Origin: Bacteroidota bacterium | GTDB lineage: Bacteria; Bacteroidota; Bacteroidia; Bacteroidales; Prolixibacteraceae | Direction: 5' to 3' | Length of the DNA stretch: 64,000 bases | Assembly (NCBI GenBank): GCA_024278975.1 | Contig: JAJRSD010000076.1 | Span: 1-64,000, forward strand | Shown here: positions 1-64,000 of the stretch, in pieces | Numbering within the stretch: the first letter of the stretch is position 1 | Layout: every line of letters begins with the position of its first letter | Program-made: the position numbers and the translations under genes | The notes under the pieces: generated by a model | Database searches by the model: none | What the model saw: only the letters and a program-made list of their open reading frames with translations | What the model was told of the DNA's origin: nothing

Positions 1-2
1 CG

Positions 3-590
3 GCAGCAATACTGGGAGATACCCTCTTTCAGGAAAAATCATCGATTGCCATAGGTTTACAACGAATTGCAATCAGAAGTAAAATGAAAAAAGCTGATTT
101 TAAAATATATTATACTACTGATGGTACAACTCCAACAACAAATTCAAAGTTGTACAAAACCCAATTTGAAATTGATGCCGAAACAGTTGTAAAGGCAATT
201 ATTATGAAAAACGGCAAACAATTTATGGAATTGAAAGAACGGTTCAGAAAAGGGAAAGAGCCACGTTTTACGGATGATCGCCTTTTAATTTCTGATGATG
301 TGACCGGAACTATTTTTAACGGGCCTTTTGATTCTGAAGTTGCAGGCAGGTGGAAACATAATGACACAGTATATTACTTTGACAAAAAAGGTAACACGTT
401 TCATTTGGATGGCGATAAAAGAACAAAAGTTGGACGTTGGTGGTACGACTTCCCTGATGACCCTTTTGAAAACCCAAATTATAAAGGCGCCGGAGAGATA
501 TTCTGGAATAATTCAAATTTGAAGGAAAGACTAAGCCTGACACCCGATGGTAATATGAAAGTTGAAAAGGATATTTTTTATAAAAAATAA
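3..590 (+). CDS. C-terminal part of a secreted protein with a chitobiase-type (CHB_HEX_C-like) domain
   Basis: The frame is open from the window edge to the stop at 588-590, so only about the last 195 residues are visible. The ATG at 84 is probably internal because the frame continues upstream without a stop. Shortly after it comes the pattern IYYTTDGTTPT, typical of the small beta-sandwich domain found at the C-terminus of chitobiases and many Bacteroidota glycoside hydrolases and sulfatases. The remaining ~100 residues are rich in Trp, Gly and Asp (for example GRWKHNDTVYYF) and I do not recognise them. The gene lies 107 bp before a sulfatase on the same strand, so a role in polysaccharide breakdown is a reasonable inference. 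The catalytic part, if any, lies outside the window. Confidence 0.6.
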   Translation, partial: AAILGDTLFQEKSSIAIGLQRIAIRSKMKKADFKIYYTTDGTTPTTNSKLYKTQFEIDAETVVKAIIMKNGKQFMELKERFRKGKEPRFTDDRLLISDDVTGTIFNGPFDSEVAGRWKHNDTVYYFDKKGNTFHLDGDKRTKVGRWWYDFPDDPFENPNYKGAGEIFWNNSNLKERLSLTPDGNMKVEKDIFYKK

Positions 591-697
591 GTTTTAAATT
601 AACCAGATGAAACGAGTATGCAAAAGACTTGATACACAGGCGGATCACTATAAGCGAGATACATCGAATACCTTTGAAAATTTAAAATTATAATGAG

Positions 698-2188
698 ATG
701 AAATATATATTTAATATATCAGCGATCTTAACCTTGATAATATATTTTTCAGTTTCACTTTTTGCACAGGAGAAGCCAAACATAATATGGCTGATGGCAG
801 AAGATATTGGCACTGACCTTGAGTGTTATGGCATGCCGGCAGTTAAAACCCCAGTTTTGAATAAATTGGCCGAATCGGGCCTGAAGTTTACCAATACTTA
901 TTGTACCAACTCGATATGTTCGCCAAACCGGTCGGCAATGATGACAGGAGTTCATCAAAATAAAATTAATGCACAACACCATCGGAGTAATAGGGATGTT
1001 CCGTTGACAAAAAATGTTCAACCGTTTACCTACCATTTGAGAAAAGCCGGTTATACCTGTATCATAGGCAATGAGTTGGTTATGAGAAAAGGCCGTAAAA
1101 TCGATGTTAATTTCAAATACAGTGAAACAGGTGAGTGGGATGGTGAAAATGAATTTGGGCTGTTTGACAAGAAAGATACCTTTACCCCTGAAGATCAGCC
1201 ATTTTTCGCACAGATACAACTGGTAGTTACCCACCGGGGTGACTGGTGGAACAGTATCCGTGAAAGATCAAAACATCCCGTAAATCCTGACAAAGTTGTA
1301 ATGCCACCATATATGGCCAATGATTCTGTTATTAGGATAGACTGGGCTAAATACCTCGACCAGATTGAATATATGGACCATGAGGTTGGGTTAATTATTG
1401 ATGATTTGAAAAAGAAAGGGATGTATGAGAATACGATAATCATTTTTATTGGAGATAATGGAAGGTGCAATATCTGGGGGAAAGGATACCTTCATGATCC
1501 CGGAATACACATTCCTCTGATTGTAAGCTGGCCAAAAGGGATTAAGACCAAACAGGTTAGGGATGATTTAGTAAGTACAACCGATATTACTGCAACAATT
1601 CTTGATTTCGCCGGTATTGAAATACCAAAATATATGACAGGAATGTCATTTATGGAGAAAGATTTTAATCGTAAATATATTTATTCCGCACGTGATTTGT
1701 GGGACGAGGTCATGGAGAAATCCAGGAGTTTAACAGGGAAAAGATACAGGTACATTCGCAATTATATGCCGGAAGTGCCATGGGATGCCCATCAGGCTTA
1801 TCTGGAGTTTTACCGCCCGGCAGTTCATGTGATGCGGAAGCTGAAGCTTGATGGAAAGTTAGATAAGAATGAAACTTTATTCTTATCCAATTCAAAACCT
1901 GTAGAAGAATTATATGATTTGGTGAATGACCCGTATGAATTAAATAATTTAGCGGAAAATCCGGGGCATACAACAACTTTAGAGCAAATGAGAAAAGATT
2001 GCTCACATATTGAAACAGAAATGACTTCGCAAGACAAAACTTTCCATCCGATATTCCCCGTAGCTGTAAATGTCTTTGATTTTGTTAAGTATAAGTATCC
2101 AACGAACTATTTAGAGATGCTAAATGGGAAAGAAATAGGTTTTAGGAAATTTTTGGATTTGTATAAAGAGCGAGCGGTACAACAATGA
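698..2188 (+). CDS. S1-family sulfatase, secreted
   Basis: A 496-residue arylsulfatase-type enzyme that hydrolyses sulfate esters, probably on sulfated glycans. Residues 1-23 form a signal peptide ending LFAQ. The N-terminal metal-binding stretch PNIIWLMAED follows at residues 27-36; many S1 sulfatases have an Asp pair here and this one has Glu-Asp. The sulfatase signature CSPNR is at residues 74-78. Its Cys74 would be converted to formylglycine by a maturase that is not in this window. A second metal site, GDNG, is near residue 252. Length and order fit the family. It follows the partial glycan-related gene on the same strand. The substrate cannot be told from the sequence. Confidence 0.93.
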   Translation: MKYIFNISAILTLIIYFSVSLFAQEKPNIIWLMAEDIGTDLECYGMPAVKTPVLNKLAESGLKFTNTYCTNSICSPNRSAMMTGVHQNKINAQHHRSNRDVPLTKNVQPFTYHLRKAGYTCIIGNELVMRKGRKIDVNFKYSETGEWDGENEFGLFDKKDTFTPEDQPFFAQIQLVVTHRGDWWNSIRERSKHPVNPDKVVMPPYMANDSVIRIDWAKYLDQIEYMDHEVGLIIDDLKKKGMYENTIIIFIGDNGRCNIWGKGYLHDPGIHIPLIVSWPKGIKTKQVRDDLVSTTDITATILDFAGIEIPKYMTGMSFMEKDFNRKYIYSARDLWDEVMEKSRSLTGKRYRYIRNYMPEVPWDAHQAYLEFYRPAVHVMRKLKLDGKLDKNETLFLSNSKPVEELYDLVNDPYELNNLAENPGHTTTLEQMRKDCSHIETEMTSQDKTFHPIFPVAVNVFDFVKYKYPTNYLEMLNGKEIGFRKFLDLYKERAVQQ

Positions 2189-2203
2189 CCGGGCTGTTTA
2201 ATC

Positions 2204-2340
2204 CTAAGTTGAAAATATATTTTTAAAAAGCAGCTCCAAGCCCTTTCCAATCAGGACAATGGCAATGCAGTAACAGGTTGCGTTCTTAAAATAGCCTTTT
2301 AGGTCGGTATGTTTTGTGCCTCTTTTGAGTTGGAATGGAT
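2204..2340 (-). other. Possible antisense coding relic next to the IS66 fragment
   Basis: On the minus strand a frame is open for about 45 codons and ends at a TAG (2206-2204). It reads roughly KRGTKHTDLKGYFKNATCY followed by a hydrophobic stretch. No start codon context is visible and the fragment runs into the IS66 relic. It has a coding-like composition but I do not recognise the family. It may be the tail of another degraded mobile-element gene. Confidence 0.2.
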
Positions 2341-2670
2341 TAAGAAAACTGCAAACATTAATCAGTGTTTACAAACGTACCAAAGGCAGGAATCTTGTTG
2401 AAAGGCTGATTAAATACCAAGATGCTGTTCTGGCGTTTGCATTTTACGAACAAGTTCCTTTCACCAACAATCTGGCAGAAAGGGATATCAGCCCAACCAA
2501 AATAAAACAGAAAAAATCAAACTCGTTCCGCAGTTTTAAGGGGGCAGGAAACTATGCACGAATAGAGGGTTTTATATCCACAGCGAGAAAGAACAATAAA
2601 AATATTTTTCAACGAACTTTCGACTACCTTTGAAGGCAGCAACTTTACTACAGAATTAGCTGCTAAATAA
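2316..2670 (+). pseudogene. IS66-family transposase, C-terminal relic with a frameshift
   Basis: From about 2370 the product matches the C-terminal catalytic end of IS66 transposases: a KYQDAVLAF stretch, then VPFTNNLAERD containing the conserved NNxAERD block, then the arginine- and serine-rich KIKQKKSNSFRS and ARIEGFISTARKNN. About 80% of the usual transposase is missing upstream, and the first ~19 residues after the GTG at 2316 do not look like IS66. The annotated frame stops at 2633. In the +1 frame the typical IS66 ending continues as FNELSTTFEG up to a stop at 2668-2670, so one base was lost or gained in the A/T-rich run near 2596-2609. It is non-functional and marks past insertion and deletion here. 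Confidence 0.85.
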
Positions 2671-2702
2671 TTACCAATTGTATTTTAAAAAAGGCTAAGA
2701 TC

Positions 2703-3329
2703 ATGTTATTAAAAAAAATATTTATTTTTATTCTATTATTTTGTCCAACTATATATCTATTTGGACAAAATGATTTGGAAATTTCTGCTGATTTTCCAGG
2801 GGGAAATATAATTGTCGAAAATTGTGATAATAAAAGTACATTATATTATCAAGCTACATCCGATACAATAAAACTTAGGCCTGATCTCCGGGATACGGAA
2901 GGAAATTGGTTTTATTGGTATTCCAGGGTCACAGGAGCTGCGAATCGCAACTTGTTCTTTCAGTTTGCCGGACATCCAATTGGATCTTTTGGTCCTGCTT
3001 ATAGTACGGATGGTGGCAAAAATTGGAATTGGCTACATGACAAAATTCAGAAAAACCATAGTAGTTTTTCATTTTCGTTTGGAGAGAATCAGGATTCGGT
3101 TATGTTTTGTATGGGAATTCCATATCTTCAGAATAATTTTGATGAATTTATTTCTGGTTACAGGAAAAATCCATACGTGTCGATTCATTCATTAACGAAA
3201 TCAGAAAAGGGCAGGGATATCGAGGAAATTCATATTTGTAATCCTAAAATCACCTCACAATATAAAATGATTTTAACAGCTCGCCACCACGCTTGTGAAA
3301 TGATGGCAAGTTATGCTTTGGAGGGTTGA
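2703..3329 (+). pseudogene. M14 zinc carboxypeptidase, truncated inside the catalytic domain
   Basis: Residues 1-21 are a signal peptide (ending YLFGQ). Residues ~25-145 resemble the N-terminal beta-domain of cytosolic-type M14 carboxypeptidases, with the block LRDTEGNWFYWYSRV. The peptidase domain begins with NPYVSIHSLTKS and reaches the first zinc motif in TARHHACEMMASYALEG (HxxE). Seven residues or so later the frame hits TGA at 3327. The second zinc His and the catalytic Glu, normally 150-250 residues further on, are missing. A different gene (OmpA-like) starts in another frame at exactly this point. I read this as the remnant of a deletion; an inactive secreted N-terminal fragment could still be made. 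Confidence 0.75.
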
Positions 3330-4486
3330 AACATGTTATACCGGCTCCAATAATTCCACAATTATTGGTAAGTGGGTTTGTAAAAGAGTTAGACTCAAAA
3401 GAACCAATTGAAGGTGCTACATTATTCGTTTTTAATCCAAAATCAGATAATGTAATGATTTTAGAGAGTGATTCTTTGGGGAATTTCGAAACAGAATTGG
3501 AGTACGATAATCCATACGTTGTTAAAGCAATGAAAGATGGATATATTTACGACTGTACGCCATTTAGAACACCAGAGGCGGGTGTAATAGAATATCGTGT
3601 GCCAAGAGATTTATTACTGTTTAAATTGAATATTAACCAGAGTTTTATAGTAGAAAATATTTATTACGATCTTGATAAGTGGTTTATCCGTGAAGATGCT
3701 AAAATGCCTCTCGATAATCTAATCAATATTATGAACCAATATCCGATAGAAGCAGAGTTGTCTTCTCATACCGACTCCAGAGCTTCTCATAAGTATAATA
3801 TTGAATTGTCTCAAAAAAGGGCTGAATCGGCGGTAGAGTATATTATTGCAAATGGAATAAGTCCCTCAAGAATTACAGCAAAAGGTTACGGCGAAACACA
3901 GTTGGTAAATCAATGTGCTGATGGAGTTAGCTGCACAGAGGAGCAACATCAGGCAAACAGGCGTACAGAATTTAAAATAACGTCGATTGACCAATTGTCT
4001 GATATGCAAAATCCTTTTGACCCTGAAGTTTTCAAGGTTGGCGATGTTATTAGTATAAAACTGTTTGATGAAGGTTTTTTTAGTAATTGTTTGTCACAAG
4101 CGGAGATTGAAAGTAATTCAATCAAAAAAAACGAGAATTCTACCGATACTTTTGATGGTAAAATAGACCAAACTAAAATACGTAAAAACAAGAGAGCCGC
4201 GAACAATAAGATTGTGATGCCTGAATCAAATATTTCTGATAAGAGCACTTCTGCAAATACTTATCATGTTCAAGTTATTGCAGTAACCAAAACACTTGAT
4301 AGAGAATCGTATTTTACTAATATTAATGACTTAATAGACAAATACGGAATTTCAATATCAAAAGTTGATGGACTAAATAAATATCAAATTGGAAGTTTTG
4401 AAAACTATTCGGATGCAAGTAAACTAAGACAGGCACTTATTTCGAGAGGTTATAAAACTGCATTTATAGTAAAAAATGCTGTGTAA
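3326..4486 (+). CDS. OmpA-family protein with C-terminal SPOR domain, N-terminally truncated
   Basis: The 386 residues hold three modules. Residues ~10-85 are a carboxypeptidase-regulatory-like beta-sandwich (SGFVKELDSKEPIEGATLF). Residues ~105-225 are an OmpA/Pal peptidoglycan-binding domain with IYYDLDKWFIR and LSSHTDSR, ending in NRRTEFKI. Residues ~310-382 are a SPOR-like domain (TYHVQVIAV to SRGYKTAFIV). Family members usually carry a signal peptide and TPR or PD40 repeats in front, all absent here. The only start is a TTG at 3326 that overlaps the stop of the M14 fragment; the first in-frame ATG is near 3452. Without a signal peptide it would not reach the periplasm, so it is probably a decayed gene. 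Confidence 0.75.
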   Translation: MKHVIPAPIIPQLLVSGFVKELDSKEPIEGATLFVFNPKSDNVMILESDSLGNFETELEYDNPYVVKAMKDGYIYDCTPFRTPEAGVIEYRVPRDLLLFKLNINQSFIVENIYYDLDKWFIREDAKMPLDNLINIMNQYPIEAELSSHTDSRASHKYNIELSQKRAESAVEYIIANGISPSRITAKGYGETQLVNQCADGVSCTEEQHQANRRTEFKITSIDQLSDMQNPFDPEVFKVGDVISIKLFDEGFFSNCLSQAEIESNSIKKNENSTDTFDGKIDQTKIRKNKRAANNKIVMPESNISDKSTSANTYHVQVIAVTKTLDRESYFTNINDLIDKYGISISKVDGLNKYQIGSFENYSDASKLRQALISRGYKTAFIVKNAV

Positions 4487-4511
4487 TATAAAGTGGAAGG
4501 ATATTACATAA

Positions 4512-4808
4512 ATTACGGTAATTGAAGTGACACCGACAGATGAGGTTGACCGTGGTTATATGTATCTCGATCATCGTTTATCGACCGACGCAAATTGTGG
4601 TGGCGAAAAACTTGCAAAGCCTTCTAAATTATTGGGAAGTATTTATAAATCGCAAGAATCCGGGACAATTCCATTATACGAATTTTTTATTGATGCCCCC
4701 GGAACTGACCATGCATATTCTGTTAACATAGATGAGTATGATGGCAAAAATGGTTATCAGTTAGCAAGTAGTGGAAATCCAATCGGATATGTTTATCCTG
4801 CAAAATAA
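4512..4808 (+). CDS. Short orphan fragment resembling DUF5648-type repeats
   Basis: The frame is open from about 4512 and the first usable start is GTG at 4527, giving 93 residues. The sequence has the phrases GTIPLYEFF, GTDHAYSVN and IGYVYPAK. These follow the pattern of DUF5648-like repeats found in secreted Bacteroidota proteins (PLYR..., GDHFYT..., GYVY). There is no signal peptide and no recognisable ribosome site. It sits between a truncated OmpA gene and the oppositely oriented purA. I read it as the tail of a larger secreted protein lost by deletion; an independent small gene is less likely. Confidence 0.4.
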   Translation: MTVIEVTPTDEVDRGYMYLDHRLSTDANCGGEKLAKPSKLLGSIYKSQESGTIPLYEFFIDAPGTDHAYSVNIDEYDGKNGYQLASSGNPIGYVYPAK

Positions 4809-4823
4809 ATATACAGAATAAAA

Positions 4824-6101
4824 CTACTCTTTCTCCAAAAAAATAGTTTGCGCACGATTAGGTCCAACCGAAGCAATTGAAATTGGAATATTCATTTCAT
4901 CTTCAATAAAACTGATATAGTTATTTAATTCTTCGGGGAATTCATTTTGGTCTTTTATTTGTGTCAGATCGGTTTTCCAACCGGGCAGTTCAACATAAAC
5001 AGGTTTAACATCATCGGTTAATTCAAATGGAAAATGTTCTACCACTTCGCCATCAATTTCGTAACCTACACAAATTTTTATTGTATCGAAATCGTCTAAA
5101 ACATCGCCTTTCATCATAATTAATTCGGTAACACCATCGAGCATCACCGAATATTTTAAGGCTACCAAATCGAGCCAGCCGCAACGGCGTGGTCGTCCGG
5201 TAGTAGAACCATATTCGTTTCCGGCATCGCGTAATTTTGTGCCGGTATCGTCGTTCAGTTCTGTCGGGAATGGTCCCATTCCAACACGGGTACAATATGC
5301 TTTGAAAATACCAAAAACATTACCGATTTTCTGCGGTGCAATTCCAAGTCCGGTACAAGCTCCGGCACAAATAGTGTTCGAACTGGTTACAAACGGGTAC
5401 GACCCAAAATCTATATCGAGCAGTGTTCCCTGCGCACCTTCTGCTAAAATAGATTTGCCGGCAATTAATGCCTCGTTTATCATGTGTTCGGTATCAACAA
5501 TTTTAAACGATTTTAAAACATTAATTCCTTCGAACCAATCTTTTTCACACGCATTTAAAGTTTCCTCGTAATTGTATTTGAAAAATTCGGTGAGCATGAC
5601 TTTATGATTATCGATACGGGAGTTATATTTTACATCGAAATTGTGTATTAAGTCTCCAACACGCAATCCGTCTCTACCAATTTTATCTTTGTACGTTGGT
5701 CCAATTCCTTTTAGTGTTGAACCAATTTTTGTTTTGCCTTTTTTCTCTTCCGAAGCAGCGTCCAACAAACGGTGAGTAGGTAAAATAAGATGTGCTTTTT
5801 TCGAGATATAAAGGTTCTTCGAAATGTCGATGCCTACATCGTGAAGTTTATCTATTTCCTGTTTAAAAATAATAGGGTCGATAACAACTCCATTCCCAAT
5901 AATATTTATTTTATTTTCTCTGAATATCCCTGATGGGATAGTATGCAAAATATGTTTTACATTGTTGAATTCTAAAGTGTGGCCTGCATTCGGGCCTCCC
6001 TGAAAACGAGATATTATATCGTATTTTGGTGTCAGTACATCAACAATTTTCCCTTTTCCTTCGTCGCCCCATTGGAGTCCAAGTAATACATCTACATTCA
6101 T
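4824..6101 (-). CDS. purA: Adenylosuccinate synthase
   Basis: PurA joins IMP and aspartate, using GTP, to make adenylosuccinate, the first committed step to AMP. The 425 residues match the full family length. Residues 8-16 are the P-loop-like WGDEGKGKIVD, with the catalytic Asp and Lys. NAGHT at ~37-41, the GSTLKGIGPTY stretch near residue 126, the EGAQGTLLDIDFGSYP segment near residue 220 and the late GRPRRCGWLD block are all present. It lies downstream of the Fur-family gene on the same strand but is separated from it by a terminator hairpin, so it probably has its own promoter. Confidence 0.97.
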   Translation of the reverse strand: MNVDVLLGLQWGDEGKGKIVDVLTPKYDIISRFQGGPNAGHTLEFNNVKHILHTIPSGIFRENKINIIGNGVVIDPIIFKQEIDKLHDVGIDISKNLYISKKAHLILPTHRLLDAASEEKKGKTKIGSTLKGIGPTYKDKIGRDGLRVGDLIHNFDVKYNSRIDNHKVMLTEFFKYNYEETLNACEKDWFEGINVLKSFKIVDTEHMINEALIAGKSILAEGAQGTLLDIDFGSYPFVTSSNTICAGACTGLGIAPQKIGNVFGIFKAYCTRVGMGPFPTELNDDTGTKLRDAGNEYGSTTGRPRRCGWLDLVALKYSVMLDGVTELIMMKGDVLDDFDTIKICVGYEIDGEVVEHFPFELTDDVKPVYVELPGWKTDLTQIKDQNEFPEELNNYISFIEDEMNIPISIASVGPNRAQTIFLEKE

Positions 6102-6215
6102 TATATTGATTTTTTTACATACGAAACCGCAAAAGTTTCATGTTTACTAAACAAACTTGTGCGGCTTTTAATTTAAGCGTTTAAAAGTACAAATAATTTT
6201 TGGTTACGGGCATAA

Positions 6216-6243
6216 AAAAATCCTCCCGAAAAAGAGGATTTTA
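6216..6243 (-). terminator. Intrinsic terminator after the Fur-family gene
   Basis: Arms AATCCTC and GAGGATT enclose an 8-base loop. On the minus strand the hairpin is followed by a run of seven T, the layout of a Rho-independent terminator. It lies between the Fur-family stop at 6269 and the purA start at 6101, so it separates their transcripts. Confidence 0.75.
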
Positions 6244-6268
6244 TGATCTGTTAAAACAGATGGTTTTT

Positions 6269-6712
6269 TTAATTCTTATCGTTATACTCTCCATAAATAT
6301 AAAGAGTATGGTGCGAGAGCTTAAAGTTGTTTTTTATACATGCATCCTCAATTATCTCTCTGATACGTGGATCGTAAAACTCAACCACTTTGCTTGTCGA
6401 AATATCAATCATGTGGTCGTGTTGCATCATTGCATACGCCTTTTCGAACTGTGCAATGTTTTTACCAAACTGATGTTTTACAACCAATTTACAATCTAAA
6501 AGTAAATCGATGGTGTTATAAAGTGTGGCACGGCTCACCCGATAATTGTTATTCTTCATCGAAATGTATAACGACTCAATATCGAAATGACCCTCGCGAC
6601 AATATATTTCATCAAGTATTGCAAACCTCTCTGGAGTTCTTCTGTGCCCGTTTTTTCCCAGATAATCAGTGAACATATTTCTTACTGTTTCTCTGGTTTT
6701 ATGGTTATTCAT
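6269..6712 (-). CDS. Fur-family transcriptional regulator
   Basis: A 147-residue winged-helix repressor of the Fur/PerR/Zur family. The N-terminal DNA-binding part has [14 protein letters not shown] and the recognition-helix stretch [15 protein letters not shown]. The regulatory-site histidine in [10 protein letters not shown] and the later QHDHMI resemble the metal-sensing site. The CxxC pairs that hold the structural zinc in many Fur proteins are absent: the usual Cys position after HDHMI reads DISTS. So it is a Fur homologue without Cys4 zinc. Whether it senses iron, manganese or peroxide is not clear. It sits directly downstream of the RelA/SpoT gene, an order seen in related Bacteroidota. 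A possible -7 element (TATTTTTG) is at 6745-6738. Confidence 0.9.
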
Positions 6713-6737
6713 AATTAAACCAATTTTAAATAAGATA

Positions 6738-6745
6738 CAAAAATA
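6738..6745 (-). promoter_or_regulatory. Candidate -7 element of the Fur-family gene
   Basis: Read on the minus strand the sequence is TATTTTTG, matching the Bacteroidota TAnnTTTG consensus, 26 bp before the start codon at 6712. No convincing -33 TTG is at the usual distance, so support is partial. Confidence 0.35.
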
Positions 6746-6780
6746 TAATTTTTTTTGAATTTATTAAGAATCAATAAAAA

Positions 6781-8604
6781 TTATTCGTCTAAGTTTTCAA
6801 TCCGCTTAACACTATTGATTCCTTTAATCTTTGTTAACCGTTCCATTAATTTGTCTAAATCGTCGGTATTGTGGATATACAGAAATAGTTCGCCAGTAAA
6901 AATTCCCTCGTGTGCATCGAAATGCAGCGAACGCATATTAATATTATTCTCTTTAGATATTATGGTTGTAATCTGATTTGCAATGCCTAATCTGTCGAAT
7001 CCATCTAACCTGAGCCGGGTTAAGTACGACTGTTTTTTAAATTTTGTCCACTCGGCCTCAACAATTCTATCGCCTTGGTTCGATAAATATTTAGCCAACT
7101 CCTTGCATCCTGCTTTATGAATATTCACATGGTCGTCGGCACTCAAATATCCAATTACCTTTTCTCCCGGAATAGGATTGCAGCATTTTGCCAGCGAAAA
7201 TGAAATATTATCCTGAGCTTCTTTTAAAATAAATAGTTTTTTATTATCAATTTTCCGAGTGGGATCGTCTTCTGTTTCGTCGTCTTTATTTTTATTTCCA
7301 AAAGTGATATTCCAATATTTTACAAGTTTACTTTCTGATTTCTTACCCAGAATTTCGTCAATATTTTTCAGCTCTAAAAATCCCATTCCAACTTCGGAGT
7401 AAAGTTGGTCTTTATTATTTAGGTTGAAATGCCCAATAATTTTTTTCAGATTATTTGAAGTTAGCGGAGCATTTGCCTTTTTTACCGCCTCGTCAACTAT
7501 TACCCTTCCTTTTTCGATGTGCATGCTTTTTTCGAGTTTAAAAGCTGCTTTAATTTTTCCACGTGCTTTTGCCGAAGTAGTATATTGTAACCACTCGAGT
7601 TTTGGAGTTTGGTTTTCAGATGTTAATATCTCTATCTGGTCGCCACTTTTTATAACATGGCTAACAGGAACGAGCTTTAAATTTATTTTTGCACCAATAC
7701 ATTTATTACCTAAATCGGTATGTATTTCGTATGCAAAATCGATAATTGTCGAATTTTGCGGCATCGAATACATATCTCCTTTTGGTGTAAAAACATTTAT
7801 TTCGGTTCCGTATAAGTTCAGTTTAAACTCATCCAGAAATTCAAATTCATCGGTATCCTGGTTTTTCAGAACATCGCGAATTCGTTCGAGCCACGTTTCC
7901 AGTTCACTTTCGTAGGTGCTAATATCTTTGTAACGGTAGTGAGCGGCAAAGCCGCGGTCGGCAATTTCGTCCATGCGTTCTGTACGAATCTGAACTTCAA
8001 CCCATTTTCCCTGTGGACCCATAACTGTAACATGCAGCGACTCGTAACCATTTACTTTTGGTAGATTTATCCAGTCGCGAATCCGGTCGGGTTTGGGTCT
8101 GTAAATATCTGTAACAATAGATAAAACATCGAAACATTGTCGTTTTTCCGAAAGTTCGGGTTTTGCCTTTATAATTATTCGAATGGCAAGAATATCGTAG
8201 ATCTCGTTAAATGTTACCCCCTTTTTTTGCATCTTCTGCCAAATAGAGTAACTGGTTTTTAGCCGGTGCGTTACTTCGCAGCTAAAATCTTCGGCTGCAA
8301 GTTTTTCGTTTATTGGCTTTATAAATTTGTTTACAAGGTAGTTTCGTGTCTCTTCCTGGTTGTGCAACAGATAAATTATCTGATTATGTTCTTCGGGATG
8401 TTTATATTTAAAACTCAACTCTTCCAACTCGGTTTTAATTGCATACAAACCAAGCCGATGCGCAAGCGGAACATAAAGGAAAAGAGTTTCTCCGGCAATT
8501 TTAATTTTTTTGTGGGGCAACATCGAGTCGAGTGTTTGCATATTGTGCAAGCGGTCGGCAATTTTTATGAGAATAACCCGCACGTCATCCGAAAGGGTCA
8601 TCAA
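6781..8604 (-). CDS. RelA/SpoT homologue, 3' frame: rest of hydrolase, synthetase, TGS and ACT domains
   Basis: This frame carries most of a bifunctional (p)ppGpp synthetase/hydrolase. It starts with LSDDVRVILIKIADRLHNM, the late hydrolase motif with the DRLHN block. The synthetase follows: RLKTSYSIWQKM, YDILAIRI, then VNGYESLH and VEVQIRT. Next come a TGS domain (IDFAYEIHTDLGNKCIGAKIN) and a C-terminal ACT domain (residues ~535-605). The only starts are a TTG at 8604 and ATG at 8601, both inside the hydrolase domain, so this is not a natural N-terminus. Joined to the upstream frame by a -1 slip on the A7 run it gives 738 residues, the usual length of a Rel/Spo enzyme. Expressed alone it would keep synthetase activity but lack a working hydrolase. 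Confidence 0.9.
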   Translation of the reverse strand: MMTLSDDVRVILIKIADRLHNMQTLDSMLPHKKIKIAGETLFLYVPLAHRLGLYAIKTELEELSFKYKHPEEHNQIIYLLHNQEETRNYLVNKFIKPINEKLAAEDFSCEVTHRLKTSYSIWQKMQKKGVTFNEIYDILAIRIIIKAKPELSEKRQCFDVLSIVTDIYRPKPDRIRDWINLPKVNGYESLHVTVMGPQGKWVEVQIRTERMDEIADRGFAAHYRYKDISTYESELETWLERIRDVLKNQDTDEFEFLDEFKLNLYGTEINVFTPKGDMYSMPQNSTIIDFAYEIHTDLGNKCIGAKINLKLVPVSHVIKSGDQIEILTSENQTPKLEWLQYTTSAKARGKIKAAFKLEKSMHIEKGRVIVDEAVKKANAPLTSNNLKKIIGHFNLNNKDQLYSEVGMGFLELKNIDEILGKKSESKLVKYWNITFGNKNKDDETEDDPTRKIDNKKLFILKEAQDNISFSLAKCCNPIPGEKVIGYLSADDHVNIHKAGCKELAKYLSNQGDRIVEAEWTKFKKQSYLTRLRLDGFDRLGIANQITTIISKENNINMRSLHFDAHEGIFTGELFLYIHNTDDLDKLMERLTKIKGINSVKRIENLDE

Positions 8605-8614
8605 TATTTTTTTA
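8601..8614 (-). other. A7 slip or frameshift site in the RelA/SpoT gene
   Basis: The minus strand reads TTA AAA AAA TAT TGA TGA in the zero frame; the A7 run is the complement of T at 8607-8613. The heptamer A AAA AAA is a classical -1 slippery sequence. A one-base back-slip gives AAA ATA TTG ATG ACC and joins the two halves exactly where homologues read LTLKKILMTLSDD. One extra A in the real DNA would do the same. No clear downstream stem is visible. Confidence 0.6.
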
Positions 8615-8996
8615 ATGTTAGTGCCTGTCGCGAGTCAAAATCGCCTGAAAGTTTTGTTAACCCGTCAACAATTCTGGCAACTTTTCCGCCAAACATATTT
8701 TTGATGTCGGATATCCTGTATTCGGTATCTTCAACCACATCATGAAGTAACGAAGAAACAATTGAAGTGGCACCCAAACCCAAATCTTTTGCAACAATTT
8801 TTGCCACTGCAATTGGGTGAATAATATATGGTTCTCCCGACTTTCGTTTTATTCCATCGTGTGCAGCATTGGCAAACCGAAATGCCTTCTCGATGCGGGC
8901 AAGGCGCTTTTCATCAAATTTCTCGCTAACCTCTTTTCTGAAGTCTTCGTAGCGATCTTCGATAAGTCGTATTTCTGCTTTTGTAAAATGCTGCAC
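8601..8996 (-). CDS. RelA/SpoT homologue, 5' frame: N-terminal half of the (p)ppGpp hydrolase domain
   Basis: The 131 residues start at an ATG and match the N-terminus of Rel/Spo proteins. GEPYIIHPIAVAKIVA supplies the first metal His, and SSLLHDVVEDT carries the HD pair and ED. Then FGGKVARIVDGLTKLS leads to DSRQALTLKK. At that point the zero frame reads TAT TGA TGA, while family members continue as ILMTLSDDVR, which is encoded in the -1 frame. The hydrolase site is therefore split between the two frames. Reading slips, a lost A in the run, or a true nonsense break are all possible; see the slip site entry. Confidence 0.88.
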   Translation of the reverse strand: MQHFTKAEIRLIEDRYEDFRKEVSEKFDEKRLARIEKAFRFANAAHDGIKRKSGEPYIIHPIAVAKIVAKDLGLGATSIVSSLLHDVVEDTEYRISDIKNMFGGKVARIVDGLTKLSGDFDSRQALTLKKY

Positions 8997-9122
8997 TTTT
9001 ATATCTATTTAAATCTTTTTGCTGAAAAAAATCATGAATATATAGATTCTTTCCGACACCCACGTTTATCTCTCTGTAAAATCACTTTTGATCACTAATA
9101 AAATAGATTATTAGAGTCTGAA

Positions 9123-10259
9123 TTAATTCCCGATTTCGTTTACAAGTTGGTAAATAGCTTTTGTCATTTTATCCCAACTGAACCTCTCTTTCTCTTCAAT
9201 TACATTCGTTGTAAAAGAATCTTTCCTGTTATTCTCGTAAAAATCTATTAACGCTTTTGCAATCTCGTTCGAGTCAACCGGCACAACATAACCAATTTTC
9301 ATGTGCGGAATTATTTCTGACAACCCGCCAACATTGGTTACCAACATTGGTTTATTAAAATGATATCCTATTTGTGTTACTCCACTTTGAGTGGCTGATT
9401 TGTAGGGTTGTGCAACAATATCGGCAGCGTTAAAATAGTCCTGAACTTTATCGTTTGGAATATATTCTGTTTTTAAAATTACAAGATCTTCCAGATTGAG
9501 ATCTTTAATAAGTTGCAAATATCTGTTTTCATCGGCATAAAATTCACCCGCCACAAGAAGTTTAATACTATTTTTTCTGAAAAAGCTATTTGTAAATGCT
9601 TCGAAAAGCAAATCGAGCCCTTTATAATCTCTTATAAACCCAAAAAATAAAATGTAATTATTATTAATCGGTAGGTTTAATTTTGCCAGTGCCGTTTCTC
9701 TGCTTTCAATTTTTCCGTAATGATCGTAAATTGGATGGGGTGTTAGTTTCTTGGGTTTCGAGCTGTCGAAATTATTAAGGTCGTTTAAAACACTTCCCGA
9801 CATGGCAATAAAACCATGAATTGGTTTAGCAAAATATTTACTCAAAAAACTATCTCCCGGTCTTTTTTCGTGTGGAATAAAATTATCGACCACCGAAATG
9901 ATTTTTGTGTGTTTATTCTTTTTGACAAATCGGCAAATTGTTCCCAAACTCATTCCCATAAAAGGAAGCCAAAACCTCACAATCAACAAATCGGGTTTTG
10001 CCTTTTGCAATTTCTGTCCAACCTTAATCCAGTTAAGTGGGTTTACAGAATTTACTTCGCGTGTTATCGGAAAATTAAAAGTCTCTTTTTGTTCTGAAAA
10101 CTGCGACTTGCCGGGGAACAATATTTTGGGATATTGTACTGTAAACGAAACTATATTAACATTGTGCCCTTCCGAGATTAGTTGTTTTGCAAGTCGTTCG
10201 TTTAGCGCAGCAATTCCTCCTCTAAAAGGGTATGCCGGCCCCAGAATAGTAATTTTCAT
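9123..10259 (-). CDS. Glycosyltransferase family 4
   Basis: A 378-residue GT-B-fold enzyme, cytoplasmic or membrane-associated. The N-terminus ITILGPAYPFRGGIAALNERL has the glycine-rich acceptor loop. The C-terminal Rossmann half shows LFFGFIRDYKGLDLLFEAF and YIPNDKVQDYFNAADIVAQPY. It ends with the nucleotide-sugar site SGVTQIGYHFNKPMLVTN and GGLSEII. It probably transfers a sugar during cell-surface polysaccharide or glycolipid synthesis; donor and acceptor cannot be read from the sequence. It is the last gene of a leftward run with the NUDIX gene (4 bp gap) and miaA (2 bp gap), so the three are probably co-transcribed. Confidence 0.9.
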   Translation of the reverse strand: MKITILGPAYPFRGGIAALNERLAKQLISEGHNVNIVSFTVQYPKILFPGKSQFSEQKETFNFPITREVNSVNPLNWIKVGQKLQKAKPDLLIVRFWLPFMGMSLGTICRFVKKNKHTKIISVVDNFIPHEKRPGDSFLSKYFAKPIHGFIAMSGSVLNDLNNFDSSKPKKLTPHPIYDHYGKIESRETALAKLNLPINNNYILFFGFIRDYKGLDLLFEAFTNSFFRKNSIKLLVAGEFYADENRYLQLIKDLNLEDLVILKTEYIPNDKVQDYFNAADIVAQPYKSATQSGVTQIGYHFNKPMLVTNVGGLSEIIPHMKIGYVVPVDSNEIAKALIDFYENNRKDSFTTNVIEEKERFSWDKMTKAIYQLVNEIGN

Positions 10260-10263
10260 CTAT

Positions 10264-10713
10264 TTAGTTTTTTAATTTACGAACCACAAATTTATCAATT
10301 GGAAATGTAAACTCATCAATATTCAGGTTTTTTATTTTCTCCCACCGGAAGCTTTGATTTCCATTTTCCATTTTCTCAAAATCGAAAGGTTTTTCTGAAA
10401 CCTTAAATTGAAGTGGCTCTTTTAAATCTGCCAAATAGTAGATACTTATTAATTGCGTGTTTTCGTAAAAAAGTGCTTTCTGATAAAAGTCGGTCGTATA
10501 AAAATGCCGGATATTTTTAATCTCCTGCCCGTTGCACTCTTCCCCGAATTCGCGTTTTAAACAATCTACTGTTCCCTCTCCAAATTCTAATCCTCCGCCG
10601 GGGAGTTTGGTCATTTTAGTTCCAAGTTGAAACTCATCTGAAATCAAAATCTCTTTTTTCTGATTGATAATTATTCCGTAAACCCGAATTGTAAAATTGC
10701 TTGATTCGCTCAT
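10264..10713 (-). CDS. NUDIX hydrolase
   Basis: A 149-residue nucleotide-diphosphate-linked hydrolase. The NUDIX box runs across GGGLEFGEGTVDCLKREFGEE. It keeps the glycine, the first Glu and the REFGEE core that binds magnesium, but the glycine that normally ends the box is shifted (CNG). The N-terminus (TIRVYGIIINQKKEILISDE) is the usual first strand pair. Substrates of small NUDIX enzymes vary from oxidised nucleotides to sugar nucleotides, and nothing here decides it. It lies between miaA and a glycosyltransferase in an apparent operon. Confidence 0.9.
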   Translation of the reverse strand: MSESSNFTIRVYGIIINQKKEILISDEFQLGTKMTKLPGGGLEFGEGTVDCLKREFGEECNGQEIKNIRHFYTTDFYQKALFYENTQLISIYYLADLKEPLQFKVSEKPFDFEKMENGNQSFRWEKIKNLNIDEFTFPIDKFVVRKLKN

Positions 10714-10715
10714 GT

Positions 10716-11618
10716 TTAATTTATTTCACTCTCAATATATTCAATAATTTCCTCAGTTTGATCTGGTTCAAACCATCTCATATTTTTATCTTTTCGAAAC
10801 CATGTTAATTGTTTCCGTGCATATCGTCGCGAATTTCGCTTAATAAGTTCTATTGCTTTTTCTCTCGAAATTTCGCCATCGAAACATGAAAATAACTCGC
10901 GGTAACCAACCGTGTTTAACGAGTTTAAATATTTTTGTGGATATACTTTTTTTGCTTCCAATTCCAATCCTTCCCCAATCATTAAATCAACACGTTTATT
11001 TATGCGATTATGTAGAATTTCTCTGTCGCAATTTAGTCCAATTTTAACAATCGTAAATGAGCGTTTCTTATTTGGTCCCGACCGAAATGAAGAGTAAGGT
11101 TTTCCGGTCATTAAGCAGATTTCGAGCGCGTGTATAATTCGCACCGGGTTTTTCAGGTCAACAGTTTTATAATAATCGGGGTCTTGCTTTTTTAGTTGAA
11201 GTCGTAAACTTTCCAAACCCTCTTTTTCAAATTGTTTTTTTAATGAGTTTCGAATCTCCTTGTCAACGTCGGGCATAATATCAATGCCTTTACAAATTGC
11301 ATCTATATATAACATTGATCCGCCAACAAGCACAATAATATTTTTTTGTTCGAAGAGTGTTTCCAATAGTTGTATTGCTTCGGTTTCGTACCGGCTGGCA
11401 TTATAGTTTTCGGAAATTGAGTGCGAATGTATAAAATGATGTTTTACTGTGGCAAGTTCGTTCTTAGTTGGTACGGCAGTTCCAATTCGCAACTCTTTAA
11501 ATATTTGGCGCGAGTCGGAAGAAACTATTTCGGTATTAAAATACTGTGCAATTTTAATACCGACTGTGGTTTTTCCAATTCCGGTTGGTCCGGTTAAAAC
11601 AACTAATATTTTATGCAT
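10716..11618 (-). CDS. miaA: tRNA dimethylallyltransferase
   Basis: MiaA adds a dimethylallyl group to N6 of adenosine 37 in tRNAs that read codons starting with U. The 300 residues match the family. The P-loop GPTGIGKTT is at residues 9-17, DSRQIFKELRIGTA follows at ~35-48, and the dimethylallyl-PP site VGGSMLYIDAICKGID is near residue 98. The C-terminal part contains NTVGYRE, RNSRRYARKQLTWFRKD and the RxYARKQ tRNA-binding segment. It heads the leftward miaA-NUDIX-glycosyltransferase run. The next 283 bases upstream (11619-11901) hold no other gene and serve as the divergent promoter region shared with dnaX. Confidence 0.96.
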   Translation of the reverse strand: MHKILVVLTGPTGIGKTTVGIKIAQYFNTEIVSSDSRQIFKELRIGTAVPTKNELATVKHHFIHSHSISENYNASRYETEAIQLLETLFEQKNIIVLVGGSMLYIDAICKGIDIMPDVDKEIRNSLKKQFEKEGLESLRLQLKKQDPDYYKTVDLKNPVRIIHALEICLMTGKPYSSFRSGPNKKRSFTIVKIGLNCDREILHNRINKRVDLMIGEGLELEAKKVYPQKYLNSLNTVGYRELFSCFDGEISREKAIELIKRNSRRYARKQLTWFRKDKNMRWFEPDQTEEIIEYIESEIN

Positions 11619-11867
11619 TTACACTATTTTGGCTGACAAAATAAGAACAAAATAAGCAATTTTTGTATTCTAAACCATACGTTATTATTTGTTCGGTGTT
11701 TGCGAAGGTTAATGATTTGCTCTAAATATTACAATAACTCTTGTTGCTGTTTCAATAGTTTATTTTTTATAAACATAGTTTATCCGGATTTATTTTCCTT
11801 ATAAGGGGAAGTAGCAAATCTTAAAATGTTGTTAATAAAAAAACATAGTATAAAAAGGAGATTTAAT

Positions 11868-11875
11868 TACCTTTG
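11868..11875 (+). promoter_or_regulatory. Candidate -7 element of dnaX
   Basis: The sequence TACCTTTG matches the Bacteroidota TAnnTTTG element and lies 26 bp before the dnaX ATG at 11902. No TTTG is at the ideal -33 distance, so support is partial. Confidence 0.4.
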
Positions 11876-11901
11876 GTCAGTTTTAGAGGAATAGCAAGAA
11901 T

Positions 11902-13005
11902 ATGGAAAATTTTATTGTTTCAGCACGAAAATACAGACCCGATACATTCGAGACAGTGGTTGCACAGGCATCTATAACCAGCACATTAAAGAATGCCATT
12001 AAAAGTAATCAGTTGGCTCATGCTTATCTGTTTTGTGGTCCGCGAGGAGTTGGTAAAACCACCTGTGCCCGTATTTTTGCAAAAACCATAAATTGTACAA
12101 ATTTAACTACCGAAAACGAAGCTTGCAACAAGTGCGAATCGTGTACTTCGTTTAATAGCAGCCGCTCTTTTAATATTCACGAGTTAGATGCAGCATCAAA
12201 TAATTCGGTCGACGATATTCGAAATCTCACCGATCAGGTTCGCATACCTCCGCAAGTTGGAAAATATAGCGTGTATATTATCGATGAGGTTCACATGCTT
12301 TCGGCACAGGCTTTTAACGCATTTTTGAAAACGCTGGAGGAGCCGCCAAACCATGCAATCTTTATTTTGGCAACCACCGAAAAACACAAAATCATTCCCA
12401 CAATTTTGTCGCGTTGTCAGATTTTCGATTTCAATAGAATTGGTGTAGCTGATATTACCAGTCATTTAGAGTTTGTGGCAAAAAGCGAAAGTGTTGAAGT
12501 TGAAAGTGAGGGGCTGAATATTATCGCACAAAAAGCCGACGGTGCAATGCGCGATGCACTCTCTATTTTCGACCAAATTGTAAGTTTCTCGGGGAAATCG
12601 ATTACGTATAAAGATGTAATTACCAACTTAAATGTGTTGGATTACGACTACTATTTCAAGCTGGTTGACCAGTTTTTGAAAAATGATGTTACTCAGGTAA
12701 TGATAACATTCAACGATATTCTGGTGCATGGTTTCGACGGACATCATTTTATTACCGGATTAAGCAGTCATTTGCGCGATGTTTTGGTTTGTAAAGACAC
12801 GGCTACAATACAACTGTTAGAAGTTGGCGGCGAAATTAAAGAGAAGTACAAAAAGCAGGCTTTGGCAGCCGATAGTAGTTTTTTGCTCGATGCACTTTTA
12901 ATAAGTAACGAGTGCGATAATCAATATAAACTGAGTCAAAATAAACGACTGTTAATTGAACTCGCAATTATTCGGATAGCACAGCTAACCTTAAAAAAAA
13001 AATAG
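11902..13005 (+). CDS. dnaX: DNA polymerase III clamp-loader subunit, gamma-like frame
   Basis: The zero frame encodes 367 residues of the DnaX ATPase that loads the sliding clamp during replication. It has the P-loop FCGPRGVGKTTCARIFAK near residues 44-61, a zinc module with Cys at ~72, ~81, ~84 and ~87, the Walker B box VYIIDEVHML, and the sensor/arginine-finger stretch TILSRCQIFDF. The last 130 residues form the helical collar. The frame ends TLKKK-stop on an A10 run. That is where domain III (collar) ends in E. coli DnaX, so this product has all parts of a gamma subunit and none of the tau tail. The next frame continues the protein after a -1 slip. Confidence 0.93.
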   Translation: MENFIVSARKYRPDTFETVVAQASITSTLKNAIKSNQLAHAYLFCGPRGVGKTTCARIFAKTINCTNLTTENEACNKCESCTSFNSSRSFNIHELDAASNNSVDDIRNLTDQVRIPPQVGKYSVYIIDEVHMLSAQAFNAFLKTLEEPPNHAIFILATTEKHKIIPTILSRCQIFDFNRIGVADITSHLEFVAKSESVEVESEGLNIIAQKADGAMRDALSIFDQIVSFSGKSITYKDVITNLNVLDYDYYFKLVDQFLKNDVTQVMITFNDILVHGFDGHHFITGLSSHLRDVLVCKDTATIQLLEVGGEIKEKYKKQALAADSSFLLDALLISNECDNQYKLSQNKRLLIELAIIRIAQLTLKKK

Positions 13006-13017
13006 CTGACGTTAGCT
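12983..13017 (+). other. A10 slip site of dnaX with flanking inverted repeat
   Basis: The run of ten A is 12993-13002. Zero frame reads TTA AAA AAA AAA TAG; a -1 slip reads AAA ATA GCT GAC and continues for 210 codons. The run contains overlapping A AAA AAA heptamers. It is flanked by AGCTAAC (12983-12989) and GTTAGCT (13011-13017), a perfect 7-bp inverted repeat. A smaller stem AGCTG/TAGCT lies just after the run. These could aid ribosomal slipping, or the long A run alone could cause RNA polymerase slippage as in Thermus dnaX. Confidence 0.6.
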
Positions 13018-13634
13018 CACCCACCGAAATTTTAGAACCTATTTTTTCAGGGAAAAACCTCCCGGAAGAGAATGATGTTAAGGAGAAAAAAGCTCCGTAC
13101 ACACCTTCCGTAACTCCAGCAAAAGAACATACACCTCCAAAACGAATTGTTAAACGAACATCTAAATATGTTAGCACACCCTCGATAAAAGCAGCTTTAA
13201 AAGGAGAATTTAAAGACGATAAACAAGAGCTCTCGGCAAAGCAGCAATTCGAAATGCATACAAAAGCCGATGAATTTGAGGAGTTTAAAAAGGAAGATCT
13301 GGAGTTGAAATGGAAGGAGTTTTTGACCCGGCTTGATGACCGTCCGAATTTACAATCGACGCTTGCGCAAGTGCCGAAATTAAAAGACAATTCTGAATTA
13401 TACCTCGAAATTGACAACTCGATTCAAAGCAATTTAATTACTTCTATAAAGCCAGAGTTAGTATCTTTTTTAAGAAGAGAGCTACGAAACTCGAATATTG
13501 AACTAACTGTAGAAGTTACCGAAAATATCAAAAATCGGATTATTTATACTGACAACGATAAATTTGACGAAATGGCAAAGAAAAATCCAAGTCTAAAATT
13601 ACTTAAGCAAAAGTTTAATTTAGATTTTGGATAG
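13002..13634 (+). CDS. dnaX: DnaX tau-specific C-terminal part, reached by -1 frameshift
   Basis: This frame has no natural start and continues dnaX from the A10 run: IADVSSPTEILEPIF, then a low-complexity linker rich in Lys, Pro and Thr (residues ~15-75). After that comes the C-terminal domain from LKWKEFLTRLDD to LLKQKFNLDFG, typical of DnaX tau tails in Bacteroidota. Joined to the 367-residue front it gives 577 residues. In tau this region binds the replicative helicase and the polymerase alpha subunit. No second start with a good ribosome site is present; an internal ATG at 13254 would give only 126 residues. Confidence 0.85.
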   Translation: MADVSSPTEILEPIFSGKNLPEENDVKEKKAPYTPSVTPAKEHTPPKRIVKRTSKYVSTPSIKAALKGEFKDDKQELSAKQQFEMHTKADEFEEFKKEDLELKWKEFLTRLDDRPNLQSTLAQVPKLKDNSELYLEIDNSIQSNLITSIKPELVSFLRRELRNSNIELTVEVTENIKNRIIYTDNDKFDEMAKKNPSLKLLKQKFNLDFG

Positions 13635-13655
13635 GAGTATGGTGATTACACTTAG

Positions 13656-13773
13656 TGTCAAGTCAATCGTGTAATTCTAGAACGTCATGCTGAACTCAAT
13701 TCAGCATCTATATTTTAAGCAGTAGATTCCGAAATGAATTCGGAATGACGAGCACGAAACATTATACTTGACA
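13656..13773. repeat. 118-bp near-palindrome with two internal hairpins, REP/MITE-like
   Basis: The outer arms TGTCAAGT (13656-13663) and ACTTGACA (13766-13773) are complementary. Inside, CGTC/GACG at 13683-13686 and 13747-13750 pair. They enclose two perfect 8-bp hairpins with 5-base loops: ATGCTGAA/TTCAGCAT (13687-13707) and ATTCCGAA/TTCGGAAT (13726-13746). The folded shape is a cloverleaf. It sits between the convergent dnaX and rsmD genes, a common site for dispersed palindromic repeats, and may also end transcription from both sides. Confidence 0.65.
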
Positions 13774-13785
13774 TAACACTTTGGC

Positions 13786-14319
13786 TTATCTCTCAAAAAA
13801 GCTAAAATTTACTTTTCCATAATTACGAACCTCCTTGAAATATTTATGTTTTAAAAATTGAAATTCTTTTGGGTGCTCCAAAATAAACAACCCTGTTTTA
13901 TTTAAAATATTTGCATCCAGTATTGCGTCTGGTACATCTTCAAATCTATTCAAATCAAAAGGTGGGTCTGCAAAAATGAAATCGAACTTTTGTGGGCAAG
14001 TTTTTAAATATTTAAAAACATCGGATTTAAAAGGTGTGGCGTTCTCAATTTTTAAACTCTCCAAAACATCAAGTATAAACCTATAATGTGTAAAATTGCT
14101 TTCAACCAATGTTACTTCCCGGCATCCGCGGCTTAGGAATTCGTAAGCAATACTTCCGGTTCCCGAAAACAAGTCGAGTACTGTTTTGTCGGTGAAATAG
14201 TAGCGATTATTCAAAATATTAAAAAGTCCCTCTTTTGCTACATCAGTGGTTGGGCGGGCTTTAAATTTCTTGTTTGGTCTAAAAATCCGTCCCTTATATT
14301 TTCCTCCAACAATTCTCAT
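13786..14319 (-). CDS. rsmD: 16S rRNA (guanine966-N2)-methyltransferase
   Basis: RsmD methylates G966 of 16S rRNA in the small ribosomal subunit. The 177 residues have MRIVGGKYKGR at the N-terminus, RPTTDVAKEGLFNIL, the SAM-binding VLDLFSGTGSIAYEFLSRG (residues ~45-63), and the catalytic FIFADPPFDL (DPPF motif of amino methyltransferases). It is last in a leftward run with the DUF3822 gene (13 bp gap) and a small membrane protein, an arrangement that recurs in Bacteroidota. Confidence 0.95.
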   Translation of the reverse strand: MRIVGGKYKGRIFRPNKKFKARPTTDVAKEGLFNILNNRYYFTDKTVLDLFSGTGSIAYEFLSRGCREVTLVESNFTHYRFILDVLESLKIENATPFKSDVFKYLKTCPQKFDFIFADPPFDLNRFEDVPDAILDANILNKTGLFILEHPKEFQFLKHKYFKEVRNYGKVNFSFFER

Positions 14320-14332
14320 TCCTATATAATTT

Positions 14333-15115
14333 TTAGTGTGTTACTTTGGGATTCGATGTAAATGGATAGAGTTCTAACTCTTTTATTTCGGCAAAATAGG
14401 GTTGTAACGACTCTTTTATTTTTGGTAGTTTATGGGTGTTCGTAACAAATAAATTGGTTGCCGGGGCTGCTATTTCCATCTGTTTTAAAGTTGTCAGAAC
14501 ATAATAAATCACATCGTTTGTGTGTGTCATTTTAAAACTGTTGGCAAGTATAACTTTATTTTTATTGAAAAGAATGGTGTAAAAATATTTAGCATCGAAA
14601 AGTAAAATCATGCCATTCTCCTTTTCTGTTTCGGGGAGGTTATTTAAAACAATTTTTACAGGATGAATAATTTCGCACTCGCCAATTTGTTTAGTAATTA
14701 CACTGTTTAAACCCGCAGGCAAAGCAAACATAAGTCTGGTTTTAAGTTTGCCAATAATATTTGCTACAATCTCCGACTCTCCATTTTTTTCGAATAGAAG
14801 TTGCGGAATTTCTTGTTTTAAAGTATCATGAAAATAATCCTCCGGAATTAGTGTGAATTTTTCACTAAAAATAATAACCCAGATTTTTTTAAATGGTCTC
14901 TGTATTAAATCTTCAGATTTCCACCAATCGTCAAACCGTCGGGGAATTAACGATGTGTTGCTAATTTTAAGAGGAACATATTTGTAGGCGAGTGTTTTAT
15001 CACCCTGATTAGAGAGTACAGAAAAAGAAAATCCATCCAGGCTAACCTGAATGGATAATATATATTCGTAAGTTTTTTCTATATCGAACGACTCGAAGGA
15101 AACTAATTCAGACAT
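14333..15115 (-). CDS. DUF3822-family protein
   Basis: A 260-residue protein with no signal peptide or membrane segment. Phrases such as LSIQVSLDGFSFSVLS near residue 20 and MILLFDAKYFYTILFNKNKVILANSF near residue 168 are the two repeated beta-hairpin units of DUF3822, which resemble the actin/acetate-kinase ATPase fold. The function is unknown. It is directly upstream of rsmD, and the membrane protein gene ends 5 bp before its start, so all three are likely one transcript. Confidence 0.8.
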   Translation of the reverse strand: MSELVSFESFDIEKTYEYILSIQVSLDGFSFSVLSNQGDKTLAYKYVPLKISNTSLIPRRFDDWWKSEDLIQRPFKKIWVIIFSEKFTLIPEDYFHDTLKQEIPQLLFEKNGESEIVANIIGKLKTRLMFALPAGLNSVITKQIGECEIIHPVKIVLNNLPETEKENGMILLFDAKYFYTILFNKNKVILANSFKMTHTNDVIYYVLTTLKQMEIAAPATNLFVTNTHKLPKIKESLQPYFAEIKELELYPFTSNPKVTH

Positions 15116-15120
15116 TTGGA

Positions 15121-15753
15121 TTATTCCCAGTTACCTGCATTATTTACTGTTTCGGTAAGCGAACCAACTTTAAGTCCCGGGTATTTTTCGTTTGTCCGGC
15201 TTCGGTCGTTAAGATTAATTATTAACTGTGGATTAAGACCATTAAGAATAACATTGTTATGTGCTTTTGCCTCAAAAACCGGAACTTCGATACCGGAGCC
15301 TGTAATAATTACAGTTGCGCCAAGATGAAATTCGGTTGGAGTTCCGGGAGCCGGAATCATTTTAAGATCGCTGGGATTTATTTTCCCGTCAAAAATTGCT
15401 TCGATAACACTTACACGAACTGTATCGCGAATTAGCAGTCCCATTTCAATTGCTTTTCTTTCAGAAAGTCCGGCCTCAATCATACTGTCGGTTAGTTCGC
15501 CAATTTTACGAACGTTCCGAACTGAGTCGGTAGCAACAAAATTAATAAGTGTGTCCCAACTTCCGGTAAATTGTCCATAAATCTCTTTGTACGCAACCTC
15601 AGCTTTTCTGATATCTTTTAATCTTTCAACTGTAGCTGCGTAACGTGCCTCTTTGGCTTTTTTAAACTCAATAGGGCGCTGAATACTTTGGTAAATAAAA
15701 TAAGTAAGCACTACGGCTGCAATAACAAGCAAAATTTGATATACGATCTTCAT
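15121..15753 (-). CDS. Conserved membrane-anchored protein of unknown function
   Basis: A 210-residue protein with one N-terminal transmembrane helix (residues ~4-22) and a short positive segment, then a periplasmic or cytoplasmic domain. A helical stretch (RYAATVERLKDIRKAEVAYKE, residues ~42-62) resembles the early helix of pilin-like proteins, but no prepilin peptidase site is seen. The end carries NLNDRSRTNEKYPGLKVGSL. I do not recognise a named family. It heads the run with DUF3822 and rsmD. Confidence 0.75.
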   Translation of the reverse strand: MKIVYQILLVIAAVVLTYFIYQSIQRPIEFKKAKEARYAATVERLKDIRKAEVAYKEIYGQFTGSWDTLINFVATDSVRNVRKIGELTDSMIEAGLSERKAIEMGLLIRDTVRVSVIEAIFDGKINPSDLKMIPAPGTPTEFHLGATVIITGSGIEVPVFEAKAHNNVILNGLNPQLIINLNDRSRTNEKYPGLKVGSLTETVNNAGNWE

Positions 15754-15846
15754 TTTTATAATTTTATTTAGTTTATTCTTTGTTAGTGTGCAAATTTATA
15801 AAAAAAAATAAATTAGTTTCGTTTACTGAAAGTTATTTTAACTACT

Positions 15847-17286
15847 ATGATAAAAAATCATCTAAAAAATATCCTGACTCTTAATTTGCCATTCACTCCA
15901 ACCAATTGTCAAAAGAAATTAATTGAGGTTTTATCCGGCTACATTACCTCTTTCGAGCCCGACGAAATAATGCTGATAAAAGGGTATGCCGGAACCGGAA
16001 AAACTACAATGGTTTTTTCTTTAACGCAAGGTCTTGCTTCTCTCAAAATTCGTTCCATTTTATTGGCTCCAACCGGTCGGGCTGCAAAAGTTATGGCTGA
16101 ATACAGCAAAATGCCAGCGTTTACCATTCATAAAAAAATATATCGGCAAAAATCGTCGAACGATGGGATGGGCAAATTTTCGCTCGATAAAAACTTATAT
16201 AAGAATACTTATTTTATTGTTGATGAGGCTTCGATGATTTCCAATGAGTTGAATGAAAACTCTGTTTTTGGTAGTGGACGGCTACTCGATGATTTGTTAG
16301 AATATGTTTATTCGGGAGAAAATTGCCGTCTGGTTTTGGTTGGCGACACCGCACAATTGCCTCCTGTTAAATTAAATATTAGCCCGGCCTTAGAAGCTGC
16401 ATCGTTAGAGTATTGCGGTTTTAGCGTGAAAGAGGTGGAATTAAAAGAGGTAGTTCGGCAGGCTGAAGATTCGGGTATTTTATTTAATGCCACCAAAATT
16501 AGAAACAGAATTTCGAGTTTTAATGATAATTCGGGTTATTTCCCGATAGACATAAATTCGTTCGACGATGTTGAAAGAGTTTCGGGAGGGGAGCTGATTG
16601 AAACCATTTCGAGTGCCTACGACAAATACGGGTTGTTCGAAACTACTATTGTTACGAGGTCGAATAAACGTGCGAATTTGTTTAATAAAGGTATTCGGGG
16701 CTCGATTTTATATAAAGAGAACGAAATTGAAAAGGGCGATTTGCTGATGATTGTAAAGAATAACTATTTTTGGGTTAACGACGACATGGAGTTAGATTTT
16801 ATTGCCAATGGCGATATTGCCGAAATTGTAACAATTTATGGTTACGAAGAGTTATACGGGTTTCGTTTTGCCAATGTTAGTTTGGGTTTTATCGATTATG
16901 ACAATATGGAAATAGACTGCAAAATATTTTTAGAGACTTTAGAAATAGAGACTGCATCTTTTCCTTACGAACAAAACCAACGGCTTTTCGAATCGGTTTC
17001 GGAAGATTATGTTGATGTGAAAAATAAACGTGACCGCTGGAAAAAAGTGAAAGAGAATCCTTATTTCAACGCGTTGCAGGTAAAATTTGCTTATGCTGTT
17101 ACTTGTCATAAAGCACAGGGCGGGCAGTGGAAAGCTGTATTTGTTGATCATGGGTTTTTAACAGAAGAGATGTTAAATACTGAATATTACAGATGGTTGT
17201 ACACCGCTTTTACACGCCCAACGGAAAAACTTTTTCTTGTTAATTTTGATAAGAATTTTTTTGACGGAGAGACAGATTTTGAGTAA
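15847..17286 (+). CDS. RecD-like / PIF1-like superfamily 1 DNA helicase
   Basis: A 479-residue ATP-dependent helicase. Residues ~48-57 carry the P-loop GYAGTGKTT, followed by LLAPTGRAAKVMAE (motif Ia), FIVDEASMI (motif II, DExx type) and VLVGDTAQLPPVK (motif III). Near the C-terminus FAYAVTCHKAQGGQW matches the UvrD_C_2 motif and LYTAFTRPTEKLFLV is motif VI. It lacks the N-terminal extension of exonuclease V RecD, and no recB or recC is nearby. It probably acts alone in DNA repair or recombination. It is divergent from the DUF3822/rsmD run and is followed by a nitroreductase gene. Confidence 0.92.
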   Translation: MIKNHLKNILTLNLPFTPTNCQKKLIEVLSGYITSFEPDEIMLIKGYAGTGKTTMVFSLTQGLASLKIRSILLAPTGRAAKVMAEYSKMPAFTIHKKIYRQKSSNDGMGKFSLDKNLYKNTYFIVDEASMISNELNENSVFGSGRLLDDLLEYVYSGENCRLVLVGDTAQLPPVKLNISPALEAASLEYCGFSVKEVELKEVVRQAEDSGILFNATKIRNRISSFNDNSGYFPIDINSFDDVERVSGGELIETISSAYDKYGLFETTIVTRSNKRANLFNKGIRGSILYKENEIEKGDLLMIVKNNYFWVNDDMELDFIANGDIAEIVTIYGYEELYGFRFANVSLGFIDYDNMEIDCKIFLETLEIETASFPYEQNQRLFESVSEDYVDVKNKRDRWKKVKENPYFNALQVKFAYAVTCHKAQGGQWKAVFVDHGFLTEEMLNTEYYRWLYTAFTRPTEKLFLVNFDKNFFDGETDFE

Positions 17287-17306
17287 TTAATTAAGTTATA
17301 TCTATT

Positions 17307-17879
17307 ATGATACGAGATCTTATTATCAAAAACCGAAGCTACCGTCGGTTTAATTCGTCGGTGAAAATTACATTCAAACAAATTGAAAAGTGGATTGAGC
17401 TTGCCCGGTTTTCGGCAAGCGGAAGAAATATGCAGCCACTTAAATATGTAGTTTGTACCGATGAACAAATTAATGAAAAGATATTTCCCAATCTTGGATG
17501 GGCAGGTTTTTTAACTGATTGGAAAGGTCCGGCTGAAAACGAAAGACCGGTTGCTTACATTGCAGTTTTACACGATAAAGAATTATCCGATAATTATTAT
17601 TGCGACGATGGAATTGCGATCCAAAGTATTTTGCTGGGTGCCGTTGAAGACGGATTTGGTGGGTGTATTATTGGCACGGTAAATAAAAGTAAAGTGGCTA
17701 AAATTTTAAATATCCCCGATAATCTTGAAATATTGTGGATGATTGCTCTCGGAAAACCTGCGGAGAAATGTATTCTCGAAGAGATGGAAAATAATGACAT
17801 TAAATATTGGCGCGATTCTAACGAAATTCACCATGTTCCGAAACGAGCTTTGAGTGAGATAATTAGTAAACACGTTTAG
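17307..17879 (+). CDS. Nitroreductase-family protein
   Basis: A 190-residue FMN-dependent NAD(P)H oxidoreductase of the nitroreductase fold. IIKNRSYRRFNSS near the N-terminus is the usual FMN phosphate-binding arginine block, and ARFSASGRNMQPLKYVV continues the flavin site. The middle has DDGIAIQSILLGAVEDGFGGCIIG, the second flavin contact. It ends with the LGKPAEK strand. The natural substrate is unknown for most members. It is 20 bp after the helicase on the same strand and may be co-transcribed. Confidence 0.9.
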   Translation: MIRDLIIKNRSYRRFNSSVKITFKQIEKWIELARFSASGRNMQPLKYVVCTDEQINEKIFPNLGWAGFLTDWKGPAENERPVAYIAVLHDKELSDNYYCDDGIAIQSILLGAVEDGFGGCIIGTVNKSKVAKILNIPDNLEILWMIALGKPAEKCILEEMENNDIKYWRDSNEIHHVPKRALSEIISKHV

Positions 17880-17973
17880 CAGTTTTTGATTTTTATATTT
17901 AAGTTTATGTGATTAAGTTATGTTTTGTATTTTCTAATTATTTAGAATCCGGCACTTTGATTGTTCCTGAAAA

Positions 17974-18885
17974 TCAACCTCTAACAAAAAGAGCTTTAAT
18001 AATTTCCGTTGCCATTTTCGGGTTTTCTTTTAGGCGGCGGGTCGAGTACCCAAACCAGTGTTCTCCATACGGAACATAAACACGCATTGAATGCCCTCTT
18101 TCTAAAATCGATTTCCGTAAATCGGGAGTAACACCAAAAAGCATCTGAAATTCGTACATACTTTTCGGCACTCTGTATTTCTCGATTAATTTGTACGACT
18201 CGTTAACAAGAAACTTATCGTGAGTTGCAATTCCAACGTACATTTTATTTTTAAACATATATTCCAGATCACTTAAAAAGTTTTGCTGAACCTCCTCAAA
18301 TCCCTGAAAAGCAACATTCTCCGGTTCAACATAAATGCCTTTGCATAGCCTGAAACTCAGTGGATTTTCTTTTGTGTTTATTTCATTTAAAGATTCCAAA
18401 TCGCTCATTGTACGTCGCATATACGATTGAACCACAAGACCAACATTTGCCGGAAATTCTATTTTTAGTTTTCTAAATATTTCAATTTCCATATCAACAC
18501 ATTGCGAATCTTCCATATCAATTCGTACAAAAGAATTTTTTTCGGCAGCTAGCGCAACAATTTCCCTAATGTAATTATAACAAATATCTTTATCGATTAA
18601 AAGTCCGAACATCGTAGGTTTCAGTGAGAAATTACCCCTGATATTTTCTTTAGTAAATTGAGTAACAATTTCGATGTACTGATTTTTATTATCCTCAGCT
18701 TCGTCAATAGTTTCAATAAATTCACCAAGTAAATCTATGGTAATCTCAATGCCTTTTTCGTTCAGCAGTTTCGAAGCCAACAAACCATCTTCTATTGATT
18801 CGCCGGCAATATATCTTTTCGAAAATAACCAAACCATATTTTTTGGCATGTGTGGCAAAATATTAGCAATTAATTTATTCAACAT
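17974..18885 (-). CDS. Proline dehydrogenase
   Basis: The FAD enzyme that oxidises proline to pyrroline-5-carboxylate. I chose the ATG at 18885 (MLNKLIANILPHMP, 303 residues). The frame extends to a TTG at 18945 but those 20 extra residues look non-native. Key blocks are FSLKPTMFGLLID near the first barrel strands, VRIDMEDS, LRLCKGIY-like FRLCKGIYVEPE, IATHDKFL and YEFQMLFGV. The C-terminal RVYVPYGEHWFGYSTRRLKENP holds the flavin and substrate arginines. It is a single-domain PutA/PRODH form; no P5C dehydrogenase is next to it. Confidence 0.93.
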   Translation of the reverse strand: MLNKLIANILPHMPKNMVWLFSKRYIAGESIEDGLLASKLLNEKGIEITIDLLGEFIETIDEAEDNKNQYIEIVTQFTKENIRGNFSLKPTMFGLLIDKDICYNYIREIVALAAEKNSFVRIDMEDSQCVDMEIEIFRKLKIEFPANVGLVVQSYMRRTMSDLESLNEINTKENPLSFRLCKGIYVEPENVAFQGFEEVQQNFLSDLEYMFKNKMYVGIATHDKFLVNESYKLIEKYRVPKSMYEFQMLFGVTPDLRKSILERGHSMRVYVPYGEHWFGYSTRRLKENPKMATEIIKALFVRG

Positions 18886-19059
18886 TTTTATTTTACAGAA
18901 ATTAATTAAAGTGTAAAAATAATACCTGCAACAGGTTTTTTTCAATGATGTTTATCAGTCAATTGTTATGATTTAATACATGTTTTTATTGATATTTGCT
19001 GATAACCAAGCAGATAAAAAAAAGTATCGATTTCAGTAATCGCATTTCAACTAAAAAAT

Positions 19060-19067
19060 TACCTTTG
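19060..19067 (+). promoter_or_regulatory. Candidate -7 element of the OmpH gene
   Basis: TACCTTTG matches the Bacteroidota -7 consensus and lies 35 bp before the ATG at 19103. A clear -33 element is not seen. Confidence 0.35.
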
Positions 19068-19102
19068 TCGGATATTTATAATGAAAATTAAATTTTTGTG
19101 AA

Positions 19103-19702
19103 ATGAAAGGGACTTCGTTAATTGTTAGTATTGTACTATTTGTGGCCATCGCGGTTTTATATGTATTGCATTTTGTAGGAGGAGAGTTGAATGAACAGGG
19201 TTCGGCAGACGAAAACAGAGCTGTAATTAATAGGGGAGGATTGAAAATTGCTTATGTAAAAGCCGATTCTGTACTATTAAATTACGATCTGTCGCAAGAA
19301 TTGCACGACGATTTTACCAAGAAACAAGAGGCCTACACAACTGAATATGGGAAAAAACGCCAGTTGTTCGAAAAAGATGCAGCAGCATTTCAGGAAAAAT
19401 TGAAGCGTGGTGGTTTCCTTAGCGAGCAGCGTGCCGTACAAGAGCGCGACCGTTTAGTTGGTATGGAACAGGAAGTTTTAAAAATGGATCAGGAATTATC
19501 GACAAAACTGTCTGAATTGCAGGCTGAAAACAACAAACAAATTTTTGATAAATTGATGGAATATCTGAAAGAGCTGAATACAGGTAATAAGTACGATTAT
19601 ATATTTAACGCATCGAATATTTTAATTGGCGACGAAGCAGATAATTTAACTGCCGATGTTTTAAAAGCGTTAAATGAAAGATATAATGAAGAGACAAAAT
19701 AA
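19103..19702 (+). CDS. OmpH/Skp-family periplasmic chaperone
   Basis: A 199-residue protein with an N-terminal membrane helix (residues ~5-25) and then a Skp-like fold. KIAYVKADSVLLNYD is the first strand and helix. The long charged helices (residues ~75-160, rich in Glu, Gln and Lys) form the tentacle arms that hold unfolded outer-membrane proteins in the periplasm. The end, NKYDYIFNASNILIGD, is the return strand typical of the family. The gene is alone and closed by a terminator at 19728-19755. Confidence 0.88.
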   Translation: MKGTSLIVSIVLFVAIAVLYVLHFVGGELNEQGSADENRAVINRGGLKIAYVKADSVLLNYDLSQELHDDFTKKQEAYTTEYGKKRQLFEKDAAAFQEKLKRGGFLSEQRAVQERDRLVGMEQEVLKMDQELSTKLSELQAENNKQIFDKLMEYLKELNTGNKYDYIFNASNILIGDEADNLTADVLKALNERYNEETK

Positions 19703-19727
19703 TATTGCTTCAAAATAATATTTTAGG

Positions 19728-19755
19728 AATCCGGATTTAACCCCGGATTTTTTTT
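19728..19755 (+). terminator. Intrinsic terminator after the OmpH gene
   Basis: AATCCGG (19728-19734) and CCGGATT (19743-19749) form a 7-bp stem with an 8-base loop. A run of T follows directly. Confidence 0.85.
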
Positions 19756-19781
19756 GCTTTAATTTGTAGTTTTGTATCGAG

Positions 19782-20966
19782 ATGTTTGCAGATAAATATT
19801 TACAAAAACAAAACAGGGAGACGTTAATTGGTGTAATTCCACGTAACGATGTTGGAATTATTGTTGTGATTCCCTGTTTCAGGGAAACTGAAATTCTAAA
19901 AACTTTAGAGTCTATAAATTACTGCAATCTGCCATCACAAAAAGTTGAAGTAATTGTTTTAATTAATCATTCAGAGTTGGTGCCGGAAGAGATTAAAGTA
20001 TTCAACTTAAAAACTAAAATTGAGCTTGAAAATTGGACTTCGACCATCGATAATACAAAGCTGCAATTTTTTATTACCGGACCAATTGAACTTCAAAAAA
20101 AATGGGCAGGTGCCGGACTGGCACGAAAAAGTGGAATGGACGAAGCTGTTCGGCGGTTTAATTTATTAAAAAAACCAACCGGAATAATTGTTTCGTTGGA
20201 TGCCGATACGTTGGTTGCAAAAAATTATTTGGTAGAAATTGAAAATCATTTCAAAAAAAATCAAAAAAATGTTGGGGCAACCATCTCTTTCGAACATCAA
20301 AAAAATGGGTTGAATAAGAAACAGTTGCAAGGAATTCAGCTTTACGAAAAGTATCTCGATTATTATAAAAATGCACTCGATTTTACCGGTTATCCACATT
20401 CTATGTTTACAATCGGGTCGGCGTTTGCAGTAACTGCCGATGCATACGTAAAACGCGGAGGAATGAACAGGAGGCAGGCGGGCGAAGATTTCTATTTTTT
20501 GCAGAACCTGGTTCAACAAGGTGTGATTGGCGAAATTTCAACAACTAAAGTTTATCCGTCGGCACGATTGTCTGACAGAGTTCCGTTTGGTACCGGACCG
20601 ATTTTGCAAAAATGGATGAATGGCAAGGAGGATTTAACTGAGACATATAACTTGCAGGCGTTTATAGATTTGAAAGAATTATTCGATGTAAAAGAGAGAT
20701 TCTTTAAAACCGACGAAACCGAATTCAATAAAATAATTGCAGATTTACCAAAAACTGTTAGGCACTTTTTAACCCACGATAATTTTTGGAGCGAACTCGA
20801 CGATTTGAATAAAAATTGTTCAACTTTAAAAACTTTTAAAAACCGCTTTTTTCAGAAATTTAATGCTTTTAAAATATTGAAATATTTGAATTTTGTACAC
20901 GAGCATTTTTATGAAAAAGCAAATTTAACAGTTCAAATAGAAAAACTTAAAATTAATATGAGATGA
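19782..20966 (+). CDS. Glycosyltransferase family 2
   Basis: A 394-residue GT-A enzyme. IIVVIPCFRETEILKTLESI is the nucleotide-binding start (residues ~25-45), SLDADTLV is the DxD metal motif near residue 147, and NRRQAGEDFYFLQNLV carries the ED catalytic motif near residue 235. There is no transmembrane segment, so it acts in the cytoplasm or at the inner membrane face. It overlaps the next gene (DUF3472 lipoprotein) by 4 bases (ATGA), so the two are translationally linked. It contains runs of seven and eight A that stay in frame. Confidence 0.9.
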   Translation: MFADKYLQKQNRETLIGVIPRNDVGIIVVIPCFRETEILKTLESINYCNLPSQKVEVIVLINHSELVPEEIKVFNLKTKIELENWTSTIDNTKLQFFITGPIELQKKWAGAGLARKSGMDEAVRRFNLLKKPTGIIVSLDADTLVAKNYLVEIENHFKKNQKNVGATISFEHQKNGLNKKQLQGIQLYEKYLDYYKNALDFTGYPHSMFTIGSAFAVTADAYVKRGGMNRRQAGEDFYFLQNLVQQGVIGEISTTKVYPSARLSDRVPFGTGPILQKWMNGKEDLTETYNLQAFIDLKELFDVKERFFKTDETEFNKIIADLPKTVRHFLTHDNFWSELDDLNKNCSTLKTFKNRFFQKFNAFKILKYLNFVHEHFYEKANLTVQIEKLKINMR

Positions 20967-22282
20967 AGATAAAAACTCGCGCGTTAGTAATTTCAACTCT
21001 GGCTCTCTTCTTTTTTGTTGGCTTTATTATTTCATGCAATACAACTAAAAACGAGATGCAAATTTTAGAGTTGCCCATTTCAATTCGCACCGAAGGAAAT
21101 AGTTGGGTTGTAGATAATCTGGAGGAGACTAAGCAGATTGTAAAAAAGGATGGGATTGTTAACTGGTCGCAAAAAGATACAAAAATCCGCACCTATTTTA
21201 AAACTACTAAAACAGGGAAGTTGAATGTTGGTATTTTAGGAAATGCGGTTGCCGGATTATCTAAAATAAAAGTTACATGTTGTGGGAAATCCGAAATTGT
21301 AACAGTTGAAAATTTAAAAGAGGATACAATTCCTGTTGGTGTTTTCGAGATTAAAAAAGCCGGATACAATTGGATAGAAATTCAGGGATTTGAAAAAGCG
21401 GGGGAGTATTTTCCTGCAATCTCGAGTGTTTTAATTGGAGGAGAAGCAACTTCGGGTAAAGTGTATTTTGCCAAAGAAGATTTTTACTGGGGACGGCGTG
21501 GCCCGTCAGTACATCTTAATTTTCAGGTTCCCGAAACTGTTGGAGATGTTGTTTATTACTACAACGAAATTACGGTTCCTGAGAGTAATGATGTTTTGGG
21601 TTCCTATTTTATGGCAATTGGTTTTGCACAGGGATATTTTGGAATGCAGGTAAATTCGCCTACCGAACGCCGGTTTCTGTTCTCGGTTTGGAGTCCGTAT
21701 AAAACTGATAACCCAAACGAAATTCCCCAGGACCAAAGAATAAAAATGCTTAAAAAAGGGGAGGGTGTACAAACCGGTAAATTTGGAAATGAAGGCTCGG
21801 GCGGACAGAGTTATTACAAGTTTATGTGGAAAGCCGGAAATACCTATAAATTTCTGTTAAAAGGAGTGCCCACTGGAGATGGAAAAACCGATTTTACTGC
21901 ATGGGTTTTTGCCCCTGAAGTGAATAATTGGAAATTAATTGCCAGTTTCAGACGACCAAAAACGGATACTTATTTAACACGTTTTCATTCGTTCTTAGAA
22001 AACTTTCGAACCGAAACCGGAAATGTAACCCGAAAAGGATTGTACTCGAACCAGTGGGTTTATAATACAAAAAAGCAGTGGGTAGAAATTACAAAAATGA
22101 AATTTACTGCCGATGCCACAGCCCGAAAAGAGTCGAGAATGGACTACTCCGGCGGTGTAGAAAAGCAGGTGTTTTTTATGAAGAATTGTGGCTTTTTTAG
22201 CGAAACAACTACCATCGATTCTTATTTCGAGCGACAAAAGAGTGGAGTTGCCCCGGTTATTAATTTTGATGAATTACCATAA
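20963..22282 (+). CDS. DUF3472-domain lipoprotein
   Basis: A 439-residue exported protein. Residues 1-25 are a lipoprotein signal with lipobox FIISC (Cys at residue 25). An N-terminal beta domain (residues ~35-155, resembling DUF5077) is followed by the DUF3472 core, with SVHLNFQVPETVGDVVYYYNE, the cluster FGNEGSGGQSYYKFMW, and FLLKGVPTGDGKTDFTAWV. The function is unknown; relatives often sit near carbohydrate-active genes. Its start overlaps the end of the glycosyltransferase gene. Confidence 0.85.
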   Translation: MKIKTRALVISTLALFFFVGFIISCNTTKNEMQILELPISIRTEGNSWVVDNLEETKQIVKKDGIVNWSQKDTKIRTYFKTTKTGKLNVGILGNAVAGLSKIKVTCCGKSEIVTVENLKEDTIPVGVFEIKKAGYNWIEIQGFEKAGEYFPAISSVLIGGEATSGKVYFAKEDFYWGRRGPSVHLNFQVPETVGDVVYYYNEITVPESNDVLGSYFMAIGFAQGYFGMQVNSPTERRFLFSVWSPYKTDNPNEIPQDQRIKMLKKGEGVQTGKFGNEGSGGQSYYKFMWKAGNTYKFLLKGVPTGDGKTDFTAWVFAPEVNNWKLIASFRRPKTDTYLTRFHSFLENFRTETGNVTRKGLYSNQWVYNTKKQWVEITKMKFTADATARKESRMDYSGGVEKQVFFMKNCGFFSETTTIDSYFERQKSGVAPVINFDELP

Positions 22283-22391
22283 AAGCAAAGTTATAAGGTT
22301 ATTATCGTCAACAACAACAACTTTATTTTAAACTTTTATGGTGTAGTAAAAAATTAAAAAATAAAAGCGACAATCTATTTCAAAAAAATTT

Positions 22392-22399
22392 TAATTTTG
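22392..22399 (+). promoter_or_regulatory. Candidate -7 element of the nusB operon
   Basis: TAATTTTG matches TAnnTTTG and lies 28 bp before the nusB ATG at 22428. No clear -33 box. Confidence 0.35.
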
Positions 22400-22427
22400 C
22401 CTCAGAAATTTACGAAGTTCATTAATA

Positions 22428-23375
22428 ATGATTAGCAGAAGGATTATCAGAACCAAGGTGTTGCAAGTGTTGTACGCCTACTACTCTTCAGAAGAGAAAT
22501 CGCTTGGCAAAACCGAAAAAGAGCTCTTTTTCTGCATCCACAAATCTTACGACCTCTACCACTATTTAATGTTGCTGGTTATCGATATTGCAGATTATGC
22601 CGAAAAGCGAATTGAAATTAGAAAGAAGAAACATCAGCCAACACACGAAGACCTTCATCCAAATACCAAGTTTATAACTAACCTGGTAATCGAGCAGTTG
22701 CGTACAAACCGGCAGTTAAATGCGTATCTGGAACAGAAAAAACTTAGCTGGGTAAATAACCCCGAGCTGATAAAAGAACTTTACCTTATTATGGTAGAGT
22801 CTGATTTGTATAAGAATTACATGGCCACTGAGGATCGTTCGTATCTCGACGACCGAAAATTTATTGCAAAGCTGTTTAACAAGCTAATTCTTATTACCGA
22901 AGATTTATATATTGTTTTAGAAGAACAGAGTATTTTTTGGAATGATGATGTGGAATTTGTGATTTCGATGATCGTAAAAACTATCAAACGATTTAACGAG
23001 TTTGCCGGCTCTGACCAGAGTTTGATGCCAATGTATAAAGACCAGGAAGATCATGATTTTGCGAAAGATCTGATTCGGAAAGCAATAATTAATCATGATG
23101 AATTGCGTGGACTTATTGAAGAACATTCTAAAAATTGGGATGTTGATCGCATTGCATTTATGGATATTCTGATAATGCAACTTGCCATTGCCGAATTTCT
23201 TTATTTTCCGAGTATTCCTACAAAGGTTACTATGAATGAATACATTGAGCTTTCGAAATTTTACAGTACCGAAAAAAGTCGGAATTTTATAAATGGAATT
23301 CTGGATAAAACTTTAAAAGTTTTAAAGTCATCGGGGAAAGTTGAAAAAGTCGGGCGTGGTTTAATTGGAGAATAA
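22428..23375 (+). CDS. nusB: Transcription antitermination factor NusB, long form
   Basis: NusB works with NusE (S10) at boxA sites to support rRNA transcription. The 315 residues exceed the ~140 of E. coli NusB; the long form with an inserted helical middle is usual in Bacteroidota. RRIIRTKVLQVLYAYY at the N-terminus is the boxA-binding helix, and near the C-terminus VDRIAFMDILIMQLAIAEFLYFPSIPTKVTMNEYIELSKFYS is the conserved core, ending in FINGILDK. It is first in the run nusB-DUF1573-yajC. Confidence 0.94.
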   Translation: MISRRIIRTKVLQVLYAYYSSEEKSLGKTEKELFFCIHKSYDLYHYLMLLVIDIADYAEKRIEIRKKKHQPTHEDLHPNTKFITNLVIEQLRTNRQLNAYLEQKKLSWVNNPELIKELYLIMVESDLYKNYMATEDRSYLDDRKFIAKLFNKLILITEDLYIVLEEQSIFWNDDVEFVISMIVKTIKRFNEFAGSDQSLMPMYKDQEDHDFAKDLIRKAIINHDELRGLIEEHSKNWDVDRIAFMDILIMQLAIAEFLYFPSIPTKVTMNEYIELSKFYSTEKSRNFINGILDKTLKVLKSSGKVEKVGRGLIGE

Positions 23376-23478
23376 TAAGTGCCACCTAACCTCTCCTAAA
23401 GAGAGAGAGCAAGAAATGGAAAATTGATTTCAAGATTTTGAGATATTATATTTGAAGCAAGAGAGAAAGCTGATTTTA

Positions 23479-23919
23479 ATGAATAGATTCTTATTTGTAA
23501 TTTTTATTTTTACCCTATTTTCTTGTTCACCACAAAAAAAAGGGAATCAGAAAAAAATTAATGTTGATATTCCCGAAAAATTAACGGGAATAACAGAAAT
23601 AACATTTAACGAAGAAATTCATGATTTTGGGCAACTAATATCGGGAGAAATTGTTGTTGCCACTTTTGTTTTTACAAACTCGGGGAAACACAATCTCGTT
23701 ATTGAAAAGGTAGAATCGGATTGTGGATGTGTACATGTTGATTTCACAAAAGAACCTGTAGAACCGGGTAAAACAGGGTTGATTGAAGTTGAGTTTGATT
23801 CGTCGGGAATGTTTGGAAAACAATTTAAAACAATTGAAATTGGTGCAAATAGTAAAGAACCAAAACATTTAGCTATTTTTGCCATAATTATTAACGAACA
23901 ATTAGAAATTAAATATTAA
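23479..23919 (+). CDS. DUF1573-domain lipoprotein
   Basis: I start it at the ATG 23479 (146 residues), because MNRFLFVIFIFTLFSC is a lipoprotein signal with the lipobox Cys at residue 16. A TTG at 23452 would add nine residues before the signal. The rest is a DUF1573 domain: FNEEIHDFGQLISGEIV, the FTNSG strand and VESDCGCV with its Cys pair. It is a small beta-sandwich found on Bacteroidota surfaces, function unknown. It lies between nusB and yajC, as in related genomes. Confidence 0.88.
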   Translation: MNRFLFVIFIFTLFSCSPQKKGNQKKINVDIPEKLTGITEITFNEEIHDFGQLISGEIVVATFVFTNSGKHNLVIEKVESDCGCVHVDFTKEPVEPGKTGLIEVEFDSSGMFGKQFKTIEIGANSKEPKHLAIFAIIINEQLEIKY

Positions 23920-23930
23920 AATTTGAAGTT

Positions 23931-24251
23931 ATGTTGAGTATTATTTTGATGATGCAACCACAAGGAGAAGATGCGGCAAATCCGTTAATGAGTTTTCTTC
24001 CGTTACTATTAATTGTTGTGGTATTTTACTTTTTTATGATCCGCCCACAAATGAAACGCCAAAAAGAGACCCGCAAATTTCGTGAGGGTCTGGCAAAAAA
24101 CGATAAAGTAGTTACTACAGGTGGAATTTACGGAAAAATTGTATCTATTCACGATACAACTATTAGTTTAGAGGTTGCCAAAGATATCGTGATTAAAGTT
24201 GATAAAAATGGTATTGTAAAAGATATGAGCGACGTGCAACCACAACGCTAA
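23931..24251 (+). CDS. yajC: Preprotein translocase accessory subunit YajC
   Basis: A 106-residue single-span membrane protein of the SecDF-YajC complex that helps protein export through SecYEG. The hydrophobic helix is residues ~18-38 (LLLIVVVFYFFMI), followed by RPQMKRQKETRKFREGL and the small KVVTTGGIYGKIV beta part, the YajC signature. It is the last gene before a strong bidirectional terminator. Confidence 0.95.
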   Translation: MLSIILMMQPQGEDAANPLMSFLPLLLIVVVFYFFMIRPQMKRQKETRKFREGLAKNDKVVTTGGIYGKIVSIHDTTISLEVAKDIVIKVDKNGIVKDMSDVQPQR

Positions 24252-24270
24252 AATTCTTTTTACTGAGTTA

Positions 24271-24315
24271 AAAAAAAGGATGTCATCTCTTTAAAAAGAT
24301 GACATCCTTTTTTTT
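24271..24315. terminator. Strong bidirectional terminator between yajC and deoC
   Basis: AAAAGGATGTCATCT and AGATGACATCCTTTT form a stem of 15 or more bp with a short A/T loop, with A before and T after on both sides. It serves the converging yajC and deoC transcripts. Confidence 0.9.
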
Positions 24316-24366
24316 GATATTTACGATTTTTGGGTACTACACTTTTTACACAAATATTATTTTTTG

Positions 24367-24399
24367 GAAACAAGAAAACAAGAAAACAAGAAAACAAAA
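24367..24399. repeat. Short tandem repeat, 8-bp unit, about four copies
   Basis: The unit GAAAACAA is repeated with little change (GAAACAAG, AAAACAAG, AAAACAAG, AAAACAAA). It lies in the 248-bp gap between yajC and deoC, after the terminator. It may arise from replication slippage. I see no gene in the rest of this gap. Confidence 0.6.
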
Positions 24400-24499
24400 A
24401 ATAATAAATGTAAAGGTGTTTAATATGATGGATAAAAACTTTCTTATTCCTTGTTGGATATGTTAGCGTTAAAAATATCAAGTTTCTGATTCATTTCTA

Positions 24500-25213
24500 T
24501 TACTCACCAAATCGTTTTTTAGCATCCTCTAAAATAGCGATAGTTGCTGTTGCTCCGCAGCGTGTGCAACCTGTTTCCTGCACTGCAATAAGCCCGTCTA
24601 ACGAACGAACACCACCGGCAGCTTTTACTTTCACTTTTGGCCCAACACTGTTTTTCATCAGTTTAAGATTTGAAATTGTGGCTCCCTCGTACGAGTATTT
24701 TCCATCGTCGTCTTTTACAAATCCAAACCCCGACGAGGTTTTTACATAATCGGCACCTACTTTTGTGCAAATCTCACACAACTTAACAATGTCGGCTTCT
24801 TTGGTTACAAAATCGGTTTCGAAAATAACTTTTACAATCGCACCATTTTTATGACTGGAATTGGTAACCGCTGCAATCTCTTTTTCAATGTAGTCCCAGT
24901 CGCCTTGCAAAGCTTTCCCGATATTTATTACCATATCAATTTCAACAGAACCATCTTTGCAAGCAGTTTCAGTTTCGAAAACCTTAACCGGAATGGCAGA
25001 ATTTCCTGATGGAAACCCAATTACACAACCAACAAAAACATCGGTTCCTTTTAATAATTCAACTGCTTGTTTAACAGCATAAGGTTTTACACAAACCGAT
25101 GCCACATCGTATTTGGCTGCTACTTCACACTCACGTCGTAAATCCTCATCGGTCATTGTTGGGTGAAGAATTGAGTGGTCGATCATTTTTGCGAGTTCTT
25201 TTACTTTGTTCAT
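24500..25213 (-). CDS. deoC: Deoxyribose-phosphate aldolase
   Basis: DeoC splits 2-deoxyribose 5-phosphate into acetaldehyde and glyceraldehyde 3-phosphate, in deoxynucleoside breakdown. The 237-residue TIM barrel has ELAKMIDHSILHPTMTDED at the N-terminus, VCVKPYAV, VIGFPSGN and EIDMVINIG. VKVIFETDF is the strand carrying the proton-relay region, and ADYVKTSSGFG holds the Schiff-base Lys. KVKAAGGVRS holds the second Lys. It is the last gene of the GntR-serine hydrolase-deoC run, 15 bp after the hydrolase stop. Confidence 0.95.
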   Translation of the reverse strand: MNKVKELAKMIDHSILHPTMTDEDLRRECEVAAKYDVASVCVKPYAVKQAVELLKGTDVFVGCVIGFPSGNSAIPVKVFETETACKDGSVEIDMVINIGKALQGDWDYIEKEIAAVTNSSHKNGAIVKVIFETDFVTKEADIVKLCEICTKVGADYVKTSSGFGFVKDDDGKYSYEGATISNLKLMKNSVGPKVKVKAAGGVRSLDGLIAVQETGCTRCGATATIAILEDAKKRFGE

Positions 25214-25228
25214 TTTATTTTTATTTAA

Positions 25229-26527
25229 TTAATCATCAATAGATTGCATTATTAACTGGCGATATTTCCAGCCTGTTTCATCATGTACTTCTCCTTGAGT
25301 TTGTTTCATAATTACTCCTATTACATTCTCAACCGGGTCGGCAAAATAGCTTGTGTTGAAATAACCGCCCCACTCGAAAGTTCCGGTGCTCCCAAGCCCA
25401 CCTTTGTTTTGTCCGTATTTTGTGAGTACCGAAAAAGCCAGTCCGTAATATTTATCACCCTCTTCGCCCCAAATATTGCCAATTTGGTTTCCCATAATCA
25501 TTTGTACAGTGGTTCTGCTTAGCAATCTCACGCCGTTATATTCGCCGCCATTCAAATACATTTGAAGAAAAGTTGCATAATCTTTTGCTGTGCTTGAAAG
25601 TCCTGCGCCACCTGCAAAAAACTTCCGGGCACCTTTAATCGGATAATCTGTATCGTATGAACTAACCGGGAATCTTTCCCATTTCCCATCCACTTTATGC
25701 TGAACCGTAACCAGTCTGTCTGCTTTTTCTTCGGGCAGATAAAACCATGTATCATTCATTCCCAGCGGATCGAAAATATGAGTTCTCAGGAATTCGTCAA
25801 ATTTCATCCCCGATACAATTTCAATAAAATAGCCCAGTACGTCTAATCCCTCGCTGTATGTAAATTTTTCTCCGGGTTCGTGATGAAGTGGAAGTTTTGC
25901 AAGCTTTTTAATATTCTCCGCAATTGTTATATTTTCAGTTGTAAATGCATCAATTATTCCAGCCTTGTTATAAATCATTTTCATTCTCTCGTCGGCATCA
26001 ATAAAACCATATCCAATACCGGAAGTGTGAGTTATTAAATCGCGAATTGTAATTTCAGATTTGGCAGGTTTTGTTGTATAAGTTGTATCGCTGTATTTGA
26101 ATGTTTCTAAAATTTGAGGATTTTTAAACTCCGGAATATATTTCGAAATGGGGTCGTCCATTTGAAATTTTCCCTCTTCCCAAAGCATCATTACAGCGGT
26201 TGAAGTTATTGCCTTACTCTGCGAAGCTATTCTGAAAATAGCATCGCGTTTCATTTTTTTACCTGCTTTATTATTTGCCATTCCGTATGCTTTCCACTGC
26301 ACAATTTTGCCATTGCGTACAACCAATGTAACAATGCCGGGAACGTCGCCTTCTTTAACAGCATTCTCGCACATTTTATCCATTCTTGCCAACCGTTCCG
26401 AAGATATTCCAACACTTTCGGGAGTTGCTTCGGTTAGTACAGGAGAATTTTTAATTGATTTTGTTTGCGCATTTAAACTCGAAATAGAAATTACAAATGC
26501 TAACATTAAAATAGATAGATGTTTCAT
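25229..26527 (-). CDS. Secreted serine hydrolase of the class C beta-lactamase family
   Basis: A 432-residue protein with a signal peptide (residues 1-20, ending SLNAQ). The beta-lactamase/transpeptidase fold shows the nucleophile motif SQSK in RIASQSKAITSTAVM (SxxK), the second motif YSE in GEKFTYSEGLD (YxN variant), and a third-strand WGG in GTFEWGGYFNTS instead of KTG. Such proteins are esterases, peptidases or amidases rather than true beta-lactamases in most cases. It is in a run with gntR and deoC, so it may be under that repressor. Confidence 0.9.
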   Translation of the reverse strand: MKHLSILMLAFVISISSLNAQTKSIKNSPVLTEATPESVGISSERLARMDKMCENAVKEGDVPGIVTLVVRNGKIVQWKAYGMANNKAGKKMKRDAIFRIASQSKAITSTAVMMLWEEGKFQMDDPISKYIPEFKNPQILETFKYSDTTYTTKPAKSEITIRDLITHTSGIGYGFIDADERMKMIYNKAGIIDAFTTENITIAENIKKLAKLPLHHEPGEKFTYSEGLDVLGYFIEIVSGMKFDEFLRTHIFDPLGMNDTWFYLPEEKADRLVTVQHKVDGKWERFPVSSYDTDYPIKGARKFFAGGAGLSSTAKDYATFLQMYLNGGEYNGVRLLSRTTVQMIMGNQIGNIWGEEGDKYYGLAFSVLTKYGQNKGGLGSTGTFEWGGYFNTSYFADPVENVIGVIMKQTQGEVHDETGWKYRQLIMQSIDD

Positions 26528-26544
26528 TTTAATTAGATTTTGTT

Positions 26545-27252
26545 TTAAATATAATAGTTATTCCCTATTGGAAATTTTTTAGTGTTGCAATACAATTCGC
26601 TATAAATAGTAAGGTTGCTAACGCTTGTTTTAAATTGAACCGAAATATGTAATATTGGCGAATGTATCTCAATTTGTAGTATTTTGGCTACTTCTTTGTT
26701 AGCAAACTCGGCACGCAATTCTTGCGAGGAACCAATGATTTCAATAAAATACTTTTGACTTAAAGTTTTAAAAAATGAATTATCAATAAAACTTACATCT
26801 TTAAATTTAGGTAATGAAATATTTGAAAACCAATTTTTTTCAATCATAACAGGGGTTTCTCCAACACAACGCAATCGCTCGAAAAACCAATAATCAGATT
26901 TCTTATCCTCATCTTTTAGTGCTGTAATAATACTCGAATTCAATTTTTGAAGAGTCGGTTTTTGAATAAATATCGTTTTTACATTTTTGCCAACAGCTTC
27001 AGAAAAACCTTTTACAGTAAGTAATCCAAGAGACTTCCTCCGTTCAATAACACAACTTCCCTTCCCATGTTTCTTCTCGATAAAACCCTCTTTTAAAAGT
27101 TCATCCAACGCTTTTCTTGCAGTAGTTCTGGTAATAGAAAACTTTCGGCACAATTCGTTTTCCGATGGTAAAAAATCGCCAACACCAAAAGTTCCTTGTT
27201 GAATTTGCTCTTTTAAAAAATTACGGACAGCGATATATTTCAGTTCAGTCAT
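26545..27252 (-). CDS. GntR-family transcriptional regulator, HutC/UTRA type
   Basis: A 235-residue repressor. Residues ~5-70 are the GntR winged helix: LPSENELCRKFSITRTTARKALDELLKEGFI, then KKHGKGSCVI. Residues ~90-230 are a UTRA effector domain (FFERLRCVGETPVMIEKNW). UTRA members bind small molecules, often sugars or amino acids. The gene heads a leftward run with a serine hydrolase and deoC and is divergent from an aldo/keto reductase. A palindrome overlaps its -33 box, so it probably represses itself. Confidence 0.93.
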   Translation of the reverse strand: MTELKYIAVRNFLKEQIQQGTFGVGDFLPSENELCRKFSITRTTARKALDELLKEGFIEKKHGKGSCVIERRKSLGLLTVKGFSEAVGKNVKTIFIQKPTLQKLNSSIITALKDEDKKSDYWFFERLRCVGETPVMIEKNWFSNISLPKFKDVSFIDNSFFKTLSQKYFIEIIGSSQELRAEFANKEVAKILQIEIHSPILHISVQFKTSVSNLTIYSELYCNTKKFPIGNNYYI

Positions 27253-27273
27253 TCAAAAATCAAAATTGAACAA

Positions 27274-27305
27274 CAAAACTATAAAATTTAACTTGTACGT
27301 ACAAG
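27274..27305 (-). promoter_or_regulatory. gntR promoter with palindromic operator over the -33 box
   Basis: On the minus strand TAGTTTTG (27281-27274) fits the TAnnTTTG -7 element 22 bp before the start. A TTG (27304-27302) lies exactly 20 bp upstream. That TTG is part of CTTGTACGTACAAG (27292-27305), a perfect 14-bp palindrome of the size GntR dimers bind. Confidence 0.6.
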
Positions 27306-27321
27306 CTGTTGGCTTAAATTG

Positions 27322-27358
27322 TTGAATCTTTTTCAAAAAAAATGTATCTTGTACCAAG
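27322..27358 (+). promoter_or_regulatory. Aldo/keto reductase promoter with second CTTGTAC operator
   Basis: TTG at 27322-27324 is followed after 20 bp by TATCTTGT (27345-27352), close to the -7 consensus. CTTGTACCAAG (27348-27358) overlaps it and repeats the CTTGTAC half-site of the upstream palindrome. The layout suggests that the same repressor controls both divergent genes. Confidence 0.5.
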
Positions 27359-27372
27359 TTAAAATTATAATC

Positions 27373-28377
27373 ATGACAAACAGAAGAAATTTTTTAAAAT
27401 CGCTTGCAGGTGCAACTGCTGCACTTTCATTAAATAATATGGCATTTGGTGCTGAGTCAAACTCCGATCGTTTGGGTGAAGTTCTGCCAAAACGTAAATT
27501 GGGGCGAACCGGTGAATATGTTACCATGCTCGGAACCGGCGGTTATCATGTTGGATGGACAACTGAGCGTGATGCGCAAGAGGTAATTGAGGCGGCACTT
27601 GAAGGCGGAGTACGTTTTTTTGATACGGCTGAAAGTTATGCCAAAGGAATAAGCGAAGAACGTTATGGGAAATATCTGACTCCCAAACACCGCGACCTTA
27701 TTTTCTTAATGACCAAATCGACAGGAAAAGATGCAAAAACTGTACAAGAGCATTTAGAGGGATCGTTACGGAGATTAAAAGTTGACCAAATCGATCTGCT
27801 TCAGGTTCATTCATTACGGACACCGGAAGATGCCGACAGCCGGGTTGAAAACGGGGTTTTGGAAGTATTAATAAAAGCAAAAGAACAAGGCAAGATTAAA
27901 TACATTGGGTTAACCGGTCACCAAAATCCTTATGCGCTTAACCGCATGTTGGAACTTACAAAAGAGAGCGATATTTTCGATGCGGCACAAATGCCAGTAA
28001 ACGTTCTCGACCAATCGTATTACAGTTTTGCAGAAAATGTAATCCCAAAAATATTAGACAGAAACATGGGATTGCTTGCTATGAAATCGTTGGCCGACGG
28101 GCGGTTTTTTGCAAAAAAGGAGAAAGCAAACTGGACATCGGAAGACCCTTTAATACCCAACTACCTGAGTATAAAAGAGGCAATGCACTTTGTATGGTCA
28201 CTACCGGTTTCGGTACTAATTTCTGGAAATGAGAATGCAACTTTTATGCGCGAGAAAATTGCATTGGCACGTTCATTTTCAAAACTTTCGGAAGAAGAAA
28301 GAATTGCATTGATAGATAAAGTTAGAGATATTGCATTAACAGGTAAATTGGAGTATTTTAAAAAGAGAGAGGTGTAA
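27373..28377 (+). CDS. Tat-exported aldo/keto reductase
   Basis: I start at ATG 27373 (334 residues), because MTNRRNFLKSLAGATAALSL is a twin-arginine signal (RRNFLK). The frame upstream to TTG 27319 is probably not translated. The AKR barrel shows RKLGRTGEYV, the catalytic Asp and Tyr in DTAESYAKG, Lys in LMTKST and His in DLLQVHSL. It is an NADPH-dependent carbonyl reductase; the substrate is unknown. It is divergent from the gntR operon and shares operator-like sequence with it. Confidence 0.92.
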   Translation: MTNRRNFLKSLAGATAALSLNNMAFGAESNSDRLGEVLPKRKLGRTGEYVTMLGTGGYHVGWTTERDAQEVIEAALEGGVRFFDTAESYAKGISEERYGKYLTPKHRDLIFLMTKSTGKDAKTVQEHLEGSLRRLKVDQIDLLQVHSLRTPEDADSRVENGVLEVLIKAKEQGKIKYIGLTGHQNPYALNRMLELTKESDIFDAAQMPVNVLDQSYYSFAENVIPKILDRNMGLLAMKSLADGRFFAKKEKANWTSEDPLIPNYLSIKEAMHFVWSLPVSVLISGNENATFMREKIALARSFSKLSEEERIALIDKVRDIALTGKLEYFKKREV

Positions 28378-28380
28378 ATG

Positions 28381-28409
28381 AAAAATCCCGGAGCCTCTGC
28401 ACCGGGATT
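28381..28409 (-). terminator. GC-rich hairpin after the aldo/keto reductase, T-tract only on the minus strand
   Basis: AATCCCGG and CCGGGATT make an 8-bp stem with a 10-base loop. On the minus strand it is followed by TTTTT, as in an intrinsic terminator, but no minus-strand gene lies upstream in the gap. On the plus strand there is no T run, so it may only protect the reductase mRNA end. Confidence 0.5.
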
Positions 28410-28720
28410 CAAACTAAACCTAACTAAACCAAACTTATGAAAAAAATACAGCTTTCGCTGTGAAGTATTATTATAAACGTAGAACTTTAAAAAATGTTCA
28501 CCGTTTAATTGTTCTCATGACTATAAGTAGTTTAACAAACTACGTGCCAAAATAATTTTTTATCCATAAACTTAACTTTTGTTAACAGAATCCTCGTATT
28601 TTACATCATTTTTTTGAAAAAGAAGGATTAATTCAGAGTATAGTATTTTGGGCTAATTTATGAAATAGTAAAAATAGGTGATGACAACAGGCTGCGAACC
28701 CATTAAATTTGAAAATTTAA

Positions 28721-28728
28721 TACCTTTG
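28721..28728 (+). promoter_or_regulatory. Candidate -7 element of lepA
   Basis: TACCTTTG fits the TAnnTTTG consensus 53 bp before the lepA ATG at 28782. No -33 TTG at the usual spacing. Confidence 0.35.
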
Positions 28729-28781
28729 CAAAAAATTTAAGAGTATTCAATATTTTCTCTTAAATGAATAATACTATTTAG

Positions 28782-30569
28782 ATGAAGAAAATTCGGAACT
28801 TTTGTATAATTGCACACATCGACCACGGAAAAAGTACCTTGGCTGACCGTCTTTTGGAATTTACCAAAACTGTTGGTGAAAGAGATATGCACGCTCAGGT
28901 ACTCGATAACATGGATCTGGAGAAAGAGCGTGGAATAACTATTAAAAGCCATGCTATTCAAATGGACTATTTATACGAAGGTGAAGAGTATAAACTGAAT
29001 CTAATCGACACTCCCGGACACGTAGATTTTTCGTACGAAGTTTCGCGCTCAATCGCTGCTTGCGAGGGGGCTCTTTTAATAATCGATGCAACCCAGGGAA
29101 TTCAGGCACAAACAATCTCGAACTTATATCTGGCAATTGAAAATGATTTGGAAATTATTCCGGTGCTTAATAAAATGGATTTGCCAAATGCAATGCCCGA
29201 AGATGTAGAGGAGCAAATTATAGATTTAATTGGTTGCGACCATGAAGATATTATTCATGCCAGCGGGAAAACCGGTGATGGCATCGAAAAAATCCTTGAA
29301 AATATAATTCATAAAATACCAGCTCCGCAAGGAGATCCGGAAGCACCTTTGCAAGCTCTTATTTTCGATTCGGTTTTTAACTCATTCAGAGGAATAATTG
29401 CCTATTTTAAGGTTACAAACGGACAAATCAGAAAGGGAGATTTTGTGAAATTTATTGCAACCGAAAAAGAGTATAAAGCTGATGAAGTTGGCGTTTTAAA
29501 GCTTGGTTTAGAACCACGCGACGTACTTTCTGCCGGCGATGTTGGATATATAATCTCGGGAATAAAAACTGCAAAAGAGGTGAAAGTTGGCGATACAATT
29601 ACACATGTAAAAAATCCGTGCACAAATATTATTGAAGGTTTCGAAGAGGTGAAACCAATGGTTTTTGCAGGTATCTACCCAATTGATGCCGACGATTATG
29701 AAGAGTTAAGAAATGCAATGGACAAGTTGCAGTTGAATGATGCTTCACTAACATTCGAGCCGGAATCGTCGGCTGCGCTTGGTTTTGGGTTCCGATGCGG
29801 TTTTTTGGGATTGTTGCACATGGAGATTATTCAGGAAAGATTGGATCGCGAATTCGATATGAATGTGATAACAACAGTTCCCAACGTTTCGTATCTGGCA
29901 CATTTAACAAACGGCACTACCCAAACAGTTTACAATCCATCTGGAATGCCGGTGTCAACAACAATTACTGAAATTGACGAGCCATATATTCGCGCAAACA
30001 TTATTACAGCATCGGAATATATTGGTCCGGTAATGAATCTGTGTCTCGATAAAAGGGGAACTCTGATTAGTCAGAATTACCTGACAGCCGAGCGTGCCGA
30101 GCTGGTTTTCAACCTGCCACTTGGCGAAATTGTTTTCGATTTTTACGATAAACTGAAAAGTATTTCCAAAGGTTACGCATCGTTCGATTATCACATGAGC
30201 GACTATAAACCTGCAAAATTGGTGCGTTTAGATATTCTTTTAAACAGCGAAATGGTTGATGCACTTTCGACGTTAATACATTTCGATAACGCTTATAATT
30301 TTGGTCGGAGAATGTGCGAAAAGTTAAAAGAGCTTATTCCGAGACAACAATTCGATATTGCAATTCAGGCAGCAATTGGTGCAAAAATTATTGCCCGCGA
30401 AACAGTAAAAGCTGTGCGGAAAGATGTTACCGCAAAATGTTACGGTGGCGATATTACCCGGAAACGTAAATTGCTGGAGAAACAGAAAAAAGGTAAAAAA
30501 CGCATGAAACAAGTTGGTAATGTTGAAGTGCCGCAAAAAGCGTTTCTGGCTGTCTTAAAACTCGATTAA
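28782..30569 (+). CDS. lepA: Elongation factor 4
   Basis: LepA is a ribosome-binding GTPase that back-translocates or helps ribosomes under stress. The 595 residues match the usual length. The G motifs are clear: [15 protein letters not shown] (G1), RGITIKSHA (G2), DTPGHVDF (G3) and NKMDLP (G4). The LepA-specific C-terminus is present, with [18 protein letters not shown] and [15 protein letters not shown]. The gene ends 4 bp inside the converging aldehyde dehydrogenase gene. Confidence 0.97.
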
Positions 30570-31948
30570 ATAATTTTTTTAATCAGTTTAAAATATTTAA
30601 ACGGAGCATATTTTAGCGGAATGTCAATCCATGTAGGAGAAGTAACAATTGCCCGCTGATTACTAAAAGCAAGAAAACTACCATGCCCGTGATATTTACC
30701 CAACCCACTATTTCCAACACCTCCAAAAGGTAACTTGTGGTTAACTATATGCAGAATTGTATCGTTAACACAACCTCCGCCCGAAGATGTTTTTGCTAAA
30801 ACATCTTTTGCTTCTTTATTCGTGCCGAAATAGTAAAAAGCCAAGGGTTTTTCATTTTTATTTATATACGAAATTGCTTCGTCAACTTGTTCAAAATCCA
30901 TAACCGGCAGTATCGGTCCAAATATTTCGTCCTGCATTATCAAATCTTCGGGTACTATTTCGTCTATAATTGTTGGCGAAATAAATTTCTCATCGTTATC
31001 AATTTCGCCCCCCGAATGTATTTTCCCCTGATTCATTAAACCTTCCAAACGGTTCATTGCATGTTCGTTTACAACTCGTGGGTAAAACCTGCTTTGTTTA
31101 ATGTTGTCGCCATACATCTGCTTAATGTTCGATGCAATTTTATCTAACAATTCTGCCTTAATAGATTTATGAGCAAAAAGATAATCGGGCGCAATACAAG
31201 TTTGCCCGGCATTAATTGTTTTGCCCCACGCAATTCGTTTTGCTGCCATGTTAATATTCGCACCCTTATCAACAATACACGGACTTTTACCACCTAACTC
31301 TAAAATAACCGGTGTTAGATATTTGGAGGCTGCTTTCATAACCACTTTCCCAACTTTCGGACTTCCGGTAAAAAATATTATATCAAATCGTTGTTCAAAT
31401 AGTATCTCATTTGTTTCGCGCCCACCCTGTACCGTTGTAATATAACCCGAGTCGAATGTTTCCAAAATCATATTTTCCATAACTTTGGCAATTGTAGGAG
31501 TATCGGGCGAAGGTTTTAAAATTGTACAACAACCTGCCGAAATTGCTCCAACCAACGAATTTATAAGTAATTGAAACGGATAATTCCATGGCGCCATTAT
31601 TAAGGCCACTCCAAGCGGTTCGTAAATAATTTTACTCGTCGATGGTAAAATATGCAGAGGAGTAGAAACCTTTTTTGGTTTTGCCCATTTTTTTAGATGT
31701 TTTGAATGAGTATCAATTTCCTGATTTACAATACTAATCTCGGTTAAATACGACTCTTCCGGCGATTTGTGTAAATCTTTCCAAAGTGCATCTTCAATAT
31801 TTTTCTGATTTTTAAGTATCGTGGCTTTTAGTTTTTTAAGCTGAACTAACCTAAAACTAATATCTTTTGTTTGATGAGTAGCAAAATAATTACGCTGATT
31901 TTCGATATGTTGAATGATTATATTTTCTGCAGTTTCTTTCATTTTCAT
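30566..31948 (-). CDS. Aldehyde dehydrogenase, class 3 type
   Basis: A 460-residue NAD(P)-dependent aldehyde dehydrogenase without an export signal. [20 protein letters not shown] is the cofactor-binding start, [16 protein letters not shown] follows, [11 protein letters not shown] carries the general-base Glu and [11 protein letters not shown] the nucleophile Cys. The C-terminus is hydrophobic ([16 protein letters not shown]), as in membrane-associated class 3 enzymes. It probably oxidises fatty or aromatic aldehydes. It overlaps the lepA stop by four bases on the opposite strand. Confidence 0.94.
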
Positions 31949-31971
31949 ACTTGGCTTAATACTAGTTTCCT

Positions 31972-32005
31972 AAAAATAGCCCAAACTTTCATTCGGGCTA
32001 TTTTT
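31972..32005 (-). terminator. Intrinsic terminator after the response regulator
   Basis: AAAAATAGCCC and GGGCTATTTTT form an 11-bp stem with a 12-base loop and a T tail on the minus strand. It closes the two-component operon before the aldehyde dehydrogenase. Confidence 0.85.
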
Positions 32006-32028
32006 AATAGTTTCGATATTTATATTTT

Positions 32029-32718
32029 TCAGACAATAAGTTTATAACCTTTTCCGTGTACATTAATAATTTCCACAGATTCTTCAGCCTTCAAATGTTT
32101 ACGAAGTTTGGTAATATACACATCCATGCTCCGTGCGTTAAAATAGTTGTCGTCTATCCAAATAGATTTTAAAGCATAATTACGCTCTAAAATTTTGTTT
32201 TGGTTTTGACAAAGCAATCTTAATAAATCCGACTCTTTTGTAGTTAGTTTTACGGCATTGTCGCCATCAGAAAGTATCTGTTTTCGGGTGTCGAAAGTAA
32301 ATCGTCCGAGTGTAAAAATTTGCTGTGTCGATGCTTGATTGTCATGAGAAGTTCTTCGCAAAATTGCTTCAATTCTTAAAATCAACTCTTCCATGCTAAA
32401 AGGTTTTGTCATGTAATCGTCGGCTCCCAATTTAAAACCTTCCAAAACATCCTCTTTCATGTTTTTTGCTGTAAGAAATAGTATTGGAATATCGGCGTTT
32501 ACAATGCGAATATCTTTTGCCAATGTAAAACCATCTTTTTTTGGCATCATCACATCCAGCACACAAATGTCGTAATGCCCTTTCATAAATCCTTTGTAGG
32601 CAACTTCCCCGTCGGGGAACAAATCGGCATCGTAACCTTTCGCTATTAAATATTCTTTCAATAGTAATCCTAAATTCTCATCATCTTCTGCAAGTAATAA
32701 TTTTGTTTTTTGTTCCAT
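32029..32718 (-). CDS. OmpR/PhoB-type response regulator, RprY-like
   Basis: A 229-residue regulator with receiver and winged-helix domains. The acid pocket is AEDD (residues 10-13), the phospho-acceptor is Asp55 in CVLDVMMP, and Lys is in DDYMTKPFS near residue 105. The C-terminal DNA-binding domain contains LTTKESDLLRLLCQNQNKILERN and FNARSMDVYITKLRKHL. It starts 2 bp after the histidine kinase stop and is its partner. The pair resembles RprX/RprY of Bacteroides; the regulon is not visible. Confidence 0.95.
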   Translation of the reverse strand: MEQKTKLLLAEDDENLGLLLKEYLIAKGYDADLFPDGEVAYKGFMKGHYDICVLDVMMPKKDGFTLAKDIRIVNADIPILFLTAKNMKEDVLEGFKLGADDYMTKPFSMEELILRIEAILRRTSHDNQASTQQIFTLGRFTFDTRKQILSDGDNAVKLTTKESDLLRLLCQNQNKILERNYALKSIWIDDNYFNARSMDVYITKLRKHLKAEESVEIINVHGKGYKLIV

Positions 32719-32720
32719 GG

Positions 32721-34262
32721 TTAATTATTTATTTGTGGCAATAATATACTAAATTTTGTTCCTTTATTTAAAGCACTTTCAACCTCTATTTTCCCATCAT
32801 GCGAATCTACAATCTTTTTTACATAACTCAACCCAAGTCCGAAACCTTTTACATTATGAACGTTTCCGGTGGGAACTCTGAAAAACCTATCAAAAATCTG
32901 TCCTTGATGCTCTTTCGGAATTCCAATCCCATTATCTCGTACCGAAATTACAACATATTCTTTTATCTTTTTTGCCGACACTTCAATTTCAGGTGTTTCG
33001 TTGCTGTATTTAACGGCATTGTCGAGTAGGTTAAAAATTACATTTGTTATATGAACTTCATCGCCTTTCACAATTAATTCCGAATCAGTAATATCTACTT
33101 TTAATGTTCCGTTTTTACTTTTTACTCTCAGCTCAAAATTTTCGATAATCGTTTTTATCATTTTATTTATGTCGAATTCTTTAAACTTGAATTTTAATCG
33201 GCCTTCGTTAAAAACTGCCATCTGCAATACTTTCTCAACCTGAAATCCTAAACGTTTACTCTCCTGATTAATTACATTAGAAACATGTTGAATCATTGCT
33301 GGTGTATTGGTAATGCTTTTATCTTGAAGCATTTGACTCGCCAGCGAGATTGTCGAAATTGGTGTTTTCAACTCGTGAGTCATATTATTGATAAAATCGT
33401 TTTTAATATTCGACAATTTTTTCTGCCTGAATATAACCATAATTGTATAGATAAAAATACCGATTAGCAGCGCAGTAAGTATTATTGTTGGTATAATTGA
33501 TAATCCGGTTGCTTTTAACAAATATCTCGACCTTTTTGGGAAATAAATATTTAGGTAGTTTGGCTTCGGGCCGTCAAAATCGTGACGGAATAAATGTTGA
33601 TTAAACTCTTTGCTCCTGCCCGGATTATAATCATGATTTCCGAAAACTATTTTCTCTTTGCCAAGATTTGCATTTTTTATGGCGTATTTAAAATTAATCC
33701 CAATCCCAGTTTCAGCGATTGCTGCTTTTAAAAGATTATCTAAAAAAGTAGAATCAATCCGTTCCTTAACAGGACGTCCTTCCAGCAGTATTTTATGGGT
33801 TTTCCACGAATCATTTCTTATCCATAATTCACGTCTCCGTTGCTGTTCTCTAATAAAAAGCTGTGCAATTACCAAAGAATCGGTGGCTGAAATATTATTT
33901 AAAGAATCCTTAATTTCAATTTTATATCCATCCTGAATAAATCGATTTGATGCTTTATTAATAATTGAGACGCCAAAACTTAACGAACTTTGAATATTGT
34001 TATTTCTGGGGAAGGTGTTAAAACTTTCGGGTATTTCGGTTTTAATTGGAAGCTTTTGCAACCTCGCATTCTCCCTTGCCTCACGCTCTTCGTACAGATT
34101 TAACTGAGTAGAAACAAAAAGCAATACATTTTTTACCGACCTGTTAAACTGCTCCTCCCGAATATCGGAAGCAGATTTAATCATGTTGGCTTGAACAAAT
34201 ATCAAACCTGAAAGCACCGCTGCCATCACAACAATTAATGTTATTAACATCTTTCGGCTCAT
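32721..34262 (-). CDS. Sensor histidine kinase, RprX-like
   Basis: A 513-residue membrane kinase. Two transmembrane helices (residues ~6-26 and ~250-275) flank a periplasmic domain of about 220 residues. The H-box MTHELKTPISTISLASQML near residue 294 holds the phosphorylated His. The ATP domain has FNLLDNAVKYS (N-box), VRDNGIGIPKEH (G1), FDRFFRVP (F) and GFGLGLSYVKKIV (G2). It pairs with the regulator downstream. A TATCTTTG -7 element lies directly before the start codon, so the transcript may be nearly leaderless. Confidence 0.95.
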   Translation of the reverse strand: MSRKMLITLIVVMAAVLSGLIFVQANMIKSASDIREEQFNRSVKNVLLFVSTQLNLYEEREARENARLQKLPIKTEIPESFNTFPRNNNIQSSLSFGVSIINKASNRFIQDGYKIEIKDSLNNISATDSLVIAQLFIREQQRRRELWIRNDSWKTHKILLEGRPVKERIDSTFLDNLLKAAIAETGIGINFKYAIKNANLGKEKIVFGNHDYNPGRSKEFNQHLFRHDFDGPKPNYLNIYFPKRSRYLLKATGLSIIPTIILTALLIGIFIYTIMVIFRQKKLSNIKNDFINNMTHELKTPISTISLASQMLQDKSITNTPAMIQHVSNVINQESKRLGFQVEKVLQMAVFNEGRLKFKFKEFDINKMIKTIIENFELRVKSKNGTLKVDITDSELIVKGDEVHITNVIFNLLDNAVKYSNETPEIEVSAKKIKEYVVISVRDNGIGIPKEHQGQIFDRFFRVPTGNVHNVKGFGLGLSYVKKIVDSHDGKIEVESALNKGTKFSILLPQINN

Positions 34263-34266
34263 GCGA

Positions 34267-34274
34267 CAAAGATA
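34267..34274 (-). promoter_or_regulatory. Candidate -7 element touching the kinase start codon
   Basis: The minus strand reads TATCTTTG (TAnnTTTG), only 4 bp before the ATG at 34262. If used, transcription would begin at or inside the first codons. Confidence 0.4.
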
Positions 34275-34445
34275 GTTTTATTGAAATGCCTTGAAATATT
34301 CACTTAACAATATTTAACAAGGTATGTTAATTTGTAATCTTTATTAACCAGACTAACCATAATTGGGCAGTAAACAGGTTTTATTTAACATATCTTAATA
34401 ACCTTATTCCTAATATCAGAATCGGGTTAATAGAAAATAATTGTT

Positions 34446-35018
34446 CTACTTTGGTTGAATTAAAACTTTCTCAATTACTTTCGGGAAGTGTTTATATTCT
34501 AATTTATGAATTTTATTTGCAACATCTTTGGGCAAATCAGTTGGTAAAACTGTACACTTTGCCTGAAATATCAACTCTCCATCGTCGTATTTGTCGTTTA
34601 CAAAATGAATGGAGATACCCGATTCTTTTTCATTGTTCTTTACAACTGCATTATGTACGTTCATCCCATACATTCCTTTTCCTCCATATTTTGGCAGAAG
34701 TGCAGGATGTATATTTATGATTCGGAATTTTTGAGTCAAATTCGACGGAAGCAACCAAAGAAAACCTGCCAAAACAATTAAATCGATATCTCTTTTTTCT
34801 AACTTTTCAACAACAAAATTGCTGTTTGTAAACTCCTCTTTGCCAAAAACAAAGGTTTCTATTCCAAAATTCCCGGCTCGCGTTAAAACGTATGCATCTT
34901 TATTATTAGACCAAATAGAGTCGATGGTAACATTCTCATTTTCAGAAAAATACTCTATTATGTTTTGTGCATTAGTCCCCGAGCCGGATGCAAATATTGC
35001 TATTTTTTTACTTTTCAT
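34446..35018 (-). CDS. purN: Phosphoribosylglycinamide formyltransferase
   Basis: PurN transfers a formyl group from 10-formyl-THF to GAR in purine synthesis. The 190 residues fit the family. ASGSGTNAQNIIEYF is the phosphate-binding start, VLAGFLWLLP follows, and INIHPALLPKYGGKGMYG holds the catalytic Asn and His. SGISIHFVNDKYDDGELIFQ carries the catalytic Asp. It is divergent from acpP. A -7 candidate TATATTTG is at 35068-35061 on the minus strand. Confidence 0.95.
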   Translation of the reverse strand: MKSKKIAIFASGSGTNAQNIIEYFSENENVTIDSIWSNNKDAYVLTRAGNFGIETFVFGKEEFTNSNFVVEKLEKRDIDLIVLAGFLWLLPSNLTQKFRIINIHPALLPKYGGKGMYGMNVHNAVVKNNEKESGISIHFVNDKYDDGELIFQAKCTVLPTDLPKDVANKIHKLEYKHFPKVIEKVLIQPK

Positions 35019-35060
35019 TTTAACAATTCTTTAAAGTATCGAATATTCGAATAAAGTATT

Positions 35061-35068
35061 CAAATATA
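35061..35068 (-). promoter_or_regulatory. Candidate -7 element of purN
   Basis: Minus-strand TATATTTG matches TAnnTTTG 42 bp before the purN start. The -33 position is not a clear TTG. Confidence 0.4.
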
Positions 35069-35120
35069 GAATGTTATATCTTACTTCTGAACCTCGTTAA
35101 CAACTTTTTTATTTTTTTTA

Positions 35121-35152
35121 TTTGAGATATAGAGTGTAAATGTATTACTTTG
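35121..35152 (+). promoter_or_regulatory. acpP promoter
   Basis: TTTG (35121-35124) is followed after 20 bp by TTACTTTG (35145-35152), one base from the TAnnTTTG consensus. The spacing is what Bacteroidota promoters show. Transcription would start near 35158, giving a 5-UTR of about 45 bases before acpP. Confidence 0.55.
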
Positions 35153-35202
35153 CAGCGAATTATTTAAAAACAAATTTAAGTATTAATCAAAATTTAAAAA
35201 TT

Positions 35203-35439
35203 ATGTCTGACGTTGCAGAAAAAGTAAAAGCAATAATCGTGGATAAATTAGGAGTTGACGAAAGTGAAGTAACCACTGAAGCATCTTTCACTAATGACTT
35301 GGGAGCAGATTCTCTTGACACAGTAGAATTAATCATGGAATTCGAAAAGGAATTTGATCTTGCTATTCCAGATGATGAAGCAGAAAAAATTTCGACAGTA
35401 GGCGAGGCCGTTTCTCATATCGAAGCAGCGGTTAAGTAA
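35203..35439 (+). CDS. acpP: Acyl carrier protein
   Basis: I start at ATG 35203 (78 residues); the 21 codons upstream lie in the leader. Ser37 in [13 protein letters not shown] is the 4'-phosphopantetheine site that carries growing acyl chains for fatty-acid synthesis. The acidic helix II and the C-terminal HIEAAVK are typical. fabF starts 19 bp later and rnc follows, the usual acpP-fabF-rnc group, so one transcript is likely. Confidence 0.97.
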
Positions 35440-35458
35440 ATTCACACAACATTCATTT

Positions 35459-36700
35459 ATGGAATTTAAACGAGTAGTTATTACTGGTGTAGGAACTGTT
35501 AATCCATTGGGTAATTCTGTTGACGAGTTCTGGAATAACCTTAAACATGGAGTTAGCGGTGCCGGACCAATTACACATTTCGATGCGTCGTTGCAAAAAA
35601 CACAGTTTGCGTGCGAGGTGAAGAGTTTCGATGCAACCCAATTTATGGAGCGCAAAGAGATTCGCAAATACGACTTGTACACACAATACGCATTTGCAAG
35701 TGTTGATGGAGCCATTAAAGACTCTAGTTTAAACATCGAGGAGGTTGATGGTGATAGAATTGGAGTTATCTGGGGAGCAGGAATTGGAGGGCTTCAAACT
35801 TTTTTTGAGGAGAGTAGAGCCTACAAAGAAGAAAGACCACGATTCTCACCCTATTTTATCCCAAAAATGATTGCTAATATTGCAGGAGGATTACTCTCTA
35901 TTAAATATGGATTCAGAGGTCCAAACTACACAACTGTTAGTGCCTGTGCTTCGGCATCACACGCTATGATAGACGCTATGAATATGATTCGCATGGGAAA
36001 AGCAGATATTATGCTGACTGGTGGATCGGAAGCAGGAGTTAACGAAGCTGGGATGGCCGGATTTAACTCGATGAGAGCAATTTCGACTCGCAATGATGAT
36101 CCAAAAACTGCTTCGCGTCCATTCGATAAAGACCGTGATGGTTTTGTTATGGGCGAAGGTTCAGCAGCATTTATCCTCGAAGAGTACGAAAGTGCTAAAA
36201 ACAGAGGTGCAAAAATTTATGCTGAATTAGCAGGTGGTGGTATGTCGGCCGATGCATTTCACATGACTGCCCCGGATCCAGAAGGACGAGGTGCGAATTT
36301 AGTTATGAAGTGGGCGTTGGAAGATGCAGGATTGAAACCTGAGGACGTTGATTATATCAATGTTCATGGAACTTCAACCCCGCTTGGAGATATTGCTGAA
36401 CCAAAAGCTATTGTTAAAACTTTTGGAGAACATGCTTACAAATTAAGTATCAGCGCAACTAAATCGATGACCGGGCATTTGCTTGGTGCAGCCGGTGCAG
36501 TTGAAGGATTAGCTTGTATTTTAGCTATTAATAATGGTATTATTCCACCTACTATTAACCATTTTACCGACGACCCGGAGATTGACGAAAAATTGGATTT
36601 TACATTCAATACTGCCAAGAAAAGGGAAGTTAACATTGCAATTAGCAACACATTTGGTTTTGGTGGACACAATGCAACAGTAGTATTTAAAAAACTGTAG
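35459..36700 (+). CDS. fabF: Beta-ketoacyl-ACP synthase II
   Basis: FabF elongates fatty acids by condensing acyl chains with malonyl-ACP. The 413 residues are full length. The start VVITGVGTVNPLG is typical. The nucleophile is Cys163 in VSACASASHAM. The two His are in NVHGTSTPLGD and SATKSMTGHLLGAAGA, and the glycine-rich end is NTFGFGGHNA. It follows acpP by 19 bp. Confidence 0.97.
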   Translation: MEFKRVVITGVGTVNPLGNSVDEFWNNLKHGVSGAGPITHFDASLQKTQFACEVKSFDATQFMERKEIRKYDLYTQYAFASVDGAIKDSSLNIEEVDGDRIGVIWGAGIGGLQTFFEESRAYKEERPRFSPYFIPKMIANIAGGLLSIKYGFRGPNYTTVSACASASHAMIDAMNMIRMGKADIMLTGGSEAGVNEAGMAGFNSMRAISTRNDDPKTASRPFDKDRDGFVMGEGSAAFILEEYESAKNRGAKIYAELAGGGMSADAFHMTAPDPEGRGANLVMKWALEDAGLKPEDVDYINVHGTSTPLGDIAEPKAIVKTFGEHAYKLSISATKSMTGHLLGAAGAVEGLACILAINNGIIPPTINHFTDDPEIDEKLDFTFNTAKKREVNIAISNTFGFGGHNATVVFKKL

Positions 36701-36706
36701 AAAACT

Positions 36707-37435
36707 GTGGTTAACAGAATAGTACAACGAGTAAAACTCTTTTCGTCTGATCGGAAAGAGTTTTACTTATTTTTAAAAGAACTTATCGGGTTTTATCCTC
36801 AAAATCTGAAACTATACGACCTTGCATTTAAACACAAATCGGCCTCTATTTTAGATTCGCAGGGAAATTTCGTAAATAACGAACGATTGGAGTTTTTAGG
36901 TGATGCCGTACTTGGTTCAATAATTGCCGATTTTTTATATAATCGTTTCCCGCAGGAAGATGAGGGATTTCTTACCAAAACCCGTTCGAAGTTGGTAAAC
37001 CGTGCATTTTTAACAAACCTCACTCTCAAGATGGGGTTAGATGTTTTTATCGATTCGAAGACAGCATCAAACATCAAAAAAAGTCATATTTTAGGTGATG
37101 TTCTGGAAGCTTTAATTGGAGCCATTTATCTCGACAAAGACTATAAAACAGCTAAGTTTTTTGTAATAAAAAAGATACTCTCTTTTGTAAACCTTAACGA
37201 AGTTGAACAGAGCGACTCTAACTATAAAAGTCAATTAATTGAGTGGAGTCAGAAAAATAAAAAAGAGATTGATTTTGAAACGGTTGAAGAGTCTAAAGAA
37301 AGTTCTAAACAGCCACTATTTAGAGCAATTGTCAAAATAAACAATAAACAACTGGGAAAAGGAACTGGAACTTCTAAAAAAGAGGCACATCAGAATGCCG
37401 CCAAAGAAGCCTTTGGAAAGTTGAAGGGTTTGTAA
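36707..37435 (+). CDS. rnc: Ribonuclease III
   Basis: RNase III cuts double-stranded RNA, in rRNA maturation and mRNA control. The 242 residues start at GTG 36707, 6 bp after fabF. The signature NERLEFLGDAVLG (residues ~50-62) holds the metal Glu and Asp, and HILGDVLEALIGAIYLD the second acidic set. The C-terminal double-stranded RNA domain runs ~residues 170-240, ending KKEAHQNAAKEAFGKL. Confidence 0.95.
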   Translation: MVNRIVQRVKLFSSDRKEFYLFLKELIGFYPQNLKLYDLAFKHKSASILDSQGNFVNNERLEFLGDAVLGSIIADFLYNRFPQEDEGFLTKTRSKLVNRAFLTNLTLKMGLDVFIDSKTASNIKKSHILGDVLEALIGAIYLDKDYKTAKFFVIKKILSFVNLNEVEQSDSNYKSQLIEWSQKNKKEIDFETVEESKESSKQPLFRAIVKINNKQLGKGTGTSKKEAHQNAAKEAFGKLKGL

Positions 37436-37470
37436 TTATCATTAGATATATACTTCAAATAAGTTTTTAT

Positions 37471-37478
37471 TATATTTG
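37471..37478 (+). promoter_or_regulatory. Candidate -7 element of the LAB_N gene
   Basis: TATATTTG matches the consensus 19 bp before the ATG at 37498, so the LAB_N gene may be transcribed apart from rnc. Confidence 0.4.
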
Positions 37479-37497
37479 CCGCCTAAAATAAATCCAA

Positions 37498-38193
37498 ATG
37501 AATGAATACCTAATTATTGCTTTTGGGTTTATTGCTCCCATACTATTTTTTGCACGAACCATAATTCAATGGTATAAGTCTGAAAAAGAGAACAAAGTAA
37601 ATTCACCGGTTATTTATTGGCAAATTAGTCTGATTGGGTCAATCATCCTTTTAATATACGGTATATTGCGAAATGACTTTGCAATAATTCTCGGACAATT
37701 TATTGTATATCCAATTTATATACGCAACCTGCAATTAAAACTCGTTTGGGATAAAATGAGACTATTGTCACAAATTATAATACTCTCGTTACCACTAATC
37801 TGTTTATTATGGATATTTTGGGCCGGTTCGAACAACTGGCATTCTATTACAAACAATAGTGATATTACCGGATCATTAATGGCATGGGGAGTTGCGGCAC
37901 AGGTTGTTTTCACCTTTCGGTTTGTTACTCAATGGGTTTATTCCGAAAAGAAAAAAGACTCTGTTTTGCCGCTTGCCTTTTGGGTTATTAGCATTATTGG
38001 CTCGGTAATGATAATATCGTATGCCATTTTGCGTTTAGATCCGGTATTCTTTTTAGCACATATCTTAGGATTATTCATGTATGTTCGAAACATATTTCTA
38101 CACTTTGGTAAAAAAAGTATTTTCCAGATGGATTTTCTTAAAAAAATTAATATTAATAAGATAGATAATGAAAAAACGAATTCAACAAATTAA
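37498..38193 (+). CDS. Membrane protein with two LAB_N (lipid A disaccharide synthase N-terminal) units
   Basis: A 231-residue integral membrane protein with about six helices. It is an internal duplication of the LAB_N unit. Residues ~5-75 hold FFARTIIQWYKSEKENKV and RNDFAIILGQFIVYPIYIRN. Residues ~128-205 hold FRFVTQWVYSEKKKDSVLPLAFWVISIIG and RLDPVFFLAHILGLFMYVRN. LAB_N units also occur fused to lipid A enzymes, so a role in lipid or glycan handling is possible, but the function is not established. The next gene (FkbM) overlaps it by 26 bases. Confidence 0.88.
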   Translation: MNEYLIIAFGFIAPILFFARTIIQWYKSEKENKVNSPVIYWQISLIGSIILLIYGILRNDFAIILGQFIVYPIYIRNLQLKLVWDKMRLLSQIIILSLPLICLLWIFWAGSNNWHSITNNSDITGSLMAWGVAAQVVFTFRFVTQWVYSEKKKDSVLPLAFWVISIIGSVMIISYAILRLDPVFFLAHILGLFMYVRNIFLHFGKKSIFQMDFLKKININKIDNEKTNSTN

Positions 38194-38800
38194 AAATATT
38201 ATACAAAAATTGTTGACAGAGATAATATTTCACCGGTATTTAAAACACCTCAATAACAAAAGTGTCGCCATCGATTGTGGTGCCAACGTTGGTGAAATTA
38301 GTTTTAAACTTGCAAAAACCGGGGCAAAAGTTTATGCATTCGAACCTAACCCTTTTGCATTTAAACGACTGACAGAAAAGGTGAAGGACTTCGATAATGT
38401 AACTTGTATTAACAAAGGCGTTTGGGACAAAAACATTAAAACAAAGCTGTTTTTTCATGAGTTAGCAATGGGAGACGAAGAATTTTGGTCGTTCGGCTCG
38501 TCGATTATTGAAGAAAAGGAAAATGTTAACAGTGGGGAATCGGTAGAGGTGGAACTGGTTGATCTAACTGAATTTATTGAAGACTTAAACCAAAATGTCG
38601 ATCTTCTGAAAATTGACATTGAAGGAGCTGAGTGTGAAGTTTTAGAGAAGTTTTTTGAAAAAGATTTGCACAAAAAAGTTAAAATAACTTTGGTTGAAAC
38701 ACATGATGCTAAAATATCTGGACAGAGAGAAAAAACAGATAAGGTGAGGAAAATTATTAAAGATAGGAATATAACCAATGTTGACTTATCCTGGTTGTAA
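38168..38800 (+). CDS. FkbM-family SAM-dependent methyltransferase
   Basis: A 210-residue methyltransferase. The SAM site is SVAIDCGANVGEISFKLAKTGAKVYAFEPNP (residues ~35-65), followed by VDLLKIDIEGAECEVLEKF, the FkbM core. It may methylate a sugar or lipid at the cell surface. It overlaps the LAB_N gene by 26 bases, so translation is coupled; this supports a shared envelope role. Confidence 0.9.
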   Translation: MKKRIQQIKNIIQKLLTEIIFHRYLKHLNNKSVAIDCGANVGEISFKLAKTGAKVYAFEPNPFAFKRLTEKVKDFDNVTCINKGVWDKNIKTKLFFHELAMGDEEFWSFGSSIIEEKENVNSGESVEVELVDLTEFIEDLNQNVDLLKIDIEGAECEVLEKFFEKDLHKKVKITLVETHDAKISGQREKTDKVRKIIKDRNITNVDLSWL

Positions 38801-38858
38801 ACAATGTTAAATAGGCCAATTTTATTTAAATTGACCAATTTAATTACTTTTTGAACAT

Positions 38859-39242
38859 CTATTTTTCGCGCTTTATTTTTTCGCGTAAGACAACCCAAAT
38901 TGGGATAGAAATAATAAAGTAAAAAGTTCCGTAAAGCGGGGCAATCATACTAATCCTAAATCCGCCTGCGATTAATCCCGGCGAGATATCTCCAGCCTTC
39001 TGTATGGCAGCAAAAGCTTCGAACATTCCGATTGCTTGCGCAAGAACACCCCAGATAAATGCCATGCTACCAAACAGCAGAATGTAAACTAATCCCTTGC
39101 CCGAGTAATCTTTCCGAACAACTATTTTAATAATTGATTTAACCGCATAAAACAACATTAAAAGTCCGAAAATAGAAACAATACCCATAAATAGCGATCC
39201 TCCCATTCTGTAGGTTTCAGTTAAAAATTGAAATAAACTCAT
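38859..39242 (-). CDS. Small MotA/TolQ/ExbB-like membrane protein
   Basis: A 127-residue protein with three hydrophobic helices (residues ~15-35, ~52-72 and ~95-117). The stretch LVYILLFGSMAFIWGVLAQAIGMFEAF, then KAGDISPGLIAGGFRISM resembles the conserved core of proton-channel proteins TolQ/ExbB. It lacks the large cytoplasmic loop, and no tolR/exbD or tonB gene is adjacent. It may be a shortened orphan channel subunit. The function is not known. Confidence 0.6.
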   Translation of the reverse strand: MSLFQFLTETYRMGGSLFMGIVSIFGLLMLFYAVKSIIKIVVRKDYSGKGLVYILLFGSMAFIWGVLAQAIGMFEAFAAIQKAGDISPGLIAGGFRISMIAPLYGTFYFIISIPIWVVLREKIKREK

Positions 39243-39484
39243 AGTCTAAATTTTAAAAGTTATTACTAAAACAATATTATTACAATAAAAAGGTATAAAA
39301 AAAATTAGTCGGCGAAATACTCGAATACGTTATAAAACAACAATAAATCAGTATTTTGATTTACTACGGTTATTTTTTGTTGTTTTACCACATTTTTGTC
39401 AAGTTCATCGAAATTTTATTCACATTGAAGAATAAAATGTAACTTTTGTGTTTTTAACAGAGATTCTTCATTCATTAAGAGAAC

Positions 39485-40546
39485 ATGGAAACTAAAACGG
39501 CTTCAAAGTATTATCGTATTTTTTCACATCTGATTTTTTGGTTTGCAGCCTACCTGTTTTTTGTGATTTTTTACGGGCGTGCAAATCGCGACTATTTTGT
39601 TACACAGATTTTTGCATCAATGCTTTTTCCTCTGTCTATTGCAACTACGTATTTTATAAACTATTATCTTATTCCACGATTTCTTTTTACCCAAAAATAT
39701 TCGAAATTCATCCTTTTTTCATTTTATACCTTTGTTATTTCTATCTGGCTCGAATTGCTCATTTCTCTTTCGGTTTTTGTGTTTTTTGGAAATTATCAAG
39801 TCTACAAAATGGATCCCTCGTCGTTTGATGCCGTTTTGTTATTTGTTGGGCTTTACTTTATAATACTTGTGGCAACTGCCATAAAATTAGTGCGTCACTC
39901 TTTCCAGATGCAAAAGAGAAACAGGGAGTTAGACAACCTGAAATTGGTGACAGAACTTAAATTAAAAGAAGCCGAATTAAAACTTTTGAAAGCGCAAATT
40001 CATCCCCATTTTCTATTCAATACACTTAATAATTTATACGGATTAACGCTCGAAAAGTCGGATGATGCACCGAATCTTGTTTTACGACTTTCTGAAATTC
40101 TGGATTACATTTTATATAGATGTAACGAAAAACGGGTTTCACTTTCCGAAGAGATAAATAACCTAAATAATTATATCGAAATTGAGAAAATCAGATATTC
40201 TGATAAACTAAAACTGGAGGTTAATTTTCCATCCAACACAAATAATTTAAACATTGCGCCATTAATTCTTTTGCCATTTGTCGAAAATGCTTTTAAACAC
40301 GGTGTGAGTAATTTCCCGGGAGTAGCAAAAGTAAAAAGTAAAATCTCTCTGACTGAAAATAATCTGATATTCAATATTGAAAATACAAAAAATCCTAATA
40401 TTGATAAAGAAAAAAACTACTCGAAAGGAATTGGTTTGAGGAATGTAAAAAAGCGGTTGGATTTAATGTATCCCGAAAAATACTTTCTGGTGATTAATGA
40501 TAAAACCGAAACTTTTTCAGTAAATTTAATTTTGCAATTAGATTAA
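39485..40546 (+). CDS. LytS-type sensor histidine kinase
   Basis: A 353-residue membrane kinase. Four hydrophobic helices fill residues ~12-135. A coiled linker leads to the histidine-kinase box QIHPHFLFNTLNNLYGL near residue 175 (His in HPHFLFN). The ATP-binding part has LILLPFVENAFKHG and GIGLRNVKKRLDLMY. It belongs to the LytS/YehU group. Its partner regulator starts 7 bp downstream. Confidence 0.93.
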   Translation: METKTASKYYRIFSHLIFWFAAYLFFVIFYGRANRDYFVTQIFASMLFPLSIATTYFINYYLIPRFLFTQKYSKFILFSFYTFVISIWLELLISLSVFVFFGNYQVYKMDPSSFDAVLLFVGLYFIILVATAIKLVRHSFQMQKRNRELDNLKLVTELKLKEAELKLLKAQIHPHFLFNTLNNLYGLTLEKSDDAPNLVLRLSEILDYILYRCNEKRVSLSEEINNLNNYIEIEKIRYSDKLKLEVNFPSNTNNLNIAPLILLPFVENAFKHGVSNFPGVAKVKSKISLTENNLIFNIENTKNPNIDKEKNYSKGIGLRNVKKRLDLMYPEKYFLVINDKTETFSVNLILQLD

Positions 40547-40553
40547 TCAAAAT

Positions 40554-41267
40554 ATGTACAGATGCATTATTATCGACGACGAACCCATTGCAATCCGGGT
40601 AATCAAAAAACACCTTTCGGCTTTTACTGATTTTAAAGTTGTTGCCGAATGTAGCAATGCGCTGGAAACGATGCCAATTATTTCAAATGAGAAAATCGAT
40701 TTAATGTTTTGTGATATTCAGATGCCACAAATTACGGGAGTAGATTTTGTTCGTTCGCTGGCACACCCTCCAAAAGTAATATTTACAACTGCTTATCGCG
40801 ATTATGCTGTTGATGCTTTTGAGTTAAATGTAGTTGACTATTTGTTAAAACCAATTTCGTTTGAGCGATTTACAAAAGCTATAAATAATTATTTGGAACA
40901 AAATTCGGCAAAAAACAGCCAACAAAATATCTCTGAAACAGACGCAGAACAACGTGATTTTATTTTCTTGAAAGCTGATAAAAAACATCACAAAATAAAT
41001 TTGAGCGATATTCTCTATTTCGAAAGTTTAGGCGATTATGTTATTGTTTTTACTGCTAATAAAAAGCTGGTCACAAAAGAACGTATTGGTAGTTTTGCTG
41101 GCAATCTTCCTGCCGAAAAGTTTATTCAGATTCATAGAAGTTATATTGTTTCCATTTCGAAAATAGAATCGGTGGGGGCGGGTTTTGTCGAAATCAACAA
41201 GAAAAAATTACCCGTTGGAAGAAATTATAAACCTGAATTAAATAAGTTACTTCAAAAGAATAAATAA
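40554..41267 (+). CDS. LytTR-family response regulator
   Basis: A 237-residue regulator. The receiver has the acid pocket DDE (residues 8-10), the phospho-acceptor Asp54 in FCDIQMP, and the KP motif in VDYLLKPISF near residue 102. The C-terminal LytTR DNA-binding domain (residues ~135-235) shows FLKADKKHHKINLSDILYFES and FIQIHRSYIVS. It is co-transcribed with the LytS-type kinase upstream. Confidence 0.95.
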   Translation: MYRCIIIDDEPIAIRVIKKHLSAFTDFKVVAECSNALETMPIISNEKIDLMFCDIQMPQITGVDFVRSLAHPPKVIFTTAYRDYAVDAFELNVVDYLLKPISFERFTKAINNYLEQNSAKNSQQNISETDAEQRDFIFLKADKKHHKINLSDILYFESLGDYVIVFTANKKLVTKERIGSFAGNLPAEKFIQIHRSYIVSISKIESVGAGFVEINKKKLPVGRNYKPELNKLLQKNK

Positions 41268-41270
41268 TTT

Positions 41271-43466
41271 TTACTGTGTTTTTGCTTTTGTTGTATCATT
41301 CTTAGACACCAGTGCAGGCTTGATAATATTTTTGTAAACACTCCATCCTTTTTGTTCTTTTTTAAACTCGTGACCAAGAATCCACTGATTGTAAATATCC
41401 TGAAAAGTTCCATTTTTAGTTCTGAAATCAATCCATTTATCTATGTATTTACTCCAGACTTCGTCGTTTGCCAGCGGAAATACCAAAGCATTATTTATAT
41501 GATATGGCAGTGGATTAACCATTTTGTAATCAGGGTGATGAATGGTTAACGCACTTGCCCGCTCGGCACTTGTCAGATATGCATCGGGTTGTATTGAATC
41601 TTCGGCAGTAAACGTAAAAAAGTCGATTATATCGGAAATAGCATAAGTACCCGCCTGCGAAAAATATGACACAAACTCTTTTGCAATTTCAAATCGCTCG
41701 AAATATGCAATAGTAAAAGTATCGAGCTGCGAAGTAGTTTCAAAATCATCAAAATTAGAATTATCTTTTTTTACAACCAAAGCCAGCGAAACATTCAAAT
41801 ATGGTTTCGAGAGTTCGATTTGCTGAGCGTAATTACTCGAAATAAAAATACCCGACATTACAATATCGTAATAATCGTTATTTATTTCTTCTATTAAATG
41901 TCCGCTGTTTATTGGTATAAACTCGATATTTACGTTGAGGTCGTGCGCAAGTTGATGTGCCAAATCAATGTCGTAACCAACAAGCACACTATCTTTATTA
42001 TAGAATGTAAAAGGCATCGAATTTTCGTAAAACCCTACTCGTAATTTTCCTCTTCTTTTAATTCTGCTCAGTGTGTTTTCGCCTCTCCATTTTCTATTCG
42101 GATTTCGTTTTGCTTTTTCCAGTATTTCAAAAGGTTGTTGCGGACTAATAAGTGTAAATTTATTCATAATCTCCTCGTTGGTAGGAATATTTTGCATACT
42201 TTTTTTTAGCAATATATTCAATCCAATAATAGATAGTATGCCCGAAACGGTTATTACAATTATTGCTTTTATTAATTTCTTTTTTTTGAGTTTTAGAAAA
42301 CCCTGGCTTGCCGAAATTGTGAGCAATGTTAAGGTGATAAGATGGAATGCGCCCATTACAACACGAATACGGTCGGTTATAACAGTTGAAACCACAAACA
42401 GTTGAAATGTTTCTTTTGGAATATTTAGTAAATCGAGGCTGAACGGAAGTCCGGTAATTGGAGCAACAAAACTACTTAAAAGTGTCGAGCTTAAAAATAT
42501 GGGATAATCGGAAAGCAGTAATTCTTTACCCGAATACCACGCTGCAAATGGCACAAAAATAAAAATAAGGAAAGTCCCAAGGTTTGGGAATGGGTACGCC
42601 AAGGGCATTAAAACATCGACTTCGGAAATGGCTTCGTTGGTAGCTCCTTTTTCTGTTTGTAGAATTTTTTTTATATCATCGATAAGTTGTGGGAAGACAA
42701 CAATTATTTTACCTGTGGCAAAAATAGTGATCAGTGTCGAGTATGTAATTTTAAAAATTGTTTTGGGCGAGTAAGGTGTGAAAATAGAGATAATATATGG
42801 CAGAACTACAAAAGTTACAATTACAACTGCCAAAACATAAATCAATAAATATCCCTGCAAGCGACTTAAATCAGACCAGCTTAATTTGCTAACTATTCCG
42901 GCTCCAATACTAAAAACACCAAGAGGAGTAATTTTTACCACCATTTTATTTACATGGTTCAATGCCGAGATTACCACATCTAATGGTTTGAGCAGAGTCT
43001 CTTTGTTGGGTAATTTCATTATACCCAGCCCAATAAAAATGCTAAAAAGTACAACCGCCGGAACTATATTATTACTCAACGATTCGAAAGGATTTGCAGG
43101 AATATAAAGTTTTACAAAATCGAATTGTGTAGACGCTTGAATAAAATCGCTACTGTAGAAACTTCCGCTGCCCCATTTGGGAAATGCAAAAGGCAAAGCA
43201 AACAGAAATATAAGTCCAACTCCCAATAGTAGTGCTAAAAAAAGTAGCCCGTATTTTATGAGTTTTCGCCCGGTGTCTAACGATAAACGCCCGATATTGA
43301 CAATTAGCGAAAACATTATATATGGGAGAACTGTCATTTGCAGTAACCCAATAAAAATATCACCAAGAATTGACATCCACGCAACATCTTCACCAAAAAG
43401 AATACCGAGTAAGATACCAGCAACAACACCGATTAGAACTTTTGTGGAAAGTGATAATTTTTTCAT
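41271..43466 (-). CDS. DAACS-type symporter fused to a periplasmic solute-binding domain
   Basis: A 731-residue protein. Residues ~1-430 look like a dicarboxylate/amino-acid:cation symporter (GltP/DctA fold) with eight or more helices. Residues ~470-690 are a family-3 solute-binding domain: GKLRVGFYENSMPFTFYNKDSV, VGYDIDLAHQLAHDLNVNIEF and DIVMSGIFIS. In the symporter part the serine-rich hairpin and the NMDGT motif of the transport site are not conserved; corresponding places read FATGKIIVVFP and PNLGTFLIF. This suggests an altered substrate or mechanism. The C-terminal ~30 residues are charged and end with Lys/Thr repeats. Confidence 0.85.
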   Translation of the reverse strand: MKKLSLSTKVLIGVVAGILLGILFGEDVAWMSILGDIFIGLLQMTVLPYIMFSLIVNIGRLSLDTGRKLIKYGLLFLALLLGVGLIFLFALPFAFPKWGSGSFYSSDFIQASTQFDFVKLYIPANPFESLSNNIVPAVVLFSIFIGLGIMKLPNKETLLKPLDVVISALNHVNKMVVKITPLGVFSIGAGIVSKLSWSDLSRLQGYLLIYVLAVVIVTFVVLPYIISIFTPYSPKTIFKITYSTLITIFATGKIIVVFPQLIDDIKKILQTEKGATNEAISEVDVLMPLAYPFPNLGTFLIFIFVPFAAWYSGKELLLSDYPIFLSSTLLSSFVAPITGLPFSLDLLNIPKETFQLFVVSTVITDRIRVVMGAFHLITLTLLTISASQGFLKLKKKKLIKAIIVITVSGILSIIGLNILLKKSMQNIPTNEEIMNKFTLISPQQPFEILEKAKRNPNRKWRGENTLSRIKRRGKLRVGFYENSMPFTFYNKDSVLVGYDIDLAHQLAHDLNVNIEFIPINSGHLIEEINNDYYDIVMSGIFISSNYAQQIELSKPYLNVSLALVVKKDNSNFDDFETTSQLDTFTIAYFERFEIAKEFVSYFSQAGTYAISDIIDFFTFTAEDSIQPDAYLTSAERASALTIHHPDYKMVNPLPYHINNALVFPLANDEVWSKYIDKWIDFRTKNGTFQDIYNQWILGHEFKKEQKGWSVYKNIIKPALVSKNDTTKAKTQ

Positions 43467-43577
43467 ACAATTATTTATGAATCAAATATAGAAATAGATT
43501 ATTAAACATTTACTTTCTCAATCTGTTTTATTATTTTTATACAATTGTATTTCAAAGAGCAATTGGTATTAAACTTT

Positions 43578-44441
43578 ATGACCGACAGAAACAAATATAT
43601 CGCCAGAGAAGGCTGGCTCTCAATTATCGGGAATGTTCTCCTGTTTATTCTGAAATATTGGGCAGGGATTGTAACAGGTTCAATTGCATTAATTGCCGAT
43701 GCCTGGCACACTCTTTCCGATTCAGTTTCGTCGGTAATAGTTTTAATAGGTGGTAAAATCTCGAACAAACCAGCCGACGAAGAACATCCTTTCGGACATG
43801 GGAGAGCAGAACATATTGCAGCAATTATTATTGGTGTTTTACTGGCAATAGTTGCATTCGATTTTGTTTTGAGTTCAATAGAAAAATTTGGTATCCACGA
43901 AAAAACAGTTTTTGGAACTATTGCCTGGGTAGTTACGATACTCTCTATCTTAATAAAAGAGGGGATGGCGCAATATGCATTTTGGGCAGCAAAAAAAGCC
44001 AACTCATCAATTTTAAAAGCCGATGGTTGGCATCACCGAACCGATGCACTTTCGTCGGTTGTTATTTTAATTGGTATTGCCGTTGGTAAATATTTTTGGT
44101 GGACAGATGCCGTGCTGGGATTTATTGTGGCAATTATGATTGGTTATGCCAGTTTCGAAATTCTTTCGAAAGATATAAAATCGTTGCTGGGCGAGCGACC
44201 GTCTGACGAACTTTTAATTTCAATTCGTGAAACAGCACAAAAAGCGTGTAACACACCACTTCATCTACACCATATTCATCTTCATAATTATGGCAACCAC
44301 ACCGAAATGAGTTGCCATATAAAACTTCCACCGGAAATGAAATTAGTTGAAGCCCACGAAATTTGCTCTAAAATTGAACAAGCAATAAAGAATGAATTTG
44401 GTTATATTTCCACTGTTCATCCTGAACCAATTAATTGGTAA
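43578..44441 (+). CDS. Cation diffusion facilitator transporter
   Basis: A 287-residue metal/proton antiporter. I start at ATG 43578 (MTDRNKYIAREGW); a TTG at 43545 would add 11 poor residues. Six helices carry the metal site: IADAWHTLSDSVSSV (HxxxD near residue 43) and ADGWHHRTDALSSV (HxxxD near residue 150), as in zinc or iron/manganese exporters. The C-terminal ~80 residues form the cytoplasmic ferredoxin-like domain (LHHIHLHNYGNH). It would export excess divalent metal from the cytoplasm. Confidence 0.93.
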   Translation: MTDRNKYIAREGWLSIIGNVLLFILKYWAGIVTGSIALIADAWHTLSDSVSSVIVLIGGKISNKPADEEHPFGHGRAEHIAAIIIGVLLAIVAFDFVLSSIEKFGIHEKTVFGTIAWVVTILSILIKEGMAQYAFWAAKKANSSILKADGWHHRTDALSSVVILIGIAVGKYFWWTDAVLGFIVAIMIGYASFEILSKDIKSLLGERPSDELLISIRETAQKACNTPLHLHHIHLHNYGNHTEMSCHIKLPPEMKLVEAHEICSKIEQAIKNEFGYISTVHPEPINW

Positions 44442-44452
44442 ACTCAGTAAAA

Positions 44453-45151
44453 CTATGGTAATATAATAACTTTAATATTTCTAAATTGAATTTCGGCACC
44501 TTCAGATTCGAGACAGATGTACCCGGTTTTTTGCGACGATTTGCTAATTCCGTTTACAAACTTCCCGTTCACCGAAAGTTTAATTGTTCCATCAACACAA
44601 ACCACATCGTAAGTGTTCCATTCACCTTTCCCTTTGCAACGGTTCTCTATCGATTTACTTCTCGTTCCACGTGGGTTGTCAGGAATAATTTCGACACCAC
44701 CAACACCAAAAACTTCGCCATGAACATAAGCAATTGGCGGTTTTACACCATCTTTAATGTGTTGATTTACCCAGTCTAATTCGAGCATTTGAACTTCAAC
44801 TCCATTTGGCAGACGATTTTTACCCGGCTCGGCATTACTCCACACAAAAGTACCTGAATTACCGCCGGCTTCCATGTGTCTCCACTCGATGTGCATCACA
44901 AAGTTTTCATATTTTTTTTCTGAGCGAATTACACCTATTGGATGACCGGAACATATTAACTCGTCACCTTTTATTTTCCATGTATCAGGCTCTGTATTCA
45001 CCTGAATCCACTGTATTGATTCGCCTTTTACCTTTTTCCCAAAGTTCACTTTATCAAGACCAACCTCTTTGCCAAATTTAAATAATGGTTGTTGGGCAAA
45101 TGTAATTACAGTGCTGAGAATTAAGAACAGAGAAAAACTTATAGCTTTCAT
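44453..45151 (-). CDS. Secreted DUF1080 (3-keto-disaccharide hydrolase-like) protein
   Basis: A 232-residue protein with a signal peptide (residues 1-19, ending TFAQQ). The DUF1080 concanavalin-like beta-sandwich has [28 protein letters not shown] and [13 protein letters not shown]. Some family members cleave 3-keto-glycosides or bind sugars. It is 25 bp after a Gfo/Idh oxidoreductase on the same strand. The pair matches the pathway in which an oxidoreductase makes a 3-keto sugar and a DUF1080 enzyme cleaves it. Confidence 0.88.
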
Positions 45152-45176
45152 TTTTTATAATTTATAATTATCAGAA

Positions 45177-46517
45177 TTAAAGTGCTTTATTATTAGTTCC
45201 CGGTCGTGGATACTCTTCCGGAATTCCGGGAACTGGACCAAATGCATACGTTTTTGGACCAAGATATAAATCTGAATTTAGCATCTCTTCCCATGTAACA
45301 TCTTTTCCGGTGTATGCTGCAATTCTTCCCATAATAGTTGTTAGAGTTGAATTTATCTGAGCTTCTGCATCATTAACCGGCTTGCCTGTTCTAATTCCGG
45401 TTACCAAATTAATATGTTCCTGAACATACGGATTAGTTACTTTCCATTCAGATTTGGTGTCGCCCTCTTCGGGATGAGGATATTTCCAAATTTCGTTTCC
45501 CTGAAGATCATAGATTTTACCGGCAGCATCGGCATAACCTTTTGTTCCATTTATTTGCTGTACTTTCTGATTTGTACATCCGTTAATTTGACGTGCAGCA
45601 CAATGTGTCCGCATCCCATTTTCATATACATATTCGATACTAAAAAAATCGAACTGATCGCCACTAACGCGCCTGTGTCTGCCACCCCAGCCAATTGCTT
45701 TTACCGGATTCTGATTCATGTGCCAGCTCATTACATCAATTTCGTGAATAAACTGCTCTGTAATATGGTCTCCCGAAAGCCAGTTGAAATTCACCCAGTT
45801 ACGGAGCATGTATTCCATATCCGTCCATTCGGGCTTCCGGTTTCTATACCATAAAGCTCCTCCGTTTCGAATAATATTTGCCCCCACAATTTCGCCAATT
45901 TCGCCATTTGCAACCCGCCTGTGTGTTTCCATATAATCTTTCTGAACCCTTCGGATTGTACCACTTACCATACATAAACCAAGAGATTCTGCTTTTTTTG
46001 CTGATCCCCGAACTGAACGTGCACCAACCGGATCAACAGCAATAGGTTTCTCCATGAAAATATGTTTACGGGCATTTACTGCCGCTTCAATATGCGCCGC
46101 ACGAAAATGTGGTGGAGTTACAAGCAGAACCAGATCCACACCCGAATCGATAACTTTCTGATAACTGTCGAAGCCAACAAAGCATTTTTCGTCGGCAATT
46201 TCAACACCTTTTTCCTCTTTTAGCTTTGCTCGGCAGTTATCAATTTTATCTTGAAAAACATCGCCCAATGCTACAATTTCAAGGTTTGGCCCGGCATCGA
46301 GGAAATTCACCGCAGCACCTGTTCCACGCCCTCCACAACCGATTAATCCGGCTTTTATAACTTTTCCATCAGGAGCCTGATCAAGTAATTCAGGAAGTTT
46401 AATCTCTTCTTTGGTTGATTCTGAACTGGAACACGCAGTTATAATTGCGGCTGCTCCGAGTGTTCCCACAGTTGCTTTGGTAATAAAACTACGACGGTTT
46501 AGATCTTCATTTTTCAT
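45177..46517 (-). CDS. Gfo/Idh/MocA-family oxidoreductase, Tat lipoprotein
   Basis: A 446-residue NAD(P)-dependent sugar or glycoside oxidoreductase. LNRRSFITKATVGTLGAAA is a twin-arginine signal ending in the lipobox ITAC (Cys at about residue 29). The Rossmann part has VIKAGLIGCGGRGTGAAV, LVLLVTPPHFRAAHIEAA and IFMEKPIAVDP with the catalytic-region Lys. The C-terminal part contains WLSGDHITEQFIHEIDVMSWHM. It is upstream of the DUF1080 gene. It is followed upstream by 241 bp with two terminators. Confidence 0.93.
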   Translation of the reverse strand: MKNEDLNRRSFITKATVGTLGAAAIITACSSSESTKEEIKLPELLDQAPDGKVIKAGLIGCGGRGTGAAVNFLDAGPNLEIVALGDVFQDKIDNCRAKLKEEKGVEIADEKCFVGFDSYQKVIDSGVDLVLLVTPPHFRAAHIEAAVNARKHIFMEKPIAVDPVGARSVRGSAKKAESLGLCMVSGTIRRVQKDYMETHRRVANGEIGEIVGANIIRNGGALWYRNRKPEWTDMEYMLRNWVNFNWLSGDHITEQFIHEIDVMSWHMNQNPVKAIGWGGRHRRVSGDQFDFFSIEYVYENGMRTHCAARQINGCTNQKVQQINGTKGYADAAGKIYDLQGNEIWKYPHPEEGDTKSEWKVTNPYVQEHINLVTGIRTGKPVNDAEAQINSTLTTIMGRIAAYTGKDVTWEEMLNSDLYLGPKTYAFGPVPGIPEEYPRPGTNNKAL

Positions 46518-46645
46518 GTTTTATGATTTAGATAAATGATTTTAGAACTTGCTAAATTAAAAAAAGATCTTCAACAAAAAACGGTATCTCAATTAATTTA
46601 CTTTTCGCAGATGTAAACTACTGTCTGTCAGATAGATTAAAATCG

Positions 46646-46694
46646 AAGATTCTATCTTTTGCTACTGAATATTGAAAGATGGAATCTTTTTTTT
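46646..46694 (+). terminator. Plus-strand intrinsic terminator without a plus-strand gene
   Basis: AAGATTCTATCTTT (46646-46659) pairs with AAAGATGGAATCTT (46675-46688) except for one wobble, with a T8 tail (46687-46694). On the minus strand no T tail follows. The nearest plus-strand coding gene ends over 2 kb upstream (44441), with the minus-strand oxidoreductase gene between. See the small-RNA finding. Confidence 0.7.
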
Positions 46695-46696
46695 AC

Positions 46697-46730
46697 AAAA
46701 AAAAGCCGTCCTCTTTTCAGAGAACGGCTT
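46697..46730 (-). terminator. Intrinsic terminator of the PpiD-like gene
   Basis: AAGCCGT and ACGGCTT with inner CTCT/AGAG make a stem with one mismatch and a 4-base loop. On the minus strand eight T follow. Confidence 0.85.
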
Positions 46731-46758
46731 CTAAATATTATAGAATAAATATTTTTTA

Positions 46759-48882
46759 CTAATAAAACTTAGATCTTTTGTCTACAATTTCTACCGATTT
46801 TCGGTGTGCTTCAAAAGCCTGTGAACTTGCACGCGAGTTAAAGCTTTGAGCTAAACGTAATTGCTCGTTTGCAATATCTTCCTGAGTGCCTTCGTCAATA
46901 GAAGTAACCTTTACAATATAAACTCCATTCATTCCGGTAACTGGTTTCGAAATCTGATCGACATTTAACGATACAACAGTTCCGATAACAGTAGGTTCTA
47001 ATCCTAAACCGGGAATTGAATAAGTATTAAAACTGATATTAGCAGCATTTTTTACGGTCGATTTTAATTCGGCTGCAACGAGCGATAAATCAGTTTTACC
47101 GGTTAGTGCAGTATTTGCTTCTTCAACTAAATACTCTGCCTTTTTCTCTTTAATTACTCCTAATTCTACTCTGGCTCTTACATCATCGAAAACTGCAATA
47201 CCTTCTTCTGTAACTTTGGTAAGGATTGCAATAACGAAGTTGTCGCCCAGTTCGAAAATTGGTGATTCCTGAGAGTTGATAATTACATCGCCTTCGTCTG
47301 CTTTATATGCTGCTCTAATTAATGTTCTTGCATTCTCTAAGCCAGCAATCTGGCGGTCGTTTTCGCGTACAGAAACCACTCTTTTACTTAATTTCTGTTC
47401 TGCTACTGCTGCTTCAAATTCTTCAATTGTTGTATTTTCTCCGGCAAATTTACTTGCCTGTGCATAAGTATCTTGAATTGTTTTGGTACTTGACTCAACA
47501 TTACGGGTTAAGTATGCAATTTGTACTTGTTTGGTTTCAATACCACGTTTTGTAGTTTGAATAATGTGAATTCCGAATTGCGATGCCACTACTGTAACTT
47601 CGTTTTTCTTATTATTAAAAGCAGCTTCTTCAAAAGGTTTTACCATTTGGCCACGTTTAAACCAACCTAAATCGCCACCATTAATTGCTGAACCCTTGTC
47701 GGTTGAATATTTTGTAGCGAGTGTTGCAAAATTACTTCCATTTTCAATTGCAGTTTTTAAACTATCTGCCAATGCTTGCACTGCAACAACTTCTTCCTGA
47801 GTATTTACTTTTAATAAAATATGTCTCGCTTCAACTGAATCAGGCATCATTTCAATGGCATGAACTTTTGCCAGTGTATAGATATTATTTTCAAAATAAG
47901 GTCCAAAAACATCATTTACTTTGGCATTTTCATCGAATACCCAAGTCCCAATATTTTGTGGTAGATTATCTTTTTTACTCCAGTTTGCAACAAAACTTTT
48001 ATCCGAATTTGAATTAACAAATTGAATATTGTCGGTTGCAGTTCCAAAATCAGCTTTAATATCAGTAATCCAGTTTTTAGCATCTTCGAAATCTCTTGCC
48101 GATGGTTTTACCTGATATGTAATGTATTCAATCTTACGTAATTTCTCTTGTTTGTAATCACTTTGATGTGTGTCGAAATAAGCTTTTAAATCGCTCTCGG
48201 TTACAGTAACTACACTATCGGCAACCGAGTTGAAGTTTAAAGCAACATAATCGAAGTTTACTTTTTTACTTTTAGCAATTACACTTTTTTGAGCTTCTTC
48301 GCCTGTAACGTACAAACCTTTTCCAACCATATTTGAATACTTTGTCTGTGCACGTTCGATAACAATTTGTTTCTCGAGGTACAACCAGTAATCGCGTTGT
48401 TCGGGTGCTACTCCTGTTTCTAAACTTTTCAGAAAACGGATAACTGCTCCACGATCTACTTGTCCCGTATTTGGGTTGCGGAATAGTTGTTGAATAATTG
48501 GATGCAGGTTTGCACCTTGAATCATATCGAAAAGTTCGTCAGAACTAATTTCAATTCCCAATTCGTCGTACACATCACCCATCACAATTTTCCGAATAAA
48601 ACTTTGCCAAGCTTGTTCTCTTACTTGTACCCAACTATTTTCATCGAGTTGAGTTTGCTGGGTGTTTTGCTTATAGATTTCACCCAGCTCTTCTAATTTC
48701 TTTTGAAAATCGGGATATTGAATAGACTCTCCATCTATTTCTCCCACTTCCATTTGGTTTTTTTGAAACATTGACGAACCACTTTTTAGCATGTCGCCAA
48801 GTACAAATGCAGCCAACGAAATACCGATTACAATTGCGACCAGTAATCCTGCTTTTGTTCTAATTTTTTCTAACGTTGCCAT
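46759..48882 (-). CDS. PpiD/SurA-like peptidyl-prolyl isomerase, membrane-anchored
   Basis: A 707-residue periplasmic foldase. One N-terminal helix (residues ~12-32, LLVAIVIGISLAAFVLG) anchors it. A SurA-N-like helical part occupies residues ~40-240. A parvulin domain near residues 345-450 shows ARHILLKV, GSNFATLATKYSTDKGSAINGGDLGWF and FGIHIIQTTKRG. A degraded second isomerase unit may follow at ~490-600. It helps outer-membrane protein folding and lies downstream of the lptC/CorC operon, 165 bp apart. A -7-like TACCTTCG is at 48938-48931. Confidence 0.92.
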   Translation of the reverse strand: MATLEKIRTKAGLLVAIVIGISLAAFVLGDMLKSGSSMFQKNQMEVGEIDGESIQYPDFQKKLEELGEIYKQNTQQTQLDENSWVQVREQAWQSFIRKIVMGDVYDELGIEISSDELFDMIQGANLHPIIQQLFRNPNTGQVDRGAVIRFLKSLETGVAPEQRDYWLYLEKQIVIERAQTKYSNMVGKGLYVTGEEAQKSVIAKSKKVNFDYVALNFNSVADSVVTVTESDLKAYFDTHQSDYKQEKLRKIEYITYQVKPSARDFEDAKNWITDIKADFGTATDNIQFVNSNSDKSFVANWSKKDNLPQNIGTWVFDENAKVNDVFGPYFENNIYTLAKVHAIEMMPDSVEARHILLKVNTQEEVVAVQALADSLKTAIENGSNFATLATKYSTDKGSAINGGDLGWFKRGQMVKPFEEAAFNNKKNEVTVVASQFGIHIIQTTKRGIETKQVQIAYLTRNVESSTKTIQDTYAQASKFAGENTTIEEFEAAVAEQKLSKRVVSVRENDRQIAGLENARTLIRAAYKADEGDVIINSQESPIFELGDNFVIAILTKVTEEGIAVFDDVRARVELGVIKEKKAEYLVEEANTALTGKTDLSLVAAELKSTVKNAANISFNTYSIPGLGLEPTVIGTVVSLNVDQISKPVTGMNGVYIVKVTSIDEGTQEDIANEQLRLAQSFNSRASSQAFEAHRKSVEIVDKRSKFY

Positions 48883-49047
48883 TGATAAACAGTTATTTTA
48901 ATGCAAATTTTACTTAAAAATTTCGAGCTACGAAGGTAACAATTTTAACTATTTTCCGTAGTAATTTGCTATTTTTTTAACAGTCCTTTAGTAGTTGACT
49001 TAACTTGTTGATAATAAGAAATATATTAGTTTGTAAAACAGAGGTGT

Positions 49048-50310
49048 TTACTGCTCTTGAAGGGTGATTTTTACCAATTCGATTTTTGTGTTGGTTGCTT
49101 TTAGTATTTTGAAATGAAATTTCCCGGTTTTTATTACTGAATTGATTTTTGGAATGCTTTCGTGATAATATAATATCAGACCGGCAAGAGTTTCGAACTC
49201 TTCTGTTTCGGGTAAGTCTAAAAAATACTTTTCGTTTAAAAAATCAATCTCCGAACGCCCCGAAAAAATAAATTCAGTATCGCTAATTTTCTTCTCGATT
49301 ATTTCGCGGGTATCGTGTTCGTCTTCAATTTCTCCAAATATTTCTTCCAAAATATCTTCGCTGGTAACCATTCCCGAAGTTCCTCCAAACTCATCTACTA
49401 CAATTGCAATGCTACGGTGTTCTTGAATAAATGTGCTTAACAATTTATTTGCCGGCATGGTTTCGGGTACAATTAAAACATTTGTGAGATGTGGTTTTAT
49501 GGTTTCGGGGTTTTGGAATATCACCGATGAATGAATATAACCAATAATATTATCGATATTTTCATTGTAAAAAAGAATACGGGAATAACCAGTTTCAATA
49601 AATCTCTGGCGAAGTTCGGTAACCGAAGAGTCAATATCTAACATCTCTATTTCGGTGCGGGGAATCATAATTTCCCTGAGTTTTACTTTCGAAAAATCGA
49701 GTGCATTTTTAAACAGCTTTATCTCGGTTTCGACATTTATTTTTTTCTCTTGTCCGGAATCTGTTTCGTTTACAAATTCATCTAAATCTATTCTGCTAAA
49801 AACAGGATTTTTATTATTTGATTTAATATCGGTTTTCAAAACTACCTTTAATAATAAATTGGTAATTGCAATTGCAAACCGGGTAATTGGGTAGAATACT
49901 ATATAAAAAAATGCCAACGGAATTGAGAAAATCTTCAGTAAGATATTGGGGAAAATACGGAATAATGTTTTGGGAAGGAACTCGGCAAAAATTAAAATAA
50001 TTAGCGTAGAAACAATGGTTTGCAACAATAGAATTATTAATTCTGATTGAATAAAGGTGTGGAGGACTGGTTCTAAAAGAGCAGCAAAAGCAATTCCATA
50101 AATTACAAGGGCAATATTATTTCCCACCAACATTGTGGCAATATAATTTCCGGCATTGCCAGTAACAAGTTTTAATATTTTTGAGTTAAATGGTTCCGAT
50201 TGTTTGTCTAATTCTAATCGTAATTTATTTGCCGAAACAAAGGCAATCTCCATTCCTGAGAAGAATGCTGAAAGTAGAATTGTAACTAAAATAATAATTA
50301 ACAAGTTCAT
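49048..50310 (-). CDS. CNNM/CorC-type transporter (DUF21, CBS pair, CorC_HlyC)
   Basis: A 420-residue membrane protein. The DUF21 domain (residues ~1-190) has three or more helices (SAFFSGMEIAFVSANKLRLELD). A CBS pair is near residues 215-330 (MIPRTEIEMLDIDSSVTEL and DEFGGTSGMVTSEDILEEIFG). The C-terminal CorC_HlyC domain (residues ~345-415) follows. Members are linked to magnesium or cobalt transport, or to gliding (GldE) in Bacteroidota. It is the last gene of the nad-coaX-lptC run. Confidence 0.9.
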   Translation of the reverse strand: MNLLIIILVTILLSAFFSGMEIAFVSANKLRLELDKQSEPFNSKILKLVTGNAGNYIATMLVGNNIALVIYGIAFAALLEPVLHTFIQSELIILLLQTIVSTLIILIFAEFLPKTLFRIFPNILLKIFSIPLAFFYIVFYPITRFAIAITNLLLKVVLKTDIKSNNKNPVFSRIDLDEFVNETDSGQEKKINVETEIKLFKNALDFSKVKLREIMIPRTEIEMLDIDSSVTELRQRFIETGYSRILFYNENIDNIIGYIHSSVIFQNPETIKPHLTNVLIVPETMPANKLLSTFIQEHRSIAIVVDEFGGTSGMVTSEDILEEIFGEIEDEHDTREIIEKKISDTEFIFSGRSEIDFLNEKYFLDLPETEEFETLAGLILYYHESIPKINSVIKTGKFHFKILKATNTKIELVKITLQEQ

Positions 50311-50319
50311 GCAAGGCTA

Positions 50320-51006
50320 TTATTTTTTTAATTGAAGCGGGCGATTAAACGGTTTTTCTCTATTTGATGAAGATTTGGATTCAACTTTTTTTGGTGCATT
50401 AGATCTTCTTTTTTGTTTGTCGTCAACTGTAACATAAATATCGCCTTTCAAATCTTTAATCCTATAATTTTTAAAAGATGCATCGGAAGTAAATCCAATA
50501 CCCGTAATAATTTGGTTGGGGCGAATGAACTTTACAAACTCGTTGGTATAAATCTTTTCATCTCTTTCTTCCCAAATCAGATGTTCGGTTAATAATGTAT
50601 CGCCGTGTTCGTTTGTGGCTACAACATTATTTTTTGCTTCCCATCTTTGTTCTTTTATAAACTGTTTGGCATAATCGGCTGTCAAACTCGACACAGTTTT
50701 TCCGGATGCATCAAACTGTGTTATTTTTACCCCCTCCGGGAATTCGAGAAATGCCTTCCCTTCGTTTTCGAACCGGAGTAATTTGGGTGTTTTTAAGGTG
50801 TATCTAATTTGCCCCGAATCGGTAAATATTGTCTCAAAATTCTGAGCTTCAATTGTTGGCAGGTTATCGGTAGAGGCAAATGCTTGAATTTCTTCTATAT
50901 CGTTTTCGCAGCTATATAAAAGTATTGCAGCCCCTATAACAAGAGCTGCAATAATAATATTTTTAATATGTCGATAGATATTAAAATCTAACTTTTGTAG
51001 TTTCAT
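50320..51006 (-). CDS. lptC: LPS export protein LptC-like lipoprotein
   Basis: A 228-residue protein. A hydrophobic helix (residues ~15-31) ends in YSC, a lipobox-like Cys. The following beta-jellyroll repeats, RYTLKTPKLLRFENEGKAFLEFPEGVKITQFD and LTADYAKQFIKEQRWEAKNNVVATN, are typical of LptC, which takes LPS from LptF/G toward LptA. A basic low-complexity tail (residues ~190-228) is unusual. The start overlaps the TPR gene by 26 bases. Other Lpt genes are not here. Confidence 0.85.
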   Translation of the reverse strand: MKLQKLDFNIYRHIKNIIIAALVIGAAILLYSCENDIEEIQAFASTDNLPTIEAQNFETIFTDSGQIRYTLKTPKLLRFENEGKAFLEFPEGVKITQFDASGKTVSSLTADYAKQFIKEQRWEAKNNVVATNEHGDTLLTEHLIWEERDEKIYTNEFVKFIRPNQIITGIGFTSDASFKNYRIKDLKGDIYVTVDDKQKRRSNAPKKVESKSSSNREKPFNRPLQLKK

Positions 51007-52609
51007 TTATCCAACCTTCAACTTTATAACTTTTACCTTCTTGTAATCCTTCCATAAAAGCATCTTCTTTATTTGGAAAGTATTTTTTATAAGTCGATAC
51101 TTTTTTGCCAGCATCTATTGTACAATCTTCTCCGCGTCGGGCTTTATTGAAATAATCAACTGCTACCCAGAAAACAGCCGCTTTTTCTAAATTTGTACCT
51201 TTAAAATTTTTGCTTGCAGTAACATAAATATCACCAATTAACATGTTTGCTTCGCAAAGATTCGGGTTTATAGCGAGTGCTTTTTTAGCATAAGCACGTG
51301 CTTCAGAGAGTGCGCTCTCTTTTGCAAAAATAAATAATCCGTATTCGTAATAGTAGGTTGAAAGCAAATCTTGATCTGTCTCCTGTTCCATGGCTTGTTG
51401 GTAATACCCTTTTGCTTTTTCCAGGTCGTTAAGTTTCAGATATCTGTGTGCCATATTAAATGCTGCTTCTGCTGATGGCTCCAGTTCATATAATTTCCCG
51501 GTGGCATTTTCATACAGTTCACTGTCGTCGCATCCTGCTTGTCGTAATCTTCGAAGCATAGTTTTGATAAATTCAACATCGGTCGCATTCTCTTCAAATT
51601 GTGGAGTGAAAATACTTATCAGTGCATCGCAATCAGCGGCTCCCGATTTACCAAAAATGTCTTCAATATAAACCTGAACTGTTTTTGCTGACTCTAACTT
51701 TTTAGCATCTTCCTCATTTTCGATATGATGTTTTACAATCGCATTACATTTTTCGTAATTGATAACTACTGTCTCTTTCGGAAGTGCGCCCAGTTTAAAA
51801 AGTGCTTTTGTTGTTTGCATCAGTAGTACTAAAATAGGTAATTCGCTTTTGTCTCCTTGCTCATCAACCGACTCGTTAATCCATTCGTAACCACTTTTTA
51901 AAGCTTTTACCTGTTCGTCGCCTTCCAGATTGCCTTCCAGTAATTTATATTTTAGCCACGTTGTTCCTTTACGACCTAAAACGTATCCTTTATTATCGAA
52001 GTGTTTTATCCTATTGTCGTAAAGTTTCATGTACTCAACCAAAATCTTATCTTTTTCTTCATCTGTTTTTGCGTTGGCAAGTTGGTACTCAAACATTTTT
52101 GCACCGTGAATATAAAGATTGGGAGTACATTTTGGATATTTAGTGTACAATTCTCTCCAATAAGGGAGTGCTGAGTCATAATCTTTTTGCTTGTAAAACT
52201 CGGTATATAAAGAGAGTCCATTCATAAAATCTTGATCTTGCGATCCCAGTAGCTGTTCCATAGATAGGAGACATATATCTCCACTTACGGCTTCTTCATT
52301 TCCACTTGGAATTTCGCCGGTGAAGGCATAATCAAAAGTATCGCCCGGTTTACCGGCAATTTCAAGTTTCTTTACTTCATCGATAAAAGTAAACTTTATC
52401 CACTTTGTTTTTGCATCGGCTTCAATCTCATACTTTCCGTCAAAACTAGTCATCATCGATCCACCTTTGTGAGCTTCAACAGTTATTCCTGCAGCCAGTT
52501 TGCCATCCATGTAAACAGTTCCTTTTATTACTCGTTGTCCTACAGCGATAGTTGCTGCTGCCGTAAATATTAAGGCAAATAAAAATGTTATGCGTAAAAA
52601 AGTTTTCAT
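50981..52609 (-). CDS. Secreted TPR-repeat protein
   Basis: A 542-residue protein with a signal peptide (residues 1-24, VGQRVIKG start). An N-terminal carboxypeptidase-regulatory-like module (GTVYMDGKLAAGITVEAHKGG) is followed by helical TPR repeats (YWRELYTKYPKCTPNLYIHG; AEAAFNMAHRYLKLNDLEKAKGYYQQA). Such proteins act as scaffolds at the periplasm or outer membrane. It lies between the beta-barrel gene and lptC and overlaps lptC by 26 bases, hinting at a linked role in envelope assembly. Confidence 0.85.
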   Translation of the reverse strand: MKTFLRITFLFALIFTAAATIAVGQRVIKGTVYMDGKLAAGITVEAHKGGSMMTSFDGKYEIEADAKTKWIKFTFIDEVKKLEIAGKPGDTFDYAFTGEIPSGNEEAVSGDICLLSMEQLLGSQDQDFMNGLSLYTEFYKQKDYDSALPYWRELYTKYPKCTPNLYIHGAKMFEYQLANAKTDEEKDKILVEYMKLYDNRIKHFDNKGYVLGRKGTTWLKYKLLEGNLEGDEQVKALKSGYEWINESVDEQGDKSELPILVLLMQTTKALFKLGALPKETVVINYEKCNAIVKHHIENEEDAKKLESAKTVQVYIEDIFGKSGAADCDALISIFTPQFEENATDVEFIKTMLRRLRQAGCDDSELYENATGKLYELEPSAEAAFNMAHRYLKLNDLEKAKGYYQQAMEQETDQDLLSTYYYEYGLFIFAKESALSEARAYAKKALAINPNLCEANMLIGDIYVTASKNFKGTNLEKAAVFWVAVDYFNKARRGEDCTIDAGKKVSTYKKYFPNKEDAFMEGLQEGKSYKVEGWINETTKVRF

Positions 52610-52629
52610 AATATATTTTGTTATTAGTT

Positions 52630-53913
52630 TTAATCAATACGTCTTTTCACAAACCATATATCGTATAGGTTTACACTTAAATTCAATCTGGCATAATTTT
52701 CAAGTACCAGACCATTTTGAGTTGTTCCTCTTCTGCCAAATTCTGCCGCAATGTTAACTGTCGAGTTAGAACGGTAAATTGGTAACCCAACACCAAAACT
52801 TATGCCAAGATCATTTATCTGCTGATCTCCAAACAGTAAATAAGTCTCTTCGTATTTGAATCCTACCCGATAAGCAATTTTTTTTACATAGCTTCGTATC
52901 GAAAACTTATCCGGAATCCATTCGCCACCAATTGCAAATTTATTTAAATCTGTCAAGAATGCACCTTTAGATCCAAAAAAAACTGCATCTGACCACGTTT
53001 GATGAAAATAATCGACATTTATTTCTAATTTATTGTCTTTAACAAACGAAATTCCACCTCCCAAAGTTAGAGGCATTTTAATAGAACTTTGGTCTTCTTC
53101 AGCAAAATACAATGTGTCTCTGTCGATTGTGTTTCCCGAGCTCAAGTTTTTTTGAGTAATATTAGAAAGGTATGATGTGTATTCCGGTTGGTTTTCGAGT
53201 ACTGCCGCAAATACAATGTGTGAATTATTTTTTAAAGGTAATGTTACTTGCAACCCAAAATCGAAACCAAAATCGCTCAACCGAAAATCTCCATACTGTT
53301 GCATTCCATAAAAATCTGCTGCATCAAGAAAATATACTTCAGCATTGTGATTTAATTTACCAACCATGTAATTTAAATTTGCACCAATCGATACATTCTT
53401 TAATGGTTCTACGGCAATACCAAAAAATGCATTCGACACGGTTCCCGCTCCATAATATTTGGTTAAAACACCTCCCACATTATCAATCTCTTCGTTTACA
53501 TCAACGGCATAACCCATGTCGGAGAAGGGTATTAATCCTATACTTGCAGCTACCCGATTACTTATCTGAAATTTCATGGCAAAATACTGGAAGTTTACGT
53601 TATTGCTATTTGCACTTCCCAAATCGTTTTCAAACTTCGAATAAACTCCATCGATCCCAAATTCGAACATAAAATTTAACGAATCTATTGCTGAATAAGA
53701 TGCAGGATTTGAAAGATTTATCTGCTGATTGTATCTACTCGCCAACGAAGCTCCTCCCATTGCAACGGACCGCCCGAATCCATACGATTGAAGATCTCCC
53801 AATCCAAATCGTGAATATGGCGACGAGGTATTGTTATTAAATGATTGTGCGAATAATAATGCCGGAAACATTATTAACCCGATTATAATACTTACTCTAC
53901 GAATTCTGCCCAT
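52630..53913 (-). CDS. Outer-membrane beta-barrel protein of unknown function
   Basis: A 427-residue protein with a signal peptide (residues 1-22, LLFAQ). The rest is beta-rich: SPYSRFGLGDLQSYGFGRS, then many alternating strands (FGIAVEPLKNVSIGANLNYM, KIAYRVGFKYEETY). The C-terminus ends with an arginine-rich segment rather than Phe. FadL-like barrels near coaX are common in Bacteroidota but I cannot assign a cargo. It overlaps the coaX stop by 17 bases. Confidence 0.8.
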   Translation of the reverse strand: MGRIRRVSIIIGLIMFPALLFAQSFNNNTSSPYSRFGLGDLQSYGFGRSVAMGGASLASRYNQQINLSNPASYSAIDSLNFMFEFGIDGVYSKFENDLGSANSNNVNFQYFAMKFQISNRVAASIGLIPFSDMGYAVDVNEEIDNVGGVLTKYYGAGTVSNAFFGIAVEPLKNVSIGANLNYMVGKLNHNAEVYFLDAADFYGMQQYGDFRLSDFGFDFGLQVTLPLKNNSHIVFAAVLENQPEYTSYLSNITQKNLSSGNTIDRDTLYFAEEDQSSIKMPLTLGGGISFVKDNKLEINVDYFHQTWSDAVFFGSKGAFLTDLNKFAIGGEWIPDKFSIRSYVKKIAYRVGFKYEETYLLFGDQQINDLGISFGVGLPIYRSNSTVNIAAEFGRRGTTQNGLVLENYARLNLSVNLYDIWFVKRRID

Positions 53914-54631
53914 TATATTCTAATATACGGTTTAAACCCATGGCTATTAAATTAAAGTGTACAAAGAAAGAATTTTTTAATTTCTTTTCAAAGAATTCTG
54001 CATTACCTCCTGTAATAATAACTTTTAAATTATTATAAAATTCCTTAAATGTGTCAATGGCTCTGTCAACCTCAAATACAACACCATTTTGAACTCCTGC
54101 CCGAATTGCATTCTCGGTTGAAGTACCATAAAGTTTGTCGTATTCTTGTTGAGTTACCAACGGAAGTTTATCTGTAAAACTGTTTAGTGCTTTAAAACGC
54201 ATGTCTATTCCCGGAGAAATATTGCCTCCTAAATATTCATTCTTATCATTTATAATATCGTAGGTAATTGCAGTGCCGGCATCAATTATTAATATATTAT
54301 TTCGAGGATACAGATCGGATGCACCAACAACTGCTGCAATTCTGTCTTTCCCCAACGTATCTTTAGTTTTATAGTGGTTCTCGATTGGTAAAGGTGTATT
54401 TGCATTAAGCTCAATAAACTCCCCGAAATTTTGTTGAAGGGCTTTTTTAAGTTCAGTTGAATAATTTTTTGTTGCCGAAAGTATTACTTTATTCAAATCG
54501 GGATGTTCGTTTTTCAACACAATAATATGTTCGGGTTTAAATTCATCAACCGGTACAGTTATTAAAACTTCGCCTCTGTTAAAAACGGAGAACTTGGTTC
54601 TGGTATTTCCAATGTCAATTACCAGGTTCAT
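53897..54631 (-). CDS. coaX: Type III pantothenate kinase
   Basis: CoaX phosphorylates pantothenate, the first step of coenzyme A synthesis. The 244 residues have the ASKHA-fold phosphate motif DIGNTRTKFSVF (residues 6-17), KDTLGKDRIAAVVGA, the second phosphate motif ILIIDAGTAITYDII and LGGNISPGIDMRFKAL, plus ITGGNAEFF. It starts one base after nadC ends, so it is co-transcribed with the NAD genes. Confidence 0.95.
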   Translation of the reverse strand: MNLVIDIGNTRTKFSVFNRGEVLITVPVDEFKPEHIIVLKNEHPDLNKVILSATKNYSTELKKALQQNFGEFIELNANTPLPIENHYKTKDTLGKDRIAAVVGASDLYPRNNILIIDAGTAITYDIINDKNEYLGGNISPGIDMRFKALNSFTDKLPLVTQQEYDKLYGTSTENAIRAGVQNGVVFEVDRAIDTFKEFYNNLKVIITGGNAEFFEKKLKNSFFVHFNLIAMGLNRILEYNGQNS

Positions 54632-55474
54632 TTAATCAATAATTTGTTGGCTGATGTCGAGTGCTTTTACAGAGTGAGTTAATGCTCCGATAGAGATATA
54701 GTCAACTCCGGTTGCTGCTACTTTGCGAATTCGCTTAATTGTCATATTACCCGAAGCTTCAATTTTTGCTCTATGGTCTATTAATAGAACGCACTCCTTC
54801 ATTAATTTCGAGCTCATATTATCTAACATTATAATATCCACATCGGCATCCAGCGCCTCTTGTACTTGTTCAATAGTTGTGGTTTCCACTTCTATTTTAA
54901 TACTTTTCGGAATATTTTTTCTGATGGATTCTACCGCTGGTTTTATTCCTCCTGCTATTTCAATATGGTTGTCTTTTATCATTACCATATCGTACAACCC
55001 AAAGCGGTGGTTCGATGCTCCGCCCATTCGTACGGCGTATTTATCTAAATGTCTGTAACCCGGCAGTGTTTTTCTGGTGTCAAGTATTTCAACTTTATGC
55101 CCTTCAATCTCTTCCATACATTTATGTGCATACGTTGCAATACCCGATAAACGCTGTAAAAAATTCAATGCTTTTCGTTCTCCGGTAAGCAGTGCCCTGT
55201 AATTTGCGGTAAACTCGACTAACACATCTCCAGGTTCAACTTTACTTCCGTCGGGGAGTTTAACATTCCACTTTAAATTTTCATCGAATTTCCTGAAAAC
55301 CATTTCGGTAACCGGCAATCCTGCTACAACGCCACTCTCTTTTGCCACAAGTCGTGCTGTTCTGGTTTCGCCGAAAGGAATTAAATTATTTGTAGTAATA
55401 TCGCCATCGCCAATATCTTCTGCATAAGCAAGGTCGAATAAAACTTCAGCCGATTTTAATACTTTATCATCCAT
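54632..55474 (-). CDS. nadC: Nicotinate-nucleotide pyrophosphorylase (carboxylating)
   Basis: NadC converts quinolinate and PRPP to nicotinate mononucleotide. The 280 residues have EDIGDGDITTNNLIP at the N-terminus, GERKALNFLQRLSGIATY, the PRPP site LDTRKTLPGYRHLDKYAVRMGG and MIKDNHI. The barrel ends with IMLDNMSS and GALTHSVKALDISQ. It sits between nadB and coaX with almost no gap. Confidence 0.96.
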   Translation of the reverse strand: MDDKVLKSAEVLFDLAYAEDIGDGDITTNNLIPFGETRTARLVAKESGVVAGLPVTEMVFRKFDENLKWNVKLPDGSKVEPGDVLVEFTANYRALLTGERKALNFLQRLSGIATYAHKCMEEIEGHKVEILDTRKTLPGYRHLDKYAVRMGGASNHRFGLYDMVMIKDNHIEIAGGIKPAVESIRKNIPKSIKIEVETTTIEQVQEALDADVDIIMLDNMSSKLMKECVLLIDHRAKIEASGNMTIKRIRKVAATGVDYISIGALTHSVKALDISQQIID

Positions 55475-55476
55475 CT

Positions 55477-57048
55477 CTATTTTCTTATGGGTTCAAATTG
55501 AATATTTTTTTCTTTTTGCTGAATTGAATGAAATTTATAATCAGCACTTTCTTCTCTGAAATCTTCTCGTATCTGGCTGCCCCTGCTCTCTTCCCTTGCG
55601 AGTGCAGCACGAGCAATTAGCAAACAAACGTCAGCATTATTTTTTATTTTGCATAAGTTATACTCAATCATACATTCAGTAAACTCATCTCTAATTTTTT
55701 GAATCTCATTAATTGCATAAACCAGGCCTTTTTTATTACGTACAATCCCCACGTAATTATTCATTATTTTGGCAATTTTATTTTTACGGTCTAAAAATAC
55801 CATCTCATTTTCGGTGTCGAGCCGATAAATTTCATTGTCGAAATCAATATCTTTTTTGGGTTGAATACTCCCGGCTACAATTCCTGCTCTCTTACCAAAA
55901 ACCAAACATTCGAGAAGCGAATTACTGGCAATCCTGTTTGCTCCCATAACACCTGTAGAAGCAACTTCGCCGGCAGCAAAAAGGTTTTTCACACTGGTTT
56001 GCCCGTGCAAATCGGTTTTTATTCCGCCAATTGTGTAGTGGGCAGCCGGAGCAACCGGAATATTATCTCTAGTTAAATCAAGCCCAAACTCTTTTAGTTT
56101 GCCATAAATATGAGAAAAGCGCTTTTTTATTTTTTCACTATCTAAATGTCTCAAGTTGAGAAAAACATGTTCGGCTTTTGATTTTTGAATCTCTTTAAAT
56201 ATTGCAAATGCAACTACATCGCGCGGGGCAAGTTCTGCCAGCTCGTGTTTCGATACCATAAACCGCTCGCCTTTTTCGTTAATTAAATGCGCGCCTTCTC
56301 CACGAACTGCTTCCGAAATCAGGAATGCATCTTTATCTGCAAGGTGTAATGCTGTGGGATGAAATTGTACAAATTCCATATCGGACAATTGCACTCTCGC
56401 ATGAAAACCCAATGCATAACCATCTCCGGTTGCTGTGTGTGGATTTGTTGTTCGTGTATATATACGAGCCAATCCACCGGTTGCAATAACTACTGCATTT
56501 GCTTTAAAAATAATATTTTTTTGCGATCTGAATTCAAGAGCTTTTACTCCATTGCACACATTGTCATTAATAATAAGATCAACAACAGTTGTATTTTCGT
56601 AAGCAGAGATATTATTATTATTTAAGATTCTTTCCAGCATAAATCGTGTTAAAACCTTTCCGGTTGCATCACCTTCTGCATGTAAAATCCGACGTTTGCT
56701 GTGTCCTCCCTCAAGTCCAAGAGTAACTTTACCATCGATTTTGTCAAATGGCATTTTCATTTTTATGAGGTCGCTAACACATTTTCTGCCCTCGTTAACT
56801 AATACTTGCATTGCATCTTTATCGCACAAACCGCGCCCCGCAATCATAGAATCGTCCATGTGCGATTTTATTGTGTCGTTATCGCCAATTGCCGCCGCAA
56901 TTCCACCTTGCGCATTGTACGAATTACTAATATCTAACCCCGATTTAGTAATAATTGCCACTTTACCATATTGCGATGCATACAGTGCCGATGTTAAACC
57001 TGCCAGTCCACTTCCTATTACAACCGTATCAAATTCAAATACTTGCAT
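55477..57048 (-). CDS. nadB: L-aspartate oxidase
   Basis: NadB oxidises aspartate to iminoaspartate with FAD, the first step of NAD synthesis. The 523 residues begin with the FAD site VVIGSGLAGLTSALYA, then NSYNAQGGIAAAIGD, LEGGHSKRRILHAEGDATG, MEFVQFHPTALH, ISEAVRGEGAHLINEKGERF and AAHYTIGGIKTDLHGQT. It is the first gene of the seven-gene leftward operon. NadA is not in the window. Confidence 0.96.
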   Translation of the reverse strand: MQVFEFDTVVIGSGLAGLTSALYASQYGKVAIITKSGLDISNSYNAQGGIAAAIGDNDTIKSHMDDSMIAGRGLCDKDAMQVLVNEGRKCVSDLIKMKMPFDKIDGKVTLGLEGGHSKRRILHAEGDATGKVLTRFMLERILNNNNISAYENTTVVDLIINDNVCNGVKALEFRSQKNIIFKANAVVIATGGLARIYTRTTNPHTATGDGYALGFHARVQLSDMEFVQFHPTALHLADKDAFLISEAVRGEGAHLINEKGERFMVSKHELAELAPRDVVAFAIFKEIQKSKAEHVFLNLRHLDSEKIKKRFSHIYGKLKEFGLDLTRDNIPVAPAAHYTIGGIKTDLHGQTSVKNLFAAGEVASTGVMGANRIASNSLLECLVFGKRAGIVAGSIQPKKDIDFDNEIYRLDTENEMVFLDRKNKIAKIMNNYVGIVRNKKGLVYAINEIQKIRDEFTECMIEYNLCKIKNNADVCLLIARAALAREESRGSQIREDFREESADYKFHSIQQKEKNIQFEPIRK

Positions 57049-57214
57049 CTTTATTAACCTAGGTAATTCGAGCGTGCGAAGTTAATATTTCTTTTAACGA
57101 ATAACCTAAATTTATTACAATTATTGGTGGTTACTTAACAGACATACTTTTAATTGAATTGTGGCATGAGATTAAATTTAAATTTTGAGGTAAACTCTTT
57201 CTCTATTAAAACCT

Positions 57215-57222
57215 TATATTTG
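57215..57222 (+). promoter_or_regulatory. Candidate -7 element of the DUF2723 gene
   Basis: TATATTTG matches the TAnnTTTG consensus 22 bp before the ATG at 57245; the -33 box is weak. Confidence 0.4.
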
Positions 57223-57244
57223 CGCTTGTTTTAAAAAATAGATC

Positions 57245-60200
57245 ATGCAAAAAACTAAATTAATCAACAATATTTTAGGATGGGGAGTATTCCTTGTGGC
57301 CGCAATAACATTTTTTCTAACACTCGAGCCCACAGTAAGTTGGTGGGATTGTGGAGAGTTTATTACCAGTGCATTTAAGTTTGAAGTTGGTCATCCTCCC
57401 GGCGCACCTTTCCACATGATTTTGGGGAGGGTATTTTCAATTTTTGCCCCCGATGCTTCAAAAGCAGCATTTATGGTAAATTCGATGTCGGCAATTGCCA
57501 GTGCTGCCACAATTATGTTGTTGTATTGGAGTATCGTTCATTTGGCAGCTAAACTTTTTTCTTCTGATAAGTTATCAAATGGAGAACAAATTGCAGTTTG
57601 GGGAAGTGGTTTGGTAGGTGCTTTGGCATTTACTTTTACCGATTCGTTTTGGTTTTCGGCAGTTGAAGGCGAAGTTTATGCACTCTCGTCGTTTTTTACA
57701 GCAGCCGTTTTTTGGGCTATTTTAAAATGGGAAAATGTTGCCGATCAGAAATATTCGAACCGTTGGATCGTGTTGATTGCATATTTGGTTGGTTTGTCAA
57801 TTGGGGTACACCTTCTTAATTTACTGGCTATTCCGGCAATTGGTCTGGTTTATTATTTCAAAAAATATGAGTTTTCGTGGAAAGGTGTTGTTGCTGCAAT
57901 GGTTGTTTCGATACTGATTTTAGCAGGAATTCAATATGTTATCGTTCCGGGAATTGCACGTTCGGCTTTTATTTTCGATAAAGTATTTGTAAACGGATTT
58001 GGATTACCGTTTAATTCGGGAATTATGTTTTTGGTTGTGCTTATAATTGCTGCATCGGTTTGGGTAGTGCGCTACACTCATAAAAAGAATCTTGTAATTT
58101 GGAATCTTGCCGCAACAGTTGTAATTGCCGTAGTAATTGGATATTCGTCTTATGCACTAATAATAATTCGTGCTTCGGCAAATCCGCCAATGAACCAAAA
58201 TCACCCTGATAATGCATTCGCATTGCTGCGTTATTTAAACCGCGAACAATATGGGTCGCGACCGCTGGTTTATGGACCTTATTATAACGCGCCTGCTATT
58301 GCAAGTATCGACGAAAAAGATCAGTACAATAAAGTAGATGGAAAATATAAAGTTACCGGATCGTTAGCTGGCGGAACGAAGTATGAACCCAAGCTGGAAA
58401 CTATTTTTCCGCGAATGTACAGCCGAAGTGCAAACCATATAAAAGCATACAAAGAGTGGGGGAAAATTAAGGGAACTCCTGTTCGGATTCGTGAAAGAGG
58501 AACAGTAAAAACAGTGATGAAACCAACATTTGGCGAGAATCTCCGGTTCTTTTTTACCTATCAGATTGGGCACATGTACTTGCGCTATTTTATGTGGAAT
58601 TTTGTTGGCCGGCAAAACGATGTTCAGAGCCACGGAGGTTTTTCCAACGGAAACTGGATTAGCGGAATTAATTTTCTGGATGAAGCAAAAATTGGACCTA
58701 CGGAAAAAATGCCCGGGTTTATGAAAAATGATCCCTCGCGGAATGTCTATTATTTTTTACCACTTCTGTTTGGTCTGGTCGGGATGTTTTATCAATATAA
58801 CCGGGGAAAAAAAGGGAGAGAGGGTTTTGCAGTTACAATGATACTTTTTTTATTTACCGGACTTGCAATTGTTGTTTACCTGAATCAATATCCATTTCAA
58901 CCCCGCGAGCGTGATTACGCCTACACTGGTTCGTTCTACGCATTTGCTATCTGGATTGGGCTGGCTGTTCCGGCTTTCTATTCAGTAATAAAGAAAATAA
59001 TTAAGGGTGTGCCGGGAGCTACTGCTGTTACTTTAATTTCGCTGGTACTTGTACCGGGAGTTTTGGCCACTGAAAACTGGGACGACCATAATCGCTCGCG
59101 ACGTTATATGGCTCGCGATTATGCGAAAAATTATCTGGAATCGTGTGCGCCAAATGCCATACTTTTTACTTATGGCGACAACGATACATTTCCGCTTTGG
59201 TACGTGCAGGAAGTAGAAGGAGTGCGCCCCGATATTAAAATTGTTAACATGAGTTATTTGGGGATGGATTGGTACATTAACCAGCAAACTATGGCAACCT
59301 ACGATGCTGCACCCGTTCCTTTTACGTTTAAACCAGAACAATATTTTATGGGAAATCGTGACGTTGCACTGTTTCAGGAACGTATTAAAAAGTCGATTGA
59401 GCTTAGCGAAGCGATGAAGTTTTTGGGAGATGACGATGTTCGTACAAAAGTTAAAGTGTCCAGCGGAGAGATGATGGATTTTTTCCCGTCGCGCGATTTT
59501 CATATCACAGTTGATAAACAAAAAGTATTAGAAACAGGAACTGTTAAACCCGAAGATGCTGATTTAATTGCTGATAGAGTAACCTTTCGTATTGACAAAA
59601 ACTTTGTTTCTAAAAGCGAAATAGCAGTATTAAATATGATTGCTGCAAATAACTGGGAACGACCAATTTATATCGACCACAGTTTACTTTATACCGGAAA
59701 CATTTATTTTACCGACTGGCTTCAATTCGAGGGACTTGCTTACAGGTTTGTTCCAATAAAAACAAAACGTAATGGTGCTTCAATGGGGCGTGTTGATGCC
59801 GATATTTTATATAATAATGTGATGAATAAATTTGTTTGGGGAAATGTTAACGACCCAAGAGTTCATTTAGACGAGTACAATAAAAAGGAGATTAGTATTA
59901 TTCAGGCGCGTTACTTATTTGCACGGTTGGCACAGGCGATGATAGAAAAAGGTGATGACAAAAAAGCTGTCGAAGTTTTAGATAAAATGTTTGAACTTTT
60001 TCCTGATGCAAAAATGCCTTTAACTTACGATTCTTTCCCGGCGGTGGAACTCTATTATCGTGTAAACGAAAATGAAAAGGCAAATGAGTTGATTAAGATT
60101 ATGGCAAAAAATAGTTTTGAATTATTGGAGTACTATATTTCTCTGCCCGGTAAATTTGCCAGGGCTTCTCAAAACGAACAAAAACGCGAAATGTCGCACT

Positions 60201-60313
60201 TACAAAATATGATAATAATTACGCGTAAATACCAGCAGACAGAGTTGAATAAAGAGATTGACGATAAATTGAAAGAGTTGATTGCCGGTGTTCAAAAGGA
60301 GATGGGAAAATAG
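57245..60313 (+). CDS. DUF2723 integral membrane protein, glycosyltransferase-like
   Basis: A 1022-residue protein. Residues ~10-310 and ~495-600 hold around a dozen helices. The N-terminal block LEPTVSWWDCGEFITSAFKFEVGHPPGAP has the acidic Asp and the HPPGAP motif of DUF2723, related to protein O-mannosyltransferase and GT-C enzymes. YQYPFQPRERDYAYTGSFYAFAIW follows near residue 548. The C-terminal ~400 residues form a soluble part with FTYGDNDTFPLWYVQEVEGVR and late helical repeats. A role in glycosylating lipids or proteins at the periplasmic side is likely but unproven. Confidence 0.9.
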   Translation: MQKTKLINNILGWGVFLVAAITFFLTLEPTVSWWDCGEFITSAFKFEVGHPPGAPFHMILGRVFSIFAPDASKAAFMVNSMSAIASAATIMLLYWSIVHLAAKLFSSDKLSNGEQIAVWGSGLVGALAFTFTDSFWFSAVEGEVYALSSFFTAAVFWAILKWENVADQKYSNRWIVLIAYLVGLSIGVHLLNLLAIPAIGLVYYFKKYEFSWKGVVAAMVVSILILAGIQYVIVPGIARSAFIFDKVFVNGFGLPFNSGIMFLVVLIIAASVWVVRYTHKKNLVIWNLAATVVIAVVIGYSSYALIIIRASANPPMNQNHPDNAFALLRYLNREQYGSRPLVYGPYYNAPAIASIDEKDQYNKVDGKYKVTGSLAGGTKYEPKLETIFPRMYSRSANHIKAYKEWGKIKGTPVRIRERGTVKTVMKPTFGENLRFFFTYQIGHMYLRYFMWNFVGRQNDVQSHGGFSNGNWISGINFLDEAKIGPTEKMPGFMKNDPSRNVYYFLPLLFGLVGMFYQYNRGKKGREGFAVTMILFLFTGLAIVVYLNQYPFQPRERDYAYTGSFYAFAIWIGLAVPAFYSVIKKIIKGVPGATAVTLISLVLVPGVLATENWDDHNRSRRYMARDYAKNYLESCAPNAILFTYGDNDTFPLWYVQEVEGVRPDIKIVNMSYLGMDWYINQQTMATYDAAPVPFTFKPEQYFMGNRDVALFQERIKKSIELSEAMKFLGDDDVRTKVKVSSGEMMDFFPSRDFHITVDKQKVLETGTVKPEDADLIADRVTFRIDKNFVSKSEIAVLNMIAANNWERPIYIDHSLLYTGNIYFTDWLQFEGLAYRFVPIKTKRNGASMGRVDADILYNNVMNKFVWGNVNDPRVHLDEYNKKEISIIQARYLFARLAQAMIEKGDDKKAVEVLDKMFELFPDAKMPLTYDSFPAVELYYRVNENEKANELIKIMAKNSFELLEYYISLPGKFARASQNEQKREMSHLQNMIIITRKYQQTELNKEIDDKLKELIAGVQKEMGK

Positions 60314-60361
60314 GAGAGAGAGGTTTTGAGTTCCGGGTTTCGAAATAGTATATAAATTGAT

Positions 60362-61504
60362 TTAAAAAGCCTCCATCACACCAAAGTAAAGTCCTTGGTT
60401 TCCGTCAACTCCCCATGCATAATCAAGTCTGAGATTGATACGTTTTTCTCGCGAAACCATAAACCTTAATCCGCCGCCCACACTTGGCAGCCAATTTTTC
60501 TTAAACGATTTCTCTCCTTCATTTTCGTCATCGGTGCCCCAAACTCTACCTGAACCTGCAAAGGCAACTGCTCCCCACCGTTTATAGAAATTCCAGCGAT
60601 ATTCGGCCTGCGACGCAATCATGTGCCGCCCTTTATATTTTCCGGTAGAATAACCACGCAGACTGTTTCTAATGCCGTAATTTTGGTAACCATCAAACGG
60701 AACATCGCCGGTTGCAAAACCGCCATTCACCGAAAATGCAAGAACCTGATTACTGGCAACCGATTTGTAATATTTTAGAGCATAGTCGGTATCAACATAA
60801 TTATTGTCACTTCCTAACCAGCCGGCATTCAATTTTGGTCTGATACTCATATCGAAGCCGCTAGTAGGGTTGTATGGATAATCGCGGCTGTCAAACGAAA
60901 TATTTAATCCGATGCTTGAAACAAAATTATCTGTAATTCCATTTTGTTCAAAAAAGTCTTTTGCAAAATCATTTTCGGTGTCGGTTCCTTTATCGAATTT
61001 GTAAATAGTTTTAGTACCAAGATATATTAACCCAAGGTATAAATCGCTCACAATTTTTCTGCTGTATTCCATCGTTAGAAAATAGCGCAATTCAGAAAAA
61101 ACCAAATTCAAGTCGACTCCTTCATAATCGTAATCGAAATTATTATTAATGCGCAATGTACCTGTAATCAGAGTAGCTCTGTTTTTATTTTCGCCCCAAA
61201 ATAATTTTGCCATCGGCACAAAATAGTAGCTGTCGTTTGTTGAATACAAGCCTCTAACTGATACTACCGAAGGTGGAGATAATTTATCATCTGAATTTAC
61301 TTTAAAAAAATACATTGCCATCGCACCAAACCCGGTTTTCATTGCCGGATTATTACTAACTAATGGCACTGCCACAAACGTTTTAGACGAACTGTCGAAT
61401 AACGTATCCTGATCGGTTTCCTGTGAGAATACAAACTGGCACATAAATATAAGTGCCATAATCAATACTCCTCTCGTTGATAAATGTAATTTAGATTTTT
61501 TCAT
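60362..61504 (-). CDS. BamA/TamA-family (D15) outer-membrane beta-barrel without POTRA domains
   Basis: A 380-residue protein with a signal peptide (residues 1-27, FVFSQ). The rest is a 16-strand-type barrel with LNISFDSRDYPYNPTSGFDMSI (the D15 signature), NSLRGYSTGKYKGRHMIASQAEYRWNF and a C-terminal Phe (YFGVMEAF) as used for insertion by BamA. POTRA domains are missing, as in several Bacteroidota surface-antigen proteins. The function is unknown. Confidence 0.88.
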   Translation of the reverse strand: MKKSKLHLSTRGVLIMALIFMCQFVFSQETDQDTLFDSSSKTFVAVPLVSNNPAMKTGFGAMAMYFFKVNSDDKLSPPSVVSVRGLYSTNDSYYFVPMAKLFWGENKNRATLITGTLRINNNFDYDYEGVDLNLVFSELRYFLTMEYSRKIVSDLYLGLIYLGTKTIYKFDKGTDTENDFAKDFFEQNGITDNFVSSIGLNISFDSRDYPYNPTSGFDMSIRPKLNAGWLGSDNNYVDTDYALKYYKSVASNQVLAFSVNGGFATGDVPFDGYQNYGIRNSLRGYSTGKYKGRHMIASQAEYRWNFYKRWGAVAFAGSGRVWGTDDENEGEKSFKKNWLPSVGGGLRFMVSREKRINLRLDYAWGVDGNQGLYFGVMEAF

Positions 61505-61627
61505 TCATTTAAAATATTTTACCGAAAAGTTGCTGTATAATAATTCTCCTGCCGACAAACTGGTATAAGACTAGTTGTATGAAAACTATTTATCAGACAC
61601 ATTTTCAGAGTGGATTCAAAATCAATA

Positions 61628-63142
61628 CTATTTCGTTTTAATCCATTTTCTACCCTTCCATCCCAGCGGCTTTTCAATATCGAAGTTCGTTAAATTTTTA
61701 CCGCAAATGAATTCCGTTGCTTTATGATTTTCCGACAATCTTATATTTGATATTTGTAACCCCGAAACATCATCAACAAAAACAGGAGCGCGGTTGTCTT
61801 CCTTGTTAACACCAAAAGTTACATTACTAATATTAATACCTTTTGCGTGGCGGATAAAAAATCCGGAAGCGGGTAAAGTTTCCCATGTTGTGGGTTGTGG
61901 ATATCCCTGAGGATCTTCTTTTACATTTTCGTCGAATGTCCCCGATTTTACTCCGCCTTTTGTAAACAGTTGAATATTGCTGAGAGAAATATTTTGTACG
62001 GGAAATCCCGGCTGACCTGTAATCGACGATCCCCACTCTCCCGCACCATAAGCAACAACATTGCTTATTGATATATTTTGAATTTTCCCCATTCCGGGTT
62101 TGGGCACATCGGCGGTGTATTTCCGCGCACGGTTACCCAACCTAATATAAATTGGTGCCATTGTTCCGTATATTGTCAGATTGTTAACTGATATTCCTTC
62201 CATAACACCGCCGTCAACAATTATTAGCGAAAGACCAGTAATTCCAATTTTGGGCGTATCGAAAACTGGTGTTGTTTCCGAGATTGATGGTTTTACCACA
62301 CAGTTTGAAATTGTAATATTACGAAATCCTCCCGACGATTCGGTGCCTGCTTTTATGGCATTACAAAAACTACTTACAATACAGTTTGTAATTACAATAT
62401 CTTCGCAAAGAGCAGCTCCCGTACTTTTTAGTGTGATACCATCGTCATCGGAGTCGAGAAAACTATTCGACAGAATAAAACGCCGGCAACCATCAATGTC
62501 AATACCGTCGTTGTTGCGATTGCTGTGATTGTAAACCGATATTTTATCCACTTTTACATCCTCGCAATTCAGATAATGTTGATTCCAAACACCTGAATTT
62601 TTAAAGTAAAGTCCTTCAACAAGAACATTTTTACACGAAATAAGAAGCAGGTTTCTTGGACGGCCGTCAATATCGCCAGCCACAGGATTGGGGCGAGGTT
62701 TTTGTAGTTTGCCTTGTCCATCAATAGTTCCGTGTCCTGTTAACGAAATATTCTCTGCACCATCAGCATAAATAAGTGCAAAAAATCCGCCCAGTTGATC
62801 TTTATGCGAACGGTATTCGGGAAGCGGTTGAAGCGGAAAGTCTTCGTGCTTTGTACTTGCAAGTAAAGTGGCATTATGCTCAAAATGCACCTCTACATTA
62901 CTTTTCATAATAATTGTTCCCGATAAAAATGTACCGGCAGGGATGGTAACTTTTCCGCCACCCGATTTTGCACAGGCATCTATTGCCGCCTGGATTGCTT
63001 CGGTGTTAAGAGTAACTCCGTCGGCAACAGCTCCGTAGTTTAAGATGCAAAAATCATTCGAACTCTGTTGCCTGTGATTACAACTAATTGTTATGGAGGC
63101 AATTAAAAGTGTAAAAAGAAATAGATTTAGTTTTTTATTCAT
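61628..63142 (-). CDS. GH28-family glycoside hydrolase, lipoprotein
   Basis: A 504-residue beta-helix enzyme, starting at the ATG 63142. MNKKLNLFLF leads into the lipobox ITISC (Cys at residue 21); an ATG at 63163 would add seven residues. FCILNYGAVADGVTLNTEAIQAAIDACAKSGGGKV is the pectate-lyase-like N-terminal fold. NNDGIDIDGC and LDSDDDGITLKS carry the GH28 catalytic Asp residues, and NAIKAGTESSGGFRNI follows. It would cut pectin-type or similar uronic acid glycans. Confidence 0.92.
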   Translation of the reverse strand: MNKKLNLFLFTLLIASITISCNHRQQSSNDFCILNYGAVADGVTLNTEAIQAAIDACAKSGGGKVTIPAGTFLSGTIIMKSNVEVHFEHNATLLASTKHEDFPLQPLPEYRSHKDQLGGFFALIYADGAENISLTGHGTIDGQGKLQKPRPNPVAGDIDGRPRNLLLISCKNVLVEGLYFKNSGVWNQHYLNCEDVKVDKISVYNHSNRNNDGIDIDGCRRFILSNSFLDSDDDGITLKSTGAALCEDIVITNCIVSSFCNAIKAGTESSGGFRNITISNCVVKPSISETTPVFDTPKIGITGLSLIIVDGGVMEGISVNNLTIYGTMAPIYIRLGNRARKYTADVPKPGMGKIQNISISNVVAYGAGEWGSSITGQPGFPVQNISLSNIQLFTKGGVKSGTFDENVKEDPQGYPQPTTWETLPASGFFIRHAKGINISNVTFGVNKEDNRAPVFVDDVSGLQISNIRLSENHKATEFICGKNLTNFDIEKPLGWKGRKWIKTK

Positions 63143-63219
63143 TGTAATAGTTTTTAACTGCATATTGAATAAAATGTGCCTGACTTATCACTCCACTCCA
63201 CCAAACTGTATTTTCAATA

Positions 63220-64000
63220 TTATTCCAAATTCCCGGGATTATGACGGAAGTTTCTTGAACGTGCAAAATAATCATCCAACAGCTCAATTCCAAACTCTTC
63301 TATCATCTCTTCGGCACTTATATTTTTGTGCTCGCTCGAAATCAATACTGCACCAACTTCTCCCGGGTCGTAAATAGTTACTTTGTCGCCGTATTTGTTT
63401 TTCAGGGCGCGAAGTTTTCCCCAATTGAAATCGAGATGAGCCAGCCGCGAATCTAAATTAATTGTAGTTACAATAAAATTGAAATAATTGGTTGTGGTTG
63501 CCACAACATCTCCCAACGGATTGCGGATTTCTGATGGTGCTGTTCTCGTTCCCAAAGCACTCACAAAAAATGCTCGTGTTGAGTATGCCCAGTAATTTTG
63601 TACCAACCCACCATGATACATCGATGGAAAAATAATAATATCGGGTTGAGATTGTTGGTATTTTTTTAGCAATTCATCAAAATTCAGGTCGAAACAAATG
63701 GCACAGCCAACCGTGCCAAAGTCGAGTTTAAAAACCGGAGCTTCGTTGCTTGCTTTTATATCGGCTTCCATCTCGCCAATTGTCGGAAAATTTTTATTGT
63801 ATATCCCATTAATCTTCCCGTTTCTATCGATAATAATACACGAGTTGCGCCAACTCCCATCGTTTATTTTATGCTTTGTACCAAACGCGATGTAACAATT
63901 GTTTGCCTTTGCCACAGAGATAAAATAGTCTTGAACCTGATTTTTTCGAACATCGAAATATTCAAATTGCTGTTTTGTTTCCAACCCACGTGGGCGGTCG
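63220..64000 (-). CDS. Nitrilase-family (carbon-nitrogen hydrolase) protein, N-terminus outside window
   Basis: The frame is open to the window edge, so only about the last 259 residues are seen. IYNKNFPTIGEME carries the Lys of the nitrilase triad; the Glu lies further N-terminal. The nucleophile Cys is in VGCAICFDLNF. GALGTRTAPSEIRNPLGDVV and the late Asp/Arg-rich stretch complete the alpha-beta-beta-alpha fold. It is an amidase or nitrilase; the substrate is unknown. It lies 77 bp upstream of the GH28 gene on the same strand. Confidence 0.85.
   Translation of the reverse strand, partial: DRPRGLETKQQFEYFDVRKNQVQDYFISVAKANNCYIAFGTKHKINDGSWRNSCIIIDRNGKINGIYNKNFPTIGEMEADIKASNEAPVFKLDFGTVGCAICFDLNFDELLKKYQQSQPDIIIFPSMYHGGLVQNYWAYSTRAFFVSALGTRTAPSEIRNPLGDVVATTTNYFNFIVTTINLDSRLAHLDFNWGKLRALKNKYGDKVTIYDPGEVGAVLISSEHKNISAEEMIEEFGIELLDDYFARSRNFRHNPGNLE

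Follow-up and report, generated by a model that had tools for sequence, protein, structure and literature searches.

The dnaX gene in a stretch of 64,000 nucleotides from a member of Prolixibacteraceae (here called the window; GCA_024278975.1, contig JAJRSD010000076.1, positions 1 to 64,000) is divided into two frames at a run of ten A. The split raises the question of whether the gene is damaged or gives two clamp-loader proteins by recoding and, in the latter case, whether the frame is changed during transcription or translation. In E. coli, both the short γ and the long τ subunits join the clamp loader, and τ alone bridges it to the polymerase and the helicase. E. coli dnaX uses a programmed -1 ribosomal frameshift on A_AAA_AAG (PMC3711429, PMC5009743), and in Thermus dnaX transcriptional slippage occurs on A9 with both other frames shut (PMC5009743, PMC1088944). 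A reversed two-ORF dnaX was reported by Antonov et al. in 2013 for 17 genes in 12 genera, all of them -1 in the DNA and nine with A10, and slippage was predicted (PMC3711429); a 2016 review repeats this form and describes Thermus (PMC5009743).

The initial annotation of the window pointed out that the polarity differs from that of E. coli, with the short form in the zero frame and the long form reached by the slip. This holds but is not new, as the reversed layout was already published in 2013 (PMC3711429). What is new, as far as our searches show, is the depth to which the site is conserved and its indifference to the DNA-encoded frame. In particular, a literature search of titles and abstract openings, with most subscription papers outside its scope, returned no other report of mixed dnaX phases in Bacteroidota.

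The dnaX locus and its two frames

The zero frame of dnaX ends in ...LTLKKK-TAG, i.e., TTA-AAA-AAA-AAA-TAG, on a run of exactly ten A, and the -1 frame is open from 13,002 to 13,631 for 210 codons, with its stop ending at 13,634. If the reading frame moved to -1 where the run ends, the product would thus have 367 + 210 = 577 residues, and the tail frame translates without a stop; both the 367-residue zero frame and the 577-residue joined product of the initial annotation were reproduced. The features of the locus are as follows:

11,902–13,005, forward strand: dnaX zero frame of 367 codons, γ-like (clamp-loader ATPase and following domains), with its TAG at 13,003–13,005
12,987–12,989, forward strand: Thr363 codon, ACC, in 33 of 33 sequences where Thr is conserved in the genus
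12,990–12,992, forward strand: Leu364 codon, TTA (the codon spans 12,991–12,993, i.e., the letters before the run and the first letter of the run), in 35 of 35 genus sequences
12,993–13,002, forward strand: A10 run, the proposed RNA-polymerase slippage site, found in same-genus relatives
13,003–13,009, forward strand: TAGCTGA, overlapping stops that shut both non-τ frames (TAG when the run has 10 A; TGA when it has 9 or 12)
13,002–13,634, forward strand: τ tail in the -1 frame, 210 codons plus stop, with a linker and a conserved C-terminal region under purifying selection

The part of DnaX encoded before the run (the N part) matches positions 3–354 of 355 of TIGR02397 (439 bits; cut-off, 250) and positions 1–365 of 614 of the full-length DnaX model PRK14971 (728 bits; cut-off, 685), and residues 4–288 match solved E. 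coli γ/τ chains with an E of about 1e-64. The tail matches positions 429–612 of 614 of PRK14971 with 93 bits, which is under the whole-protein cut-off because the tail is a fragment, as expected. The description of this region as a typical τ C-terminal domain rests on the PRK14971 match and on conservation among the tails of Bacteroidota; however, no Pfam domain was recognized in the tail, and a comparison with solved structures gave nothing better than E 0.2. The window's genome contains a single dnaX-length match and two weaker matches, both within one 402-codon frame at 31–36% identity, which is presumably holB.

A search for repeats 3' of dnaX gave nothing above chance. A terminator-like stem, ATGCTGAACTCAATTCAGCAT, lies at 13,687–13,714, approx. 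50 bases past the τ stop, and is followed by a T-rich stretch; three terminator-like sites of this sort are found in the region vs. 1.6 expected in shuffles.

Conservation and selection within the genus

Thirty-six genomes of the same genus were searched. One (G026) gave no dnaX-length match and in another (G023; locus L038) the contig stops short of the run, leaving 34 informative relatives, all of which carry A9–A11 at the same codon: A10 in 31, A11 in two (L031 and L037), and A9 in one (L015). The comparison of run and stop in close relatives that had been suggested from the window alone finds A10 with an adjoining stop in these 31 loci (TAG in 30, TAA in one). An identical A10-TAGCTGA is present in another genus of the family (L090) and in a MAG of Sunxiuqinia (L210), which is also a member of Prolixibacteraceae.

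When the window is included, the stop after the run is TAG or TAA in 35 of 35 genus sequences, and a TGA (34 sequences) or a TAA (one) shuts the third frame two codons further along. Thus, the combination of a run of at least nine A with near stops in both non-τ frames, which is of the Thermus type, is found in all 35. Both non-τ frames are shut within six codons in 34 of the 34 genus loci vs. only 1–2 of 34 at offsets of 20, 40, 60, and 80 codons.

The codons that lead into the run are equally constant. Of the 30 conserved Leu positions, only Leu364 has an invariant codon, TTA in all 35 sequences; likewise, of the 15 conserved Thr positions in the genus, only Thr363 does. Across the 35 sequences, normalized synonymous entropy is the lowest of 276 windows at conserved codons 358–364, the next lowest being the gene start, and nearby synonymous sites vary while the pre-run codons and both off-frame stops stay fixed. 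Purifying selection acts on both parts of the gene, the N part and the tail. In the tail, dN is 0.007–0.105 and dS 0.093–1.77 in seven pairs of genus relatives, and dN is 0.24–0.41 in five pairs with the window, for which dS exceeds 2.6 or has reached saturation.

Long A-runs are otherwise scarce in open reading frames. The dnaX run is the only run of at least nine A in the window's 51 ORFs, vs. 5.2 expected under synonymous-codon shuffling. In ORFs taken from 400 kb of a complete genome of the genus, there are four such runs (one of them in dnaX) vs. 23.9 expected, and three runs of at least nine T vs. 9.1 expected in the same kind of shuffles. DNA slippage could also contribute to the avoidance of long A-runs in ORFs.

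Recoding at the A-run, with γ from the zero frame and τ from the slip as the initial annotation proposed, is supported by conservation in the genus, purifying selection, and the shut frames. Judged by these comparisons, the selected recoding site in dnaX is real, and the run is kept by selection, most likely because imprecise transcription lets a single gene encode both the short and the long clamp-loader subunit.

Phases of the τ frame across Bacteroidota

For a wider survey, 257 distinct dnaX loci were collected, and 251 were retained after six with fewer than 300 bases following the N part had been dropped. About 100 of the 142 order-level matches were fetched, nearly one per family in listing order, as were 40 of the 146 phylum-level matches, nine of which (L201–L209) were picked for short open frames. 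A run of A9–A13 at or near the γ/τ boundary is found in 182 of the 251 loci, a fraction that is not an unbiased prevalence because of the nine loci picked for short frames, and the wide detection interval used for the run places it further into the linker in some of them (e.g., L105, L118, and L229). In an evenly drawn phylum listing, 45 of 146 matches have an open frame of fewer than 480 codons (counted by eye, with the window's genome included and one probably cut by a contig end). In the remaining 69 of the 251 loci, Bacteroides among them, there is no run of nine or more A at the boundary; thus, the cassette is not universal. Relatives with an uninterrupted frame and no A-run had been named as a case that would speak against recoding. 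Within the genus, only the two A11 relatives are uninterrupted and these keep the run; further away in the phylum, many loci are uninterrupted and the 69 loci are run-less.

The 182 run-bearing loci do not share one phase. Relative to the start codon, the τ frame is in phase in 100, -1 in 74, and +1 in 8, some of these calls resting on draft or metagenome assemblies; the phase-0 count includes L097 and L115, in which the τ frame breaks off soon after the run, and a short one, L148. In six of the 100 phase-0 loci, the sequence past the run amounts to fewer than 150 codons. On a FastTree phylogeny of the first 345 residues, from which the run was left out, at least 30 phase changes are required vs. 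a mean of 64 (54–72) for shuffled phase labels, which indicates that the phase is inherited yet often changes. Among the 52 run-bearing loci from genomes of at most 10 contigs or from NZ_ isolate records, there are at least nine phase changes, or seven when L015 and L031 are left out. Two Aquimarina isolates differ, L281 being in phase 0 and L283 in phase -1.

Outside the genus, both other frames are shut within six codons in 122 of 148 run-bearing loci, and at least one is open beyond six codons in 26 of 148. In a narrower non-genus set, both frames are shut in 117 of 142 loci vs. 11–16 of 142 at control offsets, and among loci that lack a run of seven or more, both are shut within six codons in 8 of 62. 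Up to codon 345, the 251 genes contain no run of nine or more A in 259,785 bases, and the 100,249 bases lying 200–600 bases past the boundary contain six. The boundary run is also found in 10 of the 18 genes from outside the genus that have at least 55% G+C and is therefore not a mere product of AT-rich composition.

It is likely that many Bacteroidota keep an A9–A13 dnaX cassette in which the DNA frame is near-neutral, lineages drifting among the in-frame, -1, and +1 forms since the run randomizes the message pool. Slippage and the wrong-frame stops, rather than the genome, would then set the γ:τ ratio.

In the stretch from -30 to +150 around the boundary, A6G is found in 14 of the 69 run-less loci vs. 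0–2 in four upstream windows, and A7–A8 in 12 of 69 vs. 0–4; shorter slippery sites may be in use in some of these genes. Six run-less dnaX loci (L119, L216, L220, L223, L228, and L245) carry a GGGC-nnn-GCCC-like palindrome, or a near form of it, at the γ/τ boundary, directly past the DnaX N part, and four of the six bear Bacteroidaceae or Prevotellaceae names. The palindrome may be a different cassette or may have arisen by chance.

RNA-polymerase slippage and ribosomal frameshifting

The initial annotation left the choice between ribosomal and transcriptional slippage open; the comparisons favor slippage of RNA polymerase and are less favorable to a ribosomal -1 shift. As far as can be read from sequence, the locus is very probably a dnaX gene with two products, conserved in this form and operated by slippage of RNA polymerase. 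Through slippage on the A10 run, transcripts would differ in how many A they carry. Those with 11 A, or with 8 or 14, would then direct the synthesis of τ, of about 577 residues, while all others, including faithful A10 copies, would stop no more than three codons past the run and yield γ, of 367–369 residues. Shifts in both directions at one gene have been put forward as a sign of transcriptional realignment (PMC3711429), and the dnaX genes of Bacteroidota display both directions. Since the τ frame occurs in three phases, a ribosomal -1 shift cannot serve all lineages, whereas RNA-polymerase slippage can; such slippage also accounts for ten rather than seven A and for the shut third frame.

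Programmed -1 ribosomal frameshifting on A_AAA_AAA before TAG, an event like that of E. coli with the outcome reversed, is an unlikely explanation. The window's own phase is -1 and its run holds the heptamer A_AAA_AAA beside the stop. Moreover, the 2016 review notes that a Chlorobium dnaX may have signals resembling those of E. coli (PMC5009743). However, a ribosomal shift would not serve the phase-0 and +1 lineages, and the constant shift direction expected of an E. coli-type event is not seen among the 182 run-bearing loci. Seven A would suffice for it, but 31 of 34 relatives retain ten, and it gives no reason for the third frame to be shut in 35 of 35 genus sequences. Individual stretches downstream of the run are a little more stably folded than their mononucleotide shuffles (mean z of -1.16; 9 of 34 below -2), but RNAalifold predicts no conserved pair, and thus no conserved hairpin, in the 80 nt after the run of 34 oriented genus sequences. 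Upstream, a Shine-Dalgarno (SD)-like 4-mer is found in 7 of 34 genus loci vs. 0–8 at eight control offsets and in 17 of 144 other loci vs. 3–26. Given the folding of individual stretches and these motifs, ribosomes may make some contribution.

The window's dnaX may be set beside three known systems. Like E. coli dnaX, it would serve as one gene for γ and τ, with an A-rich slip site at the same domain boundary; in E. coli, however, the zero frame encodes τ and the shift gives γ, and an upstream SD-like element and a hairpin are used (PMC3711429, PMC5009743), whereas in the window's genus no conserved hairpin is predicted and SD-like motifs stay within the control range. With Thermus thermophilus dnaX, the window shares an A-run at the boundary, near stops in both other frames, and proposed slippage (PMC5009743, PMC1088944). 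The Thermus DNA encodes τ in the zero frame, while that of the window encodes γ, and slippage has been measured in Thermus but is here proposed from sequence; the 100 phase-0 loci among the 182 share the Thermus layout. The window also resembles the two-ORF dnaX genes of Antonov et al., in which the zero frame is the short form, the τ tail is -1 at the A-run, and the frame transition is conserved in relatives, as it is here in 31 of 34. The 2013 account comprises 17 genes, reported as -1 only (PMC3711429); the present survey follows the site across one genus and its phylum and includes τ frames in phase, at -1, and at +1, with stops closing the two other frames.

Assembly error, phase variation, and separate proteins

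A homopolymer split also calls for a check against error, i.e., the loss of one A from an A11 run through sequencing, assembly, or a private mutation. Two same-genus genomes (L031 and L037) do have A11 and one uninterrupted frame of 578–579 codons, and a neighboring gene carries a lesion of this kind. The spoT/relA-like gene at 6,781–8,996 on the minus strand is split into two overlapping frames at an A7 run, with the junction at about 8,601–8,615. When 24 same-genus genomes were searched with the spoT-like N part, 21 close orthologues were found, and 21 of 21 have a single open frame of 738–750 codons; a private lesion or error is therefore present 3–4 kb from the dnaX run. By this comparison, the spoT-like split arose either in this genome alone or during assembly. 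The dnaX split differs, since the same A10 with an adjoining stop recurs in 31 of 34 informative relatives, including 11 of the 13 same-genus genomes of at most 10 contigs. The A10 of the relatives refutes error as a general account, error in the window itself is very improbable, and, on the relatives' evidence, the A10 split of dnaX is not an assembly error. The A11 relatives themselves retain the run and both off-frame stops, which fits slippage.

Toggling of τ by DNA-level phase variation, with A10 and A11 interchanging within a population, has equally little to recommend it: the genus does include A9, A10, and A11 loci, but the run length is nearly fixed there, and loss of τ from an essential replication gene would be hard to live with. 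That γ and a newly started tail are two separate proteins is scarcely credible, since an in-frame ATG at 13,254 does open a 126-amino acid C-terminal ORF, but 84 tail codons precede it, the window has no ATG, GTG, or TTG of the tail frame at the stop, and the A11 and phase-0 relatives join both parts directly.

Implications for dnaX expression in Bacteroidota

Because the site is conserved whichever frame the DNA encodes, the mechanism lends itself to a direct test with the natural phase classes: under RNA-polymerase slippage, A10 and A11 genes should have similar γ:τ ratios, whereas under a ribosomal shift the ratios should be very different. The need for γ is debated (PMC5009743), and the site would show RNA-polymerase slippage to be a long-lived route to it. 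If the message pool is indeed randomized at the run, annotation may mistake τ for a truncated gene or a pseudogene, and dnaX in much of the phylum would be expressed via an error process that has been tamed by selection.
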